From Iamia majanohamensis (GTDB lineage: Bacteria; Actinomycetota; Acidimicrobiia; Acidimicrobiales; Iamiaceae): 64,000 nucleotides of DNA. The stretch is taken from NCBI RefSeq assembly GCF_028532485.1, contig NZ_CP116942.1, forward strand, positions 2,852,001-2,916,000. Reading direction: 5' to 3'. The notes beneath the pieces were generated by a model that was not told the DNA's origin, ran no database searches, and was given only the letters and a program-made list of their open reading frames with translations. Positions 1-64,000 of the stretch are shown here, one piece after another; positions within the stretch are counted from its first letter, which is position 1, and each line of letters starts with the position of its first letter. The position numbers and the translations under genes were made by a program.

Positions 1-105
1 CGGCCCGGCACCGGACGCCCCGCCCCCGTCGTCGCTGCCGCAGCCGACCGCAGCCAGGGCCAGCACGGCGGCGGGGACGACGAGGAGGGGACGGACACGG
101 CGCAT
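1..105 (-). CDS. Lipoprotein, N-terminal fragment (runs off the window)
   Basis: Only the first 35 codons are inside the window, starting at the ATG at 105. They encode a basic n-region (MRRVRP), a hydrophobic stretch, and a lipobox-like AAVGC followed by a Gly/Asp/Ser-rich linker (GSDDGGG). This is typical of an actinobacterial exported lipoprotein. A possible Zur/Fur-type palindrome lies 45 bases upstream, so a metal-uptake binding lipoprotein is plausible, but the functional part of the protein is outside the window. Confidence 0.6.
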   Translation of the reverse strand, partial: MRRVRPLLVVPAAVLALAAVGCGSDDGGGASGAGP

Positions 106-144
106 GGGGGAGACCTCGGGGGGTGCGAGCGGGACAGCGGCACC

Positions 145-167
145 ATAACGAGATTCATTCTCACTCT
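145..167 (-). promoter_or_regulatory. Possible Zur/Fur-type operator
   Basis: An unusually AT-rich patch reads, on the minus strand, AGTGAGAATGAATCTCGTT. Its GAGA and TCTC arms flank an ATGAA centre, resembling Fur-superfamily boxes (TGAnAATnATTnTCA type). It sits just upstream of the lipoprotein start at 105. The match is imperfect and the assignment is by resemblance only. Confidence 0.4.
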
Positions 168-204
168 CAACCCGGAGCGGACCGATCCGGAGACGCACGA
201 CCCC

Positions 205-480
205 TCAGGGGCGGTCCCGCGCCTCCAGCTCGGCCCGCAGGAGCTCGATCTCGGCCATCAGCTCGGCCCGGGTCCGCTCCAGCTCGTCGCGCAGCTGCTC
301 CACCTGGCCCGCGGTGGCCGCTGCGGCCCGGTCCCCCACCCGGTCCAGCACCCGCCCGGCGGCGTGGCGGGCGGCGGCCCGGGCCCGGGCCGTCGGGCCC
401 TCGGCCGCCGGGGTGTCGTCGGGCGGCGGCGCCCCCAGGTGGGTGGCACTGGCGAGGCGGATGGCGGGGTGCAGGGTCAC
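205..480 (-). CDS. Small protein with C-terminal coiled coil, glycosyltransferase operon
   Basis: A 91-residue protein of unknown function. The GTG start at 480 overlaps the stop of the upstream gene by 4 bp (GTGA), which indicates translational coupling. The N-terminal half is Ala/Arg/Pro-rich. The last 35 residues are a charged heptad-like helix (VEQLRDELERTRAELMAEI), consistent with a coiled coil. It is the third gene of an operon with a glycosyltransferase, so a scaffold or partner role in glycan assembly is possible but only inferred. Confidence 0.6.
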   Translation of the reverse strand: MTLHPAIRLASATHLGAPPPDDTPAAEGPTARARAAARHAAGRVLDRVGDRAAAATAGQVEQLRDELERTRAELMAEIELLRAELEARDRP

Positions 481-1301
481 GGTGCTCCCGGGGCGGTGGG
501 GGTGGGGGCGAAGAGGTCGGTGGCGGCGCGGGCCCGGGCCCGGACGGGGGCGCCGGGGGCGGTGCCCAGGTCCTCGAGGGCGGCCTCGAGCCTGCGGAGC
601 GGGGTCGGTCGAGGTCCGAGCCCCCACCGGTCGAGGAGGGCGGCGGCGGTGACCTCGGGGTCGAGCCGGCGCTCGGCCAGGGCCCTCCCCCGGCGGGAGA
701 GGGCGGCGGCCCGGGCCTCGTCGGCGGCCAGGGCGACGGCGACGGCGCGGTCGCCCACCTCGAGGTCGCGCCCCGGCTCGGCGCCGACCGCGGCGGCGGC
801 CGAGGCGTCGGTGACCGTGGGGCACCCGAGGGCGAGGGCGACGGGCAGGTCGCGCCGCTCGACCACCGCGGCGGCGGCCACCGCCAGGGCGGTGGGCACG
901 TCGAGGGGGTCGAGGGCCAGGGTGTCGACCACCAGGTCGGGGTCCAGCCCCAGGCGCTCGCGCCACCGGCGGCGGACGTGGGGGGCGACGGGCGGCAGGG
1001 CCGCGGTGGCGACCACGTCGGGACCGGGACGGACGAGGGGCTGGCCGAGCGCGGAGCCGTCGGCGGCCCGCACCAGCACCAGGTCCCCGTCGACGACGGC
1101 GGTGGGCCGGCCCGGCGCCGGCCCACCCGCCGCGGGGTGGGTGAGGAGGAGGGCGTCGGCCTCGGGGGCCCGGCCCGAGGCCCGCACCGTCGCCCGGCGG
1201 GCCAGGGCGGCGACCAGCGGACGGGCCGCCGCCGTCGTGCCCGGCCGCGCGACCAGGCCGACCACCGGTCGGCGGTCCTCCGAGACCGGGGCTGCGCTCA
1301 C
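477..1301 (-). CDS. Hypothetical protein, possibly glycosyltransferase-like
   Basis: 274 residues, start GTG at 1301 overlapping the stop of the upstream glycosyltransferase (GTGA). It is Ala/Val/Arg-rich with alternating beta/alpha segments (VVGLVARPG, LVVDTLALDP, PVALALGCPTV). It lacks the clear sugar-nucleotide motif of its neighbour. It could be a degenerate GT-B domain or a glycan-biosynthesis partner. Only its place in the operon supports a role in surface polysaccharide. Confidence 0.6.
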   Translation of the reverse strand: MSAAPVSEDRRPVVGLVARPGTTAAARPLVAALARRATVRASGRAPEADALLLTHPAAGGPAPGRPTAVVDGDLVLVRAADGSALGQPLVRPGPDVVATAALPPVAPHVRRRWRERLGLDPDLVVDTLALDPLDVPTALAVAAAAVVERRDLPVALALGCPTVTDASAAAAVGAEPGRDLEVGDRAVAVALAADEARAAALSRRGRALAERRLDPEVTAAALLDRWGLGPRPTPLRRLEAALEDLGTAPGAPVRARARAATDLFAPTPTAPGAP

Positions 1302-2317
1302 CCCGCCGCGCCGAGCAGGCGCTCGACGACCTCCGGCCACCCGAGGGCGTCCGCCCGCTCCCGCCCCGCCGCACCCATGCGGGCGGCCAGCTCGCGGTCG
1401 CCGGCCAGCCGGTCGACGGCGGCGCCCAGCTCCTCGGGGCTGCCGTCGGTGACGATGCCGGTCTCCCCGTCGGTCACCCACTCGAGCACCCCGCCGGCGT
1501 CGGCGGTGGTGATGACCGGGCGGCCGGCCAGGAAGGCCTGGAGGGTCACGTAGCCGTAGTCCTCGTCGTAGGGCGCGTAGAGGACGGCCAGGGCGTCGCC
1601 CAGCAGGTCGACCACGGCGTCGTCGCTCACGTAGCCCGGCATCTCCAGCCGCCCGTCGAGGCCTGCGGCCGCAGCGCGGGTGGCCAGGGCGTCGGCCTGG
1701 CTGCCCCGACCGGCGAGCACGCCGGCGACGTCGGTCGAGGCCGCCCCGAGGGCGTCGAGCAGGAGCGCGGGGCGCTTGTTGGCCTCCAGGCGCCCGATGC
1801 TGACGATGCGGTCGCCGAGCGGCGACGGGGCCAGGCGGTCGGCCAGCGGGGGCGGGTGGTGCAGCGGCTCGCTGTCGAGGCCGCAGAAGCGGGCCATGCG
1901 GTCCGACACCACCCCCGAGATGGTGAAGCGGGCGACGGCCTCGTCGAGGGCCCGGGTGTCCCAGGCGGTCAGCTGGCGCTGGACCTCGAGGCTGTCGTCG
2001 TCGAGGCCGATGTCGCTCCACGCCTGGCCGATGCCGTCGTAGGCGGCCCGGTGCTGGTGGGCCAGCCACACCACCTTCCGCGGGTGGCGGGCGTAGTAGG
2101 CGGGGAAGTTGACCGGGATCACCACGTCGGCGTCGAGGGGGACCGACCGCCACGCCAGCGGGGCGTCGAGGAGCCGCTCGCGGTCCCACGCCGCCGGGAT
2201 GCGGACGGCCTCGGCCCGGTGCCCGGCCGCCTCCAGGGCGACCACGAGCCCCTCGACCAGCTGCTCGAGCCCGCCTCGCATGTGCGGCACCTGGGTGGCG
2301 CAGACCAGGACGTCCAC
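1298..2317 (-). CDS. GT-B glycosyltransferase (GT4-like)
   Basis: 339 residues from the GTG at 2317 (VDVLVCATQVPHMRGGLEQL). An in-frame extension to 2398 is possible but would run into the divergent promoter region. The N-terminal half has an acceptor-site Gly-rich loop (MRGGLEQL). The C-terminal half has the donor-site signature IGRLEANKRP and the motif LYAPYDEDYGYVTLQAFLAGRPV, including the E(D)YG..LQAF segment typical of GT4 retaining enzymes. It probably transfers an NDP-sugar to a lipid or glycan acceptor on the cytoplasmic face. First gene of a three-gene minus-strand operon. Confidence 0.85.
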   Translation of the reverse strand: MDVLVCATQVPHMRGGLEQLVEGLVVALEAAGHRAEAVRIPAAWDRERLLDAPLAWRSVPLDADVVIPVNFPAYYARHPRKVVWLAHQHRAAYDGIGQAWSDIGLDDDSLEVQRQLTAWDTRALDEAVARFTISGVVSDRMARFCGLDSEPLHHPPPLADRLAPSPLGDRIVSIGRLEANKRPALLLDALGAASTDVAGVLAGRGSQADALATRAAAAGLDGRLEMPGYVSDDAVVDLLGDALAVLYAPYDEDYGYVTLQAFLAGRPVITTADAGGVLEWVTDGETGIVTDGSPEELGAAVDRLAGDRELAARMGAAGRERADALGWPEVVERLLGAAG

Positions 2318-2403
2318 GGGGCGAGTCTGGCAGGTCGCCCCGGTGCGGGCGGGCCGGCCCCTGCTCGGGTCCGGGGCCTCCCACGACCTAGTGTCCACAG
2401 GTC

Positions 2404-3609
2404 GTGGACGCCCGCCGCATCGCCTTCGTGCCGCCCCGGTACGGGCCCGACGTCGTCGGCGGGGCCGAGGCCGTCGTGCGCCAGGTCGCCCACGGCCTGG
2501 CCGACCGGGGGTGGGAGGTCGAGGTGCTCACCACCTGCGCCCGCGACCACTACACCTGGGCCAACGTCGAGCGCCCCGGCCCCGGCCTCGACCGCACCGC
2601 GTCGGGCGCCGAGGTGCACGTGCGCCGCTTCCCCATGGTGCGCGACACCCCCGGCGAGGTCCGGGCCCGGGTCGAGGCCGCCCTCGCCACCGGCGACGTG
2701 CCGTCGCTGGGCGAGCAGGAGGCGTGGATGAACGACGGGCCCCGCTCGCCCGAGCTGTTCCACCACGTGCTCGACGAGGCCGAGCGGTTCCGGGCCGTGG
2801 TCGTGTCGCCCTACCTGTTCTGGACGACCTTCGCGGTGGGGGCCATCGCCCCCGAGCGGACCCTGCTCCGCCCGTGCCTGCACGACGAGCCCTACGCCCG
2901 CCTCGAGCTGTTCGAGCCCCTCCTCACCGGATCGGCCGGGGTGTGGCTGCAGACCGACCCCGAGCTCGACCTCTACCGCTCGATCAGCACCCCGCCGGCC
3001 CAGACCGCGGTGGTCGGCGAGGGCGTGCCCGTCCCCGACCGCTACGACCCCGAGGGCTTCCGCCGCCGCCACGACCTGGGCGACCGCCCCTTCGTGCTCT
3101 ACGGCGGGCGCCGGGAGGGGGCCAAGGGGTGGGAGGGCCTGCTCGACGCCTTCGCCGACGCCGTCCGCAAGGAGGACCTGGACCTCACCCTCGTCACCTA
3201 CGGGGTGGGCGAGGTCCACGCCCCGCCCGACCTGCCGGGCCGGGTGGTCGACCTCGGCTTCGTCGACGACGCCACCCGCGACGACGCCGTGGCCGCGGCA
3301 TCCGCCTACCTCCAGCCCTCCGCGCTCGAGAGCTTCTCCCGCACGGTGATGGAGGCCTGGCTGGCCGGCACCCCCGTCATCGCCAACGGTGCCGGCGACG
3401 TCGTCCGGTGGCACATCGAGCGCTCCGGCGCGGGGCTCACCTACGACGACGACGTCGAGCTGGAGCAGGCCCTCCGCTTCGTGGCCGAGGCGCCCGACGC
3501 GGCCGCCGCCCTCGCCGCCCCCGGCCGCGACTACGTGCTCGACCACTACACCTGGCCGGCCACGCTCGACCGCATGGAGGCCACCCTCGACGAGTGGTTC
3601 CCGGCATGA
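2404..3609 (+). CDS. GT-B glycosyltransferase (GT4-like)
   Basis: 401 residues, start GTG at 2404. A TAGTGT hexamer lies 9 nt upstream, so the message may be nearly leaderless. The N-terminus has the acceptor loop (PPRYGPDVVGGAEAVVRQVA). The C-terminal half has a donor-site segment (FVLYGGRREGAKGWEGLLDAF) and the GT4 block LQPSALESFSRTVMEAWLAGTPVI with the expected glutamates. Divergent from the minus-strand operon. Its stop overlaps the next start by 4 bp (ATGA). Confidence 0.87.
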   Translation: MDARRIAFVPPRYGPDVVGGAEAVVRQVAHGLADRGWEVEVLTTCARDHYTWANVERPGPGLDRTASGAEVHVRRFPMVRDTPGEVRARVEAALATGDVPSLGEQEAWMNDGPRSPELFHHVLDEAERFRAVVVSPYLFWTTFAVGAIAPERTLLRPCLHDEPYARLELFEPLLTGSAGVWLQTDPELDLYRSISTPPAQTAVVGEGVPVPDRYDPEGFRRRHDLGDRPFVLYGGRREGAKGWEGLLDAFADAVRKEDLDLTLVTYGVGEVHAPPDLPGRVVDLGFVDDATRDDAVAAASAYLQPSALESFSRTVMEAWLAGTPVIANGAGDVVRWHIERSGAGLTYDDDVELEQALRFVAEAPDAAAALAAPGRDYVLDHYTWPATLDRMEATLDEWFPA

Positions 3610-5042
3610 GCGCCCCGGAGACCGCCGTCGGCGGCGCCGAGGCCGGCCGGGCGACCGGCGGCCGGGAGCGCATCCTCGTGGTGTCGCCCTACCCGCCGGT
3701 GCGCGACGGCATCGGGGCCTACGCCCTCCAGCAGGTGCGCAGCCTCCGTCGCCAGGGCCACCACGTCGAGGTCCTCTCCCCCACCCCGTCGGCCGCCCAC
3801 CACCACGCCGACCTCCGGGGGCCCGCCGGCGCCGCCGCGCTGGCCCGCATCGGCACCGGCTTCGACCGCGTCGTGGTCCACCTCCACCCCGACGTGATCT
3901 ACCGGCTCCCGCCCACCGCCGGCGCCCGCCTGGGGACCGGCCTGGCCTACGGCGCCGCGTTCCGGCGCCTGGCCCACGTGGAGCTGCGGGTCCACGAGAT
4001 CGACCACCGCTGGGCCGACCCGTCGGACCCCACCTCGCGGGCCACCGCCTTCATGCTGAAGGGGGCCGACCTGCTGACCGTGCACTCCGAGGAGCAGCGG
4101 TCCCACCTGGTCGACGGCTTCGGCGTGCCCGGCGACCGCGTCCACCTGGTCGACCACGGCGCCGACTTCGCCCCCCGCACCACCGCCGACCGGGCGCGGG
4201 CCCGGGCCAGCCTCGGGCTCCCCCCCGACGACCACGTCTTCCTCTGCATCGGCTTCGTCCAGCCCCACAAGGGCTTCGACCGGGCCGCCCGGGCCTTCGT
4301 GGGCCTCGGCGGGAGGGGGGCTCGCCTCGACGTGGTCGGCTCGGCCCGCCTCGGCGACCAGGCCACCCGCGACCACGTCGCCGAGCTGCGGGCCATCGCG
4401 GCGCGCGAGCCCGACGTGCACCTCCACCTCGGGTTCGTGAGCGACGAGATGTTCGACCGGTGGATCGTGGCCGCCGACACGGTGGTGCTCCCCTACCGCC
4501 ACATCTGGTCCTCCAGCGTGGCCGAGCGGGCCGCCCTGTTCGACCGGCCCGTCATCGCCACCCGGGTCGGTGGCCTGGCCCACCAGGTCGAGCGCCTGCC
4601 CGGCGCCGTCCTCGTCGACGACAACCGGGGCCTGGCCCGGGCCCTGGCCGAGGCCGTGGGGTCCCCGGCCGAGGCCGCGACCCCGTCCAGCTGGCCCGGG
4701 GCCGACGGCGACGACGTGCGCAGCACCGTCCAGGCCGAGGTGCGGGCCCGGGCCGCGGCCGCGCGGGGCGGCCTGCCCGTCGCGGGACGGGGCCCCACGG
4801 GGGACGACGCCCCCTCGCCCTCCGCCCCCGTGCGCCGCCTCGCACCCCTCCGCCCGCCCGCCCCGGTGTCGGCCCGGCCCGGGGTCAGCGCGGTGAAGCG
4901 CCTCATGCACCGGCTCCTGGCCTGGGAGCTCACGCCCATCACCGACCAGGTGAACAGCCTCCAGCGGGCCACCGCCGACGCCCTGGACCGCACCGCGCCC
5001 CCACCCGATCCCCACGACGACGACGCCGATGACCAGCACTGA
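3606..5042 (+). CDS. GT-B glycosyltransferase with long basic C-terminal tail
   Basis: 478 residues from the ATG at 3606, overlapping the previous gene (ATGA). Residues about 22-380 form a GT4-like fold: the N-terminal segment YPPVRDGIGAYALQQV, donor-site block GFVQPHKGFDRAARAF and LPYRHIWSSSVAERAALFDRP. After about residue 390 comes a roughly 85-residue Pro/Ala/Arg-rich tail, then a helix (VKRLMHRLLAWELTPITDQV) that could associate with the membrane. The last 14 bases overlap the next gene. Confidence 0.85.
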   Translation: MSAPETAVGGAEAGRATGGRERILVVSPYPPVRDGIGAYALQQVRSLRRQGHHVEVLSPTPSAAHHHADLRGPAGAAALARIGTGFDRVVVHLHPDVIYRLPPTAGARLGTGLAYGAAFRRLAHVELRVHEIDHRWADPSDPTSRATAFMLKGADLLTVHSEEQRSHLVDGFGVPGDRVHLVDHGADFAPRTTADRARARASLGLPPDDHVFLCIGFVQPHKGFDRAARAFVGLGGRGARLDVVGSARLGDQATRDHVAELRAIAAREPDVHLHLGFVSDEMFDRWIVAADTVVLPYRHIWSSSVAERAALFDRPVIATRVGGLAHQVERLPGAVLVDDNRGLARALAEAVGSPAEAATPSSWPGADGDDVRSTVQAEVRARAAAARGGLPVAGRGPTGDDAPSPSAPVRRLAPLRPPAPVSARPGVSAVKRLMHRLLAWELTPITDQVNSLQRATADALDRTAPPPDPHDDDADDQH

Positions 5043-7101
5043 CCACGACGCACCACCGGTGGCGAGCGCGGAGGAGCTCCCGGCCGACGAGCCCGGCCCG
5101 GTGCCGGCCCCCGAGCGCACCTCGCCGTCGGACCGGTCCGACCGGCTGTTCCCCGTGGGGCCCGGACGGCTGGGGCTGGAGGCCCTCCTCGTGGCCGCGC
5201 TGGCCTGGGCGTGGGCCGCGATCCAGTACCGGGTCTGGGACCTGTCGCCCCGGGTGCCGATCAACGGCGAGGGCGACGCCCGGCTCATCACCAACCTGGT
5301 GAAGAACACCGCCGACCAGGGCTGGTGGTCCACCAACCCGGACCTGGGCGTCCCGGTCGGCCAGCAGCTCTACGACTTCCCCCACAACGGGGAGACCTTC
5401 CAGCTCGCCATCGTCCGGTTCCTCAGCCTGTTCACCGACAGCCCCGGGCTGCTGATGAACGCCTACTTCTTCCTCGGCATCGGGCTGGCCGCCATCGCCG
5501 CCTTCGTCGCCCTGCGCCACCTGCGCTTCGGCGTGGGCCCCTCGCTCATCGCCGCCCTCGCCCTCACCTGGCTGCCGTTCCGGATCGGCCACGGCGAGTA
5601 CCACCTGTTCCGGGTGGGCTTCTGGTGGGTCCCGCTGTCGGTCGTCATCATCCTCTGGACCCTCCACTGGCGCGAGCGGCTGCTGCGCGACCCCGAGCCC
5701 CCCCGCCGCCAGGGCCGCCTGGACGACCTGCGGTGGAACCTGGCCCACAACCTCCGCCGGGGTCGGGTGGCGGTCTTCGTGGCCATGCTCGTGGTGCTGG
5801 CCGGGTCGGAGACCATGACCACGGCCTTCACCCTCACCCTGCTCGCGGTGACCGGCGTGGTCGCCGCCCTCCGTCGGCGCGACCCGGCCACCCTGGCGGT
5901 CCACGGCCTGGCCATCGGCGGCATCGCCCTGGTGGTGGCCCTGCTGTTCCTGCCGACCCTGCGCTTCGTGGCCGCCAACGGCACCAACGAGGACGCGGGG
6001 CGCCGCCTGGTGACCGAGCAGGAGCAGTTCGGCCTCAAGCTCAGCTCGCTCCTCCTGCCCGACCCGACCCACCGGTGGAGCCTCCTCGGCCAGCCCGAGG
6101 GCCGCATCCGGGAGACGACCCCGGTGCCCAGCGAGGCGGGCATGACGATCGGCCTCCTCGGCGCCGCCGGCTTCCTCGGCGCGGTGGGCCACTCGCTCAC
6201 CCGGGGGTGGGGGTCGCGGCGACGCGAGACCCGACCACCGCAGGACCGGGGGGCCCTGCGCGACGACCTCGGCCTGCTGGTGGTGGTGGCGACCCTCGTC
6301 GCCATCGTCAGCGGCGGGGCGATCCTGCTCAGCCTGGCCGGCTTCAGCCAGGTCCGGGTCTGGAACCGGATGTCGCTGATCATCGGCTTCGCGTCCCTCG
6401 CCTACGCCCTCACCTGGCTGGAGAAGGGCTGGGCCCTGGTGCGGGCCCGCATCGCCGAGGGGCCGGGGCGGGACCGGGCGTGGGTGCGGCGGGCCGTGGG
6501 GGCCGCCCTGGTGGTCCCGCTGGTCGGCTTCGTGCTCTGGGACGGGGCCAACGTCCGGGGCCTCGACTACGAGGCCAAGGACGCCGAGTGGGCTGCCGAC
6601 CAGGCGTGGGTCGACCGCATCGACGAGGCCACCCCGGACGGCACCGCGGTGTTCCAGCTCCCCGTCGTCCGCTTCCCCGAGGAGTTCCCGCCGGGCGAGA
6701 TGCTCGACTACGACCACCTGCGCGCCTTCATCCACACCGACGGCGACGACCTGCAGTGGAGCTACGGCGCCATCAAGGGGCGCCCCGACGGCGACTGGCA
6801 GCTGGCCGTGCGCGAGCAGGGCGAGGTGGCGTCGCTGCCGGCCCTCCTGGGTGCCGGCTTCACCGGCCTGTGGGTCGACACCGCGGGCTACACCGACGGC
6901 GGTGAGAGCATCCGGGCCCAGCTCGACGAGGCCACCGGCGTCGAGCCCCTGGTCAGCGACGACGGCCGCACCCTCTACTACGACCTGGTGCCGCTGCGCG
7001 ACCGCCTCGAGGCCGAGGGCACCTCGATGGAGGACCTCCGCCAGATCGCCCGCGACCAGCTCAAGCTGGCCCTCGACGACGAGGACGGCAGCGGCGGCTG
7101 A
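5029..7101 (+). CDS. Polytopic membrane protein, GT-C/YfhO-like
   Basis: 690 residues, start ATG at 5029 inside the end of the previous gene. A hydrophilic N-terminus of about 45 residues precedes roughly ten transmembrane segments (first near residues 50-70, last near 485-505). After the first segment is a large conserved-looking loop (INGEGDARLITNLVKNTADQ, then GVPVGQQLYDFPHNGETFQL), followed by a soluble C-terminal domain. The layout (TM1, acidic loop, many TMs, exported domain) resembles polyprenol-phosphate-sugar-dependent GT-C enzymes and YfhO-like proteins. The exact family is not settled. It ends the plus-strand glycosyltransferase operon. Confidence 0.75.
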   Translation: MTSTDHDAPPVASAEELPADEPGPVPAPERTSPSDRSDRLFPVGPGRLGLEALLVAALAWAWAAIQYRVWDLSPRVPINGEGDARLITNLVKNTADQGWWSTNPDLGVPVGQQLYDFPHNGETFQLAIVRFLSLFTDSPGLLMNAYFFLGIGLAAIAAFVALRHLRFGVGPSLIAALALTWLPFRIGHGEYHLFRVGFWWVPLSVVIILWTLHWRERLLRDPEPPRRQGRLDDLRWNLAHNLRRGRVAVFVAMLVVLAGSETMTTAFTLTLLAVTGVVAALRRRDPATLAVHGLAIGGIALVVALLFLPTLRFVAANGTNEDAGRRLVTEQEQFGLKLSSLLLPDPTHRWSLLGQPEGRIRETTPVPSEAGMTIGLLGAAGFLGAVGHSLTRGWGSRRRETRPPQDRGALRDDLGLLVVVATLVAIVSGGAILLSLAGFSQVRVWNRMSLIIGFASLAYALTWLEKGWALVRARIAEGPGRDRAWVRRAVGAALVVPLVGFVLWDGANVRGLDYEAKDAEWAADQAWVDRIDEATPDGTAVFQLPVVRFPEEFPPGEMLDYDHLRAFIHTDGDDLQWSYGAIKGRPDGDWQLAVREQGEVASLPALLGAGFTGLWVDTAGYTDGGESIRAQLDEATGVEPLVSDDGRTLYYDLVPLRDRLEAEGTSMEDLRQIARDQLKLALDDEDGSGG

Positions 7102-7104
7102 CCC

Positions 7105-8133
7105 TCACCCGGATGTGGTGACCTGCGCACCGGCGGCCCCCGACGGCCCGGCGACGGCCGGGTCCAGCACCAGGCCCGAGCGGGGCCCGTGGTGCACCAT
7201 CGACAGCACCTGCCCGACGGTGGTGGCGGCCACGGCGACCAGCACCGGCGCCGCCCCCGCCGGGGCCCACCCGGCGTCGACGAGGGTCAGGTGGGCGATG
7301 ACCAGCACCACCACACCGCGTCCGCACAGCGCCAGACCACCCACGATCGCCTCGTCGCGACGGGGCCCGCCTGCGGCGGCCAGTCCTCGGAGCAGGACGA
7401 GGGCGAGCCCGGTGAGGCCCACCCAGGCCGCGACGAGCACCGGCGTCGCCTCCCGGACGGCGGGGAGCACGGCCAGCCCGGCGAGCCACCCGGCGGCGCT
7501 CACGCGACAGGTGGCCAACCGCCCGTGGCGGACCAGGAACGTGCGCTTGCCGAACAGCGCGTCACCCCGCACGTCGCGGAGGTCCTTCAGCACGATCCGG
7601 CCCACGAAGCCGGCGTAGAGCCCACCCAGCAGGGCCAGGTCGCCGGCGACGAGGTGGTCTCGCGCGGCCAGGACGCCCAGCAGGTAGGGCACCGCGACGT
7701 AGCCGAGGGGCAGGAGGAGCGGGGCGACCACGCCGCGGTCGGCCAGGCGCACCGGACGCAGCGAGTAGGCCGCCGCCAGGGCCAGCGCACCCAGGACCAG
7801 GAGGGCGGCGCGCAGCCCGAGCAGACCGGCTGCCGCAAGGGCGAGGCCGGCTGCCACCGCGGCGACGGCCGCCAGCTGTCGCCGGTGGGAGCCGGCGACG
7901 AGGAGCCGCCCCGGGTCGTGACCCAGGTTCACCCGGTCGATGGCCTGGTCGGACAGGTCGTTGACGGCCACGGCACAGGCGAGGGAGCCCACGACCGCCA
8001 CCGCGAGCAGTCCCAGCCGACCGAGACCGACCGCGCCACCGCCCTGGGCCACGCCGGCCACGGCAGAGAGCACCACCAGGGTCACGACCGCAGGGCGCAC
8101 CACGGCCAGGGCCAGACGGAGACGGGCCCTCAC
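7105..8133 (-). CDS. UbiA-family prenyltransferase
   Basis: 342 residues, GTG start at 8133 overlapping the stop of the guanylate-kinase-like gene by 4 bp. Both UbiA aspartate motifs are visible: NDLSDQAIDRVN (the NxxxDxxxD site) and KDLRDVRGD (the second Asp-rich site). They are set in about eight to nine transmembrane helices. Such enzymes transfer prenyl or other isoprenoid diphosphate groups within the membrane, for example in quinone synthesis or decaprenyl-phosphate-sugar formation. Next to glycosyltransferases, a polyprenyl-phosphate glycolipid role is attractive but inferred. The C-terminal 25 residues are hydrophilic. Confidence 0.85.
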   Translation of the reverse strand: MRARLRLALAVVRPAVVTLVVLSAVAGVAQGGGAVGLGRLGLLAVAVVGSLACAVAVNDLSDQAIDRVNLGHDPGRLLVAGSHRRQLAAVAAVAAGLALAAAGLLGLRAALLVLGALALAAAYSLRPVRLADRGVVAPLLLPLGYVAVPYLLGVLAARDHLVAGDLALLGGLYAGFVGRIVLKDLRDVRGDALFGKRTFLVRHGRLATCRVSAAGWLAGLAVLPAVREATPVLVAAWVGLTGLALVLLRGLAAAGGPRRDEAIVGGLALCGRGVVVLVIAHLTLVDAGWAPAGAAPVLVAVAATTVGQVLSMVHHGPRSGLVLDPAVAGPSGAAGAQVTTSG

Positions 8134-8981
8134 TTGTTGCTCCCGTAGCTCGCCACGGCCATCCAGAGCACTGCCGCCCCGGCCACGGCGATCGCACCGA
8201 CCACCGCGAACAGTCCCACCAGGGTGGTGCCGAGCACCCGCCACCACTCGGGTCGACCCGGCGCGCTCGGCGTCGGGGGCGGCGGCCACGGCAGCTCGGC
8301 CCCGGTTGGTGGACGAAGTGGTCGCGCCCAGAGCGCAGGGACGGTCGGCCTCGCCCGGCCCTCCCCGGCGGTGGCGGGCCCGCAGGGCGCGCCCCACAGA
8401 CCGTCGGTCGCCAGCGCAGCAGCCATCCGGTCGGCCAGGTCGGCCACCGTCCCCTCGTTGTTGAAGCAGCGGTCGGCCACCTCGCGCCCGAGGGCCACCT
8501 CGGCCCGGTTGTTCTCGGCGCGCGCCGCCACCTCGTGGGCCGGCACGCCGCGGCGAGCCAGCACCGCGTCGAGCCACCCCTCGGGGGCCTCCACCTGGTA
8601 CACGACCGCTCCCGGGAGGCAGCGGCGGACCTGGTCGACGAGCGGGGCCCGGACCATGACGACATCGACCCGACCGTCACCCACGGGGCGGAGCGCCGGC
8701 AGCCCGTAGCGGAACGGCAGGCCGAAGAGGCTGACCGTCGCCTCGAAGGCACCGCTGCGCTCCAGGGCGTCGAAGGCGGCCTCGGCCACGAAGCGGTGCT
8801 CGAGCGACCCCTCGAGCTCGTCGGGGCGCCGGGGCCTCGTCGTCCAGGTGGGGTGCACGGCCACGATGCCCCGCCGGTGCAGCTCGCGCACCACCGCGGA
8901 CTTCCCGGCGCCGGAGGGGCCGATGACGAGGAGCGGGCGGGCCTCGGGAGGGCTCGTGTCGGTACGGGGTGCGGCGGGCAT
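8130..8981 (-). CDS. Guanylate-kinase-like P-loop protein with C-terminal membrane anchor
   Basis: 283 residues. The N-terminal 190 resemble guanylate kinase or PhnN: Walker A GPSGAGKS (residues 21-28), TWTTRPRRPDE matching the GMP-binding TTRxxRxxE segment, then FRYGLPALRP and a lid-like region. A Pro-rich linker (about 205-240) leads to one transmembrane helix (VLGTTLVGLFAVVGAIAVAG) and a short tail, SYGSNK. Canonical Gmk is soluble and about 200 residues, so the anchored tail is unusual. The 4-bp overlap with the UbiA gene suggests a joint membrane function. The substrate is unknown. Confidence 0.7.
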   Translation of the reverse strand: MPAAPRTDTSPPEARPLLVIGPSGAGKSAVVRELHRRGIVAVHPTWTTRPRRPDELEGSLEHRFVAEAAFDALERSGAFEATVSLFGLPFRYGLPALRPVGDGRVDVVMVRAPLVDQVRRCLPGAVVYQVEAPEGWLDAVLARRGVPAHEVAARAENNRAEVALGREVADRCFNNEGTVADLADRMAAALATDGLWGAPCGPATAGEGRARPTVPALWARPLRPPTGAELPWPPPPTPSAPGRPEWWRVLGTTLVGLFAVVGAIAVAGAAVLWMAVASYGSNK

Positions 8982-9024
8982 GGCCGCACCCTCGCCCTCA
9001 GGCGGCCTCCGCGGAACCCGGGGA

Positions 9025-9048
9025 ACCCCCCACCCGACGCTGGGGGGT
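9025..9048 (-). terminator. Hairpin after the methyltransferase gene
   Basis: ACCCCCCA and TGGGGGGT form a perfect 8-bp stem around an 8-base loop, nine bases past the methyltransferase stop and before the next minus-strand start at 8981. No T tract follows, as is common in high-GC actinobacteria. Confidence 0.55.
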
Positions 9049-9056
9049 GTGGGGGG

Positions 9057-9701
9057 TCAGGGGTGCTTGGGCCCCCGGCACTCGGCGATCAGCCACGGGA
9101 AGCAGGGGTGCAGGTCCACGTCGCGGAAGCCGCGTCGCAGGGCCCGCACCAGGCTCTTGGGCGTGAAGGCCTGGACGTGCTCGGGGTCGTTGCCCAGCCG
9201 GCCCAGGTTCTTGCCCCGGCCCAGGTTGCCCAGGCGGAACCAGGGCTCCCAGGGCACCGAGACCACGCAGCGGCCCCGGGTGATGCGGGCCAGCTCGGTG
9301 ACCGCGGGCCGGTAGGTGGGCAGGTGCTCGAGCAGCTCGATGCAGGTGACCAGGTCGGCGCAGCTGTCGGGGAACGGCAGCATGCCGGCGTCGCCGGACA
9401 CCGGGGCCAGCCACGGCAGGCGGGCATCCGCGGCCCGGGCCTTGTCGATGCGGTACTCCAGGCCCACCGTGGGGTGGCCGCCGGGGACCATGCGCTCGAG
9501 GGCCAGGCCCTCGCCCACACCCACGTCGACCACGGTGCCCGACACCGTGCCCACGACCTCGTGCATCTCGTCCATCCAGCGGCCCAGCAGGCGGGCCACC
9601 ACGGGGTTCGACGTGCCGTACTTGGCCGCGTCCTGGCCGGCGGCCTCGGCGGGGGCGCCGGGGGCGAGCCCGATGGGCGCGGTGGTGGGGGTCGGGGTCA
9701 T
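9057..9701 (-). CDS. SAM-dependent class I methyltransferase
   Basis: 214 residues from the ATG at 9701, overlapping the GT2 stop (ATGA). SAM-binding motif I is VVDVGVGEG (about 55-63), with the acidic residue of beta2 in GLEYRID. The Methyltransf_11-like motif DLVTCIELLEHLPTYRPAVTEL follows, then post-motif PWEPWFRLGNL. Coupling to a dolichol-phosphate-mannose-synthase-like GT2 suggests methylation of a glycolipid or sugar intermediate (inference). Confidence 0.8.
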   Translation of the reverse strand: MTPTPTTAPIGLAPGAPAEAAGQDAAKYGTSNPVVARLLGRWMDEMHEVVGTVSGTVVDVGVGEGLALERMVPGGHPTVGLEYRIDKARAADARLPWLAPVSGDAGMLPFPDSCADLVTCIELLEHLPTYRPAVTELARITRGRCVVSVPWEPWFRLGNLGRGKNLGRLGNDPEHVQAFTPKSLVRALRRGFRDVDLHPCFPWLIAECRGPKHP

Positions 9702-10627
9702 CGCAGGTCTCCCTCGGCGGCGGAGTCGAGGCTGCGCCGCCGGCGCAGGTTCACCATCAGCTCGCCCAGGAGGCCGAGCGACACCATCTGCACGGCCACC
9801 ACGACGAGGAGCACGCCGGCCTGGAGGGCCGGGCGGGTCCCGATCTCGTAGCCCATGACGCGCTCGACGGCCATCCAGGCCAGCAGGACGGCGCCGAGGA
9901 GGCCGATGATGAAGCCGAGGCCGCCGAAGAGGTGGAACGGGCGGGCCGTGTAGGTCGTGAGGAACTTCACCGTCACCAGGTCGAGGAACCCCCGCCAGAA
10001 GCGGGCCCGGCCGAACTTCGAGCTGCCGTGGCGGCGCTCGTGGTGCTCGACGTCGACCTCGCCGACCTTGTAGCCGTTCCACACCGCCAGCACCGGGATG
10101 TAGCGGTGGAGCTCGCCGTAGAGCTCGACGCTGCGGGCCAGCTCGGTGGTCATCACCTTGAGCCCGGAGTTGAAGTCGCGGCCGGGCACGCCGGTGACCC
10201 GGGCGGTGGCGCCGTTGTAGAGCTTCGAGGTCGTCCGCTTCACGAAGCGGTCGTTGCGCACCGACCGGCGACCGGTCACGAGGTCGAGGCCGGCCTCGTC
10301 CATGTGGGCCATGAGACGGGGCAGCTCCTCGGGGTCGTCCTGGCCGTCGGCGTCCATGAGGGCCAGGAGTTCGCCCTGGACCTGCTCGACGCCCACCGCC
10401 AGGGCCGCCGACTTGCCCGAGTTGCGCCGCAGGCGGATGGAGCGGACCGTGTCGCTGCGCAGCCCCTCCATGACCTTGCGGGTGCCGTCGGTGCTGCCGT
10501 CGTCGACGACGACGATCTCGTGGCTGATGCCCGCCGCCTCCAGGACCTTGCCGATCTCGGGCACCAGCTCGGCCAGGTTCTCGGCCTCGTTGTACGCCGG
10601 CAGCAGGACCGACAGGTGGGGGGACAC
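9698..10627 (-). CDS. GT2 glycosyltransferase, dolichyl-phosphate-sugar synthase type with two C-terminal TM helices
   Basis: 309 residues, GTG start at 10627 behind a GAGAGGAG Shine-Dalgarno sequence. The GT2 nucleotide-sugar domain shows LLPAYNEAENL, VVVDDGSTDGTR, LMDADGQDDPEELP (DxD-type) and GRRSVRNDRFVKR. Two C-terminal membrane helices (about residues 232-255 and 270-292) match the DPMS/GtrB-like architecture that moves a sugar from an NDP donor to polyprenyl phosphate. It fits the surface-glycan block. Confidence 0.87.
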   Translation of the reverse strand: MSPHLSVLLPAYNEAENLAELVPEIGKVLEAAGISHEIVVVDDGSTDGTRKVMEGLRSDTVRSIRLRRNSGKSAALAVGVEQVQGELLALMDADGQDDPEELPRLMAHMDEAGLDLVTGRRSVRNDRFVKRTTSKLYNGATARVTGVPGRDFNSGLKVMTTELARSVELYGELHRYIPVLAVWNGYKVGEVDVEHHERRHGSSKFGRARFWRGFLDLVTVKFLTTYTARPFHLFGGLGFIIGLLGAVLLAWMAVERVMGYEIGTRPALQAGVLLVVVAVQMVSLGLLGELMVNLRRRRSLDSAAEGDLR

Positions 10628-10771
10628 GGCTCTCCTCTCACGACCTGGGACCGGTCCGTGCGCCGGTCTCGCAGGCGAGCACCGGTCCGGGCGATGGTAG
10701 TGGAGGCCCCCCCGCCGACCCGTGACCGACGGTGGCGGGGAGCGCACGGATGGGCGCCCGCGCGGGCCCAC

Positions 10772-10777
10772 TACGCT
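10772..10777 (+). promoter_or_regulatory. Probable -10 element for the uORF/epimerase message
   Basis: TACGCT lies 8 nt before the ATG of a 14-codon ORF (10786), matching the TANNNT-plus-short-spacer layout seen at many starts in this window and implying a (near-)leaderless transcript. Confidence 0.5.
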
Positions 10778-10785
10778 CGCCCGCC

Positions 10786-10830
10786 ATGCACCCGGCACCG
10801 CCCGACCTGCTCCTGTCCCGGCCCCGATGA
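10786..10830 (+). CDS. 14-codon upstream ORF overlapping the epimerase start
   Basis: ATG at 10786 encodes MHPAPPDLLLSRPR and stops at TGA 10828-10830, which overlaps the epimerase ATG (10827) as ATGA. The epimerase has no recognisable Shine-Dalgarno sequence. The layout suggests ribosomes start on the leaderless mini-ORF and reinitiate on the epimerase. The peptide shows no run of a single regulatory amino acid apart from LLL. Confidence 0.5.
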   Translation: MHPAPPDLLLSRPR

Positions 10831-11738
10831 GGGCCCTGGTCACGGGGGCCGGGGGCTTCGTGGGCGGCCACCTGGTGGCGCACCTCGCCGACGCCGGCGA
10901 CGAGGTCACCACGACCGACCCCAGCCACGGCGGCGCCGACGTCACCGACGCCGACGCGGTGGCGGCCGAGGTGGCCGACGCCGCCCCCGAGGTGATCTAC
11001 CACCTCGCCGGGTGGGCCAACGTGGGCACCTCCTGGGACCACCCCGCCCAGGTCTTCCGGGTCAACGCCGAGGGCACGCTGAACGTGCTCGCCGCGGCGC
11101 GGGCCGCCGGCGTGGCGCGGGTGGTGGCCGTGTCCAGCGCGGACGTCTACGGCAAGGCCCCGCCGGAGGAGATGCCCCTCACCGAGGAGAGCCCGCTGCG
11201 GCCCACCTCCCCCTACGCGGCGTCGAAGGTGGCGGCCGACTACCTCGGCCTGCAGGCCTGGCTGGGCCATGGCCTCGAGGTGATGCGGGTCCGGGCCTTC
11301 AACCACCTCGGCCCCGGCCAGTCCGACGGGTTCATGGCCTCGGCCCTGGCCAGCCGCATCGCCCGGGCCGAGCGCGACGGCGGCGAGGTCCTGCCCATCG
11401 GCGACCTCACCGCCCGCCGCGACCACACCGACGTCCGCGACGTGGTGCGGGCCTACCGCCTCCTCGCCACCGACGGCGCGCCGGGCGAGGCCTACAACGT
11501 GTGCTCCGGCCACGACGTGGCCGTCCAGGACGTGGCCGACGCCCTGCTCGCCATGGCCCGCACCGACCTGCGCTTCGAGGTCGACGAGGCCCTGCTGCGG
11601 CCCGTCGACCTCCCGGTGCTGAAGGGGTCCCACGCCAAGCTCACCGCCGCCACCGGCTGGGAACCGGCGATCAGCCTCGAGGAAACCCTCGCCGACCTCC
11701 TCGACGACTGGCGCACCCGCCTGGCCGACGGCGCCTGA
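10827..11738 (+). CDS. NAD-dependent sugar-nucleotide epimerase/dehydratase (extended SDR)
   Basis: 303 residues, ATG at 10827. The N-terminal Rossmann motif VTGAGGFVGGHL (GxxGxxG), the SSADVYG serine segment and the YAASK active site (about residues 131-135) define an extended SDR. RVRAFNHLGPGQ is typical of the GDP-mannose 4,6-dehydratase/GDP-4-keto-6-deoxymannose reductase group. Likely role: making a deoxy- or epimerised NDP-sugar for the nearby glycosyltransferases. The start is chosen at the coupled ATGA rather than the longer frame from 10722, which lacks SDR homology upstream. Confidence 0.85.
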   Translation: MRALVTGAGGFVGGHLVAHLADAGDEVTTTDPSHGGADVTDADAVAAEVADAAPEVIYHLAGWANVGTSWDHPAQVFRVNAEGTLNVLAAARAAGVARVVAVSSADVYGKAPPEEMPLTEESPLRPTSPYAASKVAADYLGLQAWLGHGLEVMRVRAFNHLGPGQSDGFMASALASRIARAERDGGEVLPIGDLTARRDHTDVRDVVRAYRLLATDGAPGEAYNVCSGHDVAVQDVADALLAMARTDLRFEVDEALLRPVDLPVLKGSHAKLTAATGWEPAISLEETLADLLDDWRTRLADGA

Positions 11739-11744
11739 CCGTCC

Positions 11745-11862
11745 CCCCTCCCGTTCTGGGGCACATCCCCGTCGCCCCCGCGCCGCCGATCGACCCCAGA
11801 ACACCTCCCCTCCCGTTCTGGGGCACATCCCCGTCGCCCCCGCGCCGCCGATCGACCCCAGA
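11745..11862. repeat. Two tandem 56-bp palindromic elements (period 62)
   Basis: Copies at 11745-11800 and 11807-11862 are virtually identical. Each carries outer arms around TTCTGGGG and CCCCAGA; in copy 1 GTTCTGGGG pairs perfectly with CCCCAGAAC. Inside is a small GGGG-CACAT-CCCC hairpin and a core GTCGCCCCCGC followed by CCGATC. It sits between two plus-strand genes and could act as a double terminator or a structured RNA. A related core with different arms lies at 34162-34268. Confidence 0.8.
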
Positions 11863-11893
11863 GCGCACCTCCGGTGTCGGTAGCGTCGGCGCC

Positions 11894-12196
11894 ATGGCTC
11901 GCATCCCCACCGCACCCGTCGTCGCCGCCTCCCTGGTCGGGGGCTACCTCGTGGCCAGGGAGACCGGCGTACGACCCCTGGGCGGTGCGGTCCTGGCCGC
12001 CGGCGGCGTGCTGGCCGGACGGGAGTGGGTCCGCCACGCCGGTCCCGGGGCCACGGTCGCCCTGGTGGGCGTGTACCTGGGCGGCTTCGGCGCCTCCCAC
12101 CCCCTGGCCAAGAAGATCGGGGCCTGGCCCGCCGTGCTCACCGCAGCCGGCACCAGCGCGGCAGCGTCCTGGGTGCTGTCCGACCGCAAGGGCTGA
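11894..12196 (+). CDS. Small hydrophobic protein of unknown function
   Basis: 100 residues, ATG at 11894, with TAGCGT 7 nt upstream (leaderless layout). Several Gly/Ala/Val-rich hydrophobic stretches (VAASLVGGYLVA, LGGAVLAAGGVLAG, VALVGVYLGGFG, AVLTAAGTSAAASWVL) suggest three or four short membrane helices. SHPLAKKIGAWPAV looks like a conserved loop. No family recognised. Confidence 0.7.
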   Translation: MARIPTAPVVAASLVGGYLVARETGVRPLGGAVLAAGGVLAGREWVRHAGPGATVALVGVYLGGFGASHPLAKKIGAWPAVLTAAGTSAAASWVLSDRKG

Positions 12197-12278
12197 CGCC
12201 CGGACCCCGACGCGAACGGGGCGCGAACGGACGGGCGGGCCGCGGCCGGTCCGGCCTGATCGCTCGTAGCCTGGGGGC

Positions 12279-12929
<651 letters not shown>

Positions 12930-12973
12930 GCAGGCCTCGGCTCGCCGACCTCGTCCCCGCCGGGGCGCTCCCC

Positions 12974-13960
12974 TCAGCCGATCGACCCCGCTCCCGGCCA
13001 GATGCTGGCGTCGGGGGGGCCGGCCACCGCGACCAAGGCGTCGAGGGCGGACCAGTCGACCCGGACGGCACGACGGCCCGGCGCCGGTGCCGCCTCGGCG
13101 TCGGGCCCGGCCCACACCTCGACCACGAGCGGTCGGCCCTCCTGCGTCGCCTCCCGCAGGAGCGAGCCGTCGGCCACCGCCGGGGGGAGGGCGTGGGCGT
13201 CGACCACGAGGGTGGTCGGACGTCCAGCGGACGCGGCCCGGCGCGCCACCTCCTCGGCCGTGCCGGCGGGGTCGCCGGTGGTGATGACCACGGAGCCGGC
13301 CACCGACGTCGGGAAGGTCCGCCCGACCCAGAACCCGGTGCGCCCGGGCGGGGCCACCACGAGGCCGCCGGGCGGGAGCCCGTCGGCCAGCGCACGCGCC
13401 GCCTGCGGAGGCGGCACCGGATCGCCCAGGGCCACCTCGGCTGCGTACAGGGGCCCGACGACTGAGGCGATGCGGTCGTAGATCGGCGGCCGGGGTCCGG
13501 GGCCGTCGGCCGGGGGCCAGCCGCCGGCGGCGAGGGCCAGGTGGGCCGGGTGCACGTCGACCACGGCCCCGGGCTCGGCCCCGGCCCGGTCGGTCAGCGC
13601 CGCGGCGAGCGAGGTGCTCTCGCTCGCGTCGAGGCCGGTGGTCACCACCAGGTCGGCGGTGGTCAGCTCGGCGAGGGCGGCGTCGTCGGCCTGCAGGCCG
13701 ACGGTGCCTCCGTGGAGGGGGTCGTCCCAGGCGAGGAGGCCCTTGGCCCCGACGGTGTTCACCACGGTCGCGCCGGTGATGCCGGCGAGGGTGCGCACGC
13801 CCGAGGCCGCGCCTGCGGCGAGCACGCCTGGTCCGGCCACCACGACCACACGCGCCCCCCGGCGTGCGGTGAGCGACGTCAGGGAGCCCGGCAGCGACGG
13901 GACCGGCGGAGCCAGCCGCCGGGCACCGGCCGCGGCGACCTCAGTGTCGTCCTCGCTCAT
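12974..13960 (-). CDS. Degenerate thiamine-diphosphate-enzyme-like protein
   Basis: 328 residues from the ATG at 13960 (an in-frame extension to 13975 exists). Residues about 30-190 look like the central domain of acetolactate-synthase-like enzymes (VVVVAGPGVLAAGAASGVRTL, GLLAWDDPLHGGTVGLQ). The last part resembles a C-terminal ThDP-binding domain, but the cofactor motif that should begin GDG reads TTGDPAGT, and no N-terminal PYR domain is present. It probably does not bind ThDP catalytically. Role unknown. Confidence 0.55.
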   Translation of the reverse strand: MSEDDTEVAAAGARRLAPPVPSLPGSLTSLTARRGARVVVVAGPGVLAAGAASGVRTLAGITGATVVNTVGAKGLLAWDDPLHGGTVGLQADDAALAELTTADLVVTTGLDASESTSLAAALTDRAGAEPGAVVDVHPAHLALAAGGWPPADGPGPRPPIYDRIASVVGPLYAAEVALGDPVPPPQAARALADGLPPGGLVVAPPGRTGFWVGRTFPTSVAGSVVITTGDPAGTAEEVARRAASAGRPTTLVVDAHALPPAVADGSLLREATQEGRPLVVEVWAGPDAEAAPAPGRRAVRVDWSALDALVAVAGPPDASIWPGAGSIG

Positions 13961-14068
13961 CGGCACGTCACCCACCCGACACCAACGTCACGACGTGCGG
14001 TCCTGGTGCAGGAGTCCCGGGCTCTCGCGGCAACCGACGCCCGGATGCGACCCGGACGGGCGGGCACG

Positions 14069-14121
14069 CCGTTCTCGGTACGGCAGTCCCGGATCGTCCC
14101 GGTCACGGGTACCGAGAACGG
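14069..14121. repeat. Long-stem intergenic palindrome
   Basis: CCGTTCTCGGTAC and GTACCGAGAACGG form a perfect 13-bp stem around a 27-base interior that is itself rich in CCGG/CGGG. It lies about 90 bases past the SDR stop and about 110 bases before the next gene. Terminator function is possible. Overall size and layout match the tandem palindromic elements elsewhere in the window, but here there is one copy. Confidence 0.75.
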
Positions 14122-14210
14122 GTGCGGACTGCGGGAGGGGGCCGGCGCGACCGTCGGCTGCGCCATGGTGGTCGACTGCCCGACGACGTGTGCCTGGGAC
14201 ACGTCGTCGG

Positions 14211-15125
14211 TCAGTAGCGGAGGCCGGGGGCGCGGGTGCCGAAGACGTCGGTGGCCAGCTGGGTGCCCAGCTTGGTGGCGTCCCAGCGCTTCCCGCCGTT
14301 GGAAATCTGGGCCCCGTTGGTCCAGCCCGTCATGAGGATGATGTCCTCGGCCACGGCCCGGATGACCTGGCCGGTGACGTGGCTGCTCTCGTCGCTGGCC
14401 AGCCAGGCGACCAGGGGCGAGGACACGGCCGGGTCCATGCGGTTCCACTCGTCCTCGGGCACGTCGTCGGGCTCGATCACGTCGGGGGCGCCGGGCATGG
14501 TGGCGGTGATGCGGGTGGCCGCCGCAGGGCCGACGGCGTTGACCGTCACGCCCAGGCGCCAGAGCTCGAGGCTGAGGGTCTGGGTGAAGCCGGCCACACC
14601 CGCCTTGGCCGTGGCGTAGTTGGTCTGGCCGAAGTTGCCGACCAGGCCGGCGCCCGAGGTGGTGGTGATCACGCGGCCGCCGACGGGCTGGCCCGTCTCC
14701 TTGTTCACCGACCGCCAGTGCCGGGCGGCGTGGTGGCACGGCGACCACATCCCCTTGATGTGCACCGCCATGACCGCGTCGAAGTCGGCCTCGCTCATGT
14801 TCCAGATGGCCGAGTCGCGCACGATCCCGGCGTTGGTGACGAGCACGTCGAGGCGGCCCCACGTGTCGACGGCCTGGGCGACCATGCGCCCGGCGCCCTC
14901 GTGGTCGGCCACGTTCTCGTAGTTGGCGACGGCCTCGCCGCCCCGCTCCTCGATGATGCCGACGGTCTGGTCCGCGTCGCGGCCCTCGCCCTCGCCGGTG
15001 ACCGACCCGCCGAGGTCGTTGACCACGACCTTGGCCCCGTGCTTGGCCAGCTCCATGGCGTGGCCCCGCCCGATCCCGTGACCGGCGCCGGTGACGATGG
15101 CGACCTTGCCGTCGAGCATGCCCAT
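14211..15125 (-). CDS. SDR dehydrogenase, (3R)-hydroxyacyl-CoA/17beta-HSD4-like
   Basis: 304 residues. NAD(P)-binding TGAGHGIG (12-19), NAG (98-100), catalytic Ser157, Tyr170 and Lys174 (YATAK). The VVVNDLGG segment after beta2 is typical of the dehydrogenase domain of peroxisomal multifunctional enzyme 2 and bacterial relatives acting in beta-oxidation of fatty or steroid side-chain CoA esters. An AGGAGGT Shine-Dalgarno sequence precedes the ATG at 15125. A 17-bp palindrome (15160-15176) lies 35 bp upstream, so it is probably repressor-controlled. Confidence 0.85.
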   Translation of the reverse strand: MGMLDGKVAIVTGAGHGIGRGHAMELAKHGAKVVVNDLGGSVTGEGEGRDADQTVGIIEERGGEAVANYENVADHEGAGRMVAQAVDTWGRLDVLVTNAGIVRDSAIWNMSEADFDAVMAVHIKGMWSPCHHAARHWRSVNKETGQPVGGRVITTTSGAGLVGNFGQTNYATAKAGVAGFTQTLSLELWRLGVTVNAVGPAAATRITATMPGAPDVIEPDDVPEDEWNRMDPAVSSPLVAWLASDESSHVTGQVIRAVAEDIILMTGWTNGAQISNGGKRWDATKLGTQLATDVFGTRAPGLRY

Positions 15126-15159
15126 GGGTGACCTCCTGGATGGCGCGGGTGCGCGCGTT

Positions 15160-15176
15160 TCTGATGGACCGTCAGA
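15160..15176 (-). promoter_or_regulatory. Palindromic operator, CTGACG family (site a)
   Basis: TCTGATGGACCGTCAGA, the one-mismatch member of the consensus TCTGACG-NNN-CGTCAGR found at four other sites here. It is 35 bp before the SDR start. Confidence 0.7.
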
Positions 15177-15329
15177 TCGTAGGGGGTCGCCCGGCGGCCC
15201 CTGAAAGCCTCAGGGTCGGCCCGACGGCGCCAGGTGTCGTCCACCCTTCACCGGCCCGTGGCCCGCCGGCCACGACCGCCTCACCCCACCTGCGTACCGT
15301 CCACTGCACCCCACCGAGGAGACGGACCC

Positions 15330-15638
15330 GTGCCCGATGCCCCTGCCCCCACCCCGCTCGACGCCCTCGACGGCGACCTGGTGCCCGGCGTGACCGGCCG
15401 GGGCCTGCTCACCGGCGTCGCCCTCGCCTCCGAGGGCCTCCGCGTGGCCAAGCTGGCCGGCACCGAGGTGCTGGCCGTCGCGGACGCCACCGCCGATCGC
15501 ACCTTCGACGTGCTCGACGAGCTGGCCGACGAGCTGGCCGGCCCGTTCGCTCCGATGGCCAAGGCCCCGACCTCCATCGGGCGGGCCGCCTTCGAGGCCG
15601 GCTCCACGGGCGCCCGGCGCGTCCTGGCCACGGCCTGA
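15330..15638 (+). CDS. Hypothetical protein
   Basis: 102 residues from a GTG at 15330 with a GAGGAGA Shine-Dalgarno sequence about 9 nt upstream. Mostly helical and acidic/Ala-rich (LLTGVALASEGLRVAKLAGTE, DVLDELADELAGPF). It has no signal peptide, membrane helix or recognised motif. It stands alone between two minus-strand genes. Confidence 0.6.
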   Translation: MPDAPAPTPLDALDGDLVPGVTGRGLLTGVALASEGLRVAKLAGTEVLAVADATADRTFDVLDELADELAGPFAPMAKAPTSIGRAAFEAGSTGARRVLATA

Positions 15639-15742
15639 TCCCGACGGGGCGGCGCGGGCCCGAGACACCGGCGCCGCCCCGTCGGTCCCCCGCCTGCGGG
15701 GCGGGACCGGCGCCCGGACATCGGTCGCGGGTCCGCCGCGGC

Positions 15743-16342
15743 TCAGGCCGTCGGGAAGGTGAAGCTCCCGCCCCACTCGCCGTAGTCGTTGGACCCCACC
15801 CCGTTGGCCTCGGTGCCCTCGTAGGAGTCCTGGCCCGGGGCGATCTCGACGACGACCCGCCCCCCGTCCTCCTGGGTGATGACGCCCTGGTGGACCGCCG
15901 CGGTGCACACCGACGAGTCGTCGGTGTAGGTGTCGGTGCCCCAGACGGTGCGGAGGTCGCCGCCGGGCTCGCACGCGTAGGCGACCCGGAGCCCGTCGCG
16001 GCCGCGGAACTGCGAGGGGTTCTCGGCCCAGCCGTCACCCTCGGCCTCCTCGTCGGCCGGGAGGTCGTCGTCGCTGCCGGCGATGGGCTCGCCGTCGCCG
16101 CCGTCGTCCTCGCCGCCACCCTCGTCCCCCGACCCGTCGTCCTCGGTGCCGGCCCGGGGCTCGTCACCCTCGCCGGTGGTGGTCGCCGACCCGCCGTCGG
16201 CCTCGGTCGAGCCGTCGGAGGTGGCGATGGGGGCGTCCTCGGTGTCCTCGGTGGCGTCGTCGTCGCCTCCGCAGGCGGCCAGGGCCAGCACGAGGGCGAG
16301 GGCGGACAGCAGGGCCACGACGGTCCGGCGGCGGTGGGTCAC
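15743..16342 (-). CDS. Lipoprotein with LCCL-type domain
   Basis: 199 residues from the GTG at 16342 (Shine-Dalgarno GGAGAC). The signal peptide ends in the lipobox LAAC. A low-complexity Asp/Glu/Gly/Ser/Thr linker follows to about residue 110. The last 80 residues read as an LCCL domain: YTDDSSVCTAAVHQGVI, then GGRVVVEIAPG, then ANGVGSNDYGEWGGSFTF. LCCL domains are extracellular and best known from eukaryotes, with bacterial members; their function is unclear. Anchored outside the membrane. Confidence 0.65.
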   Translation of the reverse strand: MTHRRRTVVALLSALALVLALAACGGDDDATEDTEDAPIATSDGSTEADGGSATTTGEGDEPRAGTEDDGSGDEGGGEDDGGDGEPIAGSDDDLPADEEAEGDGWAENPSQFRGRDGLRVAYACEPGGDLRTVWGTDTYTDDSSVCTAAVHQGVITQEDGGRVVVEIAPGQDSYEGTEANGVGSNDYGEWGGSFTFPTA

Positions 16343-16404
16343 GGGGGTCTCCTCGGGTCGCCCGGGGTCGCCGTCGCGTGCCCGCCGCCCCCGGTGGGTC
16401 GTCT

Positions 16405-16423
16405 CCACCCGCCGGGCGGGTGG
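16405..16423 (-). terminator. Hairpin at the end of the acyl-CoA ligase gene
   Basis: CCACCCGCC and GGCGGGTGG form a perfect 9-bp inverted repeat with a one-base centre, directly after the ligase stop at 16425. Confidence 0.5.
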
Positions 16424-16424
16424 G

Positions 16425-17966
16425 TCAGGGACTGTAGGTCGCCCGGAGCTCGTGCTTCGGGATCTTGCCGCTGGCGTTGCGGGGCAGGGCGTCGACCACC
16501 TCGAGGCGCTCGGGCAGGGCCTGCATCCGGAGGCCCTTCTCCTTCAGGTGGGCCACCATCTCGTCGAAGGTGAGGGCCTCGCCCCCCTCGGGGCCGGCCA
16601 CCACGGCGCACACCATCTCGCCCCGCTCGGCGTCGGGCAGGCCGATCACGGCGACGTCGCTCACCTTGGCGTGCTCGTAGAGCAGGTTCTCGACCTCGGC
16701 CGCGGAGACGTTCTCGCCCTTGCGGATGATGACGTCCTTGACCCGACCGGTGATGCGGACGTAGCCGTGCTCGTCGATGACGCCGAGGTCGCCGGTGCGG
16801 AACCAGCCGTCGTCGAAGCCGGCGGCGTCGAGGGAGCCGTCGAGGTAGCCGCGCATCATCTGCGGGGCCTGGGCCTGGAGCTCGCCCTCCTCCCCCGCCC
16901 CGACCACCTCGCCGTCGAGGCTGACGGTGCGCAGGAGCACGCCCGGCATGGGGCGGCCCTCGGTGGTGGCCAGCTTGTCGTCGGGGTCGTGCACCGACCC
17001 CATGGTGAGGATCGGGGCCTCGGTGAGCCCCCAGCCCGAGACGATGCCCATGCCGCCCAGCTCGTCGGCGATCTCGGCGTGGAGGGCCGGCGGCTTGGGT
17101 GCCCCGCCCCCGGGGCAGAGCCGCAGGCTCGGGAAGAGCCTCTCCTCGCCGTGGGCCCGCTGGGCCGCCAGGTAGGCCATGTGGAAGAAGGTCGCCGACC
17201 CGGCCAGGGTGACGTCCTCCTTGGACGCCAGCGCCGGGGTGGCCTTGGGGTCGAAGCCCTCGGTGATCACGTTGGTGAGCCCGTACATGAGGCTCGACAT
17301 GAGCCAGATGGGCCCGGCGATGTGGGTGACCGGGAAGGCCATGAGGTTGCGGTCGCCCTCACGGCACTCCATGCGGTCGCACATGCCCCGGGCGGTGACG
17401 ATGAGGTCGCCGTCGGAGTGGCGGGCGCCCTTGGGGTCGGCAGTGGTGCCGGACGTGTAGAAGAGCCAGGTCACGGGCTCGTCGGCCCGGGCGGCAGGCG
17501 GCTCGGGTGCGGGGGGCAGCGACGCCGGGTCGCCCTCGGGCAGCGAGCGGGCGGCCACCAGGATGCGGGGCGGGTCCGGGTCCTCCGCGGCCAGCCGCTC
17601 GGCCATGGCGGTGAAGTCGAAGCCCCGCCACTCCCCCGGCACCACGAGCAGCGAGGTGCCCGCCTGGCGGGTGACGAAGCCGACCTCGCGGTCGCGGTAG
17701 ATGGGGATGATGGGGTTCTGCACGGCACCGAGGCGGGCCAGCGCGCCGGCGAGGACGAGCGAGCCGTGCCAGGTGGGCAGCACCCACGAGACCACGTCGC
17801 CGGCGCCCACCCCGTCGGCGTGGAGGCCGGCGGCCACTCGCTCGACGCTGGCCCGGTACTCGAGGAAGGTCGCGGTCTGACCCGTCTCGTCGACGGTCAT
17901 GACCGCGTTCGGCGTGGCCTCGGCCCGGGCCTCGACGAGCTCCCACAGGTTGCGTCCCTCGAGCAT
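16425..17966 (-). CDS. Acyl-CoA ligase (AMP-forming, FadD-like)
   Basis: 513 residues. Activates a carboxylic acid to its CoA thioester through an acyl-AMP. Motifs: P-loop-like FYTSGTTADPKGARHS, A5 block GWGLTEAP, A7 WFRTGDLG, A8 GRVKDVIIRKGENVSAAEVE, and the A10 lysine in PRNASGKIPKHEL. It resembles cyclohexanecarboxylate/medium-chain ligases. GGAGGATCC precedes the ATG. The palindromic operator at 18004-18020 is 38 bp upstream, shared with other catabolic genes. The substrate cannot be read from sequence. Confidence 0.87.
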   Translation of the reverse strand: MLEGRNLWELVEARAEATPNAVMTVDETGQTATFLEYRASVERVAAGLHADGVGAGDVVSWVLPTWHGSLVLAGALARLGAVQNPIIPIYRDREVGFVTRQAGTSLLVVPGEWRGFDFTAMAERLAAEDPDPPRILVAARSLPEGDPASLPPAPEPPAARADEPVTWLFYTSGTTADPKGARHSDGDLIVTARGMCDRMECREGDRNLMAFPVTHIAGPIWLMSSLMYGLTNVITEGFDPKATPALASKEDVTLAGSATFFHMAYLAAQRAHGEERLFPSLRLCPGGGAPKPPALHAEIADELGGMGIVSGWGLTEAPILTMGSVHDPDDKLATTEGRPMPGVLLRTVSLDGEVVGAGEEGELQAQAPQMMRGYLDGSLDAAGFDDGWFRTGDLGVIDEHGYVRITGRVKDVIIRKGENVSAAEVENLLYEHAKVSDVAVIGLPDAERGEMVCAVVAGPEGGEALTFDEMVAHLKEKGLRMQALPERLEVVDALPRNASGKIPKHELRATYSP

Positions 17967-18003
17967 GGATCCTCCGTGTGGCGGGTCCGGCGCGACGCCG
18001 GCT

Positions 18004-18020
18004 TCTGACGGGTCGTCAGG
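18004..18020 (-). promoter_or_regulatory. Palindromic operator, CTGACG family (site b)
   Basis: TCTGACGGGTCGTCAGG; 7-bp half-sites TCTGACG and CGTCAGG around a 3-bp centre, upstream of the acyl-CoA ligase. Confidence 0.75.
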
Positions 18021-18083
18021 TTAGGGGATGGCCGTGGACGGCGTGCCGGGACCGGCGGGCGCCGGTCGGCGTACGGTGCGCAG

Positions 18084-18347
18084 GTGGCCCCCGCCCCCGT
18101 CCTCTACCTCGCCTACGAGGCCACCGGCGAGGTCGCCGAGGGCGCCCCGGGCCCCTGGGACGACCTGGTGGTGCTGCGCCCGGGGCTGCTCCTCGTCGAC
18201 AGCGACGCCGGGCGCTCCCGCGTCTACCACGCCCTCAAGCGCCTCCTGCCGGCGGACACCCCGCTGCTCGTGGCGCCCCTGGCCGACGCCCCCAAGATGG
18301 CCCACATGGCCCCCGGCACCACCGCCTGGCTCCGGGCCCGCGCCTGA
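18084..18347 (+). CDS. Small conserved-looking hypothetical protein
   Basis: 87 residues, GTG at 18084, with TACGGT exactly 6 nt upstream, an ideal leaderless start. Composition is that of a small alpha/beta fold (VLYLAYEATGEV, DDLVVLRPGLLLVDSD, SRVYHALKRLLP, TPLLVAPL). No family recognised. It lies between the ligase operator and the convergent transsulfuration genes. Confidence 0.6.
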   Translation: MAPAPVLYLAYEATGEVAEGAPGPWDDLVVLRPGLLLVDSDAGRSRVYHALKRLLPADTPLLVAPLADAPKMAHMAPGTTAWLRARA

Positions 18348-18359
18348 CCCGTCCGGGCC

Positions 18360-19562
18360 TCAGGTGAGGGCCCGGTCGAGGTCGACGAGGAGGTCCTCGA
18401 CGGCCTCGATGCCCACCGACAGGCGGACCAGGTCCGAGGGCACCTCCAGGGCCGAGCCGGCGGCGGAGGCGTGGGTCATGCGGGCCGGGTGCTCGATGAG
18501 GCTCTCGACCCCGCCCAGGGACTCGGCCAGGGTGAACAGGCGGGTGCGCTCGCACAGCCGCAGGGCTGCCTCCTCGCCGCCCCGGAGGCGGACGCTCACC
18601 ATCCCCCCGGGGCGCCGCATCTGCCGGCGGGCCAGGTCGAAGCCGGGGTGGTCGGCGCGCCCGGGGTGGAGGACCTGGGCCACGGCCGGGTGCTCGGCCA
18701 GGGTGTCAGCCACCACCTGGGCGTTGTCGCAGTGGCGGTCCATCCGCACGTCGAGGGTCTTGGCCCCCCGCAGCACGAGCCAGCAGTCGAACGGGCCGGG
18801 GATGGCCCCCATGGCGTTCTGGTGGTACCGGAGCCGCTCCACCACCTCCGGGTCGCGGGCGACGACGGCCCCGCCGACCACGTCGGAGTGCCCGCCCAGG
18901 TACTTGGTCGTCGAGTGGACCACGACGTCGGCGCCGAGCGAGAGCGGCTGCTGGAGCGAGGGGGAGGCGAAGGTGTTGTCGACGACCAGCAGCGCGCCGG
19001 AGGCGTGGGCCAGCTCGGCCAGCCCGGCGATGTCGGCCACGCCCAGCAGCGGGTTGGTGGGCGTCTCGCACCAGACCAGGCGGGTCCGGTCGGTGACGGC
19101 CGCGGCCACTGCGTCGAGGTCGCCGAGCAGGGCCGTGCCGTGATCCAGGCCCCAGCGCTGGGCCACGCCGGAGAGCAGCCGGTAGGTGCCGCCGTAGGCG
19201 TCGTCGGCCAGCACCACGTGGTCGCCCGGTGCGCACAGCGCCCGCAGCACGGTGTCCTCGGCGGCGAGGCCCGAGGCGAAGGCCAGGCCCGTGCCCGGGG
19301 CCCCGCCCTCGAGGGAGGCCAGGCAGGTCTCCAGGGCGGTGCGGGTCGGGTTGGCGGATCGGGAGTACTCGTAGCCCTGGCGGAGCCCACCCACCCCGTC
19401 CTGGGCGTAGGTGGAGGTCTGGTGGATCGGCACCACGACGTCGCCGGTGGTGGCCAGCGGGTCCTGGCCGGCGTGGATGGCCCGGGTGGCGAACGCCCAC
19501 GCACGGGGGTCGGCCGGGCCGTCGGGGTCGGTGCGGTCGTCGGTGGGGTCGTCGGGCGTCAT
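18360..19562 (-). CDS. metB: Cystathionine gamma-synthase/gamma-lyase (PLP, Cys/Met metabolism)
   Basis: 400 residues, ATG at 19562. Fold-type I PLP enzyme: YSRSANPTR phosphate/PLP-contact segment, SGLAA, VWCETPTNPLL and the Schiff-base lysine K220 in STTKYLGGHSDV. It interconverts O-acyl-homoserine plus cysteine and cystathionine, or cleaves cystathionine. The paralogue subtype cannot be fixed by eye. It follows the cystathionine beta-synthase gene after 46 bp, so the pair probably performs reverse transsulfuration (homocysteine to cysteine). Confidence 0.88.
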   Translation of the reverse strand: MTPDDPTDDRTDPDGPADPRAWAFATRAIHAGQDPLATTGDVVVPIHQTSTYAQDGVGGLRQGYEYSRSANPTRTALETCLASLEGGAPGTGLAFASGLAAEDTVLRALCAPGDHVVLADDAYGGTYRLLSGVAQRWGLDHGTALLGDLDAVAAAVTDRTRLVWCETPTNPLLGVADIAGLAELAHASGALLVVDNTFASPSLQQPLSLGADVVVHSTTKYLGGHSDVVGGAVVARDPEVVERLRYHQNAMGAIPGPFDCWLVLRGAKTLDVRMDRHCDNAQVVADTLAEHPAVAQVLHPGRADHPGFDLARRQMRRPGGMVSVRLRGGEEAALRLCERTRLFTLAESLGGVESLIEHPARMTHASAAGSALEVPSDLVRLSVGIEAVEDLLVDLDRALT

Positions 19563-19608
19563 GGCCTGGGGGCCTCCTCGTCGGCGGGGTGCCCCGGTCG
19601 GGGGCGGG

Positions 19609-20979
19609 TCACTGCTGGGCCAGGTGGCCGAGGACGTCCTGGCGGGTGAGGACGCCCCGGGGGGTGCCGTCGACCACGACCAGCACGGCGTCGGCACCCT
19701 CGAGCGCGGCCAGCAGCTCGGGGAGCGACTCGCCGCCGCCGATCAGCGGCAGCGGCGGGGACATGTGCGGCTCGATGGCGTCGTCCAGGGTGGCCGCGCC
19801 GGTGACCAGGCGGTCGAGCAGGTCGCGCTCGGAGATCGTGCCCGCCACCTCGGCCGCCCGCACCGGGGGCTCGGCGGTGAGGACCGGCATCTGCGACACG
19901 CCGTACTCCCGCAGGATGGCCACCGCCGAGCCCACCGTCTCGTCGGGGTGGACGTGGACGAGGCTGGGCCGCTCGCCGGAGCGCTGGTGGAACACCTCGG
20001 CCACCGTCGGGCCCCCGGCGCTGGTGTCGAGGAACCCGTAGTCGGCCATCCAGCCGTCGTCGAAGATCTTCGACAGGTAGCCCCGGCCGCCGTCGGGCAG
20101 CAGCACCACGACCACGTCGTCGGGCCCGGCCCCGGCCGCGACCTCCAGGGCCGCCACCACCGCCATGCCGCACGAGCCGCCCACCAGGAGGCCCTCCTCC
20201 CGGGCCAGGCGGCGGGTCATGAGGAAGCTGTCCCGGTCGGCCACGGCGATGACCCGGTCGGGCACCGAGGGGTCGTAGGTGGCGGGCCAGAAGTCCTCGC
20301 CCACCCCCTCGACGAGGTAGGGCCGGCCGTCGCCCCCGGAGTAGACCGAGCCCACCGGGTCGGCGCCGACGACCTGCACCCGCCCGTCGCTGACCTCCTT
20401 CAGGTAGCGACCGGTGCCGGTGATGGTGCCGCCGGTGCCGACACCGGCGACGAAGTGGGTGATGCGCCCGTCGGTCTGCTCCCAGAGCTCGGGGCCGGTG
20501 CTGGCGTGGTGCGAGGCGGGGTTGGCCGGGTTGGAGTACTGGTCGGGCTTCCAGGCACCCGGGATCTCCCGGGTGAGGCGGTCCGACACCGAGTAGTACG
20601 AGTCGGGGTGGGACGGGTCGACCGCGGTCGGGCACACCACCACCTCGGCGCCGTAGGCCCGCAGCACGTCGACCTTGTCGCGCGAGACCTTGTCGGGGCA
20701 GACGAAGGTGCAGCGGTAGCCCCGCTGTTGGGCGACGATGGCCAGGCCGATCCCGGTGTTGCCGCTGGTGGGCTCGACGATGGTGCCGCCCGGGGCCAGC
20801 GACCCGTCAGCCTCGGCCGCGTCGACCATCCGCACCGCGATGCGGTCCTTCACCGACGCCCCCGGGTTGAGGTACTCGACCTTGGCCAGCACCAGGGGCG
20901 CCACGTCGCCGGCCACCCGGCCCAGGCGCACCAGCGGGGTGTCGCCGATGAGGTCGATCACGGACTCGGCGTACTGCAT
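19609..20979 (-). CDS. cbs: Cystathionine beta-synthase
   Basis: 456 residues. Condenses serine and homocysteine. PLP lysine K44 in NPGASVKDR, TSGNTG (71-76) and the GTGGTITG phosphate cup define the catalytic core (1 to about 310). Residues about 325-456 hold two CBS repeats, a regulatory Bateman module. The ATG at 20979 has GAGAGG 8 nt upstream, and TAGGGT is a candidate -10 further up. A housekeeping gene unrelated to the flanking catabolic genes. Confidence 0.93.
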   Translation of the reverse strand: MQYAESVIDLIGDTPLVRLGRVAGDVAPLVLAKVEYLNPGASVKDRIAVRMVDAAEADGSLAPGGTIVEPTSGNTGIGLAIVAQQRGYRCTFVCPDKVSRDKVDVLRAYGAEVVVCPTAVDPSHPDSYYSVSDRLTREIPGAWKPDQYSNPANPASHHASTGPELWEQTDGRITHFVAGVGTGGTITGTGRYLKEVSDGRVQVVGADPVGSVYSGGDGRPYLVEGVGEDFWPATYDPSVPDRVIAVADRDSFLMTRRLAREEGLLVGGSCGMAVVAALEVAAGAGPDDVVVVLLPDGGRGYLSKIFDDGWMADYGFLDTSAGGPTVAEVFHQRSGERPSLVHVHPDETVGSAVAILREYGVSQMPVLTAEPPVRAAEVAGTISERDLLDRLVTGAATLDDAIEPHMSPPLPLIGGGESLPELLAALEGADAVLVVVDGTPRGVLTRQDVLGHLAQQ

Positions 20980-21095
20980 CGCCAGCCTCTCGGAGCGGGG
21001 ACGGTCCCCCGGGGGCGACCCTATCGGCGGGTGCCGCCCTCCGGCCGGGTGGCCAGGGCGGGCCTGATCAGGGTGTGCCGGGCACGTTCTGATCG

Positions 21096-22073
21096 CTACA
21101 GGACGGCGACGGGGGCGACGGGGGCGCTGGTGGCGCCGACGATGGGCTCGGGGGCGGCCACCAGCAGCACGTCCGCCCGCCGCTCGGCCGCGCACTGCGC
21201 GGCCAGCGCCTCCAGGTCCCAGTTCTGGCCCTGGAGCATCCCCATGTCGCGGAGCTGGAGCATGTGCACGCACAGCGTGTCGCTCCAGTCGGGCGACGGG
21301 GGCGGGAAGGACTCCCCGGCGTAGGTGTCGGTGAAGGCCCCGGCGACGTCGTGGTCGTGCATCCACTCGACCGAGTGCAGCGAGGGCCCCGGGAAGCGGT
21401 ACTGGTCGCCCATGGCGTAGCGCTCGCGCCGCCCCGCCTTCAGGTGGCGCACCTCGCCGGTGCGCACCAGGAGGACGTCGCCCCGCTCGGGCTCCAGGCC
21501 GGCGGACGCGTAGGCCTCGTCCAGGTCGGCGCCGGTGAGGGCGTAGCCGGGGTCGATCTCGTCGAGGGCCTCGGCCCCCCGCAGACGGGCCACGTCGACG
21601 AGGACGCCCCGGGTGACCATCGGCGAGAGGGTCTCGGCCCCGCACACCGTCGCCCCCACCTCCGGGCTGATCGTCGAGACCGGGAAGCCGTTCCAGAGCA
21701 ACCCGTCGTAGGACACGTGGGCGAGCGTGTCGACGTGGGTGCCGGCGCAGGTGAGCATGGTGACCTCGTCGTCGCACGAGGCCCACACCCCCGGGGCGTG
21801 GGGGTCGCGCTCGTTGACGATCAGCATCTCCAGCCGCGGGTTCGTGCGGTGGGCGGGCTGGCCGACCTGGGGCGAGTCGGGGCCCAGGTCGAGGGCGAGG
21901 GAGATCCGCTCGCCGGTCCGGACCGACGCGGCACCCCGGCGGGCCGCGGCCTCGTCGAGGAGGTTGGCCGTGCCCCGCTGGTCGTCGTCGCCCCAGCGCC
22001 CCCAGTTCGTCACCCGCGCCCGCACCTCCTCGACGTGAGCAGGGAGGGTCGGCGACGGCACCGGCGCGCTCAT
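21096..22073 (-). CDS. Cyclase/kynurenine-formamidase-family metal hydrolase
   Basis: 325 residues. The family metal-binding motif appears as CAGTHVDTLAHV (about residues 111-122), with further family blocks MVTRGVLVDVARLRG and VRTGE, and an AHRTNPRLEML segment upstream. Members hydrolyse cyclic imides, formylkynurenine or similar amides. With the aldehyde and alcohol dehydrogenases upstream it may be part of a ring-cleavage route. A 48-bp copy of its 5' end lies upstream (22134-22181). Confidence 0.8.
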   Translation of the reverse strand: MSAPVPSPTLPAHVEEVRARVTNWGRWGDDDQRGTANLLDEAAARRGAASVRTGERISLALDLGPDSPQVGQPAHRTNPRLEMLIVNERDPHAPGVWASCDDEVTMLTCAGTHVDTLAHVSYDGLLWNGFPVSTISPEVGATVCGAETLSPMVTRGVLVDVARLRGAEALDEIDPGYALTGADLDEAYASAGLEPERGDVLLVRTGEVRHLKAGRRERYAMGDQYRFPGPSLHSVEWMHDHDVAGAFTDTYAGESFPPPSPDWSDTLCVHMLQLRDMGMLQGQNWDLEALAAQCAAERRADVLLVAAPEPIVGATSAPVAPVAVL

Positions 22074-22181
22074 GGGCCCCTCGTGCCGGCGCCGGCCGCC
22101 AGGGCGGCGGGCGGGGTCGGAGGACGTGGGAGCGTCGGCGACGGCACCGGCGCGCTCACGGCTCCCCCGTGCCGGCGCCGG
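22048..22181. repeat. Direct duplication of a 48-bp segment spanning a start codon
   Basis: 22048-22095 (with the cyclase ATG) and 22134-22181 match at 44 of 48 positions, offset 86. In the upstream copy the start codon position reads GTG. The offset is not a multiple of three, so this is not an in-frame extension. Confidence 0.8.
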
Positions 22182-22197
22182 AGGTGGCGACGCAGCG

Positions 22198-22229
22198 ACC
22201 AGACGCGTGGTCCGGGCGACGCGTCTGGT
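22198..22229 (-). terminator. Hairpin after the alcohol dehydrogenase gene
   Basis: ACCAGACGCGT and ACGCGTCTGGT form a perfect 11-bp stem with a 10-base loop, about 50 bases past the dehydrogenase stop. Confidence 0.6.
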
Positions 22230-22280
22230 GGCTGGTTCGCGGGGCGGGGTGGCGCACGGCGGTGCGGAGGGTCCGGTGGG

Positions 22281-23348
22281 CTAGGCCAGGTCGAGCACGG
22301 CGCGGTTCACGGTGCCGTCGTGCATGGCCTGGAGGGCGTCCTGCACGCCGTCGAGCGGGTAGGTGGCCGACACCAGCTCGTCGAGGAGGAGGCGGCCGCT
22401 CTTGTAGAGGTCGACGTAGAGGGGGATGTCGTGGTGCGGGCGGGTGGTCCCGTAGCGGCAGCCCATGATCGACTTGTCGTTGTAGAGGTCCTGGACCACG
22501 AACGACGCCTCGGTGCCCAGCTTGGGCACGCCCAGCAGGATGCACTGACCGCCCCAGTCGAGGGTGTCGATGGCGGTGCGGATGAGGGCGGGGTGGCCCA
22601 CGCACTCGAAGGCGTGGTCGACCCCGTTGCCGACGACGTCCTTGATCGCGGCGACGGTGTCGACGTCGGGCCCGGCCGCGATGAAGTGGGTGGCGCCGAA
22701 CTGGCGGGCGGCCTGCTCCTTGGCCGGGTTGGCGTCGACGGCGATGATCGGCCCGGCGTCGGAGAGCCGCAGGCCCTGGAGCACGTTGAGCCCGATGCCG
22801 CCCACGCCGATGACCACGGCGGACTCGCCGTGGGTCACCTTGGCCCGGTTGAGCACCGCCCCGGTGCCGGTGACCACCGCGCAGCCGATCAGGCAGGCGG
22901 CCGACAGGGGCACCTCGGGGTCGATGGCGACGGCCTGGTTCTCCTTGACCACCGTGGTCTGGGCGAACACGCCGGCGTTGGCGAACTGGAAGGCCTTGTC
23001 GCCGCCGACGGTGAACGGGGCCCGCAGCTTCCCGTAGCCGGAGCGGCAGTGCGACGGCAGGCCTCGGGCGCAGGCCGAGCAGTGGCCGCAGAAGCCCATG
23101 GTGGTGAGCACGACGTGGTCGCCCTCGGAAACGGTGGTGACGGCGTCGCCCACGGCCTCGACCACCCCGGCGCCCTCGTGGCCGAGCACGACCGGTGTGG
23201 GGAACGGGATGGTGCCGTTGACCACGGAGACGTCGCTGTGGCACAGCCCCGCGTTCTGCACGCGCACCCGCACCTCGTCAGCCCGCACGTCCCGCACCTC
23301 GACGTCATCCCTGACCTCGAGCTCCCCGGTCCAGACGATGCCTCTCAT
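22281..23348 (-). CDS. Zinc-dependent alcohol dehydrogenase (MDR superfamily)
   Basis: 355 residues. Catalytic zinc ligands C36 (GLCHSD) and H57-E58 (GHE); structural zinc ligands C87, C90, C93 and C101. NAD-binding motif GVGGIGLNVLQG (about 190-201) with acidic D in IIAVDANP, so NAD-preferring. Belongs to the class III/benzyl-alcohol-type group. Follows the aldehyde dehydrogenase by 210 bp on the same strand; together they would take an alcohol to an acid. GAGGATGG is a plausible Shine-Dalgarno sequence. Confidence 0.9.
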   Translation of the reverse strand: MRGIVWTGELEVRDDVEVRDVRADEVRVRVQNAGLCHSDVSVVNGTIPFPTPVVLGHEGAGVVEAVGDAVTTVSEGDHVVLTTMGFCGHCSACARGLPSHCRSGYGKLRAPFTVGGDKAFQFANAGVFAQTTVVKENQAVAIDPEVPLSAACLIGCAVVTGTGAVLNRAKVTHGESAVVIGVGGIGLNVLQGLRLSDAGPIIAVDANPAKEQAARQFGATHFIAAGPDVDTVAAIKDVVGNGVDHAFECVGHPALIRTAIDTLDWGGQCILLGVPKLGTEASFVVQDLYNDKSIMGCRYGTTRPHHDIPLYVDLYKSGRLLLDELVSATYPLDGVQDALQAMHDGTVNRAVLDLA

Positions 23349-23430
23349 GGTGTGACCATCCTCAGTTGCTTGCGATCAGGAGACGTGACCCCCGCGACCA
23401 GGTCCGGCCCGGCGCAGCCGCTGGGGGGCG

Positions 23431-23515
23431 CGGGGGGTCTCCCCCCGCAGAGGCAGGTGGCTGCGAGGGACGAGCCGCCACCTGCCGGGTGCCCTTCGGC
23501 GCGGCCGCAGGCCGC
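23431..23515 (-). terminator. Cluster of hairpins between ALDH and ADH genes
   Basis: Three stems follow one another: CGGGGGG-TCT-CCCCCCG (23431-23447), GGCAGGTGGC with GCCACCTGCC around a 15-base loop (23452-23486), and GCGGCC-GCA-GGCCGC (23501-23515). They fill most of the 210-bp gap after the aldehyde dehydrogenase stop and probably separate its transcription from the alcohol dehydrogenase. Confidence 0.6.
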
Positions 23516-23558
23516 ACGACCAGCTCGTAGGAAAGGAGCGAGCGCAGCGAGCGAGTGA

Positions 23559-25016
23559 CTACGACCACACGATGCTCTGCATCTCGGAGTAGGCGTGGAG
23601 GCCCCACTGCCCACCGTCGCGGCCGACGCCGGAGTACTTGAACCCGCCGAAGGCGGCCTCGTGGTTGCGCTGGAGGGTGTTGATGCCGACGTTGCCGCTC
23701 TCCAGCTGCTCGGCCACGGCCATGGCCCGGCCGGCGTCGCCGGAGAAGACGTAGGAGTAGAGGCCGTAGGGGCTGTCGTTGGAGAGGGCGACGGCCTCGT
23801 CGGCCTCGTCGAAGGGCATGGCCACGATGACGGGCCCGAAGATCTCCTCGCGGGCGGCGCGCATGTCGTTGGTGGCGTCGGCCAGGAGGGTGGGGGCGAC
23901 GTAGAAGCCGGTGTCGAGGTCGGGTCGCTCGCCGCCGGCCACGGCGGTGGCGCCCTCCCCCACGGCCGAGGTCACGTAGCCCTCCACCCGCTCGCGGTGG
24001 GCGTCGGTGATGACGGGGCCGAGGACGGTGTCGCGCTCCAGGGGGTCGCCCACCTTGAGGTGGCCGGCCATCCCCGTCAGCTTGGAGACGACCTCGTCGT
24101 AGAGCCCTCGCTGGACCATGAGGCGGGTGGGCGAGGTGCAGATCTGGCCGGAGTGGAAGGTCCAGGTGCTCGACACGTTGGAGAGCACCGTCTTCACGTC
24201 GGCGTCGTCGAAGACGATGGCGGCGCCCTTGCCGCCCAGCTCGAGCAGCAGGCGCTTCATCTGGGCCCCGGCCACCTCGGCGATGCGGCAGCCCACCGCG
24301 GTGGAGCCGGTGAAGGAGATCATGTCGACGTCGGGGGAGGTGGTGATGGCCTCGGCCGCCTCGACGGTGTCGGCCACGACGAGGTTGACCACCCCGGGAG
24401 GGAACCCGGCCTCCTCGAAGGCCTCGCACAGGACCACCGTCCCCAGCGGGTCCTGCACCGGGGGCTTGACCACCACGGTGTTGCCCATGGCCAGGGCGGG
24501 GGCGATCTTGCCGGCCATGTTGGTGATGGGGAAGTTGTAGGCGGCCAGGCAGGCGACGACGCCGACCGGGGCGCGGTGCTCGACGGCGCCGACGATCCCG
24601 CCGGGGGCCAGAGCGGTGGCGGGCATGACCGCGGGCGGCAGGGCGACGTGCACGTCGGTCGGCTGCGCGTAGTAGCGGAACCGGGCCGCGGCCTGGGGCA
24701 CCTGCATGCTCTTGGCCACCCGCATGGTGGCGCCGGTCTCGGCCTGGGTGAGGGAGACGAGGTCGTCGGAGCGAGCGTCGATGGCGTCGGCCACCCGGGC
24801 GAGGAGGGCGCAGCGCTCGGCCATGGGGGTGGCGGCCCACGCCTTCTGGGCGGCCCGGGCCGCGGCGCAGGCGTCGGCGGCCTGCTCGGCGCTGGCGTTG
24901 GGCGCCACCCCGACCACCTGCTCGGTGGCCGGGTTGACGACGTCGTAGCCGCCGGCCGCAGGGGTCCACTCGCCCCCGATGAGCAGCCGGTAGTCGTGGT
25001 CCGCAGCGATCGTCAC
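23559..25016 (-). CDS. NAD(P)-dependent aldehyde dehydrogenase
   Basis: 485 residues, GTG start at 25016. ALDH superfamily core: N161 in AYNFPITN, FTGSTAVG cofactor loop (235-242), general base E259 in LLELGGKGA, nucleophile C293 in SGQICTSP, and the C-terminal EEIFGPV. Oxidises an aldehyde to the acid. TACAGT lies 8 nt before the GTG (leaderless layout) and overlaps a near-perfect KstR-type palindrome (25027-25040), pointing to repressor control. Confidence 0.92.
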   Translation of the reverse strand: MTIAADHDYRLLIGGEWTPAAGGYDVVNPATEQVVGVAPNASAEQAADACAAARAAQKAWAATPMAERCALLARVADAIDARSDDLVSLTQAETGATMRVAKSMQVPQAAARFRYYAQPTDVHVALPPAVMPATALAPGGIVGAVEHRAPVGVVACLAAYNFPITNMAGKIAPALAMGNTVVVKPPVQDPLGTVVLCEAFEEAGFPPGVVNLVVADTVEAAEAITTSPDVDMISFTGSTAVGCRIAEVAGAQMKRLLLELGGKGAAIVFDDADVKTVLSNVSSTWTFHSGQICTSPTRLMVQRGLYDEVVSKLTGMAGHLKVGDPLERDTVLGPVITDAHRERVEGYVTSAVGEGATAVAGGERPDLDTGFYVAPTLLADATNDMRAAREEIFGPVIVAMPFDEADEAVALSNDSPYGLYSYVFSGDAGRAMAVAEQLESGNVGINTLQRNHEAAFGGFKYSGVGRDGGQWGLHAYSEMQSIVWS

Positions 25017-25024
25017 GGCGTCGG

Positions 25025-25040
25025 ACTGTAACGCGTTCTC
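25025..25040 (-). promoter_or_regulatory. KstR-like operator overlapping the ALDH -10 element
   Basis: TGTAACGCGTTCTC (25027-25040) matches TNNAACNNGTTNNA at all but the last base. The minus-strand -10 TACAGT (25030-25025) overlaps it. Known for KstR: this 14-bp motif marks cholesterol-catabolism genes in mycobacteria. Inference: a KstR-like protein may bind here. Confidence 0.5.
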
Positions 25041-25059
25041 GTTTTTCGGGCCGCCGCCC

Positions 25060-26259
25060 TCACGGGGTGAGGTCGAGGTCCAGCATCTCGATGGCGTTGC
25101 CCCGGACCAGCTTGCGGACGACGTCCGGCGGCAGGTGGCCCATCAGCTTCTCGGCCGTGTCGCGGGAGTGGGGCCAGGTCGAGTCCGAGTGCGGGTAGTC
25201 GGTCTCGAAGCAGATGTTGCCGATGCCGCACTTCTCCAGGTTGTCGAGGCCGTACTCGTCGTCGAAGAAGCAGCCGTAGACCTGGCGGTAGTAGTAGGTG
25301 CTGGGCGGCTCGGCCACGAGGTCGGACACCCCGCCCCAGCCCCGGTTCTCCTCCCAGACCTTGTCGGCCCGCTCGAGGATGTAGGGGATCCAGCCGATCT
25401 GGCCCTCGGAGTAGGCGATCTTGAGGTTCGGCAGCCGGGCCAGCCACCCCGAGAACAGCCAGTCGGTCATCGAGCTCATGGCGTTGCCGAAGGTGAGCGT
25501 GGAGCCCACCGCGGCGGGGGCGTCGGTGGAGGTCGAAGGCATCTTCGACGACGAGCCGATGTGCATGTTGATGACGGTGCCGGTCTCCTCGCAGGCCCGG
25601 AAGAAGGGCTCCCAGTACTCGGTGTGGATGCTGGGGAGGTCGAGGTAGGGCGGGATCTCGCTGAAGCAGACGGCCCGCACGCCCCGGGCCGCGTTGCGCC
25701 GAATCTCCGCTGCGGCCAGCTCGGCGTCCCAGAGCTGGATGATGATGAGCGGGATCAGGCGGCCGTCGGAGTCGCCGCACCACTCCTCCACCATCCAGTC
25801 GTTGTAGGCCTTGACGCACAGGTCGGCCAGCTCCATGTCGCTGGCCTCCTTGAAGGTCTGGCCGCAGAACCGGGGGAACGAGGGGAAGGCCATCTGGGCC
25901 TCGGTCCAGTTCTCGTCCATGTCGGCCAAGCGGGCCTTGGGGTCGTAGCAGCCGTCGCGCATCTCGTCGTAGGTGATGCCGACGACCTTGACCTCGTCGC
26001 GGTCGAAGCCGACGGCCGCGGAGAGGCGGGTCTGGGGGATCTGCTTGTCCTCGTAGACCCACCAGTCACCGAGCTGGCCGTCCTCGTCGGGCTCGTAGCT
26101 GAACACGCCGCCGACGAAGCTCATGTTGCCCCGTCGCTGGATCACCCGGGGCCCCACGTCGCGGTACTTGGCCGGGAGCCGGTCCTGCCAGACGTGGGCG
26201 GGCTCGATCACGTGGTCGTCGACCGAGATGATCTTCGGGAAGTCGTCCGAGAGCGCCAT
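25060..26259 (-). CDS. Amidohydrolase family protein (paralogue 1)
   Basis: 399 residues. Start ATG 26259 is chosen because TAGCGT lies 7 nt upstream and the paralogue at 41513 begins at the same place. A TIM-barrel metal-dependent hydrolase/decarboxylase of the ACMSD-like group: the N-terminal ISVDDHVIEPAHVW replaces the usual HxH, NMHIGSSSK gives the middle histidine, and ETDYPHSDSTWP the C-terminal aspartate. Strongly similar to 41513-42736 throughout. Substrate unknown; context suggests ring-cleavage products. The operator at 26281-26297 covers its -35 region. Confidence 0.83.
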   Translation of the reverse strand: MALSDDFPKIISVDDHVIEPAHVWQDRLPAKYRDVGPRVIQRRGNMSFVGGVFSYEPDEDGQLGDWWVYEDKQIPQTRLSAAVGFDRDEVKVVGITYDEMRDGCYDPKARLADMDENWTEAQMAFPSFPRFCGQTFKEASDMELADLCVKAYNDWMVEEWCGDSDGRLIPLIIIQLWDAELAAAEIRRNAARGVRAVCFSEIPPYLDLPSIHTEYWEPFFRACEETGTVINMHIGSSSKMPSTSTDAPAAVGSTLTFGNAMSSMTDWLFSGWLARLPNLKIAYSEGQIGWIPYILERADKVWEENRGWGGVSDLVAEPPSTYYYRQVYGCFFDDEYGLDNLEKCGIGNICFETDYPHSDSTWPHSRDTAEKLMGHLPPDVVRKLVRGNAIEMLDLDLTP

Positions 26260-26280
26260 GGCGACCACGCTACCGCCGGA

Positions 26281-26297
26281 TCTGACGGTCCGTCAGG
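26281..26297 (-). promoter_or_regulatory. Palindromic operator, CTGACG family (site c)
   Basis: TCTGACGGTCCGTCAGG. It lies immediately upstream of the TAGCGT -10 (26272-26267) of the leaderless amidohydrolase gene, over the -35 region, the classic position for a repressor. Confidence 0.8.
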
Positions 26298-26319
26298 TCT
26301 GGGCCCGCAGGCCGGTCGC

Positions 26320-27021
26320 TCAGGGGGCGGCGACGTCCACCACCAGCCGCGACGGCGAGGGCAGGGTGGTCACCGTGAACGGTGTCTCGGCCTCGGCGCC
26401 GACGACCCAGACCAGGTCGGCCTCGAAGTCGCCGGCCCGCACGACCTCGTGCACCGGTCCCCCGCCGGGGCCCGCCACCCGCTCCGCCGCGAACGTCGCC
26501 TCGCCCGCCTCGAGGTCGTAGCCCGAGGCCGGGGCGACGTGGATGCGCAGCAGTGCGGGGCCGTCGACCTCGACCTCCCGCCCCGAGCCCGACTCGGTCA
26601 CGGGGCCCTCGACCCACTGGACGTCCCAGCCAGGCTGCACGCCACCGGCGAACTCGAGCACCACCCGGTCGAAGCCGGGGTGCCGGCCGGTGCGGACGTC
26701 GACCAGCGGGGCCGTCCCCTCCCCGTCGGCCTCGCCCGCCTTCGGGGCGGTGTCGCCCCCGAACGCGGGGACGGTCGTGCTGGTGGTGGGCGACCCGCCC
26801 GGCGCGGTCGTCGTGGTCGTCGTCGTGCTCGGCGCGCCGGTGGTGGTGGTGGTCGAGGTGTCGAGCTCGGAGGTGGTCTCGGCGACGGTGCTCGCGGTCG
26901 TGGCGCTGGCCCCGTCGCCGTCCTCGTCGTCGGAGCCGCAGGCGCCCAGGGTCAGCACCACGGCGGGCACGAGCAGGAGGGCGGCGAGGCGGTGGCGGCG
27001 TCGGAGGTGGTGGTGCGTCAT
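26320..27021 (-). CDS. Lipoprotein with AMIN-like domain
   Basis: 233 residues. Signal peptide with lipobox LGAC (Cys28), then a Thr/Ser-rich low-complexity linker (about 29-90) and a beta-rich C-terminal domain (about 105-233: VDVRTGRHPGFDRVVLEF, then SPSRLVVDV) resembling AMIN-like domains of actinobacterial lipoproteins. AMIN domains target proteins to cell-wall structures, so an envelope role is likely. Divergent from the SufR-like regulator. Confidence 0.7.
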   Translation of the reverse strand: MTHHHLRRRHRLAALLLVPAVVLTLGACGSDDEDGDGASATTASTVAETTSELDTSTTTTTGAPSTTTTTTTAPGGSPTTSTTVPAFGGDTAPKAGEADGEGTAPLVDVRTGRHPGFDRVVLEFAGGVQPGWDVQWVEGPVTESGSGREVEVDGPALLRIHVAPASGYDLEAGEATFAAERVAGPGGGPVHEVVRAGDFEADLVWVVGAEAETPFTVTTLPSPSRLVVDVAAP

Positions 27022-27156
27022 GGCCCGTCCCACCCTAGGGAGCGACCCGACCACGCCGGGTGGCCCGGCGGCGTCGACCCGGCCCACCTCGGGGGCGGCG
27101 CCCCCTGGAGCCCCGCCTCCCGCAGGGGGCCGAGGACCCGCCGGTACCGTGGCGGG

Positions 27157-27849
27157 GTGCCCACCACGCCCACACCCGCACCGGTCGACCCCGCGGCCAC
27201 GCCGGTCGACCTGCCCGTGGGCGGCACCCGTCGGGCCCTGCTCGACCGCCTCAAGCACCGACCGGGCACCACCACGCCGGAGCTGGCCGAGCACCTCGGC
27301 ATCAGCCCGAGCGCGGTCCGCCAGCACCTCGACGCCCTGGGCGACGCCGGCCTGGTGGAGGGCCGCCCGGTGCCCGCCGACGGCCCCGGCCGGCCGCCGC
27401 AGGGCTGGTCGGTCACCGCGGCCGCCGGGGCGCTCTTCCCCGACGCCCACGGCGAGCTGGCCGTGGCCCTGCTCGACGCCATCGGCTCCGCCCTGGGCCC
27501 CGAGGCCCTCGACCGGGTCGTCGCCGCCCGGGTGGTGGCCCAGGAGGCGTCCTACCGGGCCGACCTGCCCGCGGGGCACAGCCTCCGGGCCCGGGTCGAG
27601 GCCCTGGCCGACCGGCGCACCCTCGAGGGCTACGAGGCCGAGGTCCTCGACGACGAGGAGGGCGACGGGGCGCTGCTGCTGGTCGAGCGCCACTGCCCCA
27701 TCGGTGCTGCGGCGCGCTCGTGCGCAGGCCTGTGCGGCGGCGAGCTCGACCTGTTCCGCCGGGTGCTGGGCGACGAGGTCACCATCGAGCGCACCCAGCA
27801 CGTGCTGGCCGGCGACACCTGCTGCGCCTACCGCATCACCGCCGCCTGA
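27157..27849 (+). CDS. Winged-helix regulator with cysteine cluster, SufR-like
   Basis: 230 residues, GTG 27157, with TACCGT exactly 6 nt upstream (leaderless). An ArsR/DeoR-type winged helix occupies about 24-85 (TTPELAEHLGISPSAVRQHL). The C-terminus has cysteines C180, C189, C193 and C222/C223 in the context HCPIGAAARSCAGLC, then ELDLFRRVLG, as in SufR-type iron-sulfur sensors that repress Fe-S assembly genes. No suf genes are in the window. Related regulators can sense other signals, so the ligand is inferred. Confidence 0.75.
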   Translation: MPTTPTPAPVDPAATPVDLPVGGTRRALLDRLKHRPGTTTPELAEHLGISPSAVRQHLDALGDAGLVEGRPVPADGPGRPPQGWSVTAAAGALFPDAHGELAVALLDAIGSALGPEALDRVVAARVVAQEASYRADLPAGHSLRARVEALADRRTLEGYEAEVLDDEEGDGALLLVERHCPIGAAARSCAGLCGGELDLFRRVLGDEVTIERTQHVLAGDTCCAYRITAA

Positions 27850-27863
27850 GCCTCGGGCGCCGC

Positions 27864-27894
27864 ACGTCACGAGGTGCCAGGCACCTCGTGACGT
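27864..27894. terminator. Perfect 15-bp-stem bidirectional hairpin
   Basis: ACGTCACGAGGTGCC pairs completely with GGCACCTCGTGACGT across a single-base centre. It lies between the convergent SufR-like gene (ending 27849) and the minus-strand gene ending at 27910, so it can terminate both. Confidence 0.75.
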
Positions 27895-27909
27895 CGACGG
27901 CCGGGACCG

Positions 27910-28704
27910 CTACCAGAGCTGGTCGGCGTCGGTGTCGGTGCCCGGGACGGTGCCCTTGAACGGGCCGTGGAAGGCGGTGCGGCCGAGACCGGCCTCGGCC
28001 AGCGCCTCGGGGACCTCGGCCCACCCGCTCGCCCACCCCTCGGCCACGTCGTCGTCGACGAAGGCCAGCAGCAGGGTGCGCTCACCGGTCTGCTCGGCGG
28101 GCACGTCGCTGGGGGCGTCGGAGGGCATGGGCACGGGCTCGAACACGGCGGTCACCTCGGCGCCCAGCCCGCGGGCCCGCCACCACGAGGCGATGGCGGC
28201 CGAGTCCACGCCCTCGGCCCGGTCCACCAGGGTCATGACCAGCGAGGGCGACCGGTGGTCGAGGGCCAGCTCCACCGGCACCCCGTCGTCGCGGCCCGGC
28301 ACCTCGGAGTGGAAGCGGTACATGACGGTGTGGACGTGCTCGCGGTGCGGGAACATCCGGTCCTCGTCGTGGAGCCACCTCACCTGGCGCGTGCCCCAGT
28401 CCATCCACTCGCCGAACTTCCCGGCGATGATCCAGTAGAGCGAGAGGTAGGACCCCACCGACGGGTCGGGGGCCACCGTCGAGCCCTCGGACCGCAGGTC
28501 CTTGAGGTCGCGGGTGGCCACGAACCGGGCGCCCGAGAGCGTCCAGGCGCCGATCATGCACCCCGAGTAGAAGTGGTCCCGCTCGTACCAGCGGTTGTAG
28601 GCCACCTCGTGGCCCCGGTGTGGCTCGACCAGGGTCACGAGGGCCCCGCCCAGCTCGATCGGGCGTCCCCGCCGGCTCTTGCCGCTGCCCACGTCCTGGC
28701 CCAT
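27910..28704 (-). CDS. Conserved hypothetical protein, KstR-like box upstream
   Basis: 264 residues, ATG 28704 behind GACGAGGAG. It looks like two related ferredoxin-like (EthD/Dabb-type) halves: LVTLVEPHRGHEVAYNRWYERDHFYSG near 23-49, and a second near 155-260 (LVMTLVDRAEGVDSAAIASWW, then LLLAFVDDD). Such dimeric alpha/beta barrels often bind or isomerise aromatic or polyketide-like compounds. No specific function is assigned. The AGAAC-CT-GTTCT palindrome 30 bp upstream suggests control with the aldehyde dehydrogenase. Confidence 0.65.
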   Translation of the reverse strand: MGQDVGSGKSRRGRPIELGGALVTLVEPHRGHEVAYNRWYERDHFYSGCMIGAWTLSGARFVATRDLKDLRSEGSTVAPDPSVGSYLSLYWIIAGKFGEWMDWGTRQVRWLHDEDRMFPHREHVHTVMYRFHSEVPGRDDGVPVELALDHRSPSLVMTLVDRAEGVDSAAIASWWRARGLGAEVTAVFEPVPMPSDAPSDVPAEQTGERTLLLAFVDDDVAEGWASGWAEVPEALAEAGLGRTAFHGPFKGTVPGTDTDADQLW

Positions 28705-28733
28705 GTCGCGCTCCTCGTCGATGTCGCTCGTGC

Positions 28734-28747
28734 GAGAACCTGTTCTA
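28734..28747 (-). promoter_or_regulatory. KstR-like operator
   Basis: GAGAACCTGTTCTA: perfect AGAAC/GTTCT palindrome, one terminal mismatch to TNNAACNNGTTNNA, 30 bp before the start of the hypothetical gene. Confidence 0.5.
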
Positions 28748-28810
28748 CCTCCTCCGTCCGTCCGGGGCTGCGCCCCCGGGTCGCATCGGGGCCCGCCGGC
28801 CCCGGTCGGG

Positions 28811-30358
28811 TCAGTCGACGGGGGTGGTGGGCTCGAGGGGCGGGGGCGTCCCCGCCACGCCGCAGTGGTAGCAGGGGCCCTCACCCTCGGACGGGGTGGC
28901 CTCCGGCTCCGCCGCCTCCCCCGCCGCCGCCAGCACGTCGGCGCGGATGGTGGTCCAGGCCAGCACCGCCCCGGCTGCGGTGAGCCCGGCGCCCGCCACC
29001 ACGGCGCGGTGGAACCCGGCCAGGAGGTCGGGGGCGGCGACCTCGGCCGAGGCGTCGAAGCCCGCCACCAGGGGGAGGGCGGCCACGGCCAGCAGCCCGG
29101 CGGTGCGCGACACCGCGTTGTTGATGCCCGAGGCCACCCCGGCGTGGGAGGCGTCGACCGCGGCCAGCACGGTGGAGGTGAGGGGGGCGACGGTGAGGAC
29201 CAGCCCGCCGGAGAACACGAGGAGGGCGGGCAGGACCTGGCCCAGGTAGGAGCCGCCGACGTCGATGCGCACCATCAGCAGCAGGCCCACGGCGATGGCG
29301 GCGGGGCCCGCGGTCATGGGGATGCGGGGCCCGATGCGCTGGGCCAGGGCACCGCTGCGCGACGACAGGGCCAGCATCACCACGGTCAGGGGCACGGTGG
29401 CCGCCCCCGCCTGCAGGGGTGAGTAGCCGAGGGCCCGCTGGAGCACCAGGCCGAGCAGGAACAGCACCGCCCCGAGGGCGCCGTAGACGGCGAAGGTGAC
29501 CCCGTTGGCCCCGCTGAACTGCCGGGAGCGGAACACCCCGAGGGGCATCATCGGGTGGGCGGTGCGGGCCTCGACCAGCACGAAGCCGAGCAGGCCCAGC
29601 ACCCCGGCCCCGCCGACCGCGACGTCCTCCTGGATCAGGCCGTAGGTCGCCCCCGCCAGGCCCAGGACCCCGAGGGCGGCACCGGCCAGGTCGGGCCGGC
29701 CGGTGACCGAGGGGTCCCGGCTCTCGACCAGGTGGCGGTGGCCGGCGACCAGGACGATCGCGGCGAGCGGCAGGTTGAGGAGGAACACCCATCGCCACGA
29801 GGCGGCGTCGACCAGCCAGCCGCCGAGGAACGGCCCGACCGCGGTGGTGATGCCGGCCAGGCCCGACCAAGCCCCGATGGCGCGGGGTCGGTCGTCGGGG
29901 TGAAAGGTCGTCTGGAGCAGGGCCAGGCTGCCGGGCACGAGGAAGGCGCCCGCCGCGCCCTGGAGCAGCCGGGCTGCGACCAGCGTCGGGATGGTCGGGG
30001 CGAGGGCGCACAGCAGCGAGGCCACGGCGAAGGCGGCGGCGCCGGCCAGGTAGGTGCGACGGCGGCCGATCCGGTCGCCCACCGACCCGCCCACGAGGAT
30101 GAGCGAGGCGAGGGTGAGCAGGTAGCCGTTGGACACCCAGCTGAGCCCGGCGAAGGTGGCGTCGAGGTCGTCACCCAGGCGGGGCAGGGCCACGTTGACC
30201 ACGGTGCTGTCGAGGAACGCCATGCCGGAGCCGAGCACGGTGACGGCCATGACCCAGCGCCCCGCCGGGGAGTCCAGGCGGAGGAGGTCGGCGTCGGGGA
30301 CCGAGGACGAGGGGCCGGGCCGATGCGCCCGGCGGCGGGGACCGGTCGCACCGGACAT
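28811..30358 (-). CDS. MFS drug:H+ antiporter, DHA2 (14-TM) type
   Basis: 515 residues with about 14 transmembrane helices. Motif A appears as GGSVGDRIGRRR between TM2 and TM3, motif C-like VPGSLALLQ in TM5, and LDSTVVNVALP in TM1 is the DHA2 signature (EmrB/QacA group). Exports a hydrophobic compound or metabolite using the proton gradient. It is last in line after the EthD-SDR pair (52-bp gap), possibly exporting pathway substrates or products. Confidence 0.88.
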   Translation of the reverse strand: MSGATGPRRRAHRPGPSSSVPDADLLRLDSPAGRWVMAVTVLGSGMAFLDSTVVNVALPRLGDDLDATFAGLSWVSNGYLLTLASLILVGGSVGDRIGRRRTYLAGAAAFAVASLLCALAPTIPTLVAARLLQGAAGAFLVPGSLALLQTTFHPDDRPRAIGAWSGLAGITTAVGPFLGGWLVDAASWRWVFLLNLPLAAIVLVAGHRHLVESRDPSVTGRPDLAGAALGVLGLAGATYGLIQEDVAVGGAGVLGLLGFVLVEARTAHPMMPLGVFRSRQFSGANGVTFAVYGALGAVLFLLGLVLQRALGYSPLQAGAATVPLTVVMLALSSRSGALAQRIGPRIPMTAGPAAIAVGLLLMVRIDVGGSYLGQVLPALLVFSGGLVLTVAPLTSTVLAAVDASHAGVASGINNAVSRTAGLLAVAALPLVAGFDASAEVAAPDLLAGFHRAVVAGAGLTAAGAVLAWTTIRADVLAAAGEAAEPEATPSEGEGPCYHCGVAGTPPPLEPTTPVD

Positions 30359-30410
30359 GGGGTGACGCTACCGACACCCGCGTCCGACCGCGCCTCGTCG
30401 GGACCCGGGG

Positions 30411-31190
30411 TCAGCCGGCGGAGATGGCCCGCAGAAGGGCGTCGGACTGGAGGCTGGGCAGGATGCTGCCGCCGTCGACCACGATCGTCTGGCCGGTGAT
30501 GTAGGACGCGGCATCCGAGGCGAGGAAGAACACGACGTCGGCCACCTCGCGGGCGTCGCCGATCCGCCCCAGCGGGGTCCCCGCCTCGGCCCCGGCCCGC
30601 CACTGCGGGTTCTGGGTGACCATGGCCGTGAGCGGGGTGTCGATCATCCCCGGGGCCACGCAGTTGACCCGCACCTCGGGCGCGGCCTCGAGGGCGCCGG
30701 ACTGGGTGAGGGCGATCACCCCGGCCTTGGCCGCCGAGTAGGGGGCCTCGCCCATGGTCGGGCGCACCCCCGTGAGGGAGGCCACGTTCACCACGCTGCC
30801 CCCGCCCGCCTCCCGCATCACCGGCAGGGCGGCGCGCATGCAGTTGAAGGTGCCGGTGAGGTTGACCCCCACGATGAGGGCCCACTCCTTGTCGGTGTAG
30901 TCGCAGAAGCCCTTGGCCCGGCCCAGGCCGGCGTTGGCCACCAGGTCGGTGAGGCCCCCCAGCTCGGCGACGGTGCAGGCCACGGCGGCGTCGACCGCGG
31001 CCGCGTCGGCCACGTCGGCCTCGAGGGCCAGCCCGTCGACCTCGCCGGCCACCGCGGCCGCGCCCTCGGCGTCCCGGTCGAGCACGGCCACCCGCGCCCC
31101 ACGCTCGGCGAAGCGGCGACAGACCTCGGCCCCGATGCCGGAGGCCCCGCCCGTGACGAGGGCGACGCGGCCCTCCATGTCGGCGCTCAT
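30411..31190 (-). CDS. SDR-family oxidoreductase
   Basis: 259 residues, ATG at 31190 overlapping the stop of the EthD gene (ATGA). Classical SDR: TGGASGIG (13-20), D38 in VLDRD favouring NAD, NAG (86-88), Ser138, Tyr151, Lys155. FabG/17beta-HSD-like length and fold. Substrate unknown; the coupling to an EthD-domain protein suggests a dedicated catabolic step. Confidence 0.87.
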   Translation of the reverse strand: MSADMEGRVALVTGGASGIGAEVCRRFAERGARVAVLDRDAEGAAAVAGEVDGLALEADVADAAAVDAAVACTVAELGGLTDLVANAGLGRAKGFCDYTDKEWALIVGVNLTGTFNCMRAALPVMREAGGGSVVNVASLTGVRPTMGEAPYSAAKAGVIALTQSGALEAAPEVRVNCVAPGMIDTPLTAMVTQNPQWRAGAEAGTPLGRIGDAREVADVVFFLASDAASYITGQTIVVDGGSILPSLQSDALLRAISAG

Positions 31191-31549
31191 GCGCCCTCGC
31201 CCGTCGGCGGGGCCACGACGGCCACGGGGGCCTCGGTGACGGTCACCTGGAGGCGCTCGACGTCGAGGAACGACGCCATGTCGTCGTTCATCAGGTGGCT
31301 GTCGGGGCCGGTGGCGAAGGCGACGAAGTCCTTCCAGTCGGCGAAGGTCTGCACCGTGATGCCGTCGAAGGCGTCGAGGCCCATCTTCCCGGCCGCCGGG
31401 GTCACGGGGTGCTGGGTGTAGGAGAGCAGGTGCTGCGCCAGGCCGGGGGTGTCGCGGATCAGGGGGCCGTGGCGCTGGTGCCAGTGCTCGAGGAACTGCT
31501 CGTGGGTCAGGTCGGCGCGGCGGACGAGCAGGGCGTGCAGGGTGATCAC
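31187..31549 (-). CDS. EthD-domain protein
   Basis: 120 residues from the GTG at 31549 (GAGG five nt upstream). Dimeric ferredoxin-like fold: LLVRRADLTHEQFLEHWHQRHGPLI, then DAFDGITVQTFADW and SFLDVERLQVTV, matching EthD domains. These small proteins assist degradation of ethers or act as small oxygenase/cyclase-like enzymes. Coupled to the SDR at 30411. Confidence 0.75.
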   Translation of the reverse strand: MITLHALLVRRADLTHEQFLEHWHQRHGPLIRDTPGLAQHLLSYTQHPVTPAAGKMGLDAFDGITVQTFADWKDFVAFATGPDSHLMNDDMASFLDVERLQVTVTEAPVAVVAPPTGEGA

Positions 31550-31664
31550 GGGCACCTCGTGGAGGGGGGTCGGTCGGGGGTGGCGCCTCCGACGGAGGCG
31601 ACGTCGGCCGGGCGGCCCCGCCGCGGCGGCGCGCCGGGGCGACCGCCGTCGGGGCGGTGGCGGG

Positions 31665-32276
31665 TCAGAGGCCGGGGACGGGGTCGGAGGCCACGCCCGA
31701 GCCGTCGGAGACGGCGTCGGTCCAGCGGGCTCCGTCCCACCACCGCAGGGGGCAGCGACCGGTGGGGTCGGGGTGCCAGGCCCCGGCGGGCGCGGGGGCG
31801 ACGGGGGCGGGCTGGCCCCAGGTCGGCGCGGCCTCGGCCGCACCCGTCGACGCCTGGCCGGCGAGCGGCACCAACGGCTCGGCGCCGTGGGGCGGGACCA
31901 GCTTGCACGGCCCCCAGTCGGCGGGGGGCGGCTCGGCGTCGGGGTAGGCCAGGCGCACGGGCGGGCCCACCGCGGTGGCCAGGATCGTGCCCGTGCCGAA
32001 GAGCGTGTCGGGCATCTGCCAGGTGAGCCCCACCGACTGACCGGGGTCGAGGTGGAGTCGGGCGTGGCTCAGCCCCTGGTGCTTCTTGCGGACGAGCGTG
32101 GCCCAGACGGCCACCACGTGGTCGCCGGGCGGCACGGGGATCCGCACCGGCTCCTTCCAGGCCAGGTTGAAGACCCCGACCCCGGCGACGTGGGCCCGCA
32201 CCGCCACCGAGTGCTTGATGCCCAGGCTGAGGGTGGCCCCCCGGGCCAGGATGTCGATGGCGGCGTCCACGCCCAC
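31665..32276 (-). CDS. DUF2510-containing protein
   Basis: 203 residues, GTG 32276. The N-terminal 120 residues form an uncharacterised beta-rich domain (ILARGATLSLGIKHSVAV, then VPPGDHVVAVWATLVRKK). A Pro/Ala linker leads to a DUF2510 module near the C-terminus (WHPDPTGRCPLRWWDGARWT), common in actinobacterial membrane or stress proteins. No membrane helix. Separated by 115 bp from the EthD gene; no obvious promoter. Confidence 0.7.
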   Translation of the reverse strand: MGVDAAIDILARGATLSLGIKHSVAVRAHVAGVGVFNLAWKEPVRIPVPPGDHVVAVWATLVRKKHQGLSHARLHLDPGQSVGLTWQMPDTLFGTGTILATAVGPPVRLAYPDAEPPPADWGPCKLVPPHGAEPLVPLAGQASTGAAEAAPTWGQPAPVAPAPAGAWHPDPTGRCPLRWWDGARWTDAVSDGSGVASDPVPGL

Positions 32277-32327
32277 CGTCTACCTCCCCGTCCGCCGCCG
32301 CACCACCGCCCCGGGGGTGGGGGCCGA

Positions 32328-32341
32328 CCCCGGATCCGGGG
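32328..32341 (-). terminator. Short palindrome after SDR gene
   Basis: CCCCGGATCCGGGG, a perfect 14-bp palindrome seven bases past the SDR stop. Confidence 0.4.
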
Positions 32342-32348
32342 GACGACG

Positions 32349-33128
32349 TCAGTGGAACCACTGCCCGCCGTTGGCCCCGAGGGCCTGGCCCGTCACGCAG
32401 CTCGCCAGGTCCGAGGCCAGCAGCAGGACCACGTCGGCGATCTCCTTGGCCGGCGGCAGGTACCCGAGGGCGGTGTCCTTGGCCACGTCCGCGTAGACCT
32501 CCTCGGGGGTGGTGCCGCGCTCCTCGGCCAGGTGCTCGAAGTACCACTTCACCTGCGGGCCCCAGATGTAGCCGGGGTGCACGCCGTTGACCCGGATGCC
32601 GTCGCGGCCCAGCTCCAGGGCGAGGGTGCGGGTGATCGACTTCAGGGCCGACTTCGACGCGGCGTAGATGCCGAAGCCCTCCTGGATGCGCTCGGTCGAC
32701 ATGGTGTTGACCATGACGATGCGGCCCCCGCCCCGCTCCTTCATGTGGGGGGCCACGGCCCGGGTCATGTGCACCGCCCCGAAGAGGTTCACGTCGAGGG
32801 TGGTCCGCCAGGCGTCGAGGTCGGCGTCGAGGACCGTGCGCATGTCGCCGTCGTGGTAGGCGTTGGCCACCAGGACGTCGACGCCGCCCATCTCCGCCGC
32901 GGCCTGGTCGGCCAGGGCCTGGCAGGCGTCGGGGTCGGTGACGTCGCACGTGAGGGGCAGGGCCCGGCGGCCCAGGGCCTCGACCTTGGCCGCCACCTTG
33001 GCCACGCCGTCGGCCCGGCGGGCCGCGACCACGACGTCGGCGCCCTCGCGGGCGAGGCCGAGGGCCACCTCCTTGCCGAGCCCGGGGCCGGAGCCCGACA
33101 CGATGGCGACCTTGTTCTCGAAGAGCAC
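32349..33128 (-). CDS. SDR-family oxidoreductase
   Basis: 259 residues, GTG 33128 directly abutting the stop of the LLM gene. SGSGPGLG (11-18) is the coenzyme loop; AARR after beta2 suggests NADP. Ser144, Tyr155 and Lys159 are present. It is probably co-transcribed with the LLM oxidoreductase from the KstR-like promoter at 34123. Confidence 0.85.
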   Translation of the reverse strand: MLFENKVAIVSGSGPGLGKEVALGLAREGADVVVAARRADGVAKVAAKVEALGRRALPLTCDVTDPDACQALADQAAAEMGGVDVLVANAYHDGDMRTVLDADLDAWRTTLDVNLFGAVHMTRAVAPHMKERGGGRIVMVNTMSTERIQEGFGIYAASKSALKSITRTLALELGRDGIRVNGVHPGYIWGPQVKWYFEHLAEERGTTPEEVYADVAKDTALGYLPPAKEIADVVLLLASDLASCVTGQALGANGGQWFH

Positions 33129-34100
33129 TCAGCTTCCTCCGTCGAAGAGCGGCCGGGGGCGGACCTCGGCCAGGTGGGGCAGGACGTCGGTGCCCAGCCG
33201 ACCGATCTGGTCGACCAGCTCCGCGACCGAGCGGGAGCGGGGCCGGACCTGGACCTGCACGGCGCCCAGCCCGGCCAGCTTGGAGAGGACGTGGGCCACC
33301 TTCCCGGGCGGGCCGACGATGCCGGGGCCGACGTCCCAGTCCGCGTCGCCCACGTAGATCGGCCCGGCCAGGGCGCCGAGGTCGAAGCCCTCGCCCTCCC
33401 GGCCGGCGGCGACCATCTCGGCCCGCAGGGCGTCGACGACCTCGGGCGACAGGGGCCCCTGGGGCAGCCAGCCGTCGCCGCGCCGCGCCGCCCGCCGGAT
33501 CGCCGGCCGGGACGAGCCCCCGACCCAGACGGGCGGGCCCCCGTCCTGCACCGGCCGGGGCCGCTGGGCCAGGCCCGAGAAGCGCCACCGGTCCCCGTCG
33601 TGGGTGGGGACCTCGTCGGCGAAGCAGGCCCTCACGGCGTCGATGGCCTCGTCGAGCAGGGCGCCCCGCTCGGCGAAGGGGACCCCGAGGGCGGCGAACT
33701 CCCCCTCGACGTGGCCGGCGCCCACGCCCATGACGGCCCGACCGCCCGAGACCCGGTCGAGGGTCGACCACGCCTTGGCCACGGCCAGGGGGTGGCGGTA
33801 GGCGGGCACGTACACGTGGGACAGGAGCCGCACCCGCTCGGTGATCCCGGCCAGCCAGCCGAGGGTGGCGATGGTGTCCCACCACGCCGCGCTCATGGTC
33901 TCGGCCTTGTCGGTGGGCACCGCGACGTGGTCGCACACGGCCACGTACCCGAGGCCGGCCTCGTCGGCCGCCCGGGCCACGGCGGCGAGCTCGTCGGCGC
34001 CGGCGTCGGCCTCCCACGGCTCGGCGTAGATCGTGCTCTGGGACTGGATCGGCAGCTGGATCCCGACGGTCAGGCGGTCGGTGGGGAGGACGGCGGCCAC
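33129..34100 (-). CDS. LLM-class (F420/FMN) oxidoreductase
   Basis: 323 residues from the GTG at 34100, chosen because TAGTGT ends exactly 8 nt upstream; an in-frame TTG at 34121 or GTG at 34112 is also open. Luciferase-like TIM barrel: LTVGIQLPIQSQ, YVAVCDHVAV, LLSHVYVPAYRHPLAVAKAWSTLDRVSGGR, GVGAGHVEGEF. Such enzymes in actinobacteria commonly use F420 to reduce or oxidise hydrophobic substrates. First gene of a two-gene operon with an SDR. Confidence 0.8.
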   Translation of the reverse strand: MAAVLPTDRLTVGIQLPIQSQSTIYAEPWEADAGADELAAVARAADEAGLGYVAVCDHVAVPTDKAETMSAAWWDTIATLGWLAGITERVRLLSHVYVPAYRHPLAVAKAWSTLDRVSGGRAVMGVGAGHVEGEFAALGVPFAERGALLDEAIDAVRACFADEVPTHDGDRWRFSGLAQRPRPVQDGGPPVWVGGSSRPAIRRAARRGDGWLPQGPLSPEVVDALRAEMVAAGREGEGFDLGALAGPIYVGDADWDVGPGIVGPPGKVAHVLSKLAGLGAVQVQVRPRSRSVAELVDQIGRLGTDVLPHLAEVRPRPLFDGGS

Positions 34101-34108
34101 GGCGTCCG

Positions 34109-34136
34109 ACACTACCCACAACTAGAACGCGTTTCA
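34109..34136 (-). promoter_or_regulatory. Promoter with perfect KstR-type motif
   Basis: TAGAACGCGTTTCA at 34123-34136 matches TNNAACNNGTTNNA at every fixed position. It lies just upstream of TAGTGT (34114-34109), the probable -10 for the leaderless LLM gene, so a bound repressor would cover the -35. Confidence 0.6.
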
Positions 34137-34161
34137 GTTGACGCCCCACCCGACCCGTACC

Positions 34162-34268
34162 GGCGCGGGATGTGGTCGCCCCCGCCACCCGATCCCGCGC
34201 CAGGACGCAGGACCGGTCGAGCTGGCGCGGGATGTGGTCGCCCCCGCGACCCGACCCCGCGCCAGGAC
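34162..34268. repeat. Two tandem palindromic elements (period 62)
   Basis: Copies at 34162-34206 and 34224-34268. Outer arms GGCGCGGGAT and ATCCCGCGCC pair perfectly in copy 1; TGGCGCGGG and CCCGCGCCA in copy 2. The interior GTGGTCGCCCCCGC is conserved, with the following bases varying (CACCCGAT versus GACCCGAC). It lies between the TetR stop and the LLM promoter. It shares the core GTCGCCCCCGC with the tandem elements at 11745-11862 although the arms differ. Confidence 0.8.
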
Positions 34269-34278
34269 GGAGGGCGGG

Positions 34279-34962
34279 TCAGCCGGTCGGGGGCTTCTGG
34301 CCCGACACGCTCCAGGAGAGGATGCGGGCCATGGCGGTGCGGAGGTCCGCCGTGCGGACGCCCCAGAACTCGAAGCCGTAGCGATGGGCCGAGACGTGCA
34401 CCAGCATCGACACGAGCACGCCTGCGGTGGCGTGGGCCTCGACGTCGTCGGGGAGCCGTCCGCTGGCCTGCATCTCCTCGATCACCTGGGCCAGGGCGTT
34501 GTTGAGGTCGTTGAGCAGGCGCGTGCGCACGTTGGCGAAGCGGCCGTCGCCCTCGTCGGTGGCCAGGTCGACGACCCGCAGCACGGAGCGGTGCTCGTCC
34601 CAGAAGTCGATGATCTCGTCGACCAGGGCCTCGGCCGCGGCGTAGCCCTTCCGGCCCCGCCACGTGCTGGCCCGGACGTGGTCGCCGAAGCGGCGGCCCT
34701 GGGCCGCCATCTCCTCGGCCAGCACCACCACCGCGCTCTCGACGTCGGCGAAGTACTGGTAGAAGGTCGCCGGGCTGGTGCCCGCCTCCCGAGCGATGTC
34801 GACCACCTTCAGCTCCCGGTACGAGCTGGTGCCGAGCATCGTCGCCGTGCAGTCGAGCAGGCGCTGGCGGGTGGCCCGCCCCCGTCGTCCAGGAGTGCGG
34901 CCGTCGGCGGCCCGCGGCTCCTCGTCGGCGACGGCCTCGTCGGGCCCCTCGTGGTCGGCCAC
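34279..34962 (-). CDS. TetR-family transcriptional regulator
   Basis: 227 residues, GTG 34962 two bases after the DoxX stop, behind GAGGCG. Helix-turn-helix about residues 30-75 (ELKVVDIAREAGTSPATFYQYFADVES). The rest is a helical ligand domain. It is the last gene of the operon that begins with the isochorismatase-like gene (37805) and carries operator site d, so it is the best candidate for the protein binding the CTGACG palindromes and repressing itself (inference). Confidence 0.88.
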   Translation of the reverse strand: MADHEGPDEAVADEEPRAADGRTPGRRGRATRQRLLDCTATMLGTSSYRELKVVDIAREAGTSPATFYQYFADVESAVVVLAEEMAAQGRRFGDHVRASTWRGRKGYAAAEALVDEIIDFWDEHRSVLRVVDLATDEGDGRFANVRTRLLNDLNNALAQVIEEMQASGRLPDDVEAHATAGVLVSMLVHVSAHRYGFEFWGVRTADLRTAMARILSWSVSGQKPPTG

Positions 34963-34964
34963 GG

Positions 34965-35528
34965 TCAGGACGCCTCGTCGGGCTCGGGGGCGGGCGGCCG
35001 GTAGCAGGCCGCCAGCAGGCCGACGCCGGCGACCACGCCCAGCCCGGCCGACACGGCCAGGCCCACGTTGGGGTCGAAGGCCGGCTCGAGGCCGACGACC
35101 CAGTCGAGCGAGTACCTGCCCGGCCCGGTGGTGGCCACGCCGATGGCGACCACGGCGAGGATGAGGTTGTACTCCCACCCGCTCTTCACGATGAAGAAGC
35201 CCTTGTCCCGGTGGACTGTCCAGCCCGCCACCACCATGAGCCCGACGATGCCGGCCGCCGCCAGCGGCGTGAGGAGCCCGGCGGCGAACAGGACGCCTCC
35301 CCCGAGCTCGGTGGAGGCGGCGAGGATGGCGTGCACCTTCCCGTTGGGCCGCATGCCCATCGAGTCGAACCAGCCCGCGGTGCCGGGGATGCCCCCGCCC
35401 CCGAAGAACTTGTTGTACCCGTGGGCCGCCACCGTGAGCCCGGTGACGACCCGCAGGATGAGCAGGCCCACGCTGATGGCGTCGAAGCTGGCGACGGAGT
35501 CGACGTCGGCGAGCAGGGCAGGGGTCAC
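34965..35528 (-). CDS. DoxX-family membrane protein
   Basis: 187 residues, GTG 35528 overlapping the ligase stop by 4 bp. About five hydrophobic helices with DoxX features: LLILRVVTGLTVAAHGYNKFFGG in TM1, ASTELGGGVLFAAGLLTPLAA, and GWEYNLILAVVAIGVAT. DoxX-like proteins accompany redox or detoxification enzymes. Here it sits between a FadD3-like ligase and a TetR gene. Confidence 0.8.
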   Translation of the reverse strand: MTPALLADVDSVASFDAISVGLLILRVVTGLTVAAHGYNKFFGGGGIPGTAGWFDSMGMRPNGKVHAILAASTELGGGVLFAAGLLTPLAAAGIVGLMVVAGWTVHRDKGFFIVKSGWEYNLILAVVAIGVATTGPGRYSLDWVVGLEPAFDPNVGLAVSAGLGVVAGVGLLAACYRPPAPEPDEAS

Positions 35529-37147
35529 GAGGCGTCTCCGGTGGGGTCGGCGAGGGCGGCGACGGCGTCGTCGCGCAGGAGGAACTTCTGGATCTTGCCG
35601 CTCGGGTTGAGGGGCAGGGCCCCAGTCCAGCGGACGTGGCGGGGCGCCTTGAAGTTGGCCATGCGCTCCCGGGACCAGGCGATCACCTCGGCCTCGTCCG
35701 GGGGTTCGACGCCGGCGGCGGGCACGAGCCAGGCGAAGCCCACCTCACCCATGCGGTCGTCGGCCACGCCCACCACCGCGGCCTGGGCCACCGCCGGGTG
35801 CTCGGAGAGGATCGACTCGATCTCGGCCGGGTAGGCGTTGAAGCCCCCGCAGATGAACATGTCCTTGGTCCGGTCGGTGATGTCGATGTAGCCGCGCTCG
35901 TCCATCACGCCGACGTCGCCGGTGTGGAGCCAGCCGTCGGGGTCGATGGCCTCGGCCGTCTTCTGCGGCTCCTCGAAGTAGCCCTTCATCACGTTGAAGC
36001 CCCGCACGACCACCTCGCCCGGCGTGCCCCGGGGGACCTCGGCACCGTCGTCGTCGACGATGCGCACCTCGTCGCCGGGGATGGCCCGACCCGAGGTGGT
36101 CGAGATGGTCTCGGCGTCGTCGTCGGTGCGACACATCGACACCACCCCGGTGGCCTCGGTGAGCCCGTAGGCGGTGAGCACGGCGTCGAAGCCGAGCTCG
36201 GTGCGCATGCGCTCGACCAGGCTCACCGGCACCGGGGCCGCACCGGTGACGGCCAGGCGGAGCCGGGAGGAGTCCATCTCGGCCCGGTCGGGGTGGTTCA
36301 GGATCGTCTGGTACAGCGCCGGCGGGCCGGGCAGGACCGAGATGTCCTCGGCATCGATGGTGCGCATCACCGCCTCGGGGTCGAACACCGGCACCGGGAC
36401 CATGGTGGCGCCGGTGAGCAGGCAGGCCACGATGCCGGCCTTGTAGCCGAAGGTGTGGAAGAAGGGGTTGACGATCAGGTAGCGGTCGCCGGCCCGGAGC
36501 CCGACCACGTCGGACCACACCCCGAAGGCGCGCAGCGTCTGGGCGTGGGTGGTCTCCACCCCCTTGGGCCGGCCGGTGGTGCCGGAGGTGAAGATGATGT
36601 CGGAGAGGTCGTCGGGGCCGAGCGCGCCGCGCCGGCGCTCCAGCTCGGCGGCATCGGTGCGGTCGCCGTCGGCCAGGAACGCGTCCCAGCCCTGGGTGCC
36701 GTCGGGCGCCGCGTCGCGCACGACGATCGACCGCTCGAGGTGGGGCAGCTCCTGGTCGGCCAGCATGCCGACGTAGCCGTTGCCCAGGAAGCCGTCGACG
36801 GTGACGAGGAGGCGGGCCCGGCTCCGGTCGAGGATCCAGGCCGCCTCGCCGCCCTTGTAGCGGGTGTTGAGGGGCACGACCACCCCGCCGGCGGCGTGGG
36901 CCCCGAGCAGGGCGACCACCCACTCCCAGCAGTTGGGGGCCCAGAGGCCGACCCGGTCGCCGGGCTCCAGGCCGGCGGCCACGAAGGCGCGCCCGGCGGC
37001 GTCCACCCGGCTCGCCAGGTCGCGGAACGTCAGCCGGACGTCGCCGTCGACCACCGCCTCGGCGTCGCCGTGGCGCTCGGCCGCGCCGCGCACGAGCGCG
37101 GGCGTGGTCCCCCACTCCAGGTCGGCGCGGACCTCGGCGTCGGTCAT
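35525..37147 (-). CDS. FadD3-like acyl-CoA synthetase
   Basis: 540 residues. AMP-forming ligase: IIFTSGTTGRPKGVETTH, LTAYGLTEATG, GWLHTGDVG, DRTKDMFICGGFNAYPAEIE and the A10 lysine in NPSGKIQKFLL. The segment DRYLIVNPFFHTFGYKAGI followed by CLLTGATMVP closely resembles mycobacterial FadD3 as I remember it. FadD3 activates HIP, the C/D-ring fragment of cholesterol, to HIP-CoA. FadD3 function is inferred; other ring-acid substrates are possible. Second gene of the operon ending in TetR. Confidence 0.8.
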   Translation of the reverse strand: MTDAEVRADLEWGTTPALVRGAAERHGDAEAVVDGDVRLTFRDLASRVDAAGRAFVAAGLEPGDRVGLWAPNCWEWVVALLGAHAAGGVVVPLNTRYKGGEAAWILDRSRARLLVTVDGFLGNGYVGMLADQELPHLERSIVVRDAAPDGTQGWDAFLADGDRTDAAELERRRGALGPDDLSDIIFTSGTTGRPKGVETTHAQTLRAFGVWSDVVGLRAGDRYLIVNPFFHTFGYKAGIVACLLTGATMVPVPVFDPEAVMRTIDAEDISVLPGPPALYQTILNHPDRAEMDSSRLRLAVTGAAPVPVSLVERMRTELGFDAVLTAYGLTEATGVVSMCRTDDDAETISTTSGRAIPGDEVRIVDDDGAEVPRGTPGEVVVRGFNVMKGYFEEPQKTAEAIDPDGWLHTGDVGVMDERGYIDITDRTKDMFICGGFNAYPAEIESILSEHPAVAQAAVVGVADDRMGEVGFAWLVPAAGVEPPDEAEVIAWSRERMANFKAPRHVRWTGALPLNPSGKIQKFLLRDDAVAALADPTGDAS

Positions 37148-37178
37148 CGGGCGGGGCCTCCTGTCGGCGTCGGGCGGG

Positions 37179-37805
37179 TCACTCGCCGCGCCCCGCCCAC
37201 GCCGCGACGAGGTCGTCGACGGTCGTGACGGTGGCCAGGAGGGCGAGGGTGCCGTCGATGACGGCGTCGGCGTAGGCGGCGGGGATGCCGGTGACCCCGT
37301 CGCGGGGCACGACGGCCTGGTAGCCGTGGTTCACCGCGTCCATGACGAGGTTGGTGACGGCCACGTTCACCGACACGCCGGTGGCGATGATCGTGGTGAC
37401 GCCCAGGTTGCGCAGCACGGGGTCGAGGTCGGTGCCGGCCATGGGCGACAGGCCGTGCAGGCGGCCGAGGACGATGTCGCCGGCCTCGGGGCCCAGCTCG
37501 GGCACCACCGAGGCCTCGGGGCTGCCGGGCAGGAGGGCCACCGGGCTCTTGCGCACCCCGGCGAAGAGCCGGGCGTTGGTGTTGGAGCCCCGGCCGTCGG
37601 CCCGACGGGCCGCGGTGCAGTGGACCACGGCGACGCCGGCCTCGCGGGCGGCGCCGCAGAGCCGGGCCACGGCCTCCACCATGGGGCCGGCGGCGGCGGC
37701 CAGCTCGGGCAGGGCGGAGTGCTCGCCCACCACCCCGGACTGCACCTCGGAGGTGACGACGGCACAGCGGTGGGGCGCAACGAGCTCGGCCAGGTCGAGG
37801 GGCAT
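37179..37805 (-). CDS. Isochorismatase-like protein lacking the catalytic cysteine
   Basis: 208 residues, ATG 37805, with TAGCCT 8 nt upstream. Isochorismatase/cysteine-hydrolase fold, but the usual DxQ aspartate is E20 (TSEVQ) and the nucleophile position in the motif GVxxNxCV is A149 (GVSVNVAV). It is therefore unlikely to use the standard Cys hydrolase mechanism. It may bind a ligand or use other chemistry. First gene of the operon with the FadD3-like ligase, DoxX and TetR. Confidence 0.8.
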   Translation of the reverse strand: MPLDLAELVAPHRCAVVTSEVQSGVVGEHSALPELAAAAGPMVEAVARLCGAAREAGVAVVHCTAARRADGRGSNTNARLFAGVRKSPVALLPGSPEASVVPELGPEAGDIVLGRLHGLSPMAGTDLDPVLRNLGVTTIIATGVSVNVAVTNLVMDAVNHGYQAVVPRDGVTGIPAAYADAVIDGTLALLATVTTVDDLVAAWAGRGE

Positions 37806-37819
37806 CGCCGGCGAGGCTA

Positions 37820-37836
37820 TCTGACGCCCCGTCAGG
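37820..37836 (-). promoter_or_regulatory. Palindromic operator, CTGACG family (site d)
   Basis: TCTGACGCCCCGTCAGG, directly next to the TAGCCT -10 (37819-37814) of the operon that encodes the TetR regulator; consistent with autorepression. Confidence 0.8.
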
Positions 37837-37934
37837 GACCGCCCGCCCGCGGTGACCGACGTCACCCGGGGCCCTAGCGTGCCCTCCGAGGGCCGGGCCG
37901 GCAGCGGGCCGCACCGGCCCCGGGAGGTGGACGG

Positions 37935-39029
37935 ATGGGACCCTCGGGCGAGGTCGGTGGGGACCGAGGTCGGGCGCCGACCGGTCCCGACGGTGCGGCG
38001 GACGGCGAGGATCCCCGGCATCGCCGTCGTCGCCGTCTCCTCGTCGGGCTCGGCTGCGGCCTCCCCTCCCTGGCGGGCACCGCCGTCGTCGTCGTCGTGG
38101 TGGCGTCCCTCGCGTCCCTGAGCCTCAGCCTCGAGGGGTGCGAGGTCCGCCCCGGCGACATCGACCTCGGCGCCAACGCCGGGAAGGGTCGGCGGTCGGT
38201 CGACCTCCCCATCGAGGTCGGTCCCCGGACCGACCTGGTCGACGGACAGGCCGTCTTCGTCCGGAGCGACGCCTTCCCGCCGCACCGGGTCGTGGCGGTC
38301 GGCGTGTGCCTGCGGGAGGCCGAGGAGCCCCTCGACCCGGGGGCTCCCCGCCCGGACCGCGGCGTCCTGCCGGCCCCGCTCAACGGGCTCGACGCCTGCG
38401 ACACCGACACCGGCGCCCGCTTCGCCACCGACGCCCGGGGGGTCCTCGCCGCCGCCATCCCCGTGCCGCGCGTCATCACCGTCCAGGGCACGGCCCACGA
38501 CTGCGCATCGTCCCCGGAGCGGTGCCTGGTGGTCGCAGGCCTGTCGACGGACTTCGACCAGTCGGGTGCGGAGCCGGTGTCGTTCGCACCCCCGACCACC
38601 CCTGCCGACCTCACCCCGGGGCGGCCCCGTCCCCGGACCCTCGCGCTCCCGGCCACCGCCACCACCCCGACCACGGGGTCGCCCGGCACGGAGGTCACGG
38701 TGACGGTCACCGGCCTCGTGCCCGGCGAACCGGTGCTCGTCGCCACCTGCACCGCTGACTTCCTGGGGTCCGACCCCTGGGACGTCTGCCAGACCGACGC
38801 CACGTCCGCAGCCTTCGCCGCGATCGCCCTGGGGTCGGTGGCCGACGTGCCCGACCGCGCCGACGCCGCTGGGCGCATCACCGCCACCGCGCCCATCCCG
38901 GCCCACATCCAGCCCGCCTTCTCCGGCCCGTCCCTGCCGTGCGGGCCCGACGACCCGTGCGGCATCGTCGTGGCGTCGGCGGCCGACACGACGAGGTCGG
39001 CCTACGTCCCCGTCACCGTCGTCCGCTGA
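37935..39029 (+). CDS. Membrane-anchored protein with two neocarzinostatin-like Ig domains
   Basis: 364 residues, ATG 37935, with GGGAGGTGG upstream. A basic N-terminus, one transmembrane helix (about 45-65, TAVVVVVVASLASLSLSL), then two beta-rich domains. Each has paired cysteines in a pattern like the neocarzinostatin/macromomycin family: VAVGVCLRE, then CDTDTGARF, DCASSPERC in the first; VLVATCTAD, VCQTDATSAA, CGPDDPCGIVV in the second. The family fold often serves as a surface or sequestering domain. Attribution is by cysteine pattern only. Confidence 0.5.
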   Translation: MGPSGEVGGDRGRAPTGPDGAADGEDPRHRRRRRLLVGLGCGLPSLAGTAVVVVVVASLASLSLSLEGCEVRPGDIDLGANAGKGRRSVDLPIEVGPRTDLVDGQAVFVRSDAFPPHRVVAVGVCLREAEEPLDPGAPRPDRGVLPAPLNGLDACDTDTGARFATDARGVLAAAIPVPRVITVQGTAHDCASSPERCLVVAGLSTDFDQSGAEPVSFAPPTTPADLTPGRPRPRTLALPATATTPTTGSPGTEVTVTVTGLVPGEPVLVATCTADFLGSDPWDVCQTDATSAAFAAIALGSVADVPDRADAAGRITATAPIPAHIQPAFSGPSLPCGPDDPCGIVVASAADTTRSAYVPVTVVR

Positions 39030-39074
39030 CGGGCGGCCCGCAGGGCGCCGTCGGGCCGCGTGGACGGACGGCGG

Positions 39075-40487
39075 CTACCCGGCCTCGGTGACCGCGATGC
39101 GGTAGTCGGTCGAGTACCCGTCCACCGCGTACACCTGGACGGCGTAGGTGCCGTCCTCGTCGGCGGTGAGGACCTCGGAGGCATCGAGGTCGAAGAGGCC
39201 GCCACCGCCGTCGTCGACCTCCTCGCCGGGAGCCTCGCGGTCGCCGGGCGGGACCACCGCGAAGGCCATGTCGCCGACCGCCGAGCTCACCGTGACCTCG
39301 ACCTCGTCGCCCTCCTCCAGGTCGACGAGGTAGGTGTTGGCCTCCCCCAGCATGCTCACGGTGCCCTCGGCGGCGTCGCCCACGGCCAAGTCCTCCGAGG
39401 CGTCCTCCGGGAGCGGGAGGGGCGCGGCCGGGACCGAGAGCTCGACGTCTACCGCGTCGACGGCGGTGGACCGGGCGTCGACGTAGACGACGAGGGGCAC
39501 GTCGCCGTCCACCTCGAGGTCCCACCGGCCCGGCGCCGCCTCGGGCGTCGGCTCGGTCCCGTCCTCGTCGGGGTCGGTCGCCTCCGGGTCGGCGTCGTCG
39601 GCCGCGACCTCGTTCCACGCCTCGCGGTACCCGTCGAGGGTCATGACGTCGACGGCGACCCCCTCGGCCCCGTCCACCTCGACGGTCAGCTCGCCGTCGA
39701 CCTCGTCGGCGGGCACGTAGAGGACGCTCGTGCCGGACCCGACGTCCTGCTCGACCTCGAACGGCCCCTCCTCGACGTCGTCGGCGGCGGGGAGCTCCAG
39801 CTGCTCGGAGCCGTCGCCGTCGAGGATCGCCTCCACCGCGTCCGCGGCGTCGTCACCCTCCAGGGCCAGCGCGAACTGGTCGTCGAGCGAGGACCCGGAG
39901 ATCCCGACGACCTCGCCCTGGCCGTCGACCACGGCCCCGCCGCTCTGGCCCTCCCCGATGGCGGCGTCGGTCTGGAGGAAGGAGAGGCCCCAGGTCGGCG
40001 CCTCCCGTCGACGCGACAGCACGCCCCGGGCGATGGTCACCTCGGGCTGGTCGACGTCGCCCGGGTGGCCGACGAGGTACAGGTCGGCCCCCGGGGCCAC
40101 CGCCGCCGCGTCGCGCAGGGCGAGGCCGTCGGCGTCGGTCTCCACGGGGCCGAGCACGGCCACGTCGGCCGCCAGGTCCACCCCCACCACGGGGACCTCG
40201 GTCGGGTCGTCGTCGCCGAAGGAGACCTCGACGGAGGGGAAGGGGTCGACCACGTGGGCGTTGGTCACCAGGTGCCCGTCCTCCAGGAGGACCGCGCTGC
40301 CCGAGCCCAGCGGCGTCTGCACGAGGGCGACGCCGGGACCGACCCGCGCCAGGACCTGGCTCCCGTCGAGGTCGGCGCCGCTGGAGGGGGCGATGTAGGC
40401 GCCGCCGTCGCCGCTGTCGTCCGAGCACCCGGCCAGGCCGAGGGCGACGAGCAGCGCCACCGCTGCTGCCCACCGCCTCGTCGTCAC
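39075..40487 (-). CDS. Trypsin-like serine protease lipoprotein (HtrA-like)
   Basis: 470 residues, GTG 40487. Lipobox LAGC (Cys21). Chymotrypsin/HtrA-type domain (about 45-215) with the triad H78 (TNAHVV), D108 (AADVAVLG) and S182 (GQSGGAVV). No PDZ domain follows. The acidic C-terminal half (about 325-470) includes a probable PPC-like beta domain (NTYLVDLEEGDEVEVTVSS). Likely an extracytoplasmic quality-control or processing protease. Strongly acidic composition. Confidence 0.82.
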   Translation of the reverse strand: MTTRRWAAAVALLVALGLAGCSDDSGDGGAYIAPSSGADLDGSQVLARVGPGVALVQTPLGSGSAVLLEDGHLVTNAHVVDPFPSVEVSFGDDDPTEVPVVGVDLAADVAVLGPVETDADGLALRDAAAVAPGADLYLVGHPGDVDQPEVTIARGVLSRRREAPTWGLSFLQTDAAIGEGQSGGAVVDGQGEVVGISGSSLDDQFALALEGDDAADAVEAILDGDGSEQLELPAADDVEEGPFEVEQDVGSGTSVLYVPADEVDGELTVEVDGAEGVAVDVMTLDGYREAWNEVAADDADPEATDPDEDGTEPTPEAAPGRWDLEVDGDVPLVVYVDARSTAVDAVDVELSVPAAPLPLPEDASEDLAVGDAAEGTVSMLGEANTYLVDLEEGDEVEVTVSSAVGDMAFAVVPPGDREAPGEEVDDGGGGLFDLDASEVLTADEDGTYAVQVYAVDGYSTDYRIAVTEAG

Positions 40488-40534
40488 CCGGCCAGTCTGG
40501 TCCCGACGGCGGCCCGCCTGCGCGCGGCGGGCCC

Positions 40535-41413
40535 TCACGACGAGGTGCCGTCGGGGGCCCGCGCCGAGCCGGGGGCGAGGCCGAGCTCCGCAGCCAGGCG
40601 GGTCAGGCCCTCGACCGCGTCGCGGGAGCGCCGCCACGGGGTGACGATGAGGCGGTCGACCCCCGCCTCCTCCCAGGCACCCAGGTCGGACCCGGGGCCC
40701 ACCTCCCCCATCACCGTCACCTCGACGGCGCCCGGGTCGCGCCCCGCCTCCTCGGCCAGGGCGCGGAGCCGCCCCACCTGCGCGGCTGCGGTGGCCGGTG
40801 TGTGGGCCATGCCCAGCCAGCCGTCGCCCAGGGTCGCGGCCCGGCGCAGGGCCCGGGCGGACTCGCCCCCCACGTGGACCGGGGGCCCGCCGACCTGCAC
40901 CGGCTTGGGCTCGAAGGCCACCGGCTCGAACGGGAAGTGGGGGCCGTCGTGGGCGATCTCGGGCTCGGTCCAGAGACGCCGGACGACGCCGATGGCCTCG
41001 TCGAGGCGGGCCCCGCGGGTGGAGGGGTCGATGCCCACCGCGTCCCACTCGGGCCGGAGCCAGCCCGCGCCGACCCCGCAGATCGCCCGGCCCCCCGAGA
41101 CCACGTCGAGTGTGGCGAAGGCCCGGGCCCCGACGAACGGGTGGCGGATGCCGAGCAGGTACACCAAGGTGCCGAGGCGGAGGTGCGCGGTGCGGGCGGC
41201 CAGGTACGACAGGTAGGCGCAGGCGTCGAAGATGGGCACCGTCGGCGGCACCGGCGGGTGCTCCTCGCCCGGGATCAGCTCGCCCTCGACGCGCAGCGGG
41301 AACACGAGGTGCTCGGGCAGCCAGGCCGACTCGTAGCCCAGCTCGTCGGCGGCCACGGCCACCTCCTCGAAGGCCCGGGGGTTCAGCTGGCCGAAGGTGA
41401 TGCCGAGGTGCAC
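40535..41413 (-). CDS. LLM-class (F420/FMN) oxidoreductase
   Basis: 292 residues, GTG 41413. Luciferase-like fold: LGITFGQLNPRAFEEVAVAA, YESAWLPEHLVFP, LRLGTLVYLLGIRHPFVGARAFATLD, GVGAGWLRPEWDAVG, PVHVGGESARALRRAATLGDGW. The TIGR03619-like F420-dependent subgroup is likely. Divergent from the amidohydrolase at 41513, sharing the region of operator site e. Confidence 0.83.
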   Translation of the reverse strand: MHLGITFGQLNPRAFEEVAVAADELGYESAWLPEHLVFPLRVEGELIPGEEHPPVPPTVPIFDACAYLSYLAARTAHLRLGTLVYLLGIRHPFVGARAFATLDVVSGGRAICGVGAGWLRPEWDAVGIDPSTRGARLDEAIGVVRRLWTEPEIAHDGPHFPFEPVAFEPKPVQVGGPPVHVGGESARALRRAATLGDGWLGMAHTPATAAAQVGRLRALAEEAGRDPGAVEVTVMGEVGPGSDLGAWEEAGVDRLIVTPWRRSRDAVEGLTRLAAELGLAPGSARAPDGTSS

Positions 41414-41460
41414 GGGGCGCACGGTAGGGCTCCGAGGTGGGGGTCGGGAGCGTGAGGGCC

Positions 41461-41482
41461 TAACATCTGACGGACCGTCAGA
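41461..41482 (+). promoter_or_regulatory. Palindromic operator, CTGACG family (site e), overlapping a -10
   Basis: TCTGACGGACCGTCAGA at 41466-41482 is the most symmetrical copy. TAACAT (41461-41466), a good -10, touches its left end, so binding would block transcription of the amidohydrolase. It may also influence the divergent LLM gene. Confidence 0.8.
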
Positions 41483-41512
41483 TCCCGGGTCGGTCGACGA
41501 GGAGGACCCCCC

Positions 41513-42736
41513 ATGGCCGAGCTGCCGAAGATCATCAGCGTCGACGACCACGTGGTCGAGCCGGCCCACGTCTGGCAGACCTGGCTGCCCGAGCGCTTCC
41601 GCGCCGAGGGCCCCCGCATCGAGCGACGCGGGGTGGGCGGCATGAAGCACATCGGCGGTGGCACCTACGAGCAGGAGTTCACCGACGACGGCCGCCCCGC
41701 CGACTGCTGGGTGTTCGGCGACCTCGTCTACATCCACAAGCGCCACGTCGCCGCCGTCGGCTACAGCCGCGACGACATGACCATGACGCCGATGACCTAC
41801 GACGAGATGCGCCCCGGCTGCTACGACCCGAAGGCACGGGTCGAGGACCAGGAGGTCAACCACGTCGAGGCCTCCCTGTGCTTCCCGACCTTCCCCCGCT
41901 TCTGCGGCCAGACCTTCACCGAGCACCCGGACCGCGACATGGGGCTGGCCTGCGTGAAGGCCTACAACGACTGGATGGTCGAGGAGTGGTGCGGCGACTC
42001 CGACGGCGCCCTGATCCCGCTCATCATCGTCCCCCTGTGGGACGCCGAGCTGGCCGCGGCCGAGGTGCGCCGCAACGCCGAGCGGGGCGTGCACGCCGTG
42101 TGCTTCAGCGAGGTCCCGTCCCACCTCGGCCTGCCCTCGATCCACTCCGGCTTCTGGGATCCCTTCTTCGCCGCCTGCGAGGAGACCGAGACCACCATCA
42201 ACATGCACATCGGCTCGTCGTCGCGCATGCCCGCCACCTCGGGCGACGCCCCCGTCGCCGTCGCTGCGTCGCTCTCGTTCAACAACGCCATGGCGTCGAT
42301 GACCGACTGGCTCTTCAGCGGGAACCTGGTGAGGTTCCCCGACCTCAAGCTGGCCTACTCCGAGGGCCAGATCGGGTGGATCCCCTACATCCTCGAGCGG
42401 GCCGACGACGTGTGGCGCGAGCACCGGGCGTGGGGCGGTGTGGCCGATCTCATCCCCGAGCCGCCGAGCACCTACTACTACTCGAACATCTTCGGCTGCT
42501 TCTTCCGCGACCAGCACGGCGTCGACAGCCTCGACGTGGTCGGCGTCGACAACATCACCTTCGAGACCGACTACCCCCACACGGACTCGACCTGGCCCGA
42601 CACCAAGGAGGTGGCCACCCGCCTCATGGAGGGTGTCGCCGACGAGGCCGTCTACAAGATCATGCGGGGCAACGCGATCCGGATGCTGCACCTGGACCTC
42701 GACCGGGACCGCCAGCCGGCCGTGGCCACGGCCTGA
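41513..42736 (+). CDS. Amidohydrolase family protein (paralogue 2)
   Basis: 407 residues, ATG 41513 behind GAGGAGGA. Same family and layout as the gene at 25060 (PKIISVDDHVVEPAHVWQ, MTPMTYDEMRPGCYDPKARV, NMHIGSSSRMP, ETDYPHTDSTWP). ACMSD-like metal-dependent hydrolase/decarboxylase, substrate unknown. Followed closely by an enoyl-CoA hydratase and an acyl-CoA ligase. Controlled by operator site e. Confidence 0.83.
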   Translation: MAELPKIISVDDHVVEPAHVWQTWLPERFRAEGPRIERRGVGGMKHIGGGTYEQEFTDDGRPADCWVFGDLVYIHKRHVAAVGYSRDDMTMTPMTYDEMRPGCYDPKARVEDQEVNHVEASLCFPTFPRFCGQTFTEHPDRDMGLACVKAYNDWMVEEWCGDSDGALIPLIIVPLWDAELAAAEVRRNAERGVHAVCFSEVPSHLGLPSIHSGFWDPFFAACEETETTINMHIGSSSRMPATSGDAPVAVAASLSFNNAMASMTDWLFSGNLVRFPDLKLAYSEGQIGWIPYILERADDVWREHRAWGGVADLIPEPPSTYYYSNIFGCFFRDQHGVDSLDVVGVDNITFETDYPHTDSTWPDTKEVATRLMEGVADEAVYKIMRGNAIRMLHLDLDRDRQPAVATA

Positions 42737-42765
42737 CCCTCCCCGCCCCGCCTAGGTTCCCCTCC

Positions 42766-43569
42766 GTGGCCGACCTCACCACCCTGACCTGGCGCGTCGC
42801 CGACGGCGTGGGCTTCGTCAACCTCGACCGGCCCGAGCGCCACAACGCGTTCGACCAGACCATGTGCGAGGAGCTCTCGGCGCTGTGGCGGCGACTGCGC
42901 ACCGACGACTCGGTGCGGGCCGTGGTGCTGGGCGCCGAGGGGGGCAAGGCGTTCTGCACCGGCATCGACCGCGACTTCGTCCCCTCCGAGGGCGGGGCCG
43001 AGTACACCTTCTCGCCCTACACCTACGACGACCCCGGCACGCTCCTCGGCCCCAAGAGCAACGAGCTCTGGAAGCCGGTCATCGCCGCGGTCGACGGCCT
43101 CGCCTGCGGGGGTGCCTTCTACCTCCTGGGCGAGGTCGACTTCATCATCGCCACCGAGGCGTCGCGCTTCTTCGACCCCCACGTCACCTACGGCATGCCC
43201 GCCGTCTACGAGCCGCTGCTGATGCTGCACCGGGGCATGCCCTTCGGCGAGGTCCTGCGCATGACCCTGCTGGGCAACCACGAGCGCATGACGGCCCGGC
43301 GGGCCGAGGAGATCGGCCTCGTGTCCGAGGTGGTGACCGACGCCGACGCCCTCGTCGAGGCGGCCACCTGGGCGGCCGGCGCCATCGCCTCGGCCCCCTC
43401 CAGCGCCGTCCAGGCCACGCTGCGGACGCTGTGGGCGGGACGGGAGCTGAGCCGCCAGCAGGCGCTCGACCTGGGCGGCACCTTCCTCCACCTGGGGATG
43501 AGCGAGGAGGCCCTCGCCGAGGGCCAGAAGGTCTTCGAGCGGGGGCGCATCGAGCCCCGCGAACGCTGA
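42766..43569 (+). CDS. Enoyl-CoA hydratase/isomerase family protein
   Basis: 267 residues, GTG 42766, with TAGGTT exactly 7 nt upstream (leaderless layout, so it may have its own promoter). Crotonase fold: FVNLDRPERHNAFD, oxyanion-hole segment GGKAFCTGIDRDFV, AVDGLACGGAFYLLGEVDFIIA and the later AVYEPLLML. Whether it is hydratase, isomerase or C-C hydrolase is not clear; the usual GxGxE glutamate region reads CGGAFYLLGEVD. Follows amidohydrolase 2. Confidence 0.83.
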   Translation: MADLTTLTWRVADGVGFVNLDRPERHNAFDQTMCEELSALWRRLRTDDSVRAVVLGAEGGKAFCTGIDRDFVPSEGGAEYTFSPYTYDDPGTLLGPKSNELWKPVIAAVDGLACGGAFYLLGEVDFIIATEASRFFDPHVTYGMPAVYEPLLMLHRGMPFGEVLRMTLLGNHERMTARRAEEIGLVSEVVTDADALVEAATWAAGAIASAPSSAVQATLRTLWAGRELSRQQALDLGGTFLHLGMSEEALAEGQKVFERGRIEPRER

Positions 43570-43584
43570 CCACCGGGCGGCCGC

Positions 43585-45057
43585 GTGCTGGCTGAGACGG
43601 TGCGGGAGGCGGGCCGGCGCTTCGGCGACCGCCCGGCCCTGGTCGACCCCGAGGGCCGGCCCACCTCCTACGCCGAGCTCGACCGGCGCTCCGACGCCGT
43701 GGCCGCGGCGCTGGCCGGGCGGGGCGTGGGCCCCGGCGCCGTCGTGGCCCTCACCCTCCCGTCCGGGGTGGGGTGGGTGGTCCTCACCGCCGGGGTGGCC
43801 AAGGCCGGCGCCGCCACCGCCGGGGTCAACCCCCGCCTCGCCCCGGCCGAGCAGCAGGCGTGCGTCGAGCTGGCCCGCCCCGCCCTGGTGGTCGGGACCG
43901 CCGACGAGGTCGGGGCCCTGGAGCGCGCCGGCGCGGGCCGACCGGCCCCGCCGCTCGTCGACGACGCCGAGCGCCTGGCCCACGTGGTGTTCACGTCGGG
44001 CACCACCGGGCACCCGAAGGGGGCCGTCTTCCGCGACCGCCACCTCGAGGCGGTGGCCCGCATCGACACCGGCCTGGCGTGGGGCGACCCGGCCGCGCCC
44101 CCGACCCCGATGCTCGCCGCCACCCAGATGGCCCACGTCGGGTTCACCACCAAGCTGGCCTGGTACCTGCGCACGGGGACCACCACCCACCTCCTGGCCC
44201 GGTGGCGGGCGGCCGACGTGCTGGCGCTGGCCGAGCGGGTCGGCCTCGGGATGCTCGGCGGCGTGGCCCCCCAGATCGCCCTGCTGCTGCGCGACCCGAC
44301 CTTCGACCAGCGCGACCTCTCGTCGGTGCGGGCCCTGGTGGTCGGCGGCGGGCCGTCGGCCCCCGCCCTGGTGGAGGAGGCCCGGCGCCGGTTCGGTGCC
44401 GGCTACTCGATCCGGTACTCCTCGACCGAGTCCGGGGGCGTGGGCACGGGCACGGCCTTCGACGCCCCCGAGGCCGAGGCCCTGTTCACGGTGGGCCGGC
44501 CCCGCGGCGGGGTCGAGGTGGCCATCCACGACGAGGACGGTCGCCCGGTCGCCGACGGCGAGGCCGGCGAGGTGTGGCTGCGCTCCGATGCCGCGACCGA
44601 CGGCTACCTCCACGACCCCGGGGCCACCGCCGCCCTGGTCGCCCCCGGCGGGTGGCTGCGCACCGGCGACCTCGGGCGCATCGAGCCGTCCGACCACCCC
44701 GCCGCCGGGTGCCTGGTGCTCACCGGGCGGCGCTCGGAGATGTTCATCCGGGGCGGCTACAACGTCCACCCCCAGGAGGTGGAGGCCGTCCTCGGCCGCC
44801 ACCCGGCGGTGGCCCAGGTCGCCCTGGTGGCCCGACCCGACCCGGTGATGGGCGAGGTCGGGGTGGCCGTGGTGGTGCCGGTGGACCCGGATCGTCCGCC
44901 CACCCTGGAGGACCTCCGGGCCTTCGGCGCCGAGGCCCTGGCCCGCCACAAGCTGCCCGAGGCCGTCGTGGTGCGGGCCGACCTCCCCCTCACCCCCATG
45001 CAGAAGCTCGACCGGGCCGCGCTGCGCAGCGTGGCGGGGGCGCCGGACATCCTCTAG
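43585..45057 (+). CDS. Acyl-CoA ligase (AMP-forming)
   Basis: 490 residues, GTG 43585, 15 bp after the hydratase stop. Motifs: VVFTSGTTGHPKGAVF, YSSTESGGVGTG, GWLRTGDLG, GRRSEMFIRGGYNVHPQEVE and the A10 lysine in LTPMQKLDR. It is short of some FadD proteins at the N-terminus. Likely activates the acid for the adjoining hydratase. Confidence 0.85.
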   Translation: MLAETVREAGRRFGDRPALVDPEGRPTSYAELDRRSDAVAAALAGRGVGPGAVVALTLPSGVGWVVLTAGVAKAGAATAGVNPRLAPAEQQACVELARPALVVGTADEVGALERAGAGRPAPPLVDDAERLAHVVFTSGTTGHPKGAVFRDRHLEAVARIDTGLAWGDPAAPPTPMLAATQMAHVGFTTKLAWYLRTGTTTHLLARWRAADVLALAERVGLGMLGGVAPQIALLLRDPTFDQRDLSSVRALVVGGGPSAPALVEEARRRFGAGYSIRYSSTESGGVGTGTAFDAPEAEALFTVGRPRGGVEVAIHDEDGRPVADGEAGEVWLRSDAATDGYLHDPGATAALVAPGGWLRTGDLGRIEPSDHPAAGCLVLTGRRSEMFIRGGYNVHPQEVEAVLGRHPAVAQVALVARPDPVMGEVGVAVVVPVDPDRPPTLEDLRAFGAEALARHKLPEAVVVRADLPLTPMQKLDRAALRSVAGAPDIL

Positions 45058-45100
45058 AGATCTTTCACATCTTTTTGATGCATCTGGTTGCAGACTGTGC
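45058..45100. other. AT-rich patch between ligase and lipoprotein genes
   Basis: The 35-40 bases after the ligase stop are strikingly AT-rich for this window (for example ATCTTTTTGATGCATC). They may hold the promoter of the lipoprotein gene at 45121 or a T-rich terminator of the ligase gene. No palindrome stands out. Confidence 0.4.
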
Positions 45101-45120
45101 CGGGTGGGCACACCGGGGCC

Positions 45121-45618
45121 ATGCGCCCCCGCCCCGCCCTCCTGCTGCCCGTCGTCGTCGTGCTCGCCCTCCTCGGGTGCGGACACGACGAGGTGCCCGA
45201 CGAGGCGGTGTGCCGCAGCCGTCACCGCGTCCCGGCCGAGGCCCTGGCCGAGGCCGACGTCGCCGCCGTGGAGATGACCTACGCTCGCTGCGAGCCCTGG
45301 TTCGTCGACCTCTGCGACGAGCTGGAGGACTGGGCGGAGCTGACGAGGGTGCCCACCCAGAGCGCCCTGGTCGAGGGGGCGGGGCCCACGTACGCGGCCG
45401 ACGTGCGCGACGCGGTGGGCGCCGAGCGCCTCCGCGAGGGCCACGCCGCGCTGCTGGCGACGGTCGACGACGCCGAGGGCTCCGTGGCCCACGACCTCGA
45501 GACCATCATCCGTGGCCTCCCCGACGGCACCCCCGAGGACGACGACGGCTTCGTCAGCACCCCCCGCCTGGCGGCACGGTGGACCGCCACCATCGCCGCC
45601 TGCGCCCCCACGCCGTAG
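45121..45618 (+). CDS. Small lipoprotein, unknown function
   Basis: 165 residues from the ATG at 45121. Signal peptide MRPRPALLLPVVVVLALL followed by lipobox LLGC. The mature part is mainly helical and has two to four cysteines (VCRSRH, ARCEPWFVDLC, IAACAPTP) that could pair outside the cell. No recognised domain. Confidence 0.65.
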   Translation: MRPRPALLLPVVVVLALLGCGHDEVPDEAVCRSRHRVPAEALAEADVAAVEMTYARCEPWFVDLCDELEDWAELTRVPTQSALVEGAGPTYAADVRDAVGAERLREGHAALLATVDDAEGSVAHDLETIIRGLPDGTPEDDDGFVSTPRLAARWTATIAACAPTP

Positions 45619-45649
45619 CGGGCGCCGAGCGGCGTGCGCCGTCGCCGGC

Positions 45650-46855
45650 TCAGCCCACCGCGGTGCGCAGGGCGGGGGCCAGGTCGCCCCGGGGGACCAC
45701 CGCCACCCGGTCGAGCGCCAGCCAGCCGGCCAGCAGGCGGAGCTCGTCGGCCAGGGCCGCGGCCACCTCGCCCTCGTCGACCCCGGCCTCGGCGTGGGCG
45801 GCCTGGACCCGGAGGGTCGCCGCGGCCCGGTCGGCCTTCAGGTCCACCCGCGCCACCAGCCGGTCGCCCAGCAGGAACGGGAGCACGTAGTAGCCGTGCA
45901 CCCGGTCCTCGGGCCGCACGTAGATCTCGATGCGGTAGCGGAAGCCGAACAGCTCCTCGGTGCGACGCCGCTCCCACACCAGCGAGTCGAAGGGGCTGAG
46001 CAGGGCCCGGGCCCGCACCCACCGGGGCAGCCGGGCGTCGGGGTGGAGGTAGGTGGGCCGGTCCCAGCCCCGCACCGCGACGGGCACCAGGCGGCCCTCC
46101 TCCACCAGCTCGTCGAGCAGCGGACGGGAGGCGGGCAGGTTGAGGCGGTGGTAGTCGGCCAGGCAGCGGTCGGTGGCCACACCACAGGCCCGGGCCGCCC
46201 GCTCCAGCAGCTCCTTGCGGGCATCGTGGGCCGACGGCGCCGGACGGGCCAGGACCTCGGCCGGCAGCACCCGCTCGGGCAGGTCGTAGAGGCGCGTGAA
46301 GGTCGACGGGTCGCGCGTCGCCACCAGGCGCCCGGTCGAGAACAGGAACTCGAGGGCCCGCTTGCCGTCGGAGCGCTCCCACATCCCCGCCTTGCGGGTG
46401 CCGGGGTCGTCGAGAGCGCCCGCCCGCAGCGGCCCCCGCTCCCGCACCTGGGCCTCGACGTCGTCGAGGTACCCGGGGCGCTCGGTGGCGATGGCCCGGG
46501 TGCTGCGCCACATCTGGGCCGCGTCCTCCTCCCGCTTCCAGGCCAGGAGGGGCCAGTGGTCGACCGGGAGGAGCGACGCCTCGTGGCACCAGGCCTCGAA
46601 CACCTCGCCGCCGCGCAGGGCCCGGGTCCAGAGGTCGCGGGGGTGGGGCCCGAGGCGGGAGAAGAGGGGCATCTCCTGGGTGCGGACCAGCACGTTCACG
46701 GAGTCGATCTGCACCACGTCGACCTGGTCGAGCACCCGGTGCAGGTGCCGACGGTCGACGCGCCGGCCGTCGGCCCCGAGGCGGTCGCCCCCGAAGCCCT
46801 GGGCCGCCAGGGCGATGCGCCGGGCCTGGGCCAGGCTGAGGGTCTCGGGGGTCAC
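45650..46855 (-). CDS. YcaQ/AlkX-family winged-helix protein (probable DNA glycosylase)
   Basis: 401 residues, GTG 46855. Formerly DUF1006. The family catalytic QxD motif is present as Q49-I-D51 (VVQIDSVNVL). Further family blocks: MPLFSRLGPHPRDLW, FEAWCHEASLLPV, and the C-terminal LLSPFDSLVWERRRTEELFGFRYRIEIY. E. coli YcaQ unhooks interstrand crosslinks and N7-alkylguanine lesions. Stands alone; the tandem palindromes at 46921 lie upstream. Confidence 0.83.
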   Translation of the reverse strand: MTPETLSLAQARRIALAAQGFGGDRLGADGRRVDRRHLHRVLDQVDVVQIDSVNVLVRTQEMPLFSRLGPHPRDLWTRALRGGEVFEAWCHEASLLPVDHWPLLAWKREEDAAQMWRSTRAIATERPGYLDDVEAQVRERGPLRAGALDDPGTRKAGMWERSDGKRALEFLFSTGRLVATRDPSTFTRLYDLPERVLPAEVLARPAPSAHDARKELLERAARACGVATDRCLADYHRLNLPASRPLLDELVEEGRLVPVAVRGWDRPTYLHPDARLPRWVRARALLSPFDSLVWERRRTEELFGFRYRIEIYVRPEDRVHGYYVLPFLLGDRLVARVDLKADRAAATLRVQAAHAEAGVDEGEVAAALADELRLLAGWLALDRVAVVPRGDLAPALRTAVG

Positions 46856-46920
46856 GGGCGGGCACCGTAGCGAGCACCTGCCGCCGGGAGGCCCACCCCT
46901 GGGTGCGGGGACGGCCCCCC

Positions 46921-47038
46921 TTCTGGTCTGTCCATGCGCCCCGAAGGGCCCGATCCCAGACCAGAAGCGCGCGGGGCCCGCGCCGCAGCCCGTTCTGGTC
47001 TGTCGATGCGCCCGCAAGGGCCTGATCCCAGACCAGAA
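46921..47038. repeat. Two tandem 46-bp palindromic elements (period 72)
   Basis: Copies at 46921-46966 and 46993-47038. Both have the 10-bp outer stem TTCTGGTCTG/CAGACCAGAA. Inside, GCCC-CGAA-GGGC (copy 1) and GCCC-GCAA-GGGC (copy 2) give an apical hairpin; GCAA is a GNRA tetraloop. They separate two minus-strand genes. Confidence 0.8.
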
Positions 47039-47053
47039 GGGCGCGTGGGCGGG

Positions 47054-47830
47054 TCAGGTGGGGCGGCGCCAGGCCAGCACGGACGCGTCGCCGAGCGCGG
47101 CGCGGCGACCCGGGTCCGCGTCCTGGGGGCGCACGCCGGCGGCGAGGTCGGCCTCCAGCCGGGCCATGCCGTCCGCCAGCTCGTCGGGCGTGTGGGTCTC
47201 GGCCCACTCGAACAGGCTGGTCTGGGCCCGGACCTCGGGGTCGAGCAGCAGCTCCGGCCGCCGGCACAGCGCCGCCACCGACCCGTCGACCACGTCCTCG
47301 TAGAGGACCGGGTGCTCGACCGCTCCGGGGAGGGCACCCAGCAGCTCGTCGCGGGTCTGGTGGAGCCCGGCGAAGTGGGCCAAGGTCGCAGGCAGGTACC
47401 CGAGGACCCAGTGGACGTCGACCTGCTCCCGGGTGAAGGCCATCACCGCCACCACCCCGCCCGGGCGCACCACCCGCCGAGCCTCGGCTAGGGCGGCCTG
47501 CCAGTCGGGCACGTGGTGGAGCATGGAGACGAACACGACGGCGTCGACCGACCCGTCGGCGACCGGCAGGGCGCTGGCATCGCCGAGGGCCACGGGCAGC
47601 TGCTTCGACGCCGCCCGACCCAGCATCCCGGCGTTCCGGTCGAGGACCACGGGCCGCCAGCCCTCGTCGGCCAGGGCCCGGGCGTAGTTGCCGGTGCCGC
47701 CGCCGACGTCGACCAGCGAGCCTGGTCGGTCGCCGAGGGCGGCCCGCAGCGGGGCCAGCACCGAGGGGCTGGCGGCGCGGGTCAGGTCGTAGGTCCGGGC
47801 CTGGTTGGAGTACTCGAACGACGTCGCCAT
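47054..47830 (-). CDS. SAM-dependent methyltransferase (class I)
   Basis: 258 residues, ATG 47830. YSNQARTYDLTR opening, SAM motif I LVDVGGGTGNYA (39-50), VLDRNAGML at the acidic beta2 position, VVFVSMLHHVPDW motif, and RPGGVVAVMAF. Methyltransf_11 family, similar in type to small-molecule or quinone-like methyltransferases. Palindromic tandem repeats flank it on both sides. Confidence 0.82.
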   Translation of the reverse strand: MATSFEYSNQARTYDLTRAASPSVLAPLRAALGDRPGSLVDVGGGTGNYARALADEGWRPVVLDRNAGMLGRAASKQLPVALGDASALPVADGSVDAVVFVSMLHHVPDWQAALAEARRVVRPGGVVAVMAFTREQVDVHWVLGYLPATLAHFAGLHQTRDELLGALPGAVEHPVLYEDVVDGSVAALCRRPELLLDPEVRAQTSLFEWAETHTPDELADGMARLEADLAAGVRPQDADPGRRAALGDASVLAWRRPT

Positions 47831-47879
47831 GGGCGAGGACGGTACGCCGTCCTGTGGGCAGGGTGGCCCCCGGCGACCA

Positions 47880-48050
47880 CGAGCACGTGTGCGGCACATG
47901 CGGCGGCATCTCCTCGACGTCCGTGGGGCGCCGCAACCTTGGACGCGCCCCCGCCACATGCGGCGCACCCCGTCCGACGTCGGCGGGCGCGGTGCGACAT
48001 TGGACGCGCCCCCGCCACATGCGGCGCACCCCGTCCAAGGTCCGCGGGTG
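47880..48050. repeat. Tandem repeat, two good copies plus a degenerate third (period 60-61)
   Basis: The 37-base unit beginning TTGGACGCGCCCCCG occurs at 47939-47975 and 48000-48036. An earlier degenerate unit is anchored by CACATGCGGC near 47895; the same CACATG recurs at 47955 and 48016. Each good unit contains CCGC-CACAT-GCGG and can form TTGGACG…CGTCCAA-type outer pairing. It lies in the 246-bp gap between the MOSC and methyltransferase genes. Confidence 0.75.
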
Positions 48051-48076
48051 CGGCGCGGACCTCGGAGGGGCCGGGG

Positions 48077-48625
48077 TCAGAGCTTGCGGACGACGTCGCC
48101 GACGCAGACGGTGCCGGGCTGGACGACCTTGGCGTTGATGCCCCGCAGGCGCAGCTCGGCCCCCTCGCCGTGGGTCACGAAGCGGTGGGCGTCGGCCCCG
48201 AAGCGCTGGCGGAACTTGGCGCAGCCGGTGTGGGGCTGGTCGGTGACCTCGATGACCGCGGTTCCCAGGGCCAGGCGGGTGCCGGCCGGCAGGTTCTCGA
48301 CCGACAGGTCGAGGTCGAGGTGGAGCTGGTCGCCGGCGAGGGCCCGCTGCTCCTCGTCACCGGCGGCGATGAGCGACGACAGCCGGGCGTTGATGAGGTT
48401 GAGCTGCATGTCCGGGTGGGGGCCGCCGTCCTCGGTCCGCCGGCTCGGCCGCCGGTCCCAGCTGTCGCCGACCAGCCCCGTCTGGGTGGACAGCTCGCCC
48501 ACGTCCAGGCACTCCCGGAGGCCGAGGTCGGGGCGGCGCACGATCATCTCCACCGTCCCCTCGTCGGCCGGCGACCGCCGGATCTCGGGCAGCCCGGCGT
48601 CGAGGGCGGTGGCGTCGAGGTGCAC
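48077..48625 (-). CDS. MOSC-domain protein
   Basis: 182 residues, GTG 48625. MOSC domains bind molybdopterin or transfer sulfur; the conserved cysteine is in PHTGCAKF (about residue 134). Other family blocks: LNLINARLSSLIA, LHLDLDLSVENLPAGTRLALG, LRGINAKVVQPG. Probably handles reactive sulfur or the molybdenum cofactor. Role in this organism not clear. Confidence 0.82.
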   Translation of the reverse strand: MHLDATALDAGLPEIRRSPADEGTVEMIVRRPDLGLRECLDVGELSTQTGLVGDSWDRRPSRRTEDGGPHPDMQLNLINARLSSLIAAGDEEQRALAGDQLHLDLDLSVENLPAGTRLALGTAVIEVTDQPHTGCAKFRQRFGADAHRFVTHGEGAELRLRGINAKVVQPGTVCVGDVVRKL

Positions 48626-48682
48626 GCGGCCATGGTGACCCGATCGGGTGACCCCCCGCCACCGGGTTCTGCCCGTCGCCGG

Positions 48683-49498
48683 TCAGCCGGGCGAGGCGGT
48701 GGCGAGGCGGCCCCAGTCCTCGACGGAGAGCTCCTCGGGGCGGGCCTCGGGGCGGACGCCGGCGGCGGTGAAGGCGTCGTCGTCCACCAGGGCCGCCAGC
48801 GACCGGCGCAGCATCTTGCGGCGCTGGCCGAACCCGGCCCGGACCAGGGCGAACAGCCGCTCGGGGTCGGCGGCGGTGGCGGGTGCGTCCCGGCGGGTGA
48901 TCTCCACCAGGGCGGACTCGACCCTGGGCCGGGGCAGGAACACCTCGGCGCTGACCCGGCCCACCAGGCGGGCGGTGGCCCAGTAGCGCACCTTCACCGA
49001 GGGGATGCCGTAGGCGGCGTCGCCCACCTCGGCCGCCAGCCGCTCCCCCGCCTCCCGCTGCACCATCACCAGCATCCGCCCGATGGCGGGGACGTCGTCG
49101 AGCAGGTCGAGCACCAGCGGGGTGGCGACGTTGTAGGGGAGGTTGGCCACGAGGGTCCACGACGGGTGCCCGGCCAGGACCTCGGCCCAGTCGAGCTCGA
49201 GGGCGTCGCCCTCGACCACCCGCACGCCGGCGTCGGCCACCACCTCCCGCAGCACGGGGAGGACGTGGCGGTCGACCTCGACCGCGGTGACCTCGGCCCC
49301 GGTGTCGGCCAGGGCGAGGGTGAGCGACCCGAGGCCCGCCCCGATCTCGACCACCGGGTCGCCGGGGCCGACGGCGGCCAGGCGGGCGATCCGCCGGACC
49401 GTGTTGGGGTCGACGACGAAGTTCTGGCCCAGGGCTCGGCTGGGCGCGAGGTCGTGGGCCTCCAGCAGCGCCACCGCCTGGGTCCGGGTGAGGGTCAC
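48683..49498 (-). CDS. rsmA: 16S rRNA dimethyladenosine transferase
   Basis: 271 residues, GTG 49498 overlapping the TatD stop (GTGA). KsgA family: LGQNFVVDPNTVRRI, SAM motif VVEIGAGLGSLT, acidic VEVDRH, catalytic NLPYNVATPL and FLPRPRVESALV. Dimethylates two adenines near the 3' end of 16S rRNA. The order metG-tatD-rsmA is conserved in many bacteria. Confidence 0.95.
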   Translation of the reverse strand: MTLTRTQAVALLEAHDLAPSRALGQNFVVDPNTVRRIARLAAVGPGDPVVEIGAGLGSLTLALADTGAEVTAVEVDRHVLPVLREVVADAGVRVVEGDALELDWAEVLAGHPSWTLVANLPYNVATPLVLDLLDDVPAIGRMLVMVQREAGERLAAEVGDAAYGIPSVKVRYWATARLVGRVSAEVFLPRPRVESALVEITRRDAPATAADPERLFALVRAGFGQRRKMLRRSLAALVDDDAFTAAGVRPEARPEELSVEDWGRLATASPG

Positions 49499-50310
49499 AT
49501 CGCGTCGAGGGCGTAGAAGGCCGACGCCGTGCCCCAGGTGGCGGCGGCCACCTCGTCGACGCCGACGCCCTTCACCTCGGCCACGGCCCGGCCCACCAGC
49601 GGCACGTAGCCGGGGAGGTTCGGCTTCCCCCGGAAGGGCACGGGGGCGAGGAACGGGCTGTCGGTCTCGACCATGAGGCGGTCGAGCGGGGCCAGCTCGA
49701 CCGCCCGGCGGATGTCGTCCGCGCTCTTGAAGGTGACGATGCCGGAGATCGAGAGGTGGGCGCCCAGGTCGAGGCAGCGGCGCGCCTCGGGGGCGTCGCC
49801 GGTGAAGCAGTGGAACACGGTGCGCCGGGGCGCGCCCTCGGCCTCGAGGATGGCGAAGGTGTCCGCCCACGCCTCCCGGGTGTGGATGACGAGGGGCAGG
49901 TCGTGGGCGTGGGCCAACGCGACCTGGGCCGCGAACACCTCGCGCTGGCGGTCGCGGGGCGAGTGGTCGTAGTGGAAGTCGAGGCCGCACTCCCCCACCG
50001 CCACCACCTCGGGTCGGGCCAGGACCTCCTCCAGGCCGTCGACGCCCTGGCTGGCCTCGTGGGGGTGGACCCCGGCGGTGGCCCACACCCGGCCGGAGTG
50101 GGCGGCGGCCACCTCGGCGGCCGCCACCGAGTCGGCCACGTCGCAGCCGACGGTGACCATGCGCTCCACGCCGATGGCGGCGGCCGCGGCGACCACCTCG
50201 GCCACCGCCTCCGCCGCAGCCCCGTCGTGGTCGACGTGGGTGGGCCGACCGTGGTGCAGGTGGCAGTGGTCGTCGGTCCAGCGCAGCGTGGCCGTCCTCT
50301 CCCCGCCCAC
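49495..50310 (-). CDS. tatD: TatD-family DNase/metal hydrolase
   Basis: 271 residues, GTG 50310, two bases after the metG stop. Metal ligands in DDHCHLHH, the GECGLDFHYDHS motif (E107), VIHTRE, HCFTGD and ETDSPFLAP. TIM-barrel nuclease/deacylase of the TatD group. Middle gene of the metG-tatD-rsmA operon. Confidence 0.93.
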   Translation of the reverse strand: MGGERTATLRWTDDHCHLHHGRPTHVDHDGAAAEAVAEVVAAAAAIGVERMVTVGCDVADSVAAAEVAAAHSGRVWATAGVHPHEASQGVDGLEEVLARPEVVAVGECGLDFHYDHSPRDRQREVFAAQVALAHAHDLPLVIHTREAWADTFAILEAEGAPRRTVFHCFTGDAPEARRCLDLGAHLSISGIVTFKSADDIRRAVELAPLDRLMVETDSPFLAPVPFRGKPNLPGYVPLVGRAVAEVKGVGVDEVAAATWGTASAFYALDAM

Positions 50311-50312
50311 GG

Positions 50313-51872
50313 TCAGCCGTCGAGCTTCAGGCGGGGGAAGAGCGGCGTGCCCCTCTCGACGGGGAGGCCGCCGGGGTAGCCGCCCCAGGCCACGTCGTCG
50401 GGCACCCGGCAGGCGGCGGGGTCGCCGTCGAGGCCGATGCGGCGCCAGATCTCGGCCGGGGCCCGGGTGAGGGCCGGGGTGGCCAGCACGGCCACGATGC
50501 GCAGCACCTCGAGGGCGTCGCCCAGCACGCCGTCGACCTCGGGGCCGGGGTCGGCCTTCCAGGGCTCGGCCTCCTCGAGCAGGGCGTTGGCCTCGCGCAC
50601 CAGTCGCCAGGTGGCGTCGAGCGCCTCGGAGGGCATGACCGCGTCCCAGGCCGCGGTGGTGGCCACCACCGCGTCGACGGCCACCTCGGCCAGCGGGCTG
50701 TCGGGGCGGGGCGCGGGGCCGACCCCGTCGCACTTCTTGCCCACGACGGTGGTGACCCGGGCGAGGAGGTTGCCCAGGTTGTTGGCCAGGTCGGCGTTGT
50801 AGCGCTGGACCATGCCCTCGACCGACAGGTCGCCGTCGGGCCCGAAGCGCTGGTCGTGGAGGAAGTGGTGGCGGAAGCCGTCGACGCCGAGGGCGGGGTA
50901 GCCCTCGGCCGGGTCGCCGCCCACCAGCTGGTCGGGGGCGATCTTGTTGGCCGCGGTCTTCGACATCTTGGCCCCGCCCACGAGCAGGAAGCCGTGGACG
51001 TCGAGCTGGTGGGGAGGCTCCTCGCCCGCGGCCATCAGCATCGCCGGCCAGTACACCGAGTGGAAGCGGATGATGTCCTTGCCGATCACGTGGTGGACGT
51101 GGGGCCACCACTCGGCGAAGCGCTCGGGGTCGGCGCCGTAGCCCACCGACGTGGCGTAGTTGATGAGGGCGTCGAACCAGACGTAGAAGACCTGGTCGGG
51201 GTCCCACGGGACGGGCACGCCCCAGGTGAGGGACCGCCGGGTGATCGAGATGTCCTGGAGGCCGCCCCGCACCAGGCCGAGGGCCTCGTTGCGCTTGCCC
51301 TCGGGGCGCACCGGGGAGGGATCGGTGGTGAGCCACTCCTCCAGGCGGTCGGCGAAGGCCGAGAGGCGGAAGAACCAGTTGTCCTCGGTGAGCTCCTCGA
51401 CGGGGCGCAGGTGGATGGGGCACAGCCCCACGTCGCCGCCGTGGGGGTCGTCGACCAGCTCGTCGGGCGTGTAGTACGCCTCGCAGCTGACGCAGTACCA
51501 CCCGCTGTAGGTGGCCGAGTAGATGTGGCCCTCGTCGTAGACCCTCTGCAGCAGGGCCTGGGTGGCGGCGTGGTGGCGGGGCTCGGTGGTGCGGAGGTAG
51601 TCGTCGTAGGAGATGTCGAGCAGCGCCCAGGCCTCCCGGAAGCGGGCCGACGCCCAGTCGGCCTGCTCGATGGGGGTGATGCCCCGCTCGTCGGCCGCCC
51701 GCTGGATCTTGAGGCCGTGCTCGTCGGTGCCGGTGAGGAACCAGACGTCGTCGCCGACCAGGCGGTGCCAGCGGGCCAGGGCGTCCGCGGTGATGGTCGA
51801 GTAGGCGTGGCCCAGGTGGGGCGCGTCGTTGACGTAGTAGATCGGGGTGGTCACGTAGAAGCGGCCGGGCAC
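50313..51872 (-). CDS. metG: Methionyl-tRNA synthetase
   Basis: 519 residues, GTG 51872. Class I signature HLGH (about 18-21) and KMSK (KMSKTAANK). The zinc-knuckle region is C-x2-C…C-x2-H (CVSCEAYY, LCPIH). Anticodon-binding helical domain at the C-terminus, no extra tRNA-binding tail. Charges tRNA-Met and initiator tRNA. Opens the operon. Confidence 0.96.
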   Translation of the reverse strand: MPGRFYVTTPIYYVNDAPHLGHAYSTITADALARWHRLVGDDVWFLTGTDEHGLKIQRAADERGITPIEQADWASARFREAWALLDISYDDYLRTTEPRHHAATQALLQRVYDEGHIYSATYSGWYCVSCEAYYTPDELVDDPHGGDVGLCPIHLRPVEELTEDNWFFRLSAFADRLEEWLTTDPSPVRPEGKRNEALGLVRGGLQDISITRRSLTWGVPVPWDPDQVFYVWFDALINYATSVGYGADPERFAEWWPHVHHVIGKDIIRFHSVYWPAMLMAAGEEPPHQLDVHGFLLVGGAKMSKTAANKIAPDQLVGGDPAEGYPALGVDGFRHHFLHDQRFGPDGDLSVEGMVQRYNADLANNLGNLLARVTTVVGKKCDGVGPAPRPDSPLAEVAVDAVVATTAAWDAVMPSEALDATWRLVREANALLEEAEPWKADPGPEVDGVLGDALEVLRIVAVLATPALTRAPAEIWRRIGLDGDPAACRVPDDVAWGGYPGGLPVERGTPLFPRLKLDG

Positions 51873-51957
51873 GTCGTCACCCTAGCGACGGTCCTCCGGC
51901 CCGCTCCTTCGTCCGTTCCCCCTGGTCGGCGGCGGGCCGGCGCCGCCGGTGGGGCCC

Positions 51958-52344
51958 TCAGACCACCGGCGGGGGCTGGTCCGGGCGGTGGACGATGCAG
52001 AGGCTCCCCGACGGGGAGTCCGGGTCGAGGAACAGCTCGACGGGCAGGTCGCGGGGCTCGCCCTCGTCGTCGACCTCGATCACGATCGACCGCTCCTCCT
52101 CGGGGTCGAAGACCTCCTGGTAGCCGAGGGCCAGGCCGGTCACGACGGCGCCGAGGGCGGAGTGGCGCCGCCAGTGGGAGAGGCGGTCGGGGGGCAGGTC
52201 GGGGCGGACGCGGGCCGGACCGGCCTCGATGGCGGCCAGCTCGTCGAGCTCGTAGAGGTCCTCGAAGGTCAGGGCCCCGTCGTCGCGGGCGTCCGGGTCC
52301 GAGGCGCCGTCACGTGCGTCGCGCTCGTCGTCCCACCGGTCCAC
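51958..52344 (-). CDS. Acidic hypothetical protein
   Basis: 128 residues, GTG 52344. Rich in Asp and Glu. Helical and beta segments (LTFEDLYELDELAAIE, HSALGAVVTGLALGYQEVFD, RSIVIEVDDEGEP). No membrane helix or known motif. Cytosolic, function unknown; similar short acidic proteins occur near metG in actinobacteria. Confidence 0.65.
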   Translation of the reverse strand: MDRWDDERDARDGASDPDARDDGALTFEDLYELDELAAIEAGPARVRPDLPPDRLSHWRRHSALGAVVTGLALGYQEVFDPEEERSIVIEVDDEGEPRDLPVELFLDPDSPSGSLCIVHRPDQPPPVV

Positions 52345-52421
52345 GGAGGCCAGGCTACGCGGCGTGGCGCCGTTCGCCCCCGGCGGCACCCGGGCGGGTG
52401 AGCCCCCGCCCGGGCCGGACC

Positions 52422-53129
52422 TCAGGGGGCGACGAGGGCCCGCCCGAGGCGGTAGCGGACCTCGTCGAGGCGCTCGGTGCCGGCCACGTCGACCCGGGTG
52501 GCGCCGTCGGCCTCCCAGCCCCGTCGCTCGTAGAGGCCACGGGCCCGCACGTTGCCGGCCACGACCCACAGGGTGGCCTCGGTGAAGCCCGTGGCGACCA
52601 GTGCCGACTCGGCTGCGGCGAGGAGGGCGGACCCGAGGCCGGCGCCGTCGACGCTGGGGTCGACGTGGAGGCTGCGGACCTCGCCGGTGGTGGTCGTGAT
52701 CGGGTCCGCGTCGTCGTCCCGGGTGGGGCCGGTGTCGACCGCGGCGTGGACCTCGCCCGGTCGCCCGGCCACGAGGAGGCGGTGCCGGGCCGACGGGCTG
52801 ACCGCAGCCCGACCCGTCCAGTACCGGCCGAGGTGGCCGAGGTCGAGGCCGTCGAGGAAGGCGTCGGACACCACGCCCCGGTACCGGCTCCGCCAGGCCC
52901 GGCGCTCCACCGCGGCGATGGCGGCGCCGTCGGTGGCGCCCCCGGGCCGGATGGGGAGGGCGGCGGGGTCCCGGGGGCGGGGCGCGTAGGGCGGGGGCAG
53001 GGCGACGCCGAAGCGCCGCCGGGCGAGGTGCAGCGTGGCCACCTCGGTGGGGTCGAGGTCGTCGGGGCCGGCATCGTCGGGGGTGCGCATGGCCGCGTCG
53101 AGCACCTCCCGCAGCGGGTCGCGGATCAC
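52422..53129 (-). CDS. GNAT-family N-acetyltransferase
   Basis: 235 residues, GTG 53129 overlapping the rsmI stop. After an N-terminal linker of about 55 residues, a GNAT domain: IRPGGATDGAAIAAVERRAW, then the acetyl-CoA loop LHVDPSVDGAGLGSALLAAAE (V-x-P-x-x-x-G-x-G-x-x-L) and GLYERRGWEADG. Substrate unknown. Coupled to rsmI, but probably not functionally linked. Confidence 0.85.
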   Translation of the reverse strand: MIRDPLREVLDAAMRTPDDAGPDDLDPTEVATLHLARRRFGVALPPPYAPRPRDPAALPIRPGGATDGAAIAAVERRAWRSRYRGVVSDAFLDGLDLGHLGRYWTGRAAVSPSARHRLLVAGRPGEVHAAVDTGPTRDDDADPITTTTGEVRSLHVDPSVDGAGLGSALLAAAESALVATGFTEATLWVVAGNVRARGLYERRGWEADGATRVDVAGTERLDEVRYRLGRALVAP

Positions 53130-54004
53130 GACCCGCCGCCTGCGCCGGCGTCGGGCTCGTCGCCCGGGTCGTCGACGGCCAGGGCGTAGACCTCCCGGCG
53201 CGGCCGGCCGAGGGCGGCGGCCACCTCGGCCGCGGCCCGACCCGGGGCCAGCCCGCGCGCCCGGGCGGCGCGGAGGGCGGCCCGCACGTCGGCGTCGTCG
53301 CCCCCGGTCGTCTCCCCGCCCGCGCCCTCCAGCACGAGCACCACCTCGCCCCGGACCTCGGTCCCGCCCAGGCGGTCGACGGCCTCGCCGAGCGGCGCCC
53401 GCCAGACCTCCTCGTGCAGCTTGGTCAGCTCCCGGGCGACCGCCACCCGGCGCTCGGGCCCGCAGGCGCCGGCCAGGTCGGCCAGGGTCCGGGCCACCCG
53501 GCCGGGGGCCTCGTAGAGCACGACGGTGCGGTGCTCGGCGGCCAGCGCGGCCAGGCGGGCGCTGCGCTCGGCCCCCTTGCGGGGCAGGAAGCCGTCCACC
53601 GCGAACCGGTCGGTGGCGAACCCCGACAGCACCAGCGCGGCCACCGCGGCCACGGGCCCGGGGACGGCGGTCACGGGCAGGCCGGCGTCGACCACCGCGG
53701 CCACCAGGCGGGCGCCGGGGTCGGACACCCCGGGCGTCCCTGCGTCGGTGACGAGTGCGACCCGCTCGCCGGCGGCGATGCGGGCCACCACCTCGGCGGC
53801 GGCGGCGGCCTCGGTGTGGGCGTCGACCCGACGCAGCGTCGCCCCACCCACCCCGGCGTGGCTCAGCAGGCCCCCCGTGCGACGGGTGTCCTCGCAGCAC
53901 ACCAGGTCGGCCCGGGTCAGTTCTTCCACCGCGCGAGGCGCCAGGTCGGAGAGGTTCCCGATGGGGGTGGCCACCACGACGAGGGCCCCGGGCGCTGCGG
54001 TCAC
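53126..54004 (-). CDS. rsmI: 16S rRNA (cytidine-2'-O)-methyltransferase RsmI
   Basis: 292 residues, GTG 54004. Tetrapyrrole-methylase fold: VVVATPIGNLSDL, LVCCEDTRRTGGLL, VTDAGTPGVSDPG, VPGPVAAVAALVLSG, FLPRKGAER. Methylates C1402 of 16S rRNA. The C-terminal tail is acidic and Gly-rich. Confidence 0.95.
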   Translation of the reverse strand: MTAAPGALVVVATPIGNLSDLAPRAVEELTRADLVCCEDTRRTGGLLSHAGVGGATLRRVDAHTEAAAAAEVVARIAAGERVALVTDAGTPGVSDPGARLVAAVVDAGLPVTAVPGPVAAVAALVLSGFATDRFAVDGFLPRKGAERSARLAALAAEHRTVVLYEAPGRVARTLADLAGACGPERRVAVARELTKLHEEVWRAPLGEAVDRLGGTEVRGEVVLVLEGAGGETTGGDDADVRAALRAARARGLAPGRAAAEVAAALGRPRREVYALAVDDPGDEPDAGAGGGS

Positions 54005-54085
54005 CGTCCCAGTGTGGCCGCCCCCCGCCGTCGGCCCGCACCGTCGCCGGCTGTGGCAACGTGGTGGTGGAGGAGGTGATGAGCG

Positions 54086-54940
54086 GTGGTCCACGAGCGA
54101 CGGCGGACGATCGATCCCCGGGCCCGTCGACGGGCGCTGGCCGGGCTGGCCGCCCTGGCGCTGGCCGTCACGCTCGCCGCCTGCGACCCGAGCGACCCCG
54201 AGAGCGGCGCGGCCCGGGACCGGGTGGCGGTGGCCGAGCCCTCCCCCATCGACGCCCGGTACTCGGCCGCCCTGGAGATCGTCACCATCGAGAAGCTGTC
54301 GGTCCGGGCCGACGGGCGCACCGTCGACCTGTACTGGTGGGGCGGCAACCCGCAGTGCGAGGGCGCCCGGCAGGTGACCTTCACCCCGATCGACGACCCC
54401 TCCCGGGGCCACCCCGTCCGCGCCCGCCTCTACCAGGGGGTGGCACCCGGTGCAGGGCCGTGCACCGCCGAGGGTCGCTTCCTGCGCACCACCGCCACCC
54501 TCCCCGCCGACCTGGCCCGGGCGGGCCTGCTGGTGGTGGCCGGCGGTCCGGCCCGGACCCCGGCGCCGGGCGACCGCCCCGGGGCAGCCCAGGACCGGGT
54601 CATCGGCGGCGAGTACGTGGCGGTGCAGTCCCGGCTCTACACGGAGGGGGATCGGCCCGTCGCCCTCACCAAGGTCACCGTCCGTCCCGACGGCCGCACC
54701 CTCGACCTGTTCTGGGCGGGCGGCAACACCCGCTGTGCCGGGCCCCGCCGGGTGACCGTCGAGCGCCTCGACAACCCGGAGCGGGGCGACCCGGTGGTCG
54801 TCACGCTGCACGAGGCGGCCGTCGCCGGGGTGACGGCGTGCTCGGCCGAGGGGCGCTTCCTGCGGACCAGCGCCGCCCTGCCCCCATCGCTGGCCACCGA
54901 CGGGCGCCTCGTCGTCGCCGGCGGGCCCCCCGCCGGTTGA
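54086..54940 (+). CDS. Lipoprotein with two tandem homologous domains
   Basis: 284 residues, GTG 54086 behind GGAGGAGGT. Signal peptide with lipobox LAAC (Cys33). Residues about 57-155 and 170-284 repeat one another: DGRTVDLYWWGGNPQCEG/DGRTLDLFWAGGNTRCAG, CTAEGRFLRTTATLP/CSAEGRFLRTSAALP, LLVVAGGPA/LVVAGGPPAG. Each unit has two cysteines, probably a disulfide. An internal duplication of an otherwise unrecognised extracellular beta domain. Confidence 0.75.
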   Translation: MVHERRRTIDPRARRRALAGLAALALAVTLAACDPSDPESGAARDRVAVAEPSPIDARYSAALEIVTIEKLSVRADGRTVDLYWWGGNPQCEGARQVTFTPIDDPSRGHPVRARLYQGVAPGAGPCTAEGRFLRTTATLPADLARAGLLVVAGGPARTPAPGDRPGAAQDRVIGGEYVAVQSRLYTEGDRPVALTKVTVRPDGRTLDLFWAGGNTRCAGPRRVTVERLDNPERGDPVVVTLHEAAVAGVTACSAEGRFLRTSAALPPSLATDGRLVVAGGPPAG

Positions 54941-55025
54941 CGACCTGCGGGCGGGCACCCCGTCCCGGTCCGAGACCTCGCCCTCCCGGGCCCGCTCCTC
55001 GTCCACGATCGCGGGCCGACCCGGC

Positions 55026-55397
55026 TCAGCGCCCCACGGACCGGCGGGTGGGCGGGCTGCCGCGGCGCGCCGTCCCGCCGGGCCCGGCCACCGCGGAACC
55101 CTCGGCCAGGCCCCAGCGGGCGAAGGCGCCGGCCTCGGCCTCCAGCACCCCGACGGCCCGGGGCACCCACGCCGAGGCCCGACGGGGTGCCATGCGGCGC
55201 GTGCGCAGCACCCGGCCGGACCGGTCGACCCACGCCACGTCGAGGGCGAAGCGCATGCCGACCGTGTGCACCGAGCGCACGCCCGGCAGCCAGAGCGCAC
55301 CGGCGACGCCGTCGCGACCCAGCAGGCCGCGGCCCCGGGCCCGGCGGGTCGAGGCCACCTCGAGGGGGCCGACCTCGATCCCGTCCACGGTCAGCAC
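55026..55397 (-). CDS. DUF192-family protein
   Basis: 123 residues, GTG 55397. DUF192 features: RRARGRGLLGRDGVAGALWLP, VRSVHTVGMRFALDVAWVDRSG, MAPRRASAWV, AEAGAFARWGLAEG. Small beta-barrel proteins, often secreted; function unknown. No signal peptide here. Downstream of ychF on the same strand. Confidence 0.78.
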   Translation of the reverse strand: MLTVDGIEVGPLEVASTRRARGRGLLGRDGVAGALWLPGVRSVHTVGMRFALDVAWVDRSGRVLRTRRMAPRRASAWVPRAVGVLEAEAGAFARWGLAEGSAVAGPGGTARRGSPPTRRSVGR

Positions 55398-55483
55398 CGC
55401 CGGAGCGTGCCCTCCCCCACCCCGCCCGAACCGCGTGCCCCGATCGCCCCCGCCCGCCGGCGGCGCGGCTCCGGGAAGGTGGG

Positions 55484-56560
55484 TCAGACGTTGAAGCGGA
55501 ACTCGATGACGTCGCCGTCCTGCACCACGTACTCCTTGCCCTCCAGGCGCATCTTCCCGGCCTCCCGGGCCTTCGCCCACGACCCGATCTCCAGCAGCTC
55601 GTCCCACCGGATGACCTCGGCCCGGATGAACCCCCGCTGGAAGTCGGTGTGGATGCGGCCCGCGGCCTGGGGTGCGGTGGAGCCGGCCCGGAAGGTCCAG
55701 GCCCGGCTCTCCTTCTCGCCGGTGGTGAGGAAGGTGCGCAGGCCCAGGATCTCGTAGGCGGAGTGGATGAAGCGCTCGAGGGCGCCGTCGCCCAGGCCCA
55801 GGGCCTCGAGCATCTCGACCCGCTCGGTGCCGGTGAACTGCGCCGCCTCGGCCTCCAGCTGCACGCACATGCCGATGACCTCGGCCCGCTCGCCCAGCTC
55901 GGCCCGGACGGGGGCGGTGATCTCCTCGATGCGGTCGAGGTCGTCCTCGCCCACGTTGACCAGGGCGATCACCGGCTTGGCGGTGAGGAGGAACCAGGGG
56001 CGGAGCGCCTCCCGCACGTCGTCGGACAGGTCGGCCCGGTAGAGCGGGGTGCCCTCGGCCAGCACGGCGTGGGCCTCGTCGAGGGCCGCGACCTCGGCCT
56101 GCAGCGCCTTGTCGACCCTCGCCGCCTTGCGCTTCTTGGTGATCTGGGCGTCGAGGGTCTCGAGGTCGGCCAGGGCCAGCTCGATCTCCAGGACCCGCAG
56201 GCACTCCAGCGGATCGTCGGGGCCGGGCACGTCGGTGTCGGGGAAGGCCCGCAGGAGGAAGACGATGGCGTCGACCTCCCGGATGTGGGCGAGGAAGCGG
56301 TTGCCCAGGCCCTCGCCCGTGCTGGCCCCCTCGACCAGGCCGCCGATGTCGACGAACTGCACGGCGGCGTGCACGACCTTCTTGCTCTCGGACATCTCGG
56401 CCAGGCGCTCGAGGCGGGTGTCGGGCACCTTGGCCACGCCGACGTTGGGGTCGGTGGTGGCGAAGGCGTAGGGCGCGGCCAGGGCACCGCCGCCGGCCAG
56501 GGCGTTGTACAGCGACGACTTCCCCGCGTTGGGGAGTCCGACGAACCCGAAGCGCTCCAT
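55484..56560 (-). CDS. ychF: Redox-regulated ribosome-associated ATPase YchF
   Basis: 358 residues. OBG-type P-loop protein binding ATP: G1 GLPNAGKSSL, G3 DIGGLVEGAS, NVGED in the G4 position (NxxE, the ATP-specific change), and a C-terminal TGS domain with HTDFQRGFIRAEV and FRFNV. ATG 56560. Divergent from the PHP gene. Confidence 0.95.
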   Translation of the reverse strand: MERFGFVGLPNAGKSSLYNALAGGGALAAPYAFATTDPNVGVAKVPDTRLERLAEMSESKKVVHAAVQFVDIGGLVEGASTGEGLGNRFLAHIREVDAIVFLLRAFPDTDVPGPDDPLECLRVLEIELALADLETLDAQITKKRKAARVDKALQAEVAALDEAHAVLAEGTPLYRADLSDDVREALRPWFLLTAKPVIALVNVGEDDLDRIEEITAPVRAELGERAEVIGMCVQLEAEAAQFTGTERVEMLEALGLGDGALERFIHSAYEILGLRTFLTTGEKESRAWTFRAGSTAPQAAGRIHTDFQRGFIRAEVIRWDELLEIGSWAKAREAGKMRLEGKEYVVQDGDVIEFRFNV

Positions 56561-56596
56561 CCGGCGAACCTACCGCCGGGGATAGGTTGGCCCGCG

Positions 56597-57670
56597 ATGC
56601 TCGCCGTCTCGCCCCTCGACGCCCCCATGGACCCGTCCGACGCGCTGGACCGGGTCGCCCACCTCATCGAGCGGGGCCTCGGGTCGAGCCGCAAGGCCGC
56701 CGCCTTCCGCACCGCTGCCGATGCGCTGCGCGCCGCCGGCGACGACGAGGTCCGGCGCCTCCACGCGGCCGGGCGCCTCACCGCCCTCGACGGGGTGGGG
56801 GCCAGCACCGCGGCGGTGGCGGCCGAGGCCCTCGACGGCGGGGTCCCCGAGCGCCTGGCCGACCTGGAGGCGACCACCGTGGTGCCCGACGGCGACGGCG
56901 CCGAGCTGCGGGCCGCCCTCCGGGGCGACTGCCACAGCCACTCCACCTGGAGCGACGGCGGGGCGCCGATCGTCGACATGGCCCGGGCGGCCATGGCGCT
57001 GGGCCACGAGTACCTGGTGCTCACCGACCACTCGCCCCGGCTCACCGTGGCCCGGGGGCTGAACCGGGAGCGGCTGGAGGCCCAGCTGGAGGAGATCGCC
57101 GCCCTCAACGAGGAGCTGGCCCCGTTCCGCATCCTCACCGGCGTCGAGGTCGACATCTTCCCCGACGGCACCCTCGACGGCGACGACGACATGCTCGACC
57201 GCCTCGACGTGGTGGTGGCGAGCGTGCACTCGAAGCTGTCGATGGGCCGCACGGAGATGACCCAGCGGATGGTCAAGGCCGTGCTCGACCCCCGCGTCGA
57301 CATCCTGGGCCACTGCACCGGGCGCAAGCTCAAGGGCCTGCCCGACCCGGGGCCCGAGCACATCCCTGCCTCCGCCTACGTCCGCCAGCAGTCCCACTTC
57401 GACCCCGAGGTGGTGTTCGCGGCGTGCGAGGCCACCGACACCGCCGTCGAGATCAACTGCCGCCCCGAGCGGCGCGACCCCCCCGACGAGCTGCTGGCCC
57501 TGGCGGTCGACGTGGGCTGCTGGATCAGCATCGACACCGACGCCCACGCCCCGGCCCAGCTGGAGTGGCAGCCCTACGGCTGCGACAAGGCGGTCCGCCA
57601 CGGCCTCGGCCCCGACCGGGTGGTCAACACGTGGGCGGCCGACGACCTCCTCGCCTGGACCGAGGCCTGA
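56597..57670 (+). CDS. PHP-domain phosphoesterase with helix-hairpin-helix N-terminus (PolX C-terminal-like)
   Basis: 357 residues, ATG 56597, with TAGGTT 8 nt upstream. N-terminal helix-hairpin-helix-like region (about 12-90, RLTALDGVGASTAAVAAEAL) and PHP domain from residue 112: DCHSHSTWSDG, LTDHSPR, EVDIFPDG, VVASVHS, GHCTGR, SIDTDAHA. This is the PolX arrangement without the polymerase domain. A metal-dependent phosphoesterase, possibly 3'-5' exonuclease-like (inference). Confidence 0.87.
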   Translation: MLAVSPLDAPMDPSDALDRVAHLIERGLGSSRKAAAFRTAADALRAAGDDEVRRLHAAGRLTALDGVGASTAAVAAEALDGGVPERLADLEATTVVPDGDGAELRAALRGDCHSHSTWSDGGAPIVDMARAAMALGHEYLVLTDHSPRLTVARGLNRERLEAQLEEIAALNEELAPFRILTGVEVDIFPDGTLDGDDDMLDRLDVVVASVHSKLSMGRTEMTQRMVKAVLDPRVDILGHCTGRKLKGLPDPGPEHIPASAYVRQQSHFDPEVVFAACEATDTAVEINCRPERRDPPDELLALAVDVGCWISIDTDAHAPAQLEWQPYGCDKAVRHGLGPDRVVNTWAADDLLAWTEA

Positions 57671-57719
57671 CCCGGTCCATTGGGGGCCCGGCGGGCCCGC
57701 CCGGTAGCGTTGCCTCCCT

Positions 57720-57806
57720 ATGTCGAAGAAGACCGCGAAGCGCAAGATCAACGCTCGGCGCAAGAAGGCCAACCACGGCCGCAAGCCGAACGCCGGCCGC
57801 GGCTGA
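57720..57806 (+). CDS. Tiny basic protein, probable ribosomal protein bL37-like
   Basis: 28 residues: MSKKTAKRKINARRKKAN, then HGRKPNAGRG. About half of it is Lys/Arg and it ends in the segment KANHGRKPN, which resembles the small actinobacterial large-subunit protein bL37 (identification from memory of that family). No Shine-Dalgarno sequence; TAGCGT lies 9 nt upstream. Confidence 0.55.
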   Translation: MSKKTAKRKINARRKKANHGRKPNAGRG

Positions 57807-57848
57807 CCCTCCCCGGGACCGGCTCGCCCGGTCCCTCCCGGGGCGTCC

Positions 57849-58202
57849 TCAGCCCCGGGCCAGGTGAGGCGCCAGGTCCTCCCGCAGCCGGCCCGGGCCC
57901 CGCGCCCCCACCCACCGCCCCTCGGGACGCCCGTCGACGAAGAGGAGCAGCGTCGGCGCGCTCATGACCTCGAAGCGCCGGGCCAGGCCCGGGTGGGCGT
58001 CGATGTCGACCGAGGCGACCACGACCCGGCCGGCCTCGGCCGCGGCGAAGGCCTCCAGCACGTCGGCCATCGGTGCGCACGGACCGCACCAGGTCGCCCA
58101 GAAGTCGACCAGGACGGGCAGGTCCGGGGCGGCCACCACCTCGTCGAAGCTGGCCTCGTCGAGGACGCGGACGGACGGGTGGGCGGTGGTGGGGGTGTGC
58201 AT
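57849..58202 (-). CDS. Thioredoxin
   Basis: 117 residues, ATG 58202. Active site WCGPC (C39, C42), cis-Pro segment VMSAPTLLLFVDG. Reduces disulfides, for example MsrA or a sensor. Transcription starts nearly at the ATG from a MerR-type promoter (TTGACC-N20-TACCGT) almost identical to that of the neighbouring merR gene, so it is probably induced by that regulator's signal. Confidence 0.9.
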   Translation of the reverse strand: MHTPTTAHPSVRVLDEASFDEVVAAPDLPVLVDFWATWCGPCAPMADVLEAFAAAEAGRVVVASVDIDAHPGLARRFEVMSAPTLLLFVDGRPEGRWVGARGPGRLREDLAPHLARG

Positions 58203-58209
58203 GGCGCGG

Positions 58210-58241
58210 ACGGTACGACCCGGACCACGGTCCGGGGTCAA
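58210..58241 (-). promoter_or_regulatory. MerR-type promoter of the thioredoxin gene
   Basis: -35 TTGACC (58241-58236), 20-bp spacer, -10 TACCGT (58215-58210), start codon 7 nt on. The spacer contains the 18-bp palindrome CCCGGACCACGGTCCGGG (58219-58236). A spacer longer than 17 bp with a central dyad is the hallmark of MerR activation. Confidence 0.75.
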
Positions 58242-58261
58242 GCCCGCAGGACCGATGGCGG

Positions 58262-58653
58262 TCAGCGGCAGGGGGTGGCCAGGGAGGCGCAGCCCTCGGC
58301 ATCGCCCTCGTCGCACGTGGCCACCAGGCGCTCGAGCCGGGCCCGCACGTCGGCCAGCTGCCGGACCTGCTCGTCGACGACGTCGATCTTGGCCGCCGCC
58401 GCCCGGCGCACCTCCTCGGCCGACGTCGCTGCGGTGGCCGACCCCTCGCCCAGCAGGGCGCCGATCTCGGCGAGGGTGAAGCCCAGGGCCTTGCCCCGGG
58501 CGATGAGGCCCAGGCGCCAGACGTCGGCCTCGGAGTACTGGCGGTAGCCGGGGTCCGGGGCGGTGGCGGCAGCAGCCCCCGGCGCTCGTAGAACCGGACG
58601 GTCTCCACGCCGACGCCCGCCGCGTCGGCCAGCGCTCCGATGGTCAGGGCCAC
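58262..58653 (-). pseudogene. MerR-family regulator with an internal frameshift
   Basis: The GTG at 58653 opens a good MerR helix-turn-helix (MALTIGALADAAGVGVETVRF, YERRGLLPPPPRTP), but the frame then leaves the family. The rest (GYRQYSEADVWRLGLIARGK, then FTLAEIGALLGEG and an effector helix) continues in another frame from about 58549 to the stop at 58262. The net change equals losing 2 or gaining 1 base in a C-rich run near 58550-58580. The C-terminus has three cysteines (TCDEGDAEGCASLATPC), fitting a metal or redox sensor. Sequencing error, recent mutation or recoding cannot be told apart. Confidence 0.7.
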
Positions 58654-58659
58654 GGTCCC

Positions 58660-58691
58660 ACGCTACGGCCCGGACCACGGTCCGGGGTCAA
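58660..58691 (-). promoter_or_regulatory. MerR-type promoter of the merR gene
   Basis: -35 TTGACC (58691-58686), 20-bp spacer with palindrome CCCGGACCACGGTCCGGG (58669-58686), -10 TAGCGT (58665-58660), then 6 nt to the GTG. Same operator as the thioredoxin promoter; implies autoregulation and a leaderless message. Confidence 0.75.
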
Positions 58692-58775
58692 CCCCCTGCC
58701 GCCCTGCGAGCGGGTACGCACATCCGGTGCCCGAGCGCCGCAGGAGCACGCCACCTCGGTGTGGTGGCGTCGGGG

Positions 58776-59195
58776 TCAGCCCTCGGCGACGGCGGTGGGC
58801 AGGTGGCGGCCGTCGGGCAGGGGGTCCCAGCCCACGGTGACCCGATCGCCCACGGCGACGGCCCACGGGTCGTCGGCCACGACCTGCAGCAACATCCGCA
58901 CGCCGTCGTCGAGGTCGACCAGGGCCACGGCGTAGGGCACCCGGCCACCCAGGGCCCGCTCGGTCGGCTTGGGCTGCACCGACGCGGCGGCGACCGTGCC
59001 GACCCCGTCCGAGGGACGCCACTCAAGATCCTCGGACAGGCAGGTCGGGCAGAAGCCCCGGGGGTACCAGTGGGGCGCCGCGCACGCCGGGCACCAGGGC
59101 AGCACCAGGCGCTGGTCGCGGGTGGCGTCCCAGAAGGGCGCGCCGGCGACGGACTGCGGGGGCAGGTTGCGCTCGGGGGGGCTGTCGGGGGCCAT
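58776..59195 (-). CDS. DUF35 OB-fold protein with zinc ribbon, partner of the thiolase-like gene
   Basis: 139 residues, ATG 59195 sharing one base with the thiolase-like stop (TGATG). Rubredoxin-like zinc ribbon C35-x2-C38…C49-x2-C52 and an OB-fold (about 60-135). DUF35 proteins form complexes with thiolase-like or lipid-transfer proteins; in steroid side-chain degradation the DUF35 domain of ChsH2 pairs with the aldolase Ltp2. Likely co-folds with the upstream product. Confidence 0.85.
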   Translation of the reverse strand: MAPDSPPERNLPPQSVAGAPFWDATRDQRLVLPWCPACAAPHWYPRGFCPTCLSEDLEWRPSDGVGTVAAASVQPKPTERALGGRVPYAVALVDLDDGVRMLLQVVADDPWAVAVGDRVTVGWDPLPDGRHLPTAVAEG

Positions 59196-60379
59196 CAGAG
59201 CGTCGCCTCCGTGCCGAGGATGACCGTCGAGAGGGCCGAGAGCACCCCGCCGCTGCCGTGGGCCAGGGCCACCTCGGCGCCCGGGACCTGGCGGTCGCCG
59301 CCCTCGCCCCGGAGCTGGCGCACCGCCTCGACCAGGAGGAACATGCCGTACTGGCCGGGGTGGGTGTAGGCCAGGCCGCCGCCGTTGGTGTTGGTCGGCA
59401 GCGCCCCGCCCGGGCCCAGCGGGCCCTCGGCCACGAAGGCCCCGCCCTCGCCCTTGGCGCAGAAGCCCAGGTCCTCCAGGGCCAGCAGCACCGTGATGGT
59501 GAAGGAGTCGTAGAGCTCGACCACGTCGACGTCGGAGGGCGCCAGCCCGGCGGTGCGGAAGGCCTCCCGGCCCGAGACCACCCCGCCGGTCTCGGTGAGG
59601 TCGGGCATCTGGCTGATCATGGCGTGGGTGTGGGCGGTGCCCGCCCCCAGCACGAAGGCCGGCGGCTTGGCCAGCGAGCGGGCCCGCTCGGCGGAGGTGA
59701 GCACGAGGGCCCCGGCGCCGTCGGTGACCAGGCAGCAGTCGAGCTTGTGCAGGGGGGAGGCCTCGACCGGGGAGGCCAGCACGTCCTCGACGGTGATGCG
59801 CTCCTGGAGGCGGGCCCGGGGGTTCATGGCTGCCCACTCCCGGGTCTGCACCGCGATGGCGGCCAGCTGCTCGGAGGTGGTGCCGTAGGCGTGCATGTGG
59901 GCCGAGGCGGCGAGGGCGTAGGCGCCCATGGGCATCCGGAGCCCGTGGGGCCGCTCCCACTCGGCCTGGGGGTTCTGGCCCACGGCCTGGCGGCTCCCCC
60001 AGCCGCCGGTGCCGGCCTTGAAGTCGGAGCGGGGCGTGGAGGCGTAGACCACGACCACGACCTCGGCCAGGCCCAGGGCGATGGCGGCCGCCGCGTGCTG
60101 GACGTGGATCTCGAAGCTCGACCCGCCGGTCTGGGTGGAGTCGGTCCAGCGGGGGGTGATGCCCAGGCGCTCGGCCAGCTCCAGCGACGGGGCCCAGCCC
60201 AGGCCGTTGTTGACGCTGACCCCGTCGACGTCGGCCAGGGTGAGCCCGGCGTCGTCGAGCGCCTCGCGGATCATGCGGGCCTCGAGCTGGGGCACGGACC
60301 CGTCGAGCATCCCGGAGGGGGCGGCGGCGTCGGCCACGCCGACGACGGCGGCGGCACCGCGGAGGGGGTGGGGGGCCAT
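59195..60379 (-). CDS. Thiolase-like/lipid-transfer protein, Ltp2-type aldolase candidate
   Basis: 394 residues from the ATG at 60379; the longer frame to 60454 crosses the operator. Thiolase fold, but where active thiolases have the nucleophilic Cys this reads TQTGGSSFEIH. Tyrosines Y290 (VVELYDSFT) and Y344 (HPGQYGMFL) lie where Ltp2 aldolases are expected to have catalytic tyrosines. That, and the coupled DUF35 gene, argue for retro-aldol cleavage of a side-chain CoA thioester rather than thiolysis (inference). Operator-like palindrome just upstream. Confidence 0.8.
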   Translation of the reverse strand: MAPHPLRGAAAVVGVADAAAPSGMLDGSVPQLEARMIREALDDAGLTLADVDGVSVNNGLGWAPSLELAERLGITPRWTDSTQTGGSSFEIHVQHAAAAIALGLAEVVVVVYASTPRSDFKAGTGGWGSRQAVGQNPQAEWERPHGLRMPMGAYALAASAHMHAYGTTSEQLAAIAVQTREWAAMNPRARLQERITVEDVLASPVEASPLHKLDCCLVTDGAGALVLTSAERARSLAKPPAFVLGAGTAHTHAMISQMPDLTETGGVVSGREAFRTAGLAPSDVDVVELYDSFTITVLLALEDLGFCAKGEGGAFVAEGPLGPGGALPTNTNGGGLAYTHPGQYGMFLLVEAVRQLRGEGGDRQVPGAEVALAHGSGGVLSALSTVILGTEATL

Positions 60380-60389
60380 GGCGCCCGAT

Positions 60390-60407
60390 CCTGACCCGCC
60401 GGTCAGG
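60390..60407 (-). promoter_or_regulatory. Looser CTGAC-type palindrome upstream of the thiolase-like gene (site f)
   Basis: CCTGACC-CGCC-GGTCAGG: 7-bp arms like the other sites, but a 4-bp centre and CC/GG in place of the inner CG. It may bind the same TetR weakly or a different regulator. Confidence 0.45.
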
Positions 60408-60448
60408 CCCCGGACAAGACGGGCCCCGTGCCCGGTGACCGGAGCCAC

Positions 60449-60489
60449 TTGCATGGCCCCTGCAAATTGCGCGCCGGGGGGCGTACTGT
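60449..60489 (+). promoter_or_regulatory. P450 promoter with TTGCA-N7-TGCAA dyad
   Basis: TTGCA (60449-60453) and TGCAA (60461-60465) flank TGGCCCC, forming a dyad upstream of TACTGT (60484-60489), the -10 placed exactly 6 nt before the P450 ATG. A regulator may bind over the -35. Confidence 0.5.
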
Positions 60490-60495
60490 GGGGCC

Positions 60496-61803
60496 ATGTC
60501 CGAGACCGACCTGGCCATGCCGCAGCCGAGCTCGTCCGACGCCGAGGCGGTGGCCGCCGGGCAGCCCCTGTCGTCGGGTCTGGACCCCTTCGCGCCCGGC
60601 TTCTACGACGACCCCTACGCCCAGTACCGACACCTGCGGGAGACCGAGCCGGTCCACCACTCCCCCTTCGGCCTCTGGTTCCTGTCCCGCTGGGCCGACT
60701 GCCACCACGTGCTGCGCCTGCCGGGCACGAGCGTCGACGAGCGCAACTCGATCCTCGAGGGCCGCAACGAGGCCCTCGAGCAGGCCGCCCGCGACCGCGG
60801 CGCCCGCCGCAGCAAGTCGATCCTCGGCACCGACCCGCCCGACCACACCCGCATCCGCAAGCTGGTCTCTAAGGCCTTCACCCCCCGCACCATCTCGCGG
60901 CTGGAGGGCCGGGTGGCCGAGGTCGCCGACGACCGCCTCGACGCCGCCGCCGCCCAGGACGGCCCCGTCGACCTCATCGCCACCCTCGCCTTCCCCCTCC
61001 CCTTCCAGGTCATCCACGAGATGCTGGGCATGCCCGACACCGTCGAGGCCGACCACCTCCGCAGCCTGTCCCAGACCGTCACCCAGGTCCTCGACCCGGT
61101 GCTGGCCATGACCAACACCGAAGAGATCTTCGTGGCCAGCGAGGAGCTGGGGAAGGTGATCGACGAGGCCGTGCGCTGGAAGCGCGACCACCCCGGCGAC
61201 GACCTCCTCACCGCCCTGATCGAGGCCGAGGACGACGGCACGACGCTCAGCGACGAGGAGCTGCGCGACAACGTCACCCTGCTCTACCTGGCCGGCCACG
61301 AGACCACCGTGAACCTCATCGGCAACGGCCTGCTGGCCCTGCTCCGCCACCCGGACCAGGCCGCCCTGCTGCGCGACGACCCCTCGCTCGACGCCGGCGC
61401 GGTGGAGGAGCTGCTCCGCTTCGACAGCCCGGTGCAGTTCTCCCGCCGCATCGCCCTGGAGCCCTTCGAGGTGGCCGGCGTCGAGGTCGCGGTGGGCGAG
61501 CTGGTGATGACCGGCCTGGGCGCGGCCAACCGCGACCCGGAGAAGTTCGGCCCCACCGCCGAGCAGCTCGACATCACCCGCCCCGACGCCAACCACCACA
61601 TCTCCTTCGGCAGCGGCGTCCACCACTGCCTGGGCGCGGCGCTGGCCCGCCTCGAGGGCCGCCAGACCATCCCCCGGGTCCTCCGCCGCTTCCCCGAGGT
61701 CGCCCTGGCCACCGACACCCCCGAGTGGAACGGCCGCATGGTCCTGCGAGGCCTGGCCAACCTCCCCGTCGACCTCGGTCGAGACACCGGCCGCGGCGTC
61801 TAG
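60496..61803 (+). CDS. Cytochrome P450
   Basis: 435 residues. I-helix AGHETT (266-271), K-helix ExxR (E305-R308) and heme-binding FGSGVHHCLG with C378. A soluble bacterial P450 that hydroxylates a small hydrophobic substrate using ferredoxin electrons; no ferredoxin gene is adjacent. Divergent from the Ltp2-like/DUF35 pair, so a steroid or terpenoid substrate is plausible but not shown. Leaderless layout. Confidence 0.93.
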   Translation: MSETDLAMPQPSSSDAEAVAAGQPLSSGLDPFAPGFYDDPYAQYRHLRETEPVHHSPFGLWFLSRWADCHHVLRLPGTSVDERNSILEGRNEALEQAARDRGARRSKSILGTDPPDHTRIRKLVSKAFTPRTISRLEGRVAEVADDRLDAAAAQDGPVDLIATLAFPLPFQVIHEMLGMPDTVEADHLRSLSQTVTQVLDPVLAMTNTEEIFVASEELGKVIDEAVRWKRDHPGDDLLTALIEAEDDGTTLSDEELRDNVTLLYLAGHETTVNLIGNGLLALLRHPDQAALLRDDPSLDAGAVEELLRFDSPVQFSRRIALEPFEVAGVEVAVGELVMTGLGAANRDPEKFGPTAEQLDITRPDANHHISFGSGVHHCLGAALARLEGRQTIPRVLRRFPEVALATDTPEWNGRMVLRGLANLPVDLGRDTGRGV

Positions 61804-61811
61804 CGGACGGG

Positions 61812-62141
61812 CTACCGGCGGTCCGGGCCCGGCGCAGCCACCGTCCAGACGGCGGCCAGGTCCGGATCCACCACCACCTCACCGGAGGGGCGGAGGCGGT
61901 AGTGGCCCGGCTCGGCTGGCTGGAACGCCTCAGGCGCAGGCGGTAGGTCGAACTGCGAACCATCGGGCGCCTCGAGCGTCATCACATCATCCCCCACGGC
62001 GATGACCCGGCCGTGCAGCTGAACCGTCTCGCCCCCGGATCCGTCGGCATCTCGGTACTCGATCGAGACGACGGCCGACCGACCGATCAGGTGGGCTCCT
62101 CGTGCGCCTACCGACCCACCCTCCGAACCCTCATCGACCAT
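61812..62141 (-). CDS. Hypothetical protein, beta-rich
   Basis: 109 residues, ATG 62141, with TACCAT exactly 6 nt upstream (leaderless). Alternating strands ([48 protein letters not shown]) suggest a small SH3- or OB-like barrel. No family recognised. It ends eight bases from the convergent P450 stop. Confidence 0.65.
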
Positions 62142-62252
62142 CGGCCGATGGTATCGATGTCGTGCGCATCGACTAGCGAGCTCGCCCGGACGACGTGAGC
62201 CACTGCAGACGACGCCCCCACCCCGGCGAGGTGGGCACCCGGATGCCAGGAA

Positions 62253-62347
62253 GGCGGTGCGACGCCCCCGGAAGCGGAGCGCAGCAGCGGAGCGAGCGCC
62301 AGCGAGCGGAGCCAGGGCGAGCACCGAACCGGGGGCGTCGCACCGCC
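62253..62347. repeat. Large inverted repeat with 19-bp perfect arms
   Basis: GGCGGTGCGACGCCCCCGG (62253-62271) pairs with CCGGGGGCGTCGCACCGCC (62329-62347) around a 57-base loop made mostly of the purine-rich motif GAGCG/AGCGG. It lies after the ftsX stop (62380, minus strand) and probably serves as its terminator, though the arms are unusually long. Confidence 0.75.
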
Positions 62348-62379
62348 CCCACCGCAACCGGCGAGCCCGAAGCCCTTGC

Positions 62380-63276
62380 CTACACGTCGAGGAAGCGGCC
62401 CACCGCGAAGCCGGAGCCGACGGCACCGATGACGACGCCGACGAGCACCAGGGGCACGGAGGTGCCGATGACGGTGGCGACGGTGAAGTCGAAGTTCTGG
62501 AACAGCTCGAAGTACTGGTTGTCGGCCAGGGCGCCGAAGAGGAAGACGTTCAGGCCGAGCAGGAGCCCGACCGCGAGCGCGCCGCCGAGGAGCGATTGGA
62601 TCATCCCCTCGAGGATGAACGGGACGCGGATGAACCAGTTGGTCGCGCCCACCAGCTTCATGACCTCGATCTCGCGCCGCCGGGCGAACATGGCGGTGCG
62701 GATCGTGTTGTAGATCAGCAGGATCGAGACCCCCGCGCTCACGGCGGAGGCGAAGAGCACCCCGAAGTTCAGCTTCTCGGTGAGCTCCTGGATGGCGCGG
62801 ATGGCCTCGGTGGCGGACTCCACCTGCTGGACGCCGGCCTCGCGCTCGTAGATGCCCCGCAGGGCCACCACCGACTGGAAGTCCGGGTTGGTGGGCTCGA
62901 CGCGGAACGAGGTGGGCACGTCGCCCTCGCGCAGCAGCCGCAGCATGGTGGGCTGGTCGGCGAAGAGCTCCTGGGCCTCCTCGAAGGCGGCCCGCTCGTC
63001 GACGTAGGTGAACTCCCGGACCTCGGGGTTGTCCTCCAGCGAGGTCTCGATGGCCTGGCGCTGGTCGTCGGAGATCTCGGGGTCGAGGAAGACGATGAGC
63101 TCCACGTCGCCCCGGAACTTGCCGGCCAGGTTGTTGGTGCCCTCGCGCACGAGCAGGGCGACGCCGGCCAGGGTGAGGGCGATGGCCACGGTGATGACCG
63201 ATGCGATGGTGAGCGTGGGGTTCCGGGCCAGGTTCTGGCCCGTCTCCCGGGCGACGTAGCTCGCGTTCAGTGCCAT
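62380..63276 (-). CDS. ftsX: Cell-division protein FtsX
   Basis: 298 residues, six bases after the ftsE stop. Short cytoplasmic N-terminus, TM1 (about 22-42, [21 protein letters not shown]), a large extracellular domain (about 45-165), then three TM helices (about 170-195, 220-245, 265-290) as in FtsX/MacB permeases. Passes FtsE's ATP-driven signal to peptidoglycan hydrolases. Stop is TAG. Confidence 0.95.
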
Positions 63277-63282
63277 GCCGAC

Positions 63283-63960
<678 letters not shown>

Positions 63961-64000
63961 GCGGGGAGACCTCGGGTGACCCGGAGGGCGGGGCGGCCGA

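Follow-up and report, generated by a model that had tools for sequence, protein, structure and literature searches.

How does a guanylate-kinase-like protein that ends in a membrane helix come to share its stop codon with the start of a UbiA prenyltransferase gene, and what could a kinase of this fold do for such an enzyme? The question is raised by a locus in the window, the whole 64,000-nucleotide stretch of Iamia majanohamensis DNA (genome G000) that was analysed. The original prediction described a P-loop protein with a linker and a single terminal transmembrane (TM) helix, a GTGA overlap with a UbiA gene and glycosyltransferases beside the pair, and the observation is borne out, with one GT2 gene nearby (Table 1). 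Its expression "fused by overlap" is loose: the overlap exists, but separate ORFs, each in its own frame, encode the kinase and UbiA.

Table 1. Features of the kinase-UbiA locus, in window coordinates
Feature	Position	Strand	Basis or remark
P-loop protein ORF, 283 aa	8130-8981 with stop	(-)	ATG start; GPSGAGKS = residues 21-28
Kinase domain, residues 1-195	8397..8981	(-)	Intact P-loop; guanylate-kinase matches; invariant residues
Walker A / P-loop GPSGAGKS	8898..8921	(-)	Translation; Lys kept in 6/6 family members
Pro-rich linker, residues 196-245	8247..8396	(-)	29% Pro over residues 196-246
Putative fused UbiA membrane partner: one TM helix and tail SYGSNK	8133..8246	(-)	Likeness to separate 58-aa protein of L002
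GTGA stop/start overlap of kinase ORF and UbiA ORF	8130..8133	(-)	Read from sequence
UbiA-superfamily prenyltransferase ORF, GTG start, 342 aa	7105..8133	(-)	PF01040; AlphaFold2 model; Foldseek
First Asp motif of UbiA, N58-D-L-S-D62-Q-A-I-D66-R-V-N69	7927..7962	(-)	Alignment, 18 rows
Second Asp motif of UbiA, K183-D184-L-R186-D187-V-R-G-D191	7561..7587	(-)	Alignment, 18 rows
Methyltransferase gene	9057-9701	(-)	Upstream of kinase ORF, 75-base gap
GT2 gene	9698-10627	(-)	Upstream of kinase ORF, same strand

At the junction (...AGCAACAAGTGAGGGCC) the kinase ORF ends S-N-K-stop and the GTG of UbiA lies within the four-base overlap. UbiA has a plausible ribosome-binding site in the GGGAG that lies within the GSNK codons, six bases 5' of this GTG. 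The 283-residue protein has a single hydrophobic stretch, its best 19-residue window scoring 2.59 at residue 254, with values of at most 0.87 before residue 235. The original prediction took this helix for a trait of the kinase, and by the test it set itself, absence from orthologues, the claim fails: the kinases of the other family members end without a TM segment (that of L132 is truncated by a contig end), and the anchor is fused to the kinase in one genome only, that of the window. In genome G030 the order is a 216-residue kinase, a separate 58-residue TM protein (...ADRWWRIVGIVLG...SYGSNK) and UbiA, connected by two successive GTGA overlaps. The TM part of the window protein is identical to this separate protein (locus L002, on the G030 contig) at 15 of 40 positions, and the last six residues are the same. 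The kinase and the TM protein being separate in G030, the TM tail in the window is therefore read as a fused UbiA partner; judged by this likeness, the 283-residue protein corresponds to the kinase and the small protein of G030 joined in a single chain. A sequencing error may have created the fusion artificially, since frames +1 and +2 are likewise open through the linker; its codon phase gives no clear signal (GC1/2/3 = 0.78/0.86/0.82). By sequence, the window locus is a three-part module in two genes, comprising a P-loop kinase, a fused one-TM partner with an NK tail, and UbiA. Which of the parts form a unit can be read off the window's fusion.

In this actinobacterial UbiA branch the enzyme has a closely linked membrane partner of several sizes, and all partners examined have Lys as their last residue. 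When named genomes were searched with two UbiA sequences, they yielded 24 loci, 40-66% identical, from Streptomyces, Actinomadura, Actinoallomurus, Kutzneria, Rugosimonospora, Pedococcus, Frankiaceae and others. The partner lies immediately before UbiA in 23 of them, and in L071 UbiA is broken. The partner of L045 consists of a DUF2510 domain followed by one TM segment; in G726 a 133-residue membrane partner with four hydrophobic stretches stands between the kinase and UbiA; in G275 the kinase is followed by UbiA and then by two tandem partners ending WANNK and FPNK. Both tandem partners (L072:7608-8233) contain DUF2510 and a single TM segment, and both end in NK. A lower-scoring UbiA group has partners of about 250-280 residues with seven to nine hydrophobic stretches (two measured), and none of the three tested passes a Pfam cut-off.

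All 36 partners counted carry a C-terminal Lys, preceded by Asn in 26, Pro in 6, Thr in 3 and Ser in 1, against 12 of 392 other predicted genes in 30 loci. The count omits L051 and L069 (contigs of L002 and L045), L136 (the same as L130), L071 with its broken UbiA, L147 at a contig edge and the second G275 partner; it is not blind, 13 of the 36 partners having been located through a C-terminal peptide read earlier beside UbiA. The partner genes end in NTGA in 35 of 36 cases, and that of L146 reads GTAG. The view that the Lys tail is a mere by-product of the stop/start overlap is rejected, because among other genes with a four-base overlap only 1 of 29 ends in Lys. The same view fails in L048, where partner and UbiA share one frame without overlap, and at the second G275 partner (FPNK), where no overlapping gene is seen. 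A Lys-tailed partner, defined by a terminal TM segment, a last residue Lys and a position next to UbiA, was recognised throughout, on the same set on which the definition was drawn up. UbiA with its membrane partner is the recurring core of the system, and the kinase is an accessory of few lineages.

Six members of the kinase family were collected, those of G000, G030, G275 and G726, together with those of G555 and G544, which belong to one genus. In the first four genomes kinase and UbiA are adjacent, overlapping or within about 0.4 kb. The original prediction named conservation of the pair as its test, and the outcome is divided: the pair recurs in G030, G275 and G726, the sole other genomes found with both genes, but no kinase member was found in any of the 23 other UbiA-bearing genomes, and UbiA therefore does not generally need the kinase. 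Of those 23, 21 contain matches of 46-72 bits (profile A5), known by score alone, and two contain none; members of the family reach at least 154 bits (profile A3). The class sample of 395 genomes has kinase members in 2, UbiA in 3 and both in 2; the corresponding figures for the phylum sample of 396 genomes are 4, 12 and 2. With the window's own genome excluded, one or more genomes would hold both by chance with a probability of 0.005 in the class sample and 0.08 in the phylum sample. In G555 and G544 (62% and 82% complete) the kinase is present and a UbiA of this type was not found; the kinase genes L131:2143-2721 and L132:6117-6542, of one genus, have no adjacent UbiA. Among 61 near relatives, including three others of the genus, UbiA appeared at E 1e-10 only in G000, G030 and, weakly, G019 (42.7 bits). 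In the class sample the UbiA was found in G459, whose MAG contig is also that of L069, and in G275; of the 24 loci from named genomes only L051, on the G030 contig, has the kinase within the stretch analysed. In a midpoint-rooted tree of 18 UbiA sequences the window UbiA groups with that of G030 (0.93), and that of G726 with that of G459 (0.90); the kinase therefore accompanies at least two UbiA branches.

Two further observations concern these UbiA genes. A frame change, either a sequencing error or a real break, interrupts UbiA in G275 (C1, near 1,156,880), and G726 holds a second UbiA of the family (L139:968-2466), accompanied by a separate Lys-tailed partner; the roughly 1.5 kb covered upstream contain no match to the kinase. 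By eye, a GT2 gene was not recognised among the neighbouring genes in G275, G459 and G726, and 116 bases precede the kinase in G030; nor was a common neighbour gene seen across the UbiA loci listed, except one in Streptomyces L048 and L052.

The prenyltransferase itself is readily assigned. The window UbiA scores 72.8 bits with Pfam PF01040 (gathering score 34.2), and its AlphaFold2 model (pLDDT 85.3) has UbiA-type structures as its best 16 Foldseek matches, with archaeal lipid synthases and UbiA homologues at the top. The UbiA fold and the two Asp-rich motifs place it in the superfamily: N58, D59, D62, D66 and N69 of the first motif and K183, D184, R186, D187, G190 and D191 of the second are invariant in 18/18 aligned rows. 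Members of the superfamily act in the synthesis of quinones, hemes, chlorophyll and archaeal lipids; we know of no product for this actinobacterial branch, which includes Streptomyces and Actinomadura. The best NCBIfam matches are the chlorophyll synthase (ChlG/BchG) models, both below their cut-offs (59.1 vs. 313 and 55.1 vs. 212.3 bits), and DPPR synthase is absent from the 17 NCBIfam families matched at E up to 1. The genome contains three further UbiA genes besides that of the window.

A PDB profile search with UbiA returned 9sau and 9sas as the best entries (49 bits), which we take to be the ChlG-HliD complex of the review cited below. HliD has a single TM helix. According to the review, the cryo-EM structure of ChlG2-HliD2 has an HliD dimer at its centre, and on either side of it a ChlG monomer with nine helices and cytoplasmic entry loops; the active-site residues of ChlG include N89, D93, D219, D226, K39 and K221 (PMC13297055). 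All six catalytic positions align: R13, N58, D62, D184, R186 and D191 of the window UbiA, invariant in 18/18 rows, correspond to ChlG K39, N89, D93, D219, K221 and D226, where adding 29 to the 9sau chain residue number reproduces the named residues. The two systems are alike in that a UbiA enzyme is accompanied by a small membrane partner. They differ in that in Pfam the G030 partner matches no chlorophyll-binding family, that the partners here are Lys-tailed and their genes overlap, that the ChlG complex, as described, has no kinase, and that chlorophyll would not be expected as a substrate of the window UbiA. From position, overlap and the HliD precedent we infer that the partner binds UbiA.

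The kinase is harder to place. The window protein resembles Gmk proteins in sequence and fold matches, in its P-loop and in the two arginines of the TTRPxR motif, but remains under the cut-offs of Pfam Guanylate_kin (21.2 vs. 25.2 bits) and NCBIfam guanylate kinase TIGR03263 (32.0 and 32.5 vs. 160.45 bits); one kinase member, L131, barely exceeds the Pfam value (25.9 bits). An order-level search of 148 genomes at E 1e-8 matched 30, namely the window's own, the G030 orthologue (54% identity) and 28 at 31-38%. Scores drop from 154 bits for G544, which is cut by a contig end, to 80 bits for G452, a Gmk by its neighbours, and each of the weaker matches inspected, L034, L088 and L134 (G452), is a Gmk located between mihF and rpoZ (gene names by eye). 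A search of genome contigs with the single kinase sequence did not find relatives, plasmid searches with UbiA (E 1e-15) and the kinase (E 1e-5) gave no match to either, and a viral scan with the kinase profile gave at least 16 partial matches, 33-48% over 49-83 query residues. The AlphaFold2 model of the kinase is poor (pLDDT 48.8) and the pocket is unreadable from it; guanylate kinases account for 49 of the 50 Foldseek matches listed for this weak model and a MAGUK GK domain for the other, and no match reaches E < 0.001.

The family was aligned with 51 Gmk proteins and a 1znw fragment. The Gmk set derives from 54 loci fetched as best matches to the kinase, three being removed because they lacked the P-loop pattern, and it contains a few duplicates of one gene (e.g., L088 and L156). 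A tree of 56 sequences recovers the family as a single clade (support 1.0), set off by a branch of 1.46. The P-loop Lys and both TTRPxR arginines are retained in 6/6 members. Three GMP-contact positions, presumably Y50, E69 and D100 in yeast guanylate kinase numbering, are Y, E and D/E in 51/51 Gmk proteins, whereas the family has H (6/6), A/D/D/E/Q/E and R (6/6). Because these positions are replaced, the protein is probably a guanylate-kinase fold that is not a GMP kinase. The term "guanylate-kinase-like" thus suits the fold and not the GMP-binding residues, whose conservation the original prediction had wished to see checked and which are largely not kept. The first lid Arg is present in 5/6 members and is Val in the window copy, and the second lid position is Arg in 0/6; with one Arg missing and the other never present, the case for catalysis in the window kinase is weaker. 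R49, R52, H62, Y92 and R111 are invariant in 6/6 members.

A guanylate-kinase-like fold joined to a UbiA partner suggests an unstudied kinase step serving UbiA. Our main reading, to which we give a probability of roughly 40%, is that the kinase is tied to UbiA via the membrane partner and supplies it with a phosphorylated product. The partner helix would pack on UbiA as HliD does on chlorophyll synthase. The kinase would lie in the cytoplasm and the helix would cross the membrane once, so the NK tail would be outside. The fusion would tie the accessory kinase to UbiA, and the product may be handed over directly. The earlier idea of a phosphorylated substrate for the prenyltransferase survives here as the best guess, with a recurring pair behind it, but without the TM helix as part of the kinase. 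As to the reaction, we tentatively favour phosphorylation of a lipid-linked monophosphate, prenyl or otherwise, which would yield the diphosphate donor of UbiA, with phosphorylation of an acceptor as the fallback. NMP-kinase folds form phosphoanhydrides, and diphosphate synthesis would be the simplest task for such a fold at this place. The phytyl-phosphate kinase VTE6 is a membrane protein unrelated to the guanylate-kinase fold family considered here. Its reaction, from prenyl phosphate to diphosphate, is of the kind proposed here. Phytyl diphosphate in plants is made by the kinases VTE5 and VTE6 (PMC5694494). The most specific version, a prenyl-phosphate kinase of guanylate-kinase fold tethered to UbiA through a Lys-tailed subunit, in a UbiA branch with an obligatory subunit and a functional C-terminal Lys, is rather unlikely to hold in full. 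In one open-access collection, no literature was found on UbiA with a guanylate kinase or guanylate-kinase-like protein, or with a small membrane or transmembrane protein. If the main reading is correct, a few lineages add a dedicated kinase of unexpected fold to this UbiA branch.

The alternative that survives best, although unlikely, is that the kinase phosphorylates the acceptor (a head group, a sugar phosphate or a nucleotide) and not the prenyl donor; the five invariant residues R49, R52, H62, Y92 and R111 would fit an anionic acceptor, but no evidence separates donor from acceptor. Less probable still is a dead GK domain that serves as a scaffold, as in MAGUK proteins, and gathers partners at the membrane. 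The lost GMP site, the absence of the lid Arg from the window copy, the tethering through fusion and the MAGUK GK domains among the PDB matches are all consistent with it, yet a scaffold need not keep the P-loop Lys and the two TTRPxR arginines that every member has kept.

It is improbable that the window kinase is simply the GMP kinase of the organism and lies by UbiA incidentally. This interpretation draws on the failure to find a canonical gmk in the one-contig, 99.4% complete genome, where TIGR03263 matches the window kinase only, while the same model is positive in 10 of 14 control genomes, the four negatives being archaea; the Foldseek matches of the weak model also point to guanylate kinases. 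Apart from the replaced GMP-contact residues, it has to contend with the rarity of a family that adjoins UbiA in 4/6 genomes and with a better candidate where gmk normally lies, namely an archaeal-type (d)CMP kinase (TIGR02173, 149.6 bits, over the cut-off of 102.1). This 174-residue protein is encoded at L182:1198-1722 (-), about 2,465,197-2,465,721 of G000:C1. The gene order in G000 2,464,000-2,472,000, named by eye with G089 as a guide, is carA-carB-pyrD-pyrF-mihF, the (d)CMP kinase, rpoZ-coaBC, and the same slot holds Gmk in G151 (same family), G089 and G452. An in-place displacement of the essential gmk by an archaeal-type (d)CMP kinase is possible, and the protein in this slot provides a lead on GDP synthesis in organisms without gmk. 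Equally improbable is a PhnN-like kinase (ribose 1,5-bisphosphate phosphokinase) making PRPP for a phosphoribosyl-transferring UbiA comparable to decaprenyl-phosphate phosphoribosyltransferase: TIGR02322 covers most of the domain in each of the five members scanned (33.8-44.5 bits, 33.8 for the window kinase) and the solved phosphoribosyltransferase 8j8j is among the UbiA relatives in the PDB (24.8 bits), but the cut-off of 156 is far away, the second UbiA motif K-D-F/L-R-D-x-x-G-D is nearest chlorophyll synthase, and one of the three further UbiA genes of the genome (L155) reads by eye as DPPR synthase. A PhnN link was not found in the literature of the same open-access collection.

Two minor observations concern the surroundings of these genes. 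In the window, a 690-residue ORF at 5029-7101 (+) is convergent with UbiA across a 3-base gap; Pfam gives no match for it at E values up to 1. Upstream of the partner gene, the inverted repeat GAGTACNNGTACTC occurs exactly in 7 of the 24 loci and with at most one mismatch in 13 (L048, L050, L052, L054, L055, L058, L059, L060, L061, L062, L064, L066 and L071). Even with 3 mismatches allowed, no copy was found close to the gene in L002, L045, L053, L057, L065 or the window, and the remaining loci have it only with 2-3 mismatches. Apart from these 13, the 24 loci (349,050 bases in total) contain no match at up to one mismatch, and the repeat looks like an operator.

Follow-up and report, generated by a model that had tools for sequence, protein, structure and literature searches.

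Tandem palindromes at gene ends in Iamia majanohamensis: a probable REP-like superfamily of DNA repeats

REPs rank with the most frequent short repeats in bacterial genomes. The best-studied of them are linked to RAYT transposases, and direct tandem dimers are seldom seen among them. Described REPs are interspersed palindromes with lineage-specific stems, occur as several types per genome, and sit at gene 3' ends and in convergent gaps (PMC3733652). In convergent gaps their distance to each of the two 3' ends is mostly below 20 bp, and unidirectional ones lie near the 3' end of the upstream gene. The tagged REPs (GTAG or CGTC) have a body of 20 to 40 bp and an unpaired tag at the end. The CGTC REPs have no dedicated transposase, and direct repeats of REPs are absent, under-represented or negligible; Actinobacteria are not named in this source (PMC3733652). 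We found no literature on palindromic repeats of Actinobacteria or Acidimicrobiia.

Three other kinds of element resemble the repeats described below. BIMEs and REPINs are clusters of palindromes in extragenic space, in alternating or inverted orientation, and REPINs depend on RAYTs. MITEs are short, non-coding and bounded by terminal inverted repeats, and are marked by target-site duplications and a parent transposon with the same ends. The U-less intrinsic terminators of actinobacteria are stable GC-rich hairpins shortly after a stop codon.

Here we describe a previously undescribed set of repeats in I. majanohamensis, seen in a window of 64,000 nucleotides (the whole stretch of DNA analysed) and followed through the genome and its relatives. 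Like REPs, the units are interspersed palindromes of several types per genome, with lineage-specific stems, placed at gene 3' ends and in convergent gaps, and like the CGTC REPs they come without a dedicated transposase. They differ from tagged REPs in their length of 54 nt and in their conserved ends, which lie inside the palindrome; no terminal GTAG was seen. They also differ from REPs in general, since their arrays are direct, their spacers are fixed at 8 or 18-19 nt, the carriers belong to one order and no RAYT accompanies them. All copies of an array have the same orientation (direct head-tail repeats), unlike those of BIMEs and REPINs. Because the tested defining features fail, the units are not tagged REPs, REP-RAYT elements, BIMEs or MITEs as these are defined. 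They are best read as REP-like by placement and behaviour, and as set apart from described REPs by direct tandem arrays and quantised spacing. We consider it probable that these short DNA palindromes make up a REP-like superfamily, shared by several families within one order and spread by an enzyme other than Y1/RAYT.

Unit architecture and copy number

Each unit has two 26-nt arms and a 2-nt centre (54 bp), with conserved ends CGNNCNGG. Family A has two units in the window, at 11751..11804 and 11813..11866, both on the minus strand (the orientation of the A model). The 8-nt spacer between them, CTCCCCTC (11805..11812), shares 7 of its 8 positions with the octamer to the left of unit 1, CCCCCCTC. 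Family B has two units on the plus strand, one at 34155..34208 and one at 34217..34270, separated by the 8-nt spacer AGGACCGG (34209..34216). The second lies downstream of the minus-strand gene 34279-34962, 8 nt from its stop codon. In both pairs an imperfect palindrome of 54 nt is repeated head to tail across a gap of 8 nt; the two copies are 96% identical in A and 87% in B. Each window copy folds into a hairpin far better than its shuffles on either strand (z -3.2 to -6.1).

A preliminary description of these loci had recorded tandem palindromes of 56 bp with a period of 62, a common core and outer stems exchanged between the loci. The palindromes and the period are present in both window pairs, and each unit measures 54 nt, with 8 nt between units, rather than 56 bp. 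The centre (G)GTCGCC..GGCGAC(C) is indeed common to A and B; the longer match GTCGCCCCCGC is in part a coincidence, since its CCCCGC part is missing from most A and B copies elsewhere. What is exchanged is the middle of the arm, which is family- or lineage-specific and differs between A and B. The outermost bases are not exchanged, because the ends CGNNCYGG ... CCRGNNCG are common to both. These ends are paired or partly mismatched within the 54-nt body, and by inspection no constant tag was seen outside the palindrome across 41 arrays.

Two further palindromes lie in the window. A pair on the plus strand with a related look (46920..46967 and 46993..47038, arms CTTCTGGTCTG/CAGACCAGAAG) is probably a further family of the superfamily, family C. 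Family F is a single 53-nt palindrome, CCGTTCTCGGTAC..GTACCGAGAACGG, at 14069..14121, and occurs in tandem in the congener G002. Strong unrelated hairpins at 27864-27894 and 15641-15685 lie between convergent stops and are probable ordinary bidirectional terminators.

Two covariance models, hand-built from loci matched in DNA searches of the 4.58-Mb genome, found at least 72 A and B units in that genome, all of about 54 nt. They form 41 arrays, of which 16 hold one unit, 19 hold two and 6 hold three. The copy number is thus in the tens, not the hundreds. The same genome holds a family D (L220:734/806 and L226:2753) and a family E (L228:923/985). The arrays are interspersed and extragenic, with one inside a called gene. 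A scan for a palindrome with the end motif gave 105 matches against 12 in the reversed sequence, over 352 kb of mostly pre-selected loci. Chance hairpins might be expected in a genome of 75% GC, which favours them, and the window has 69 perfect stems 9 bp long or longer. This explanation is refuted by the similarity of separate loci at the DNA level (E values down to 1e-24), by the exact 54-nt length and by the control counts.

Lineage-specific stems and covariation

The B model matched 11 of 41 genomes at E 0.01, the genome of I. majanohamensis included. Strong sets were found in G007, G009, G016, G019, G027 and G032, G036 had one good copy, and some weak matches, in G003 and G010, are chance-like. 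The middle of the arm follows the lineage (CTCCC in G027, CACCA in G032, GTTGG in G016, GTGGG in G009, TCCGG in G036), and the G019 version is 53 nt long with CGTAGG. The palindromes are perfect or near-perfect in G032, G027, G019 and G036. The superfamily pattern had no matches in a reversed-sequence control. A first, shallow look of limited sensitivity at 197 further genomes sampled from the phylum gave one marginal match to the superfamily model. For the matched relatives, MsrA neighbours point to Actinomycetota, and their finer placement is tentative. From these sequence comparisons, one 54-nt architecture appears to be common to other genera and families of one order and restricted to it, with lineage-specific, compensated stems. 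One G019 unit (G019:C2 ~75189, L278) is embedded in a far larger imperfect palindrome, built on either side from partial copies of the arms that recur (GAACCAGACCCCCACC ... GTCAGTTCGTCGGGG).

Covariation between the arms had been proposed from the two window loci, and it stands between families and lineages and not within family B. Among 15 representatives of different stems, drawn from several families and lineages, two-sided change occurs in 18 of 23 pairs (75 cells). In the same set 88.7% of cells are paired against 67.0% when shuffled, and 0 of 500 shuffles reach the covariation score, which is inflated because the representatives came from palindrome-favouring scans. Chance cannot explain the pattern, because families such as those of G027 and G032 have many copies each, with a near-perfect palindrome. 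Within family B, all 500 of 500 shuffles pair better than the real copies, and within family A covariation is weak. The left-arm GT and the right-arm AC of B units occur together in 1 of 37 (p 0.02), a mutual avoidance. Across B units, including those at 34155-34270, left-arm GATGTGG and right-arm CCACATC are almost mutually exclusive, as if the core of part of the units were flipped relative to the outer arms. Since no clear covariation is seen within a family, the inference of covariation is valid between families and not within them. Palindromy therefore looks like a trait of each family's founder and not one maintained copy by copy.

Gene ends and the DNA-level reading

Genes were called with a codon-usage gene caller. 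In the genome of I. majanohamensis 20 of the 41 arrays lie in convergent gaps, 16 in codirectional gaps (near the stop of the upstream gene), 4 in divergent gaps and 1 within a gene. Of 63 neighbouring gene pairs in the window only 10 are convergent, so that the arrays are enriched in convergent gaps (Fisher p 4e-4). The relatives have 23 convergent, 23 codirectional and 4 divergent arrays, and the distance from these to the closest stop codon is mostly 9-17 nt. Placement at gene 3' ends, with convergent gaps favoured over divergent ones, is thus of the REP type in this genome and in its relatives. Several arrays lie within 1-2 kb of another (L213, L214, L215, L216), for example 117227/118553, 1472622/1473666 and 4378623/4379871, and the genes between such neighbours would be candidate helpers.

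This placement, together with very stable folding, raises the alternative that the units are bidirectional terminators or mRNA 3'-end hairpins kept for that role, with the repeats produced by duplication and gene conversion. They stand directly after stop codons and are often centred between convergent stops, and G002 has an unrelated perfect hairpin at an orthologous gene end where G000 has an A pair. The units differ from the U-less terminators in being sequence-related, of fixed size and phased in tandem; termination needs neither the 54-nt length nor the quantised spacing. By inspection no T-run follows the hairpin. Selection on RNA predicts an excess of G.U pairs on the sense strand, whereas on the transcribed strand of codirectional arrays A.C exceeds G.U (67 vs 41 in this genome, 38 vs 33 in relatives). 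Pairing is uncompensated within family B, and most other gene ends have no strong hairpins. We regard the alternative as unlikely. The preliminary description was fair in holding that these are not simple terminators, yet an effect of so stable a hairpin on termination or transcript ends is likely.

A structured RNA, also suggested at that stage, is unsupported. The window has no Rfam match, there is no G.U excess, the length is fixed, the tandem spacing appears to follow the DNA helix, and in convergent gaps either strand would be read. The A.C excess and the lack of a T-run and of an Rfam match argue against selection on a transcribed hairpin and for a DNA-level element. The palindromic repeat family offered beside the RNA is borne out: the covariance-model search that had been proposed recovered copies genome-wide and further matches in relatives from several families of the order.

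Array growth, mobility and the spreading enzyme

Spacing within arrays has two modes. The A and B steps are 62 (21 cases), 63 (6), 61 (3) and 72 (1). Family E has a step of 62, D of 72 and C of 73, and the 53-nt F family of G002 has a step of 71 twice. In G007 the steps are 62, 62, 62, 61, 62, 61 and 73, 73. Pooled, 37 steps measure 61-63 nt, 7 measure 71-73 nt and no step has an intermediate length; the two modes are about one helical turn apart. Spacers are 67-100% identical within arrays against 37% between arrays, and the flanks of an array resemble its own spacers above chance. Most arrays thus grew in place, by local duplication of an element plus 8 nt or, less often, 18-19 nt. Local duplication cannot account for array 3771204, whose two units keep the usual step (62 in the scan, 63 in the models) although their stem types differ. 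The rule of 8- or 18-nt spacers may reflect a cutting distance or helical phasing.

Helical phasing would be expected if the units were duplex or cruciform sites of a dedicated DNA-binding protein (nucleoid- or gyrase-type, BIME-like), a proposal that can overlap with the REP-like reading. It is favoured by the two modes recurring in several unrelated stem families, by array 3771204 with its different stems still 62-63 nt apart, and by the enrichment in convergent gaps. Full symmetry with a lineage-specific sequence is what a co-evolving homodimer would be expected to produce. Against it, there is no candidate protein, copies are absent from many relatives and from one congener, and most arrays arose by local duplication that included the spacer, so that one duplication rule may give 8 nt without any binding. 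On balance the proposal is doubtful, though it deserves some weight.

Direct signs of mobility were sought in several ways. The Y1/RAYT transposase domain (Y1_Tnp, PF01797) is absent from the genome of I. majanohamensis and from eight of nine carriers, G002 being the exception; controls were detected. Target-site duplications of 4-9 bp at 66 singletons did not rise above permutation, so there is no direct insertion signature. In G027 and G032, among the close matches listed, nearly every arm match has a partner exactly 25 nt away, and no clear case was found of an unpaired arm as the end of a longer transposon. A parent transposon bounded by the arms is thus not seen among them.

These results bear on the proposal that the units are MITEs of an ordinary DDE insertion sequence. 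In its favour are the palindromic ends, the 8-nt spacer, which is a common target-duplication length, and array 3460282, which reads T-E-T-E-T (GCACCTCA/GCACCTCA/GCACCTCG). The proposal is largely refuted by the singletons without target duplication and by the lack, among the close matches in G027 and G032, of a longer element with these ends. The exact pattern had no matches in viral contigs and the B pair had none in plasmids. We hold it to be very improbable.

Comparison with congeners gave one informative case: array 3161274 is missing beside the orthologous gene in G002, and the gap there measures just some 25 nt. The congeners have other neighbouring genes at 3158060 and 3160182, so an empty-site comparison is not clean at these two loci. 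The absence of arrays in congeners could also reflect loss. G001 and G002 also carry some 25 or more copies of another interspersed repeat, about 56-57 bp long (tandem step 56), which occurs at L216:7115-7171 (~3163114-3163170 in the genome of I. majanohamensis) and in G002:C1 at 737535-737701 and 4725573-4725732.

Under the REP-like reading, each family would have been founded by a near-perfect palindrome, and an enzyme with affinity for either the hairpin or the symmetric duplex would have copied it to new sites. The copies would then drift and persist where insertion is harmless, at gene 3' ends and in convergent gaps, and in these places they would probably serve as incidental two-way transcript ends or exonuclease barriers. 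More tentatively, a DNA-binding or hairpin-processing protein might co-evolve with the 54-bp palindromes in a RAYT-free system and hold the tandem arrays at gene ends to a helical phasing of 62/72 nt, with stems replaced wholesale between lineages. A RAYT-free superfamily with strong stem compensation between lineages and two-mode spacing offers a clean case of stem renewal and spread without a known enzyme. The same superfamily lets one ask whether a binding protein sets the spacing.
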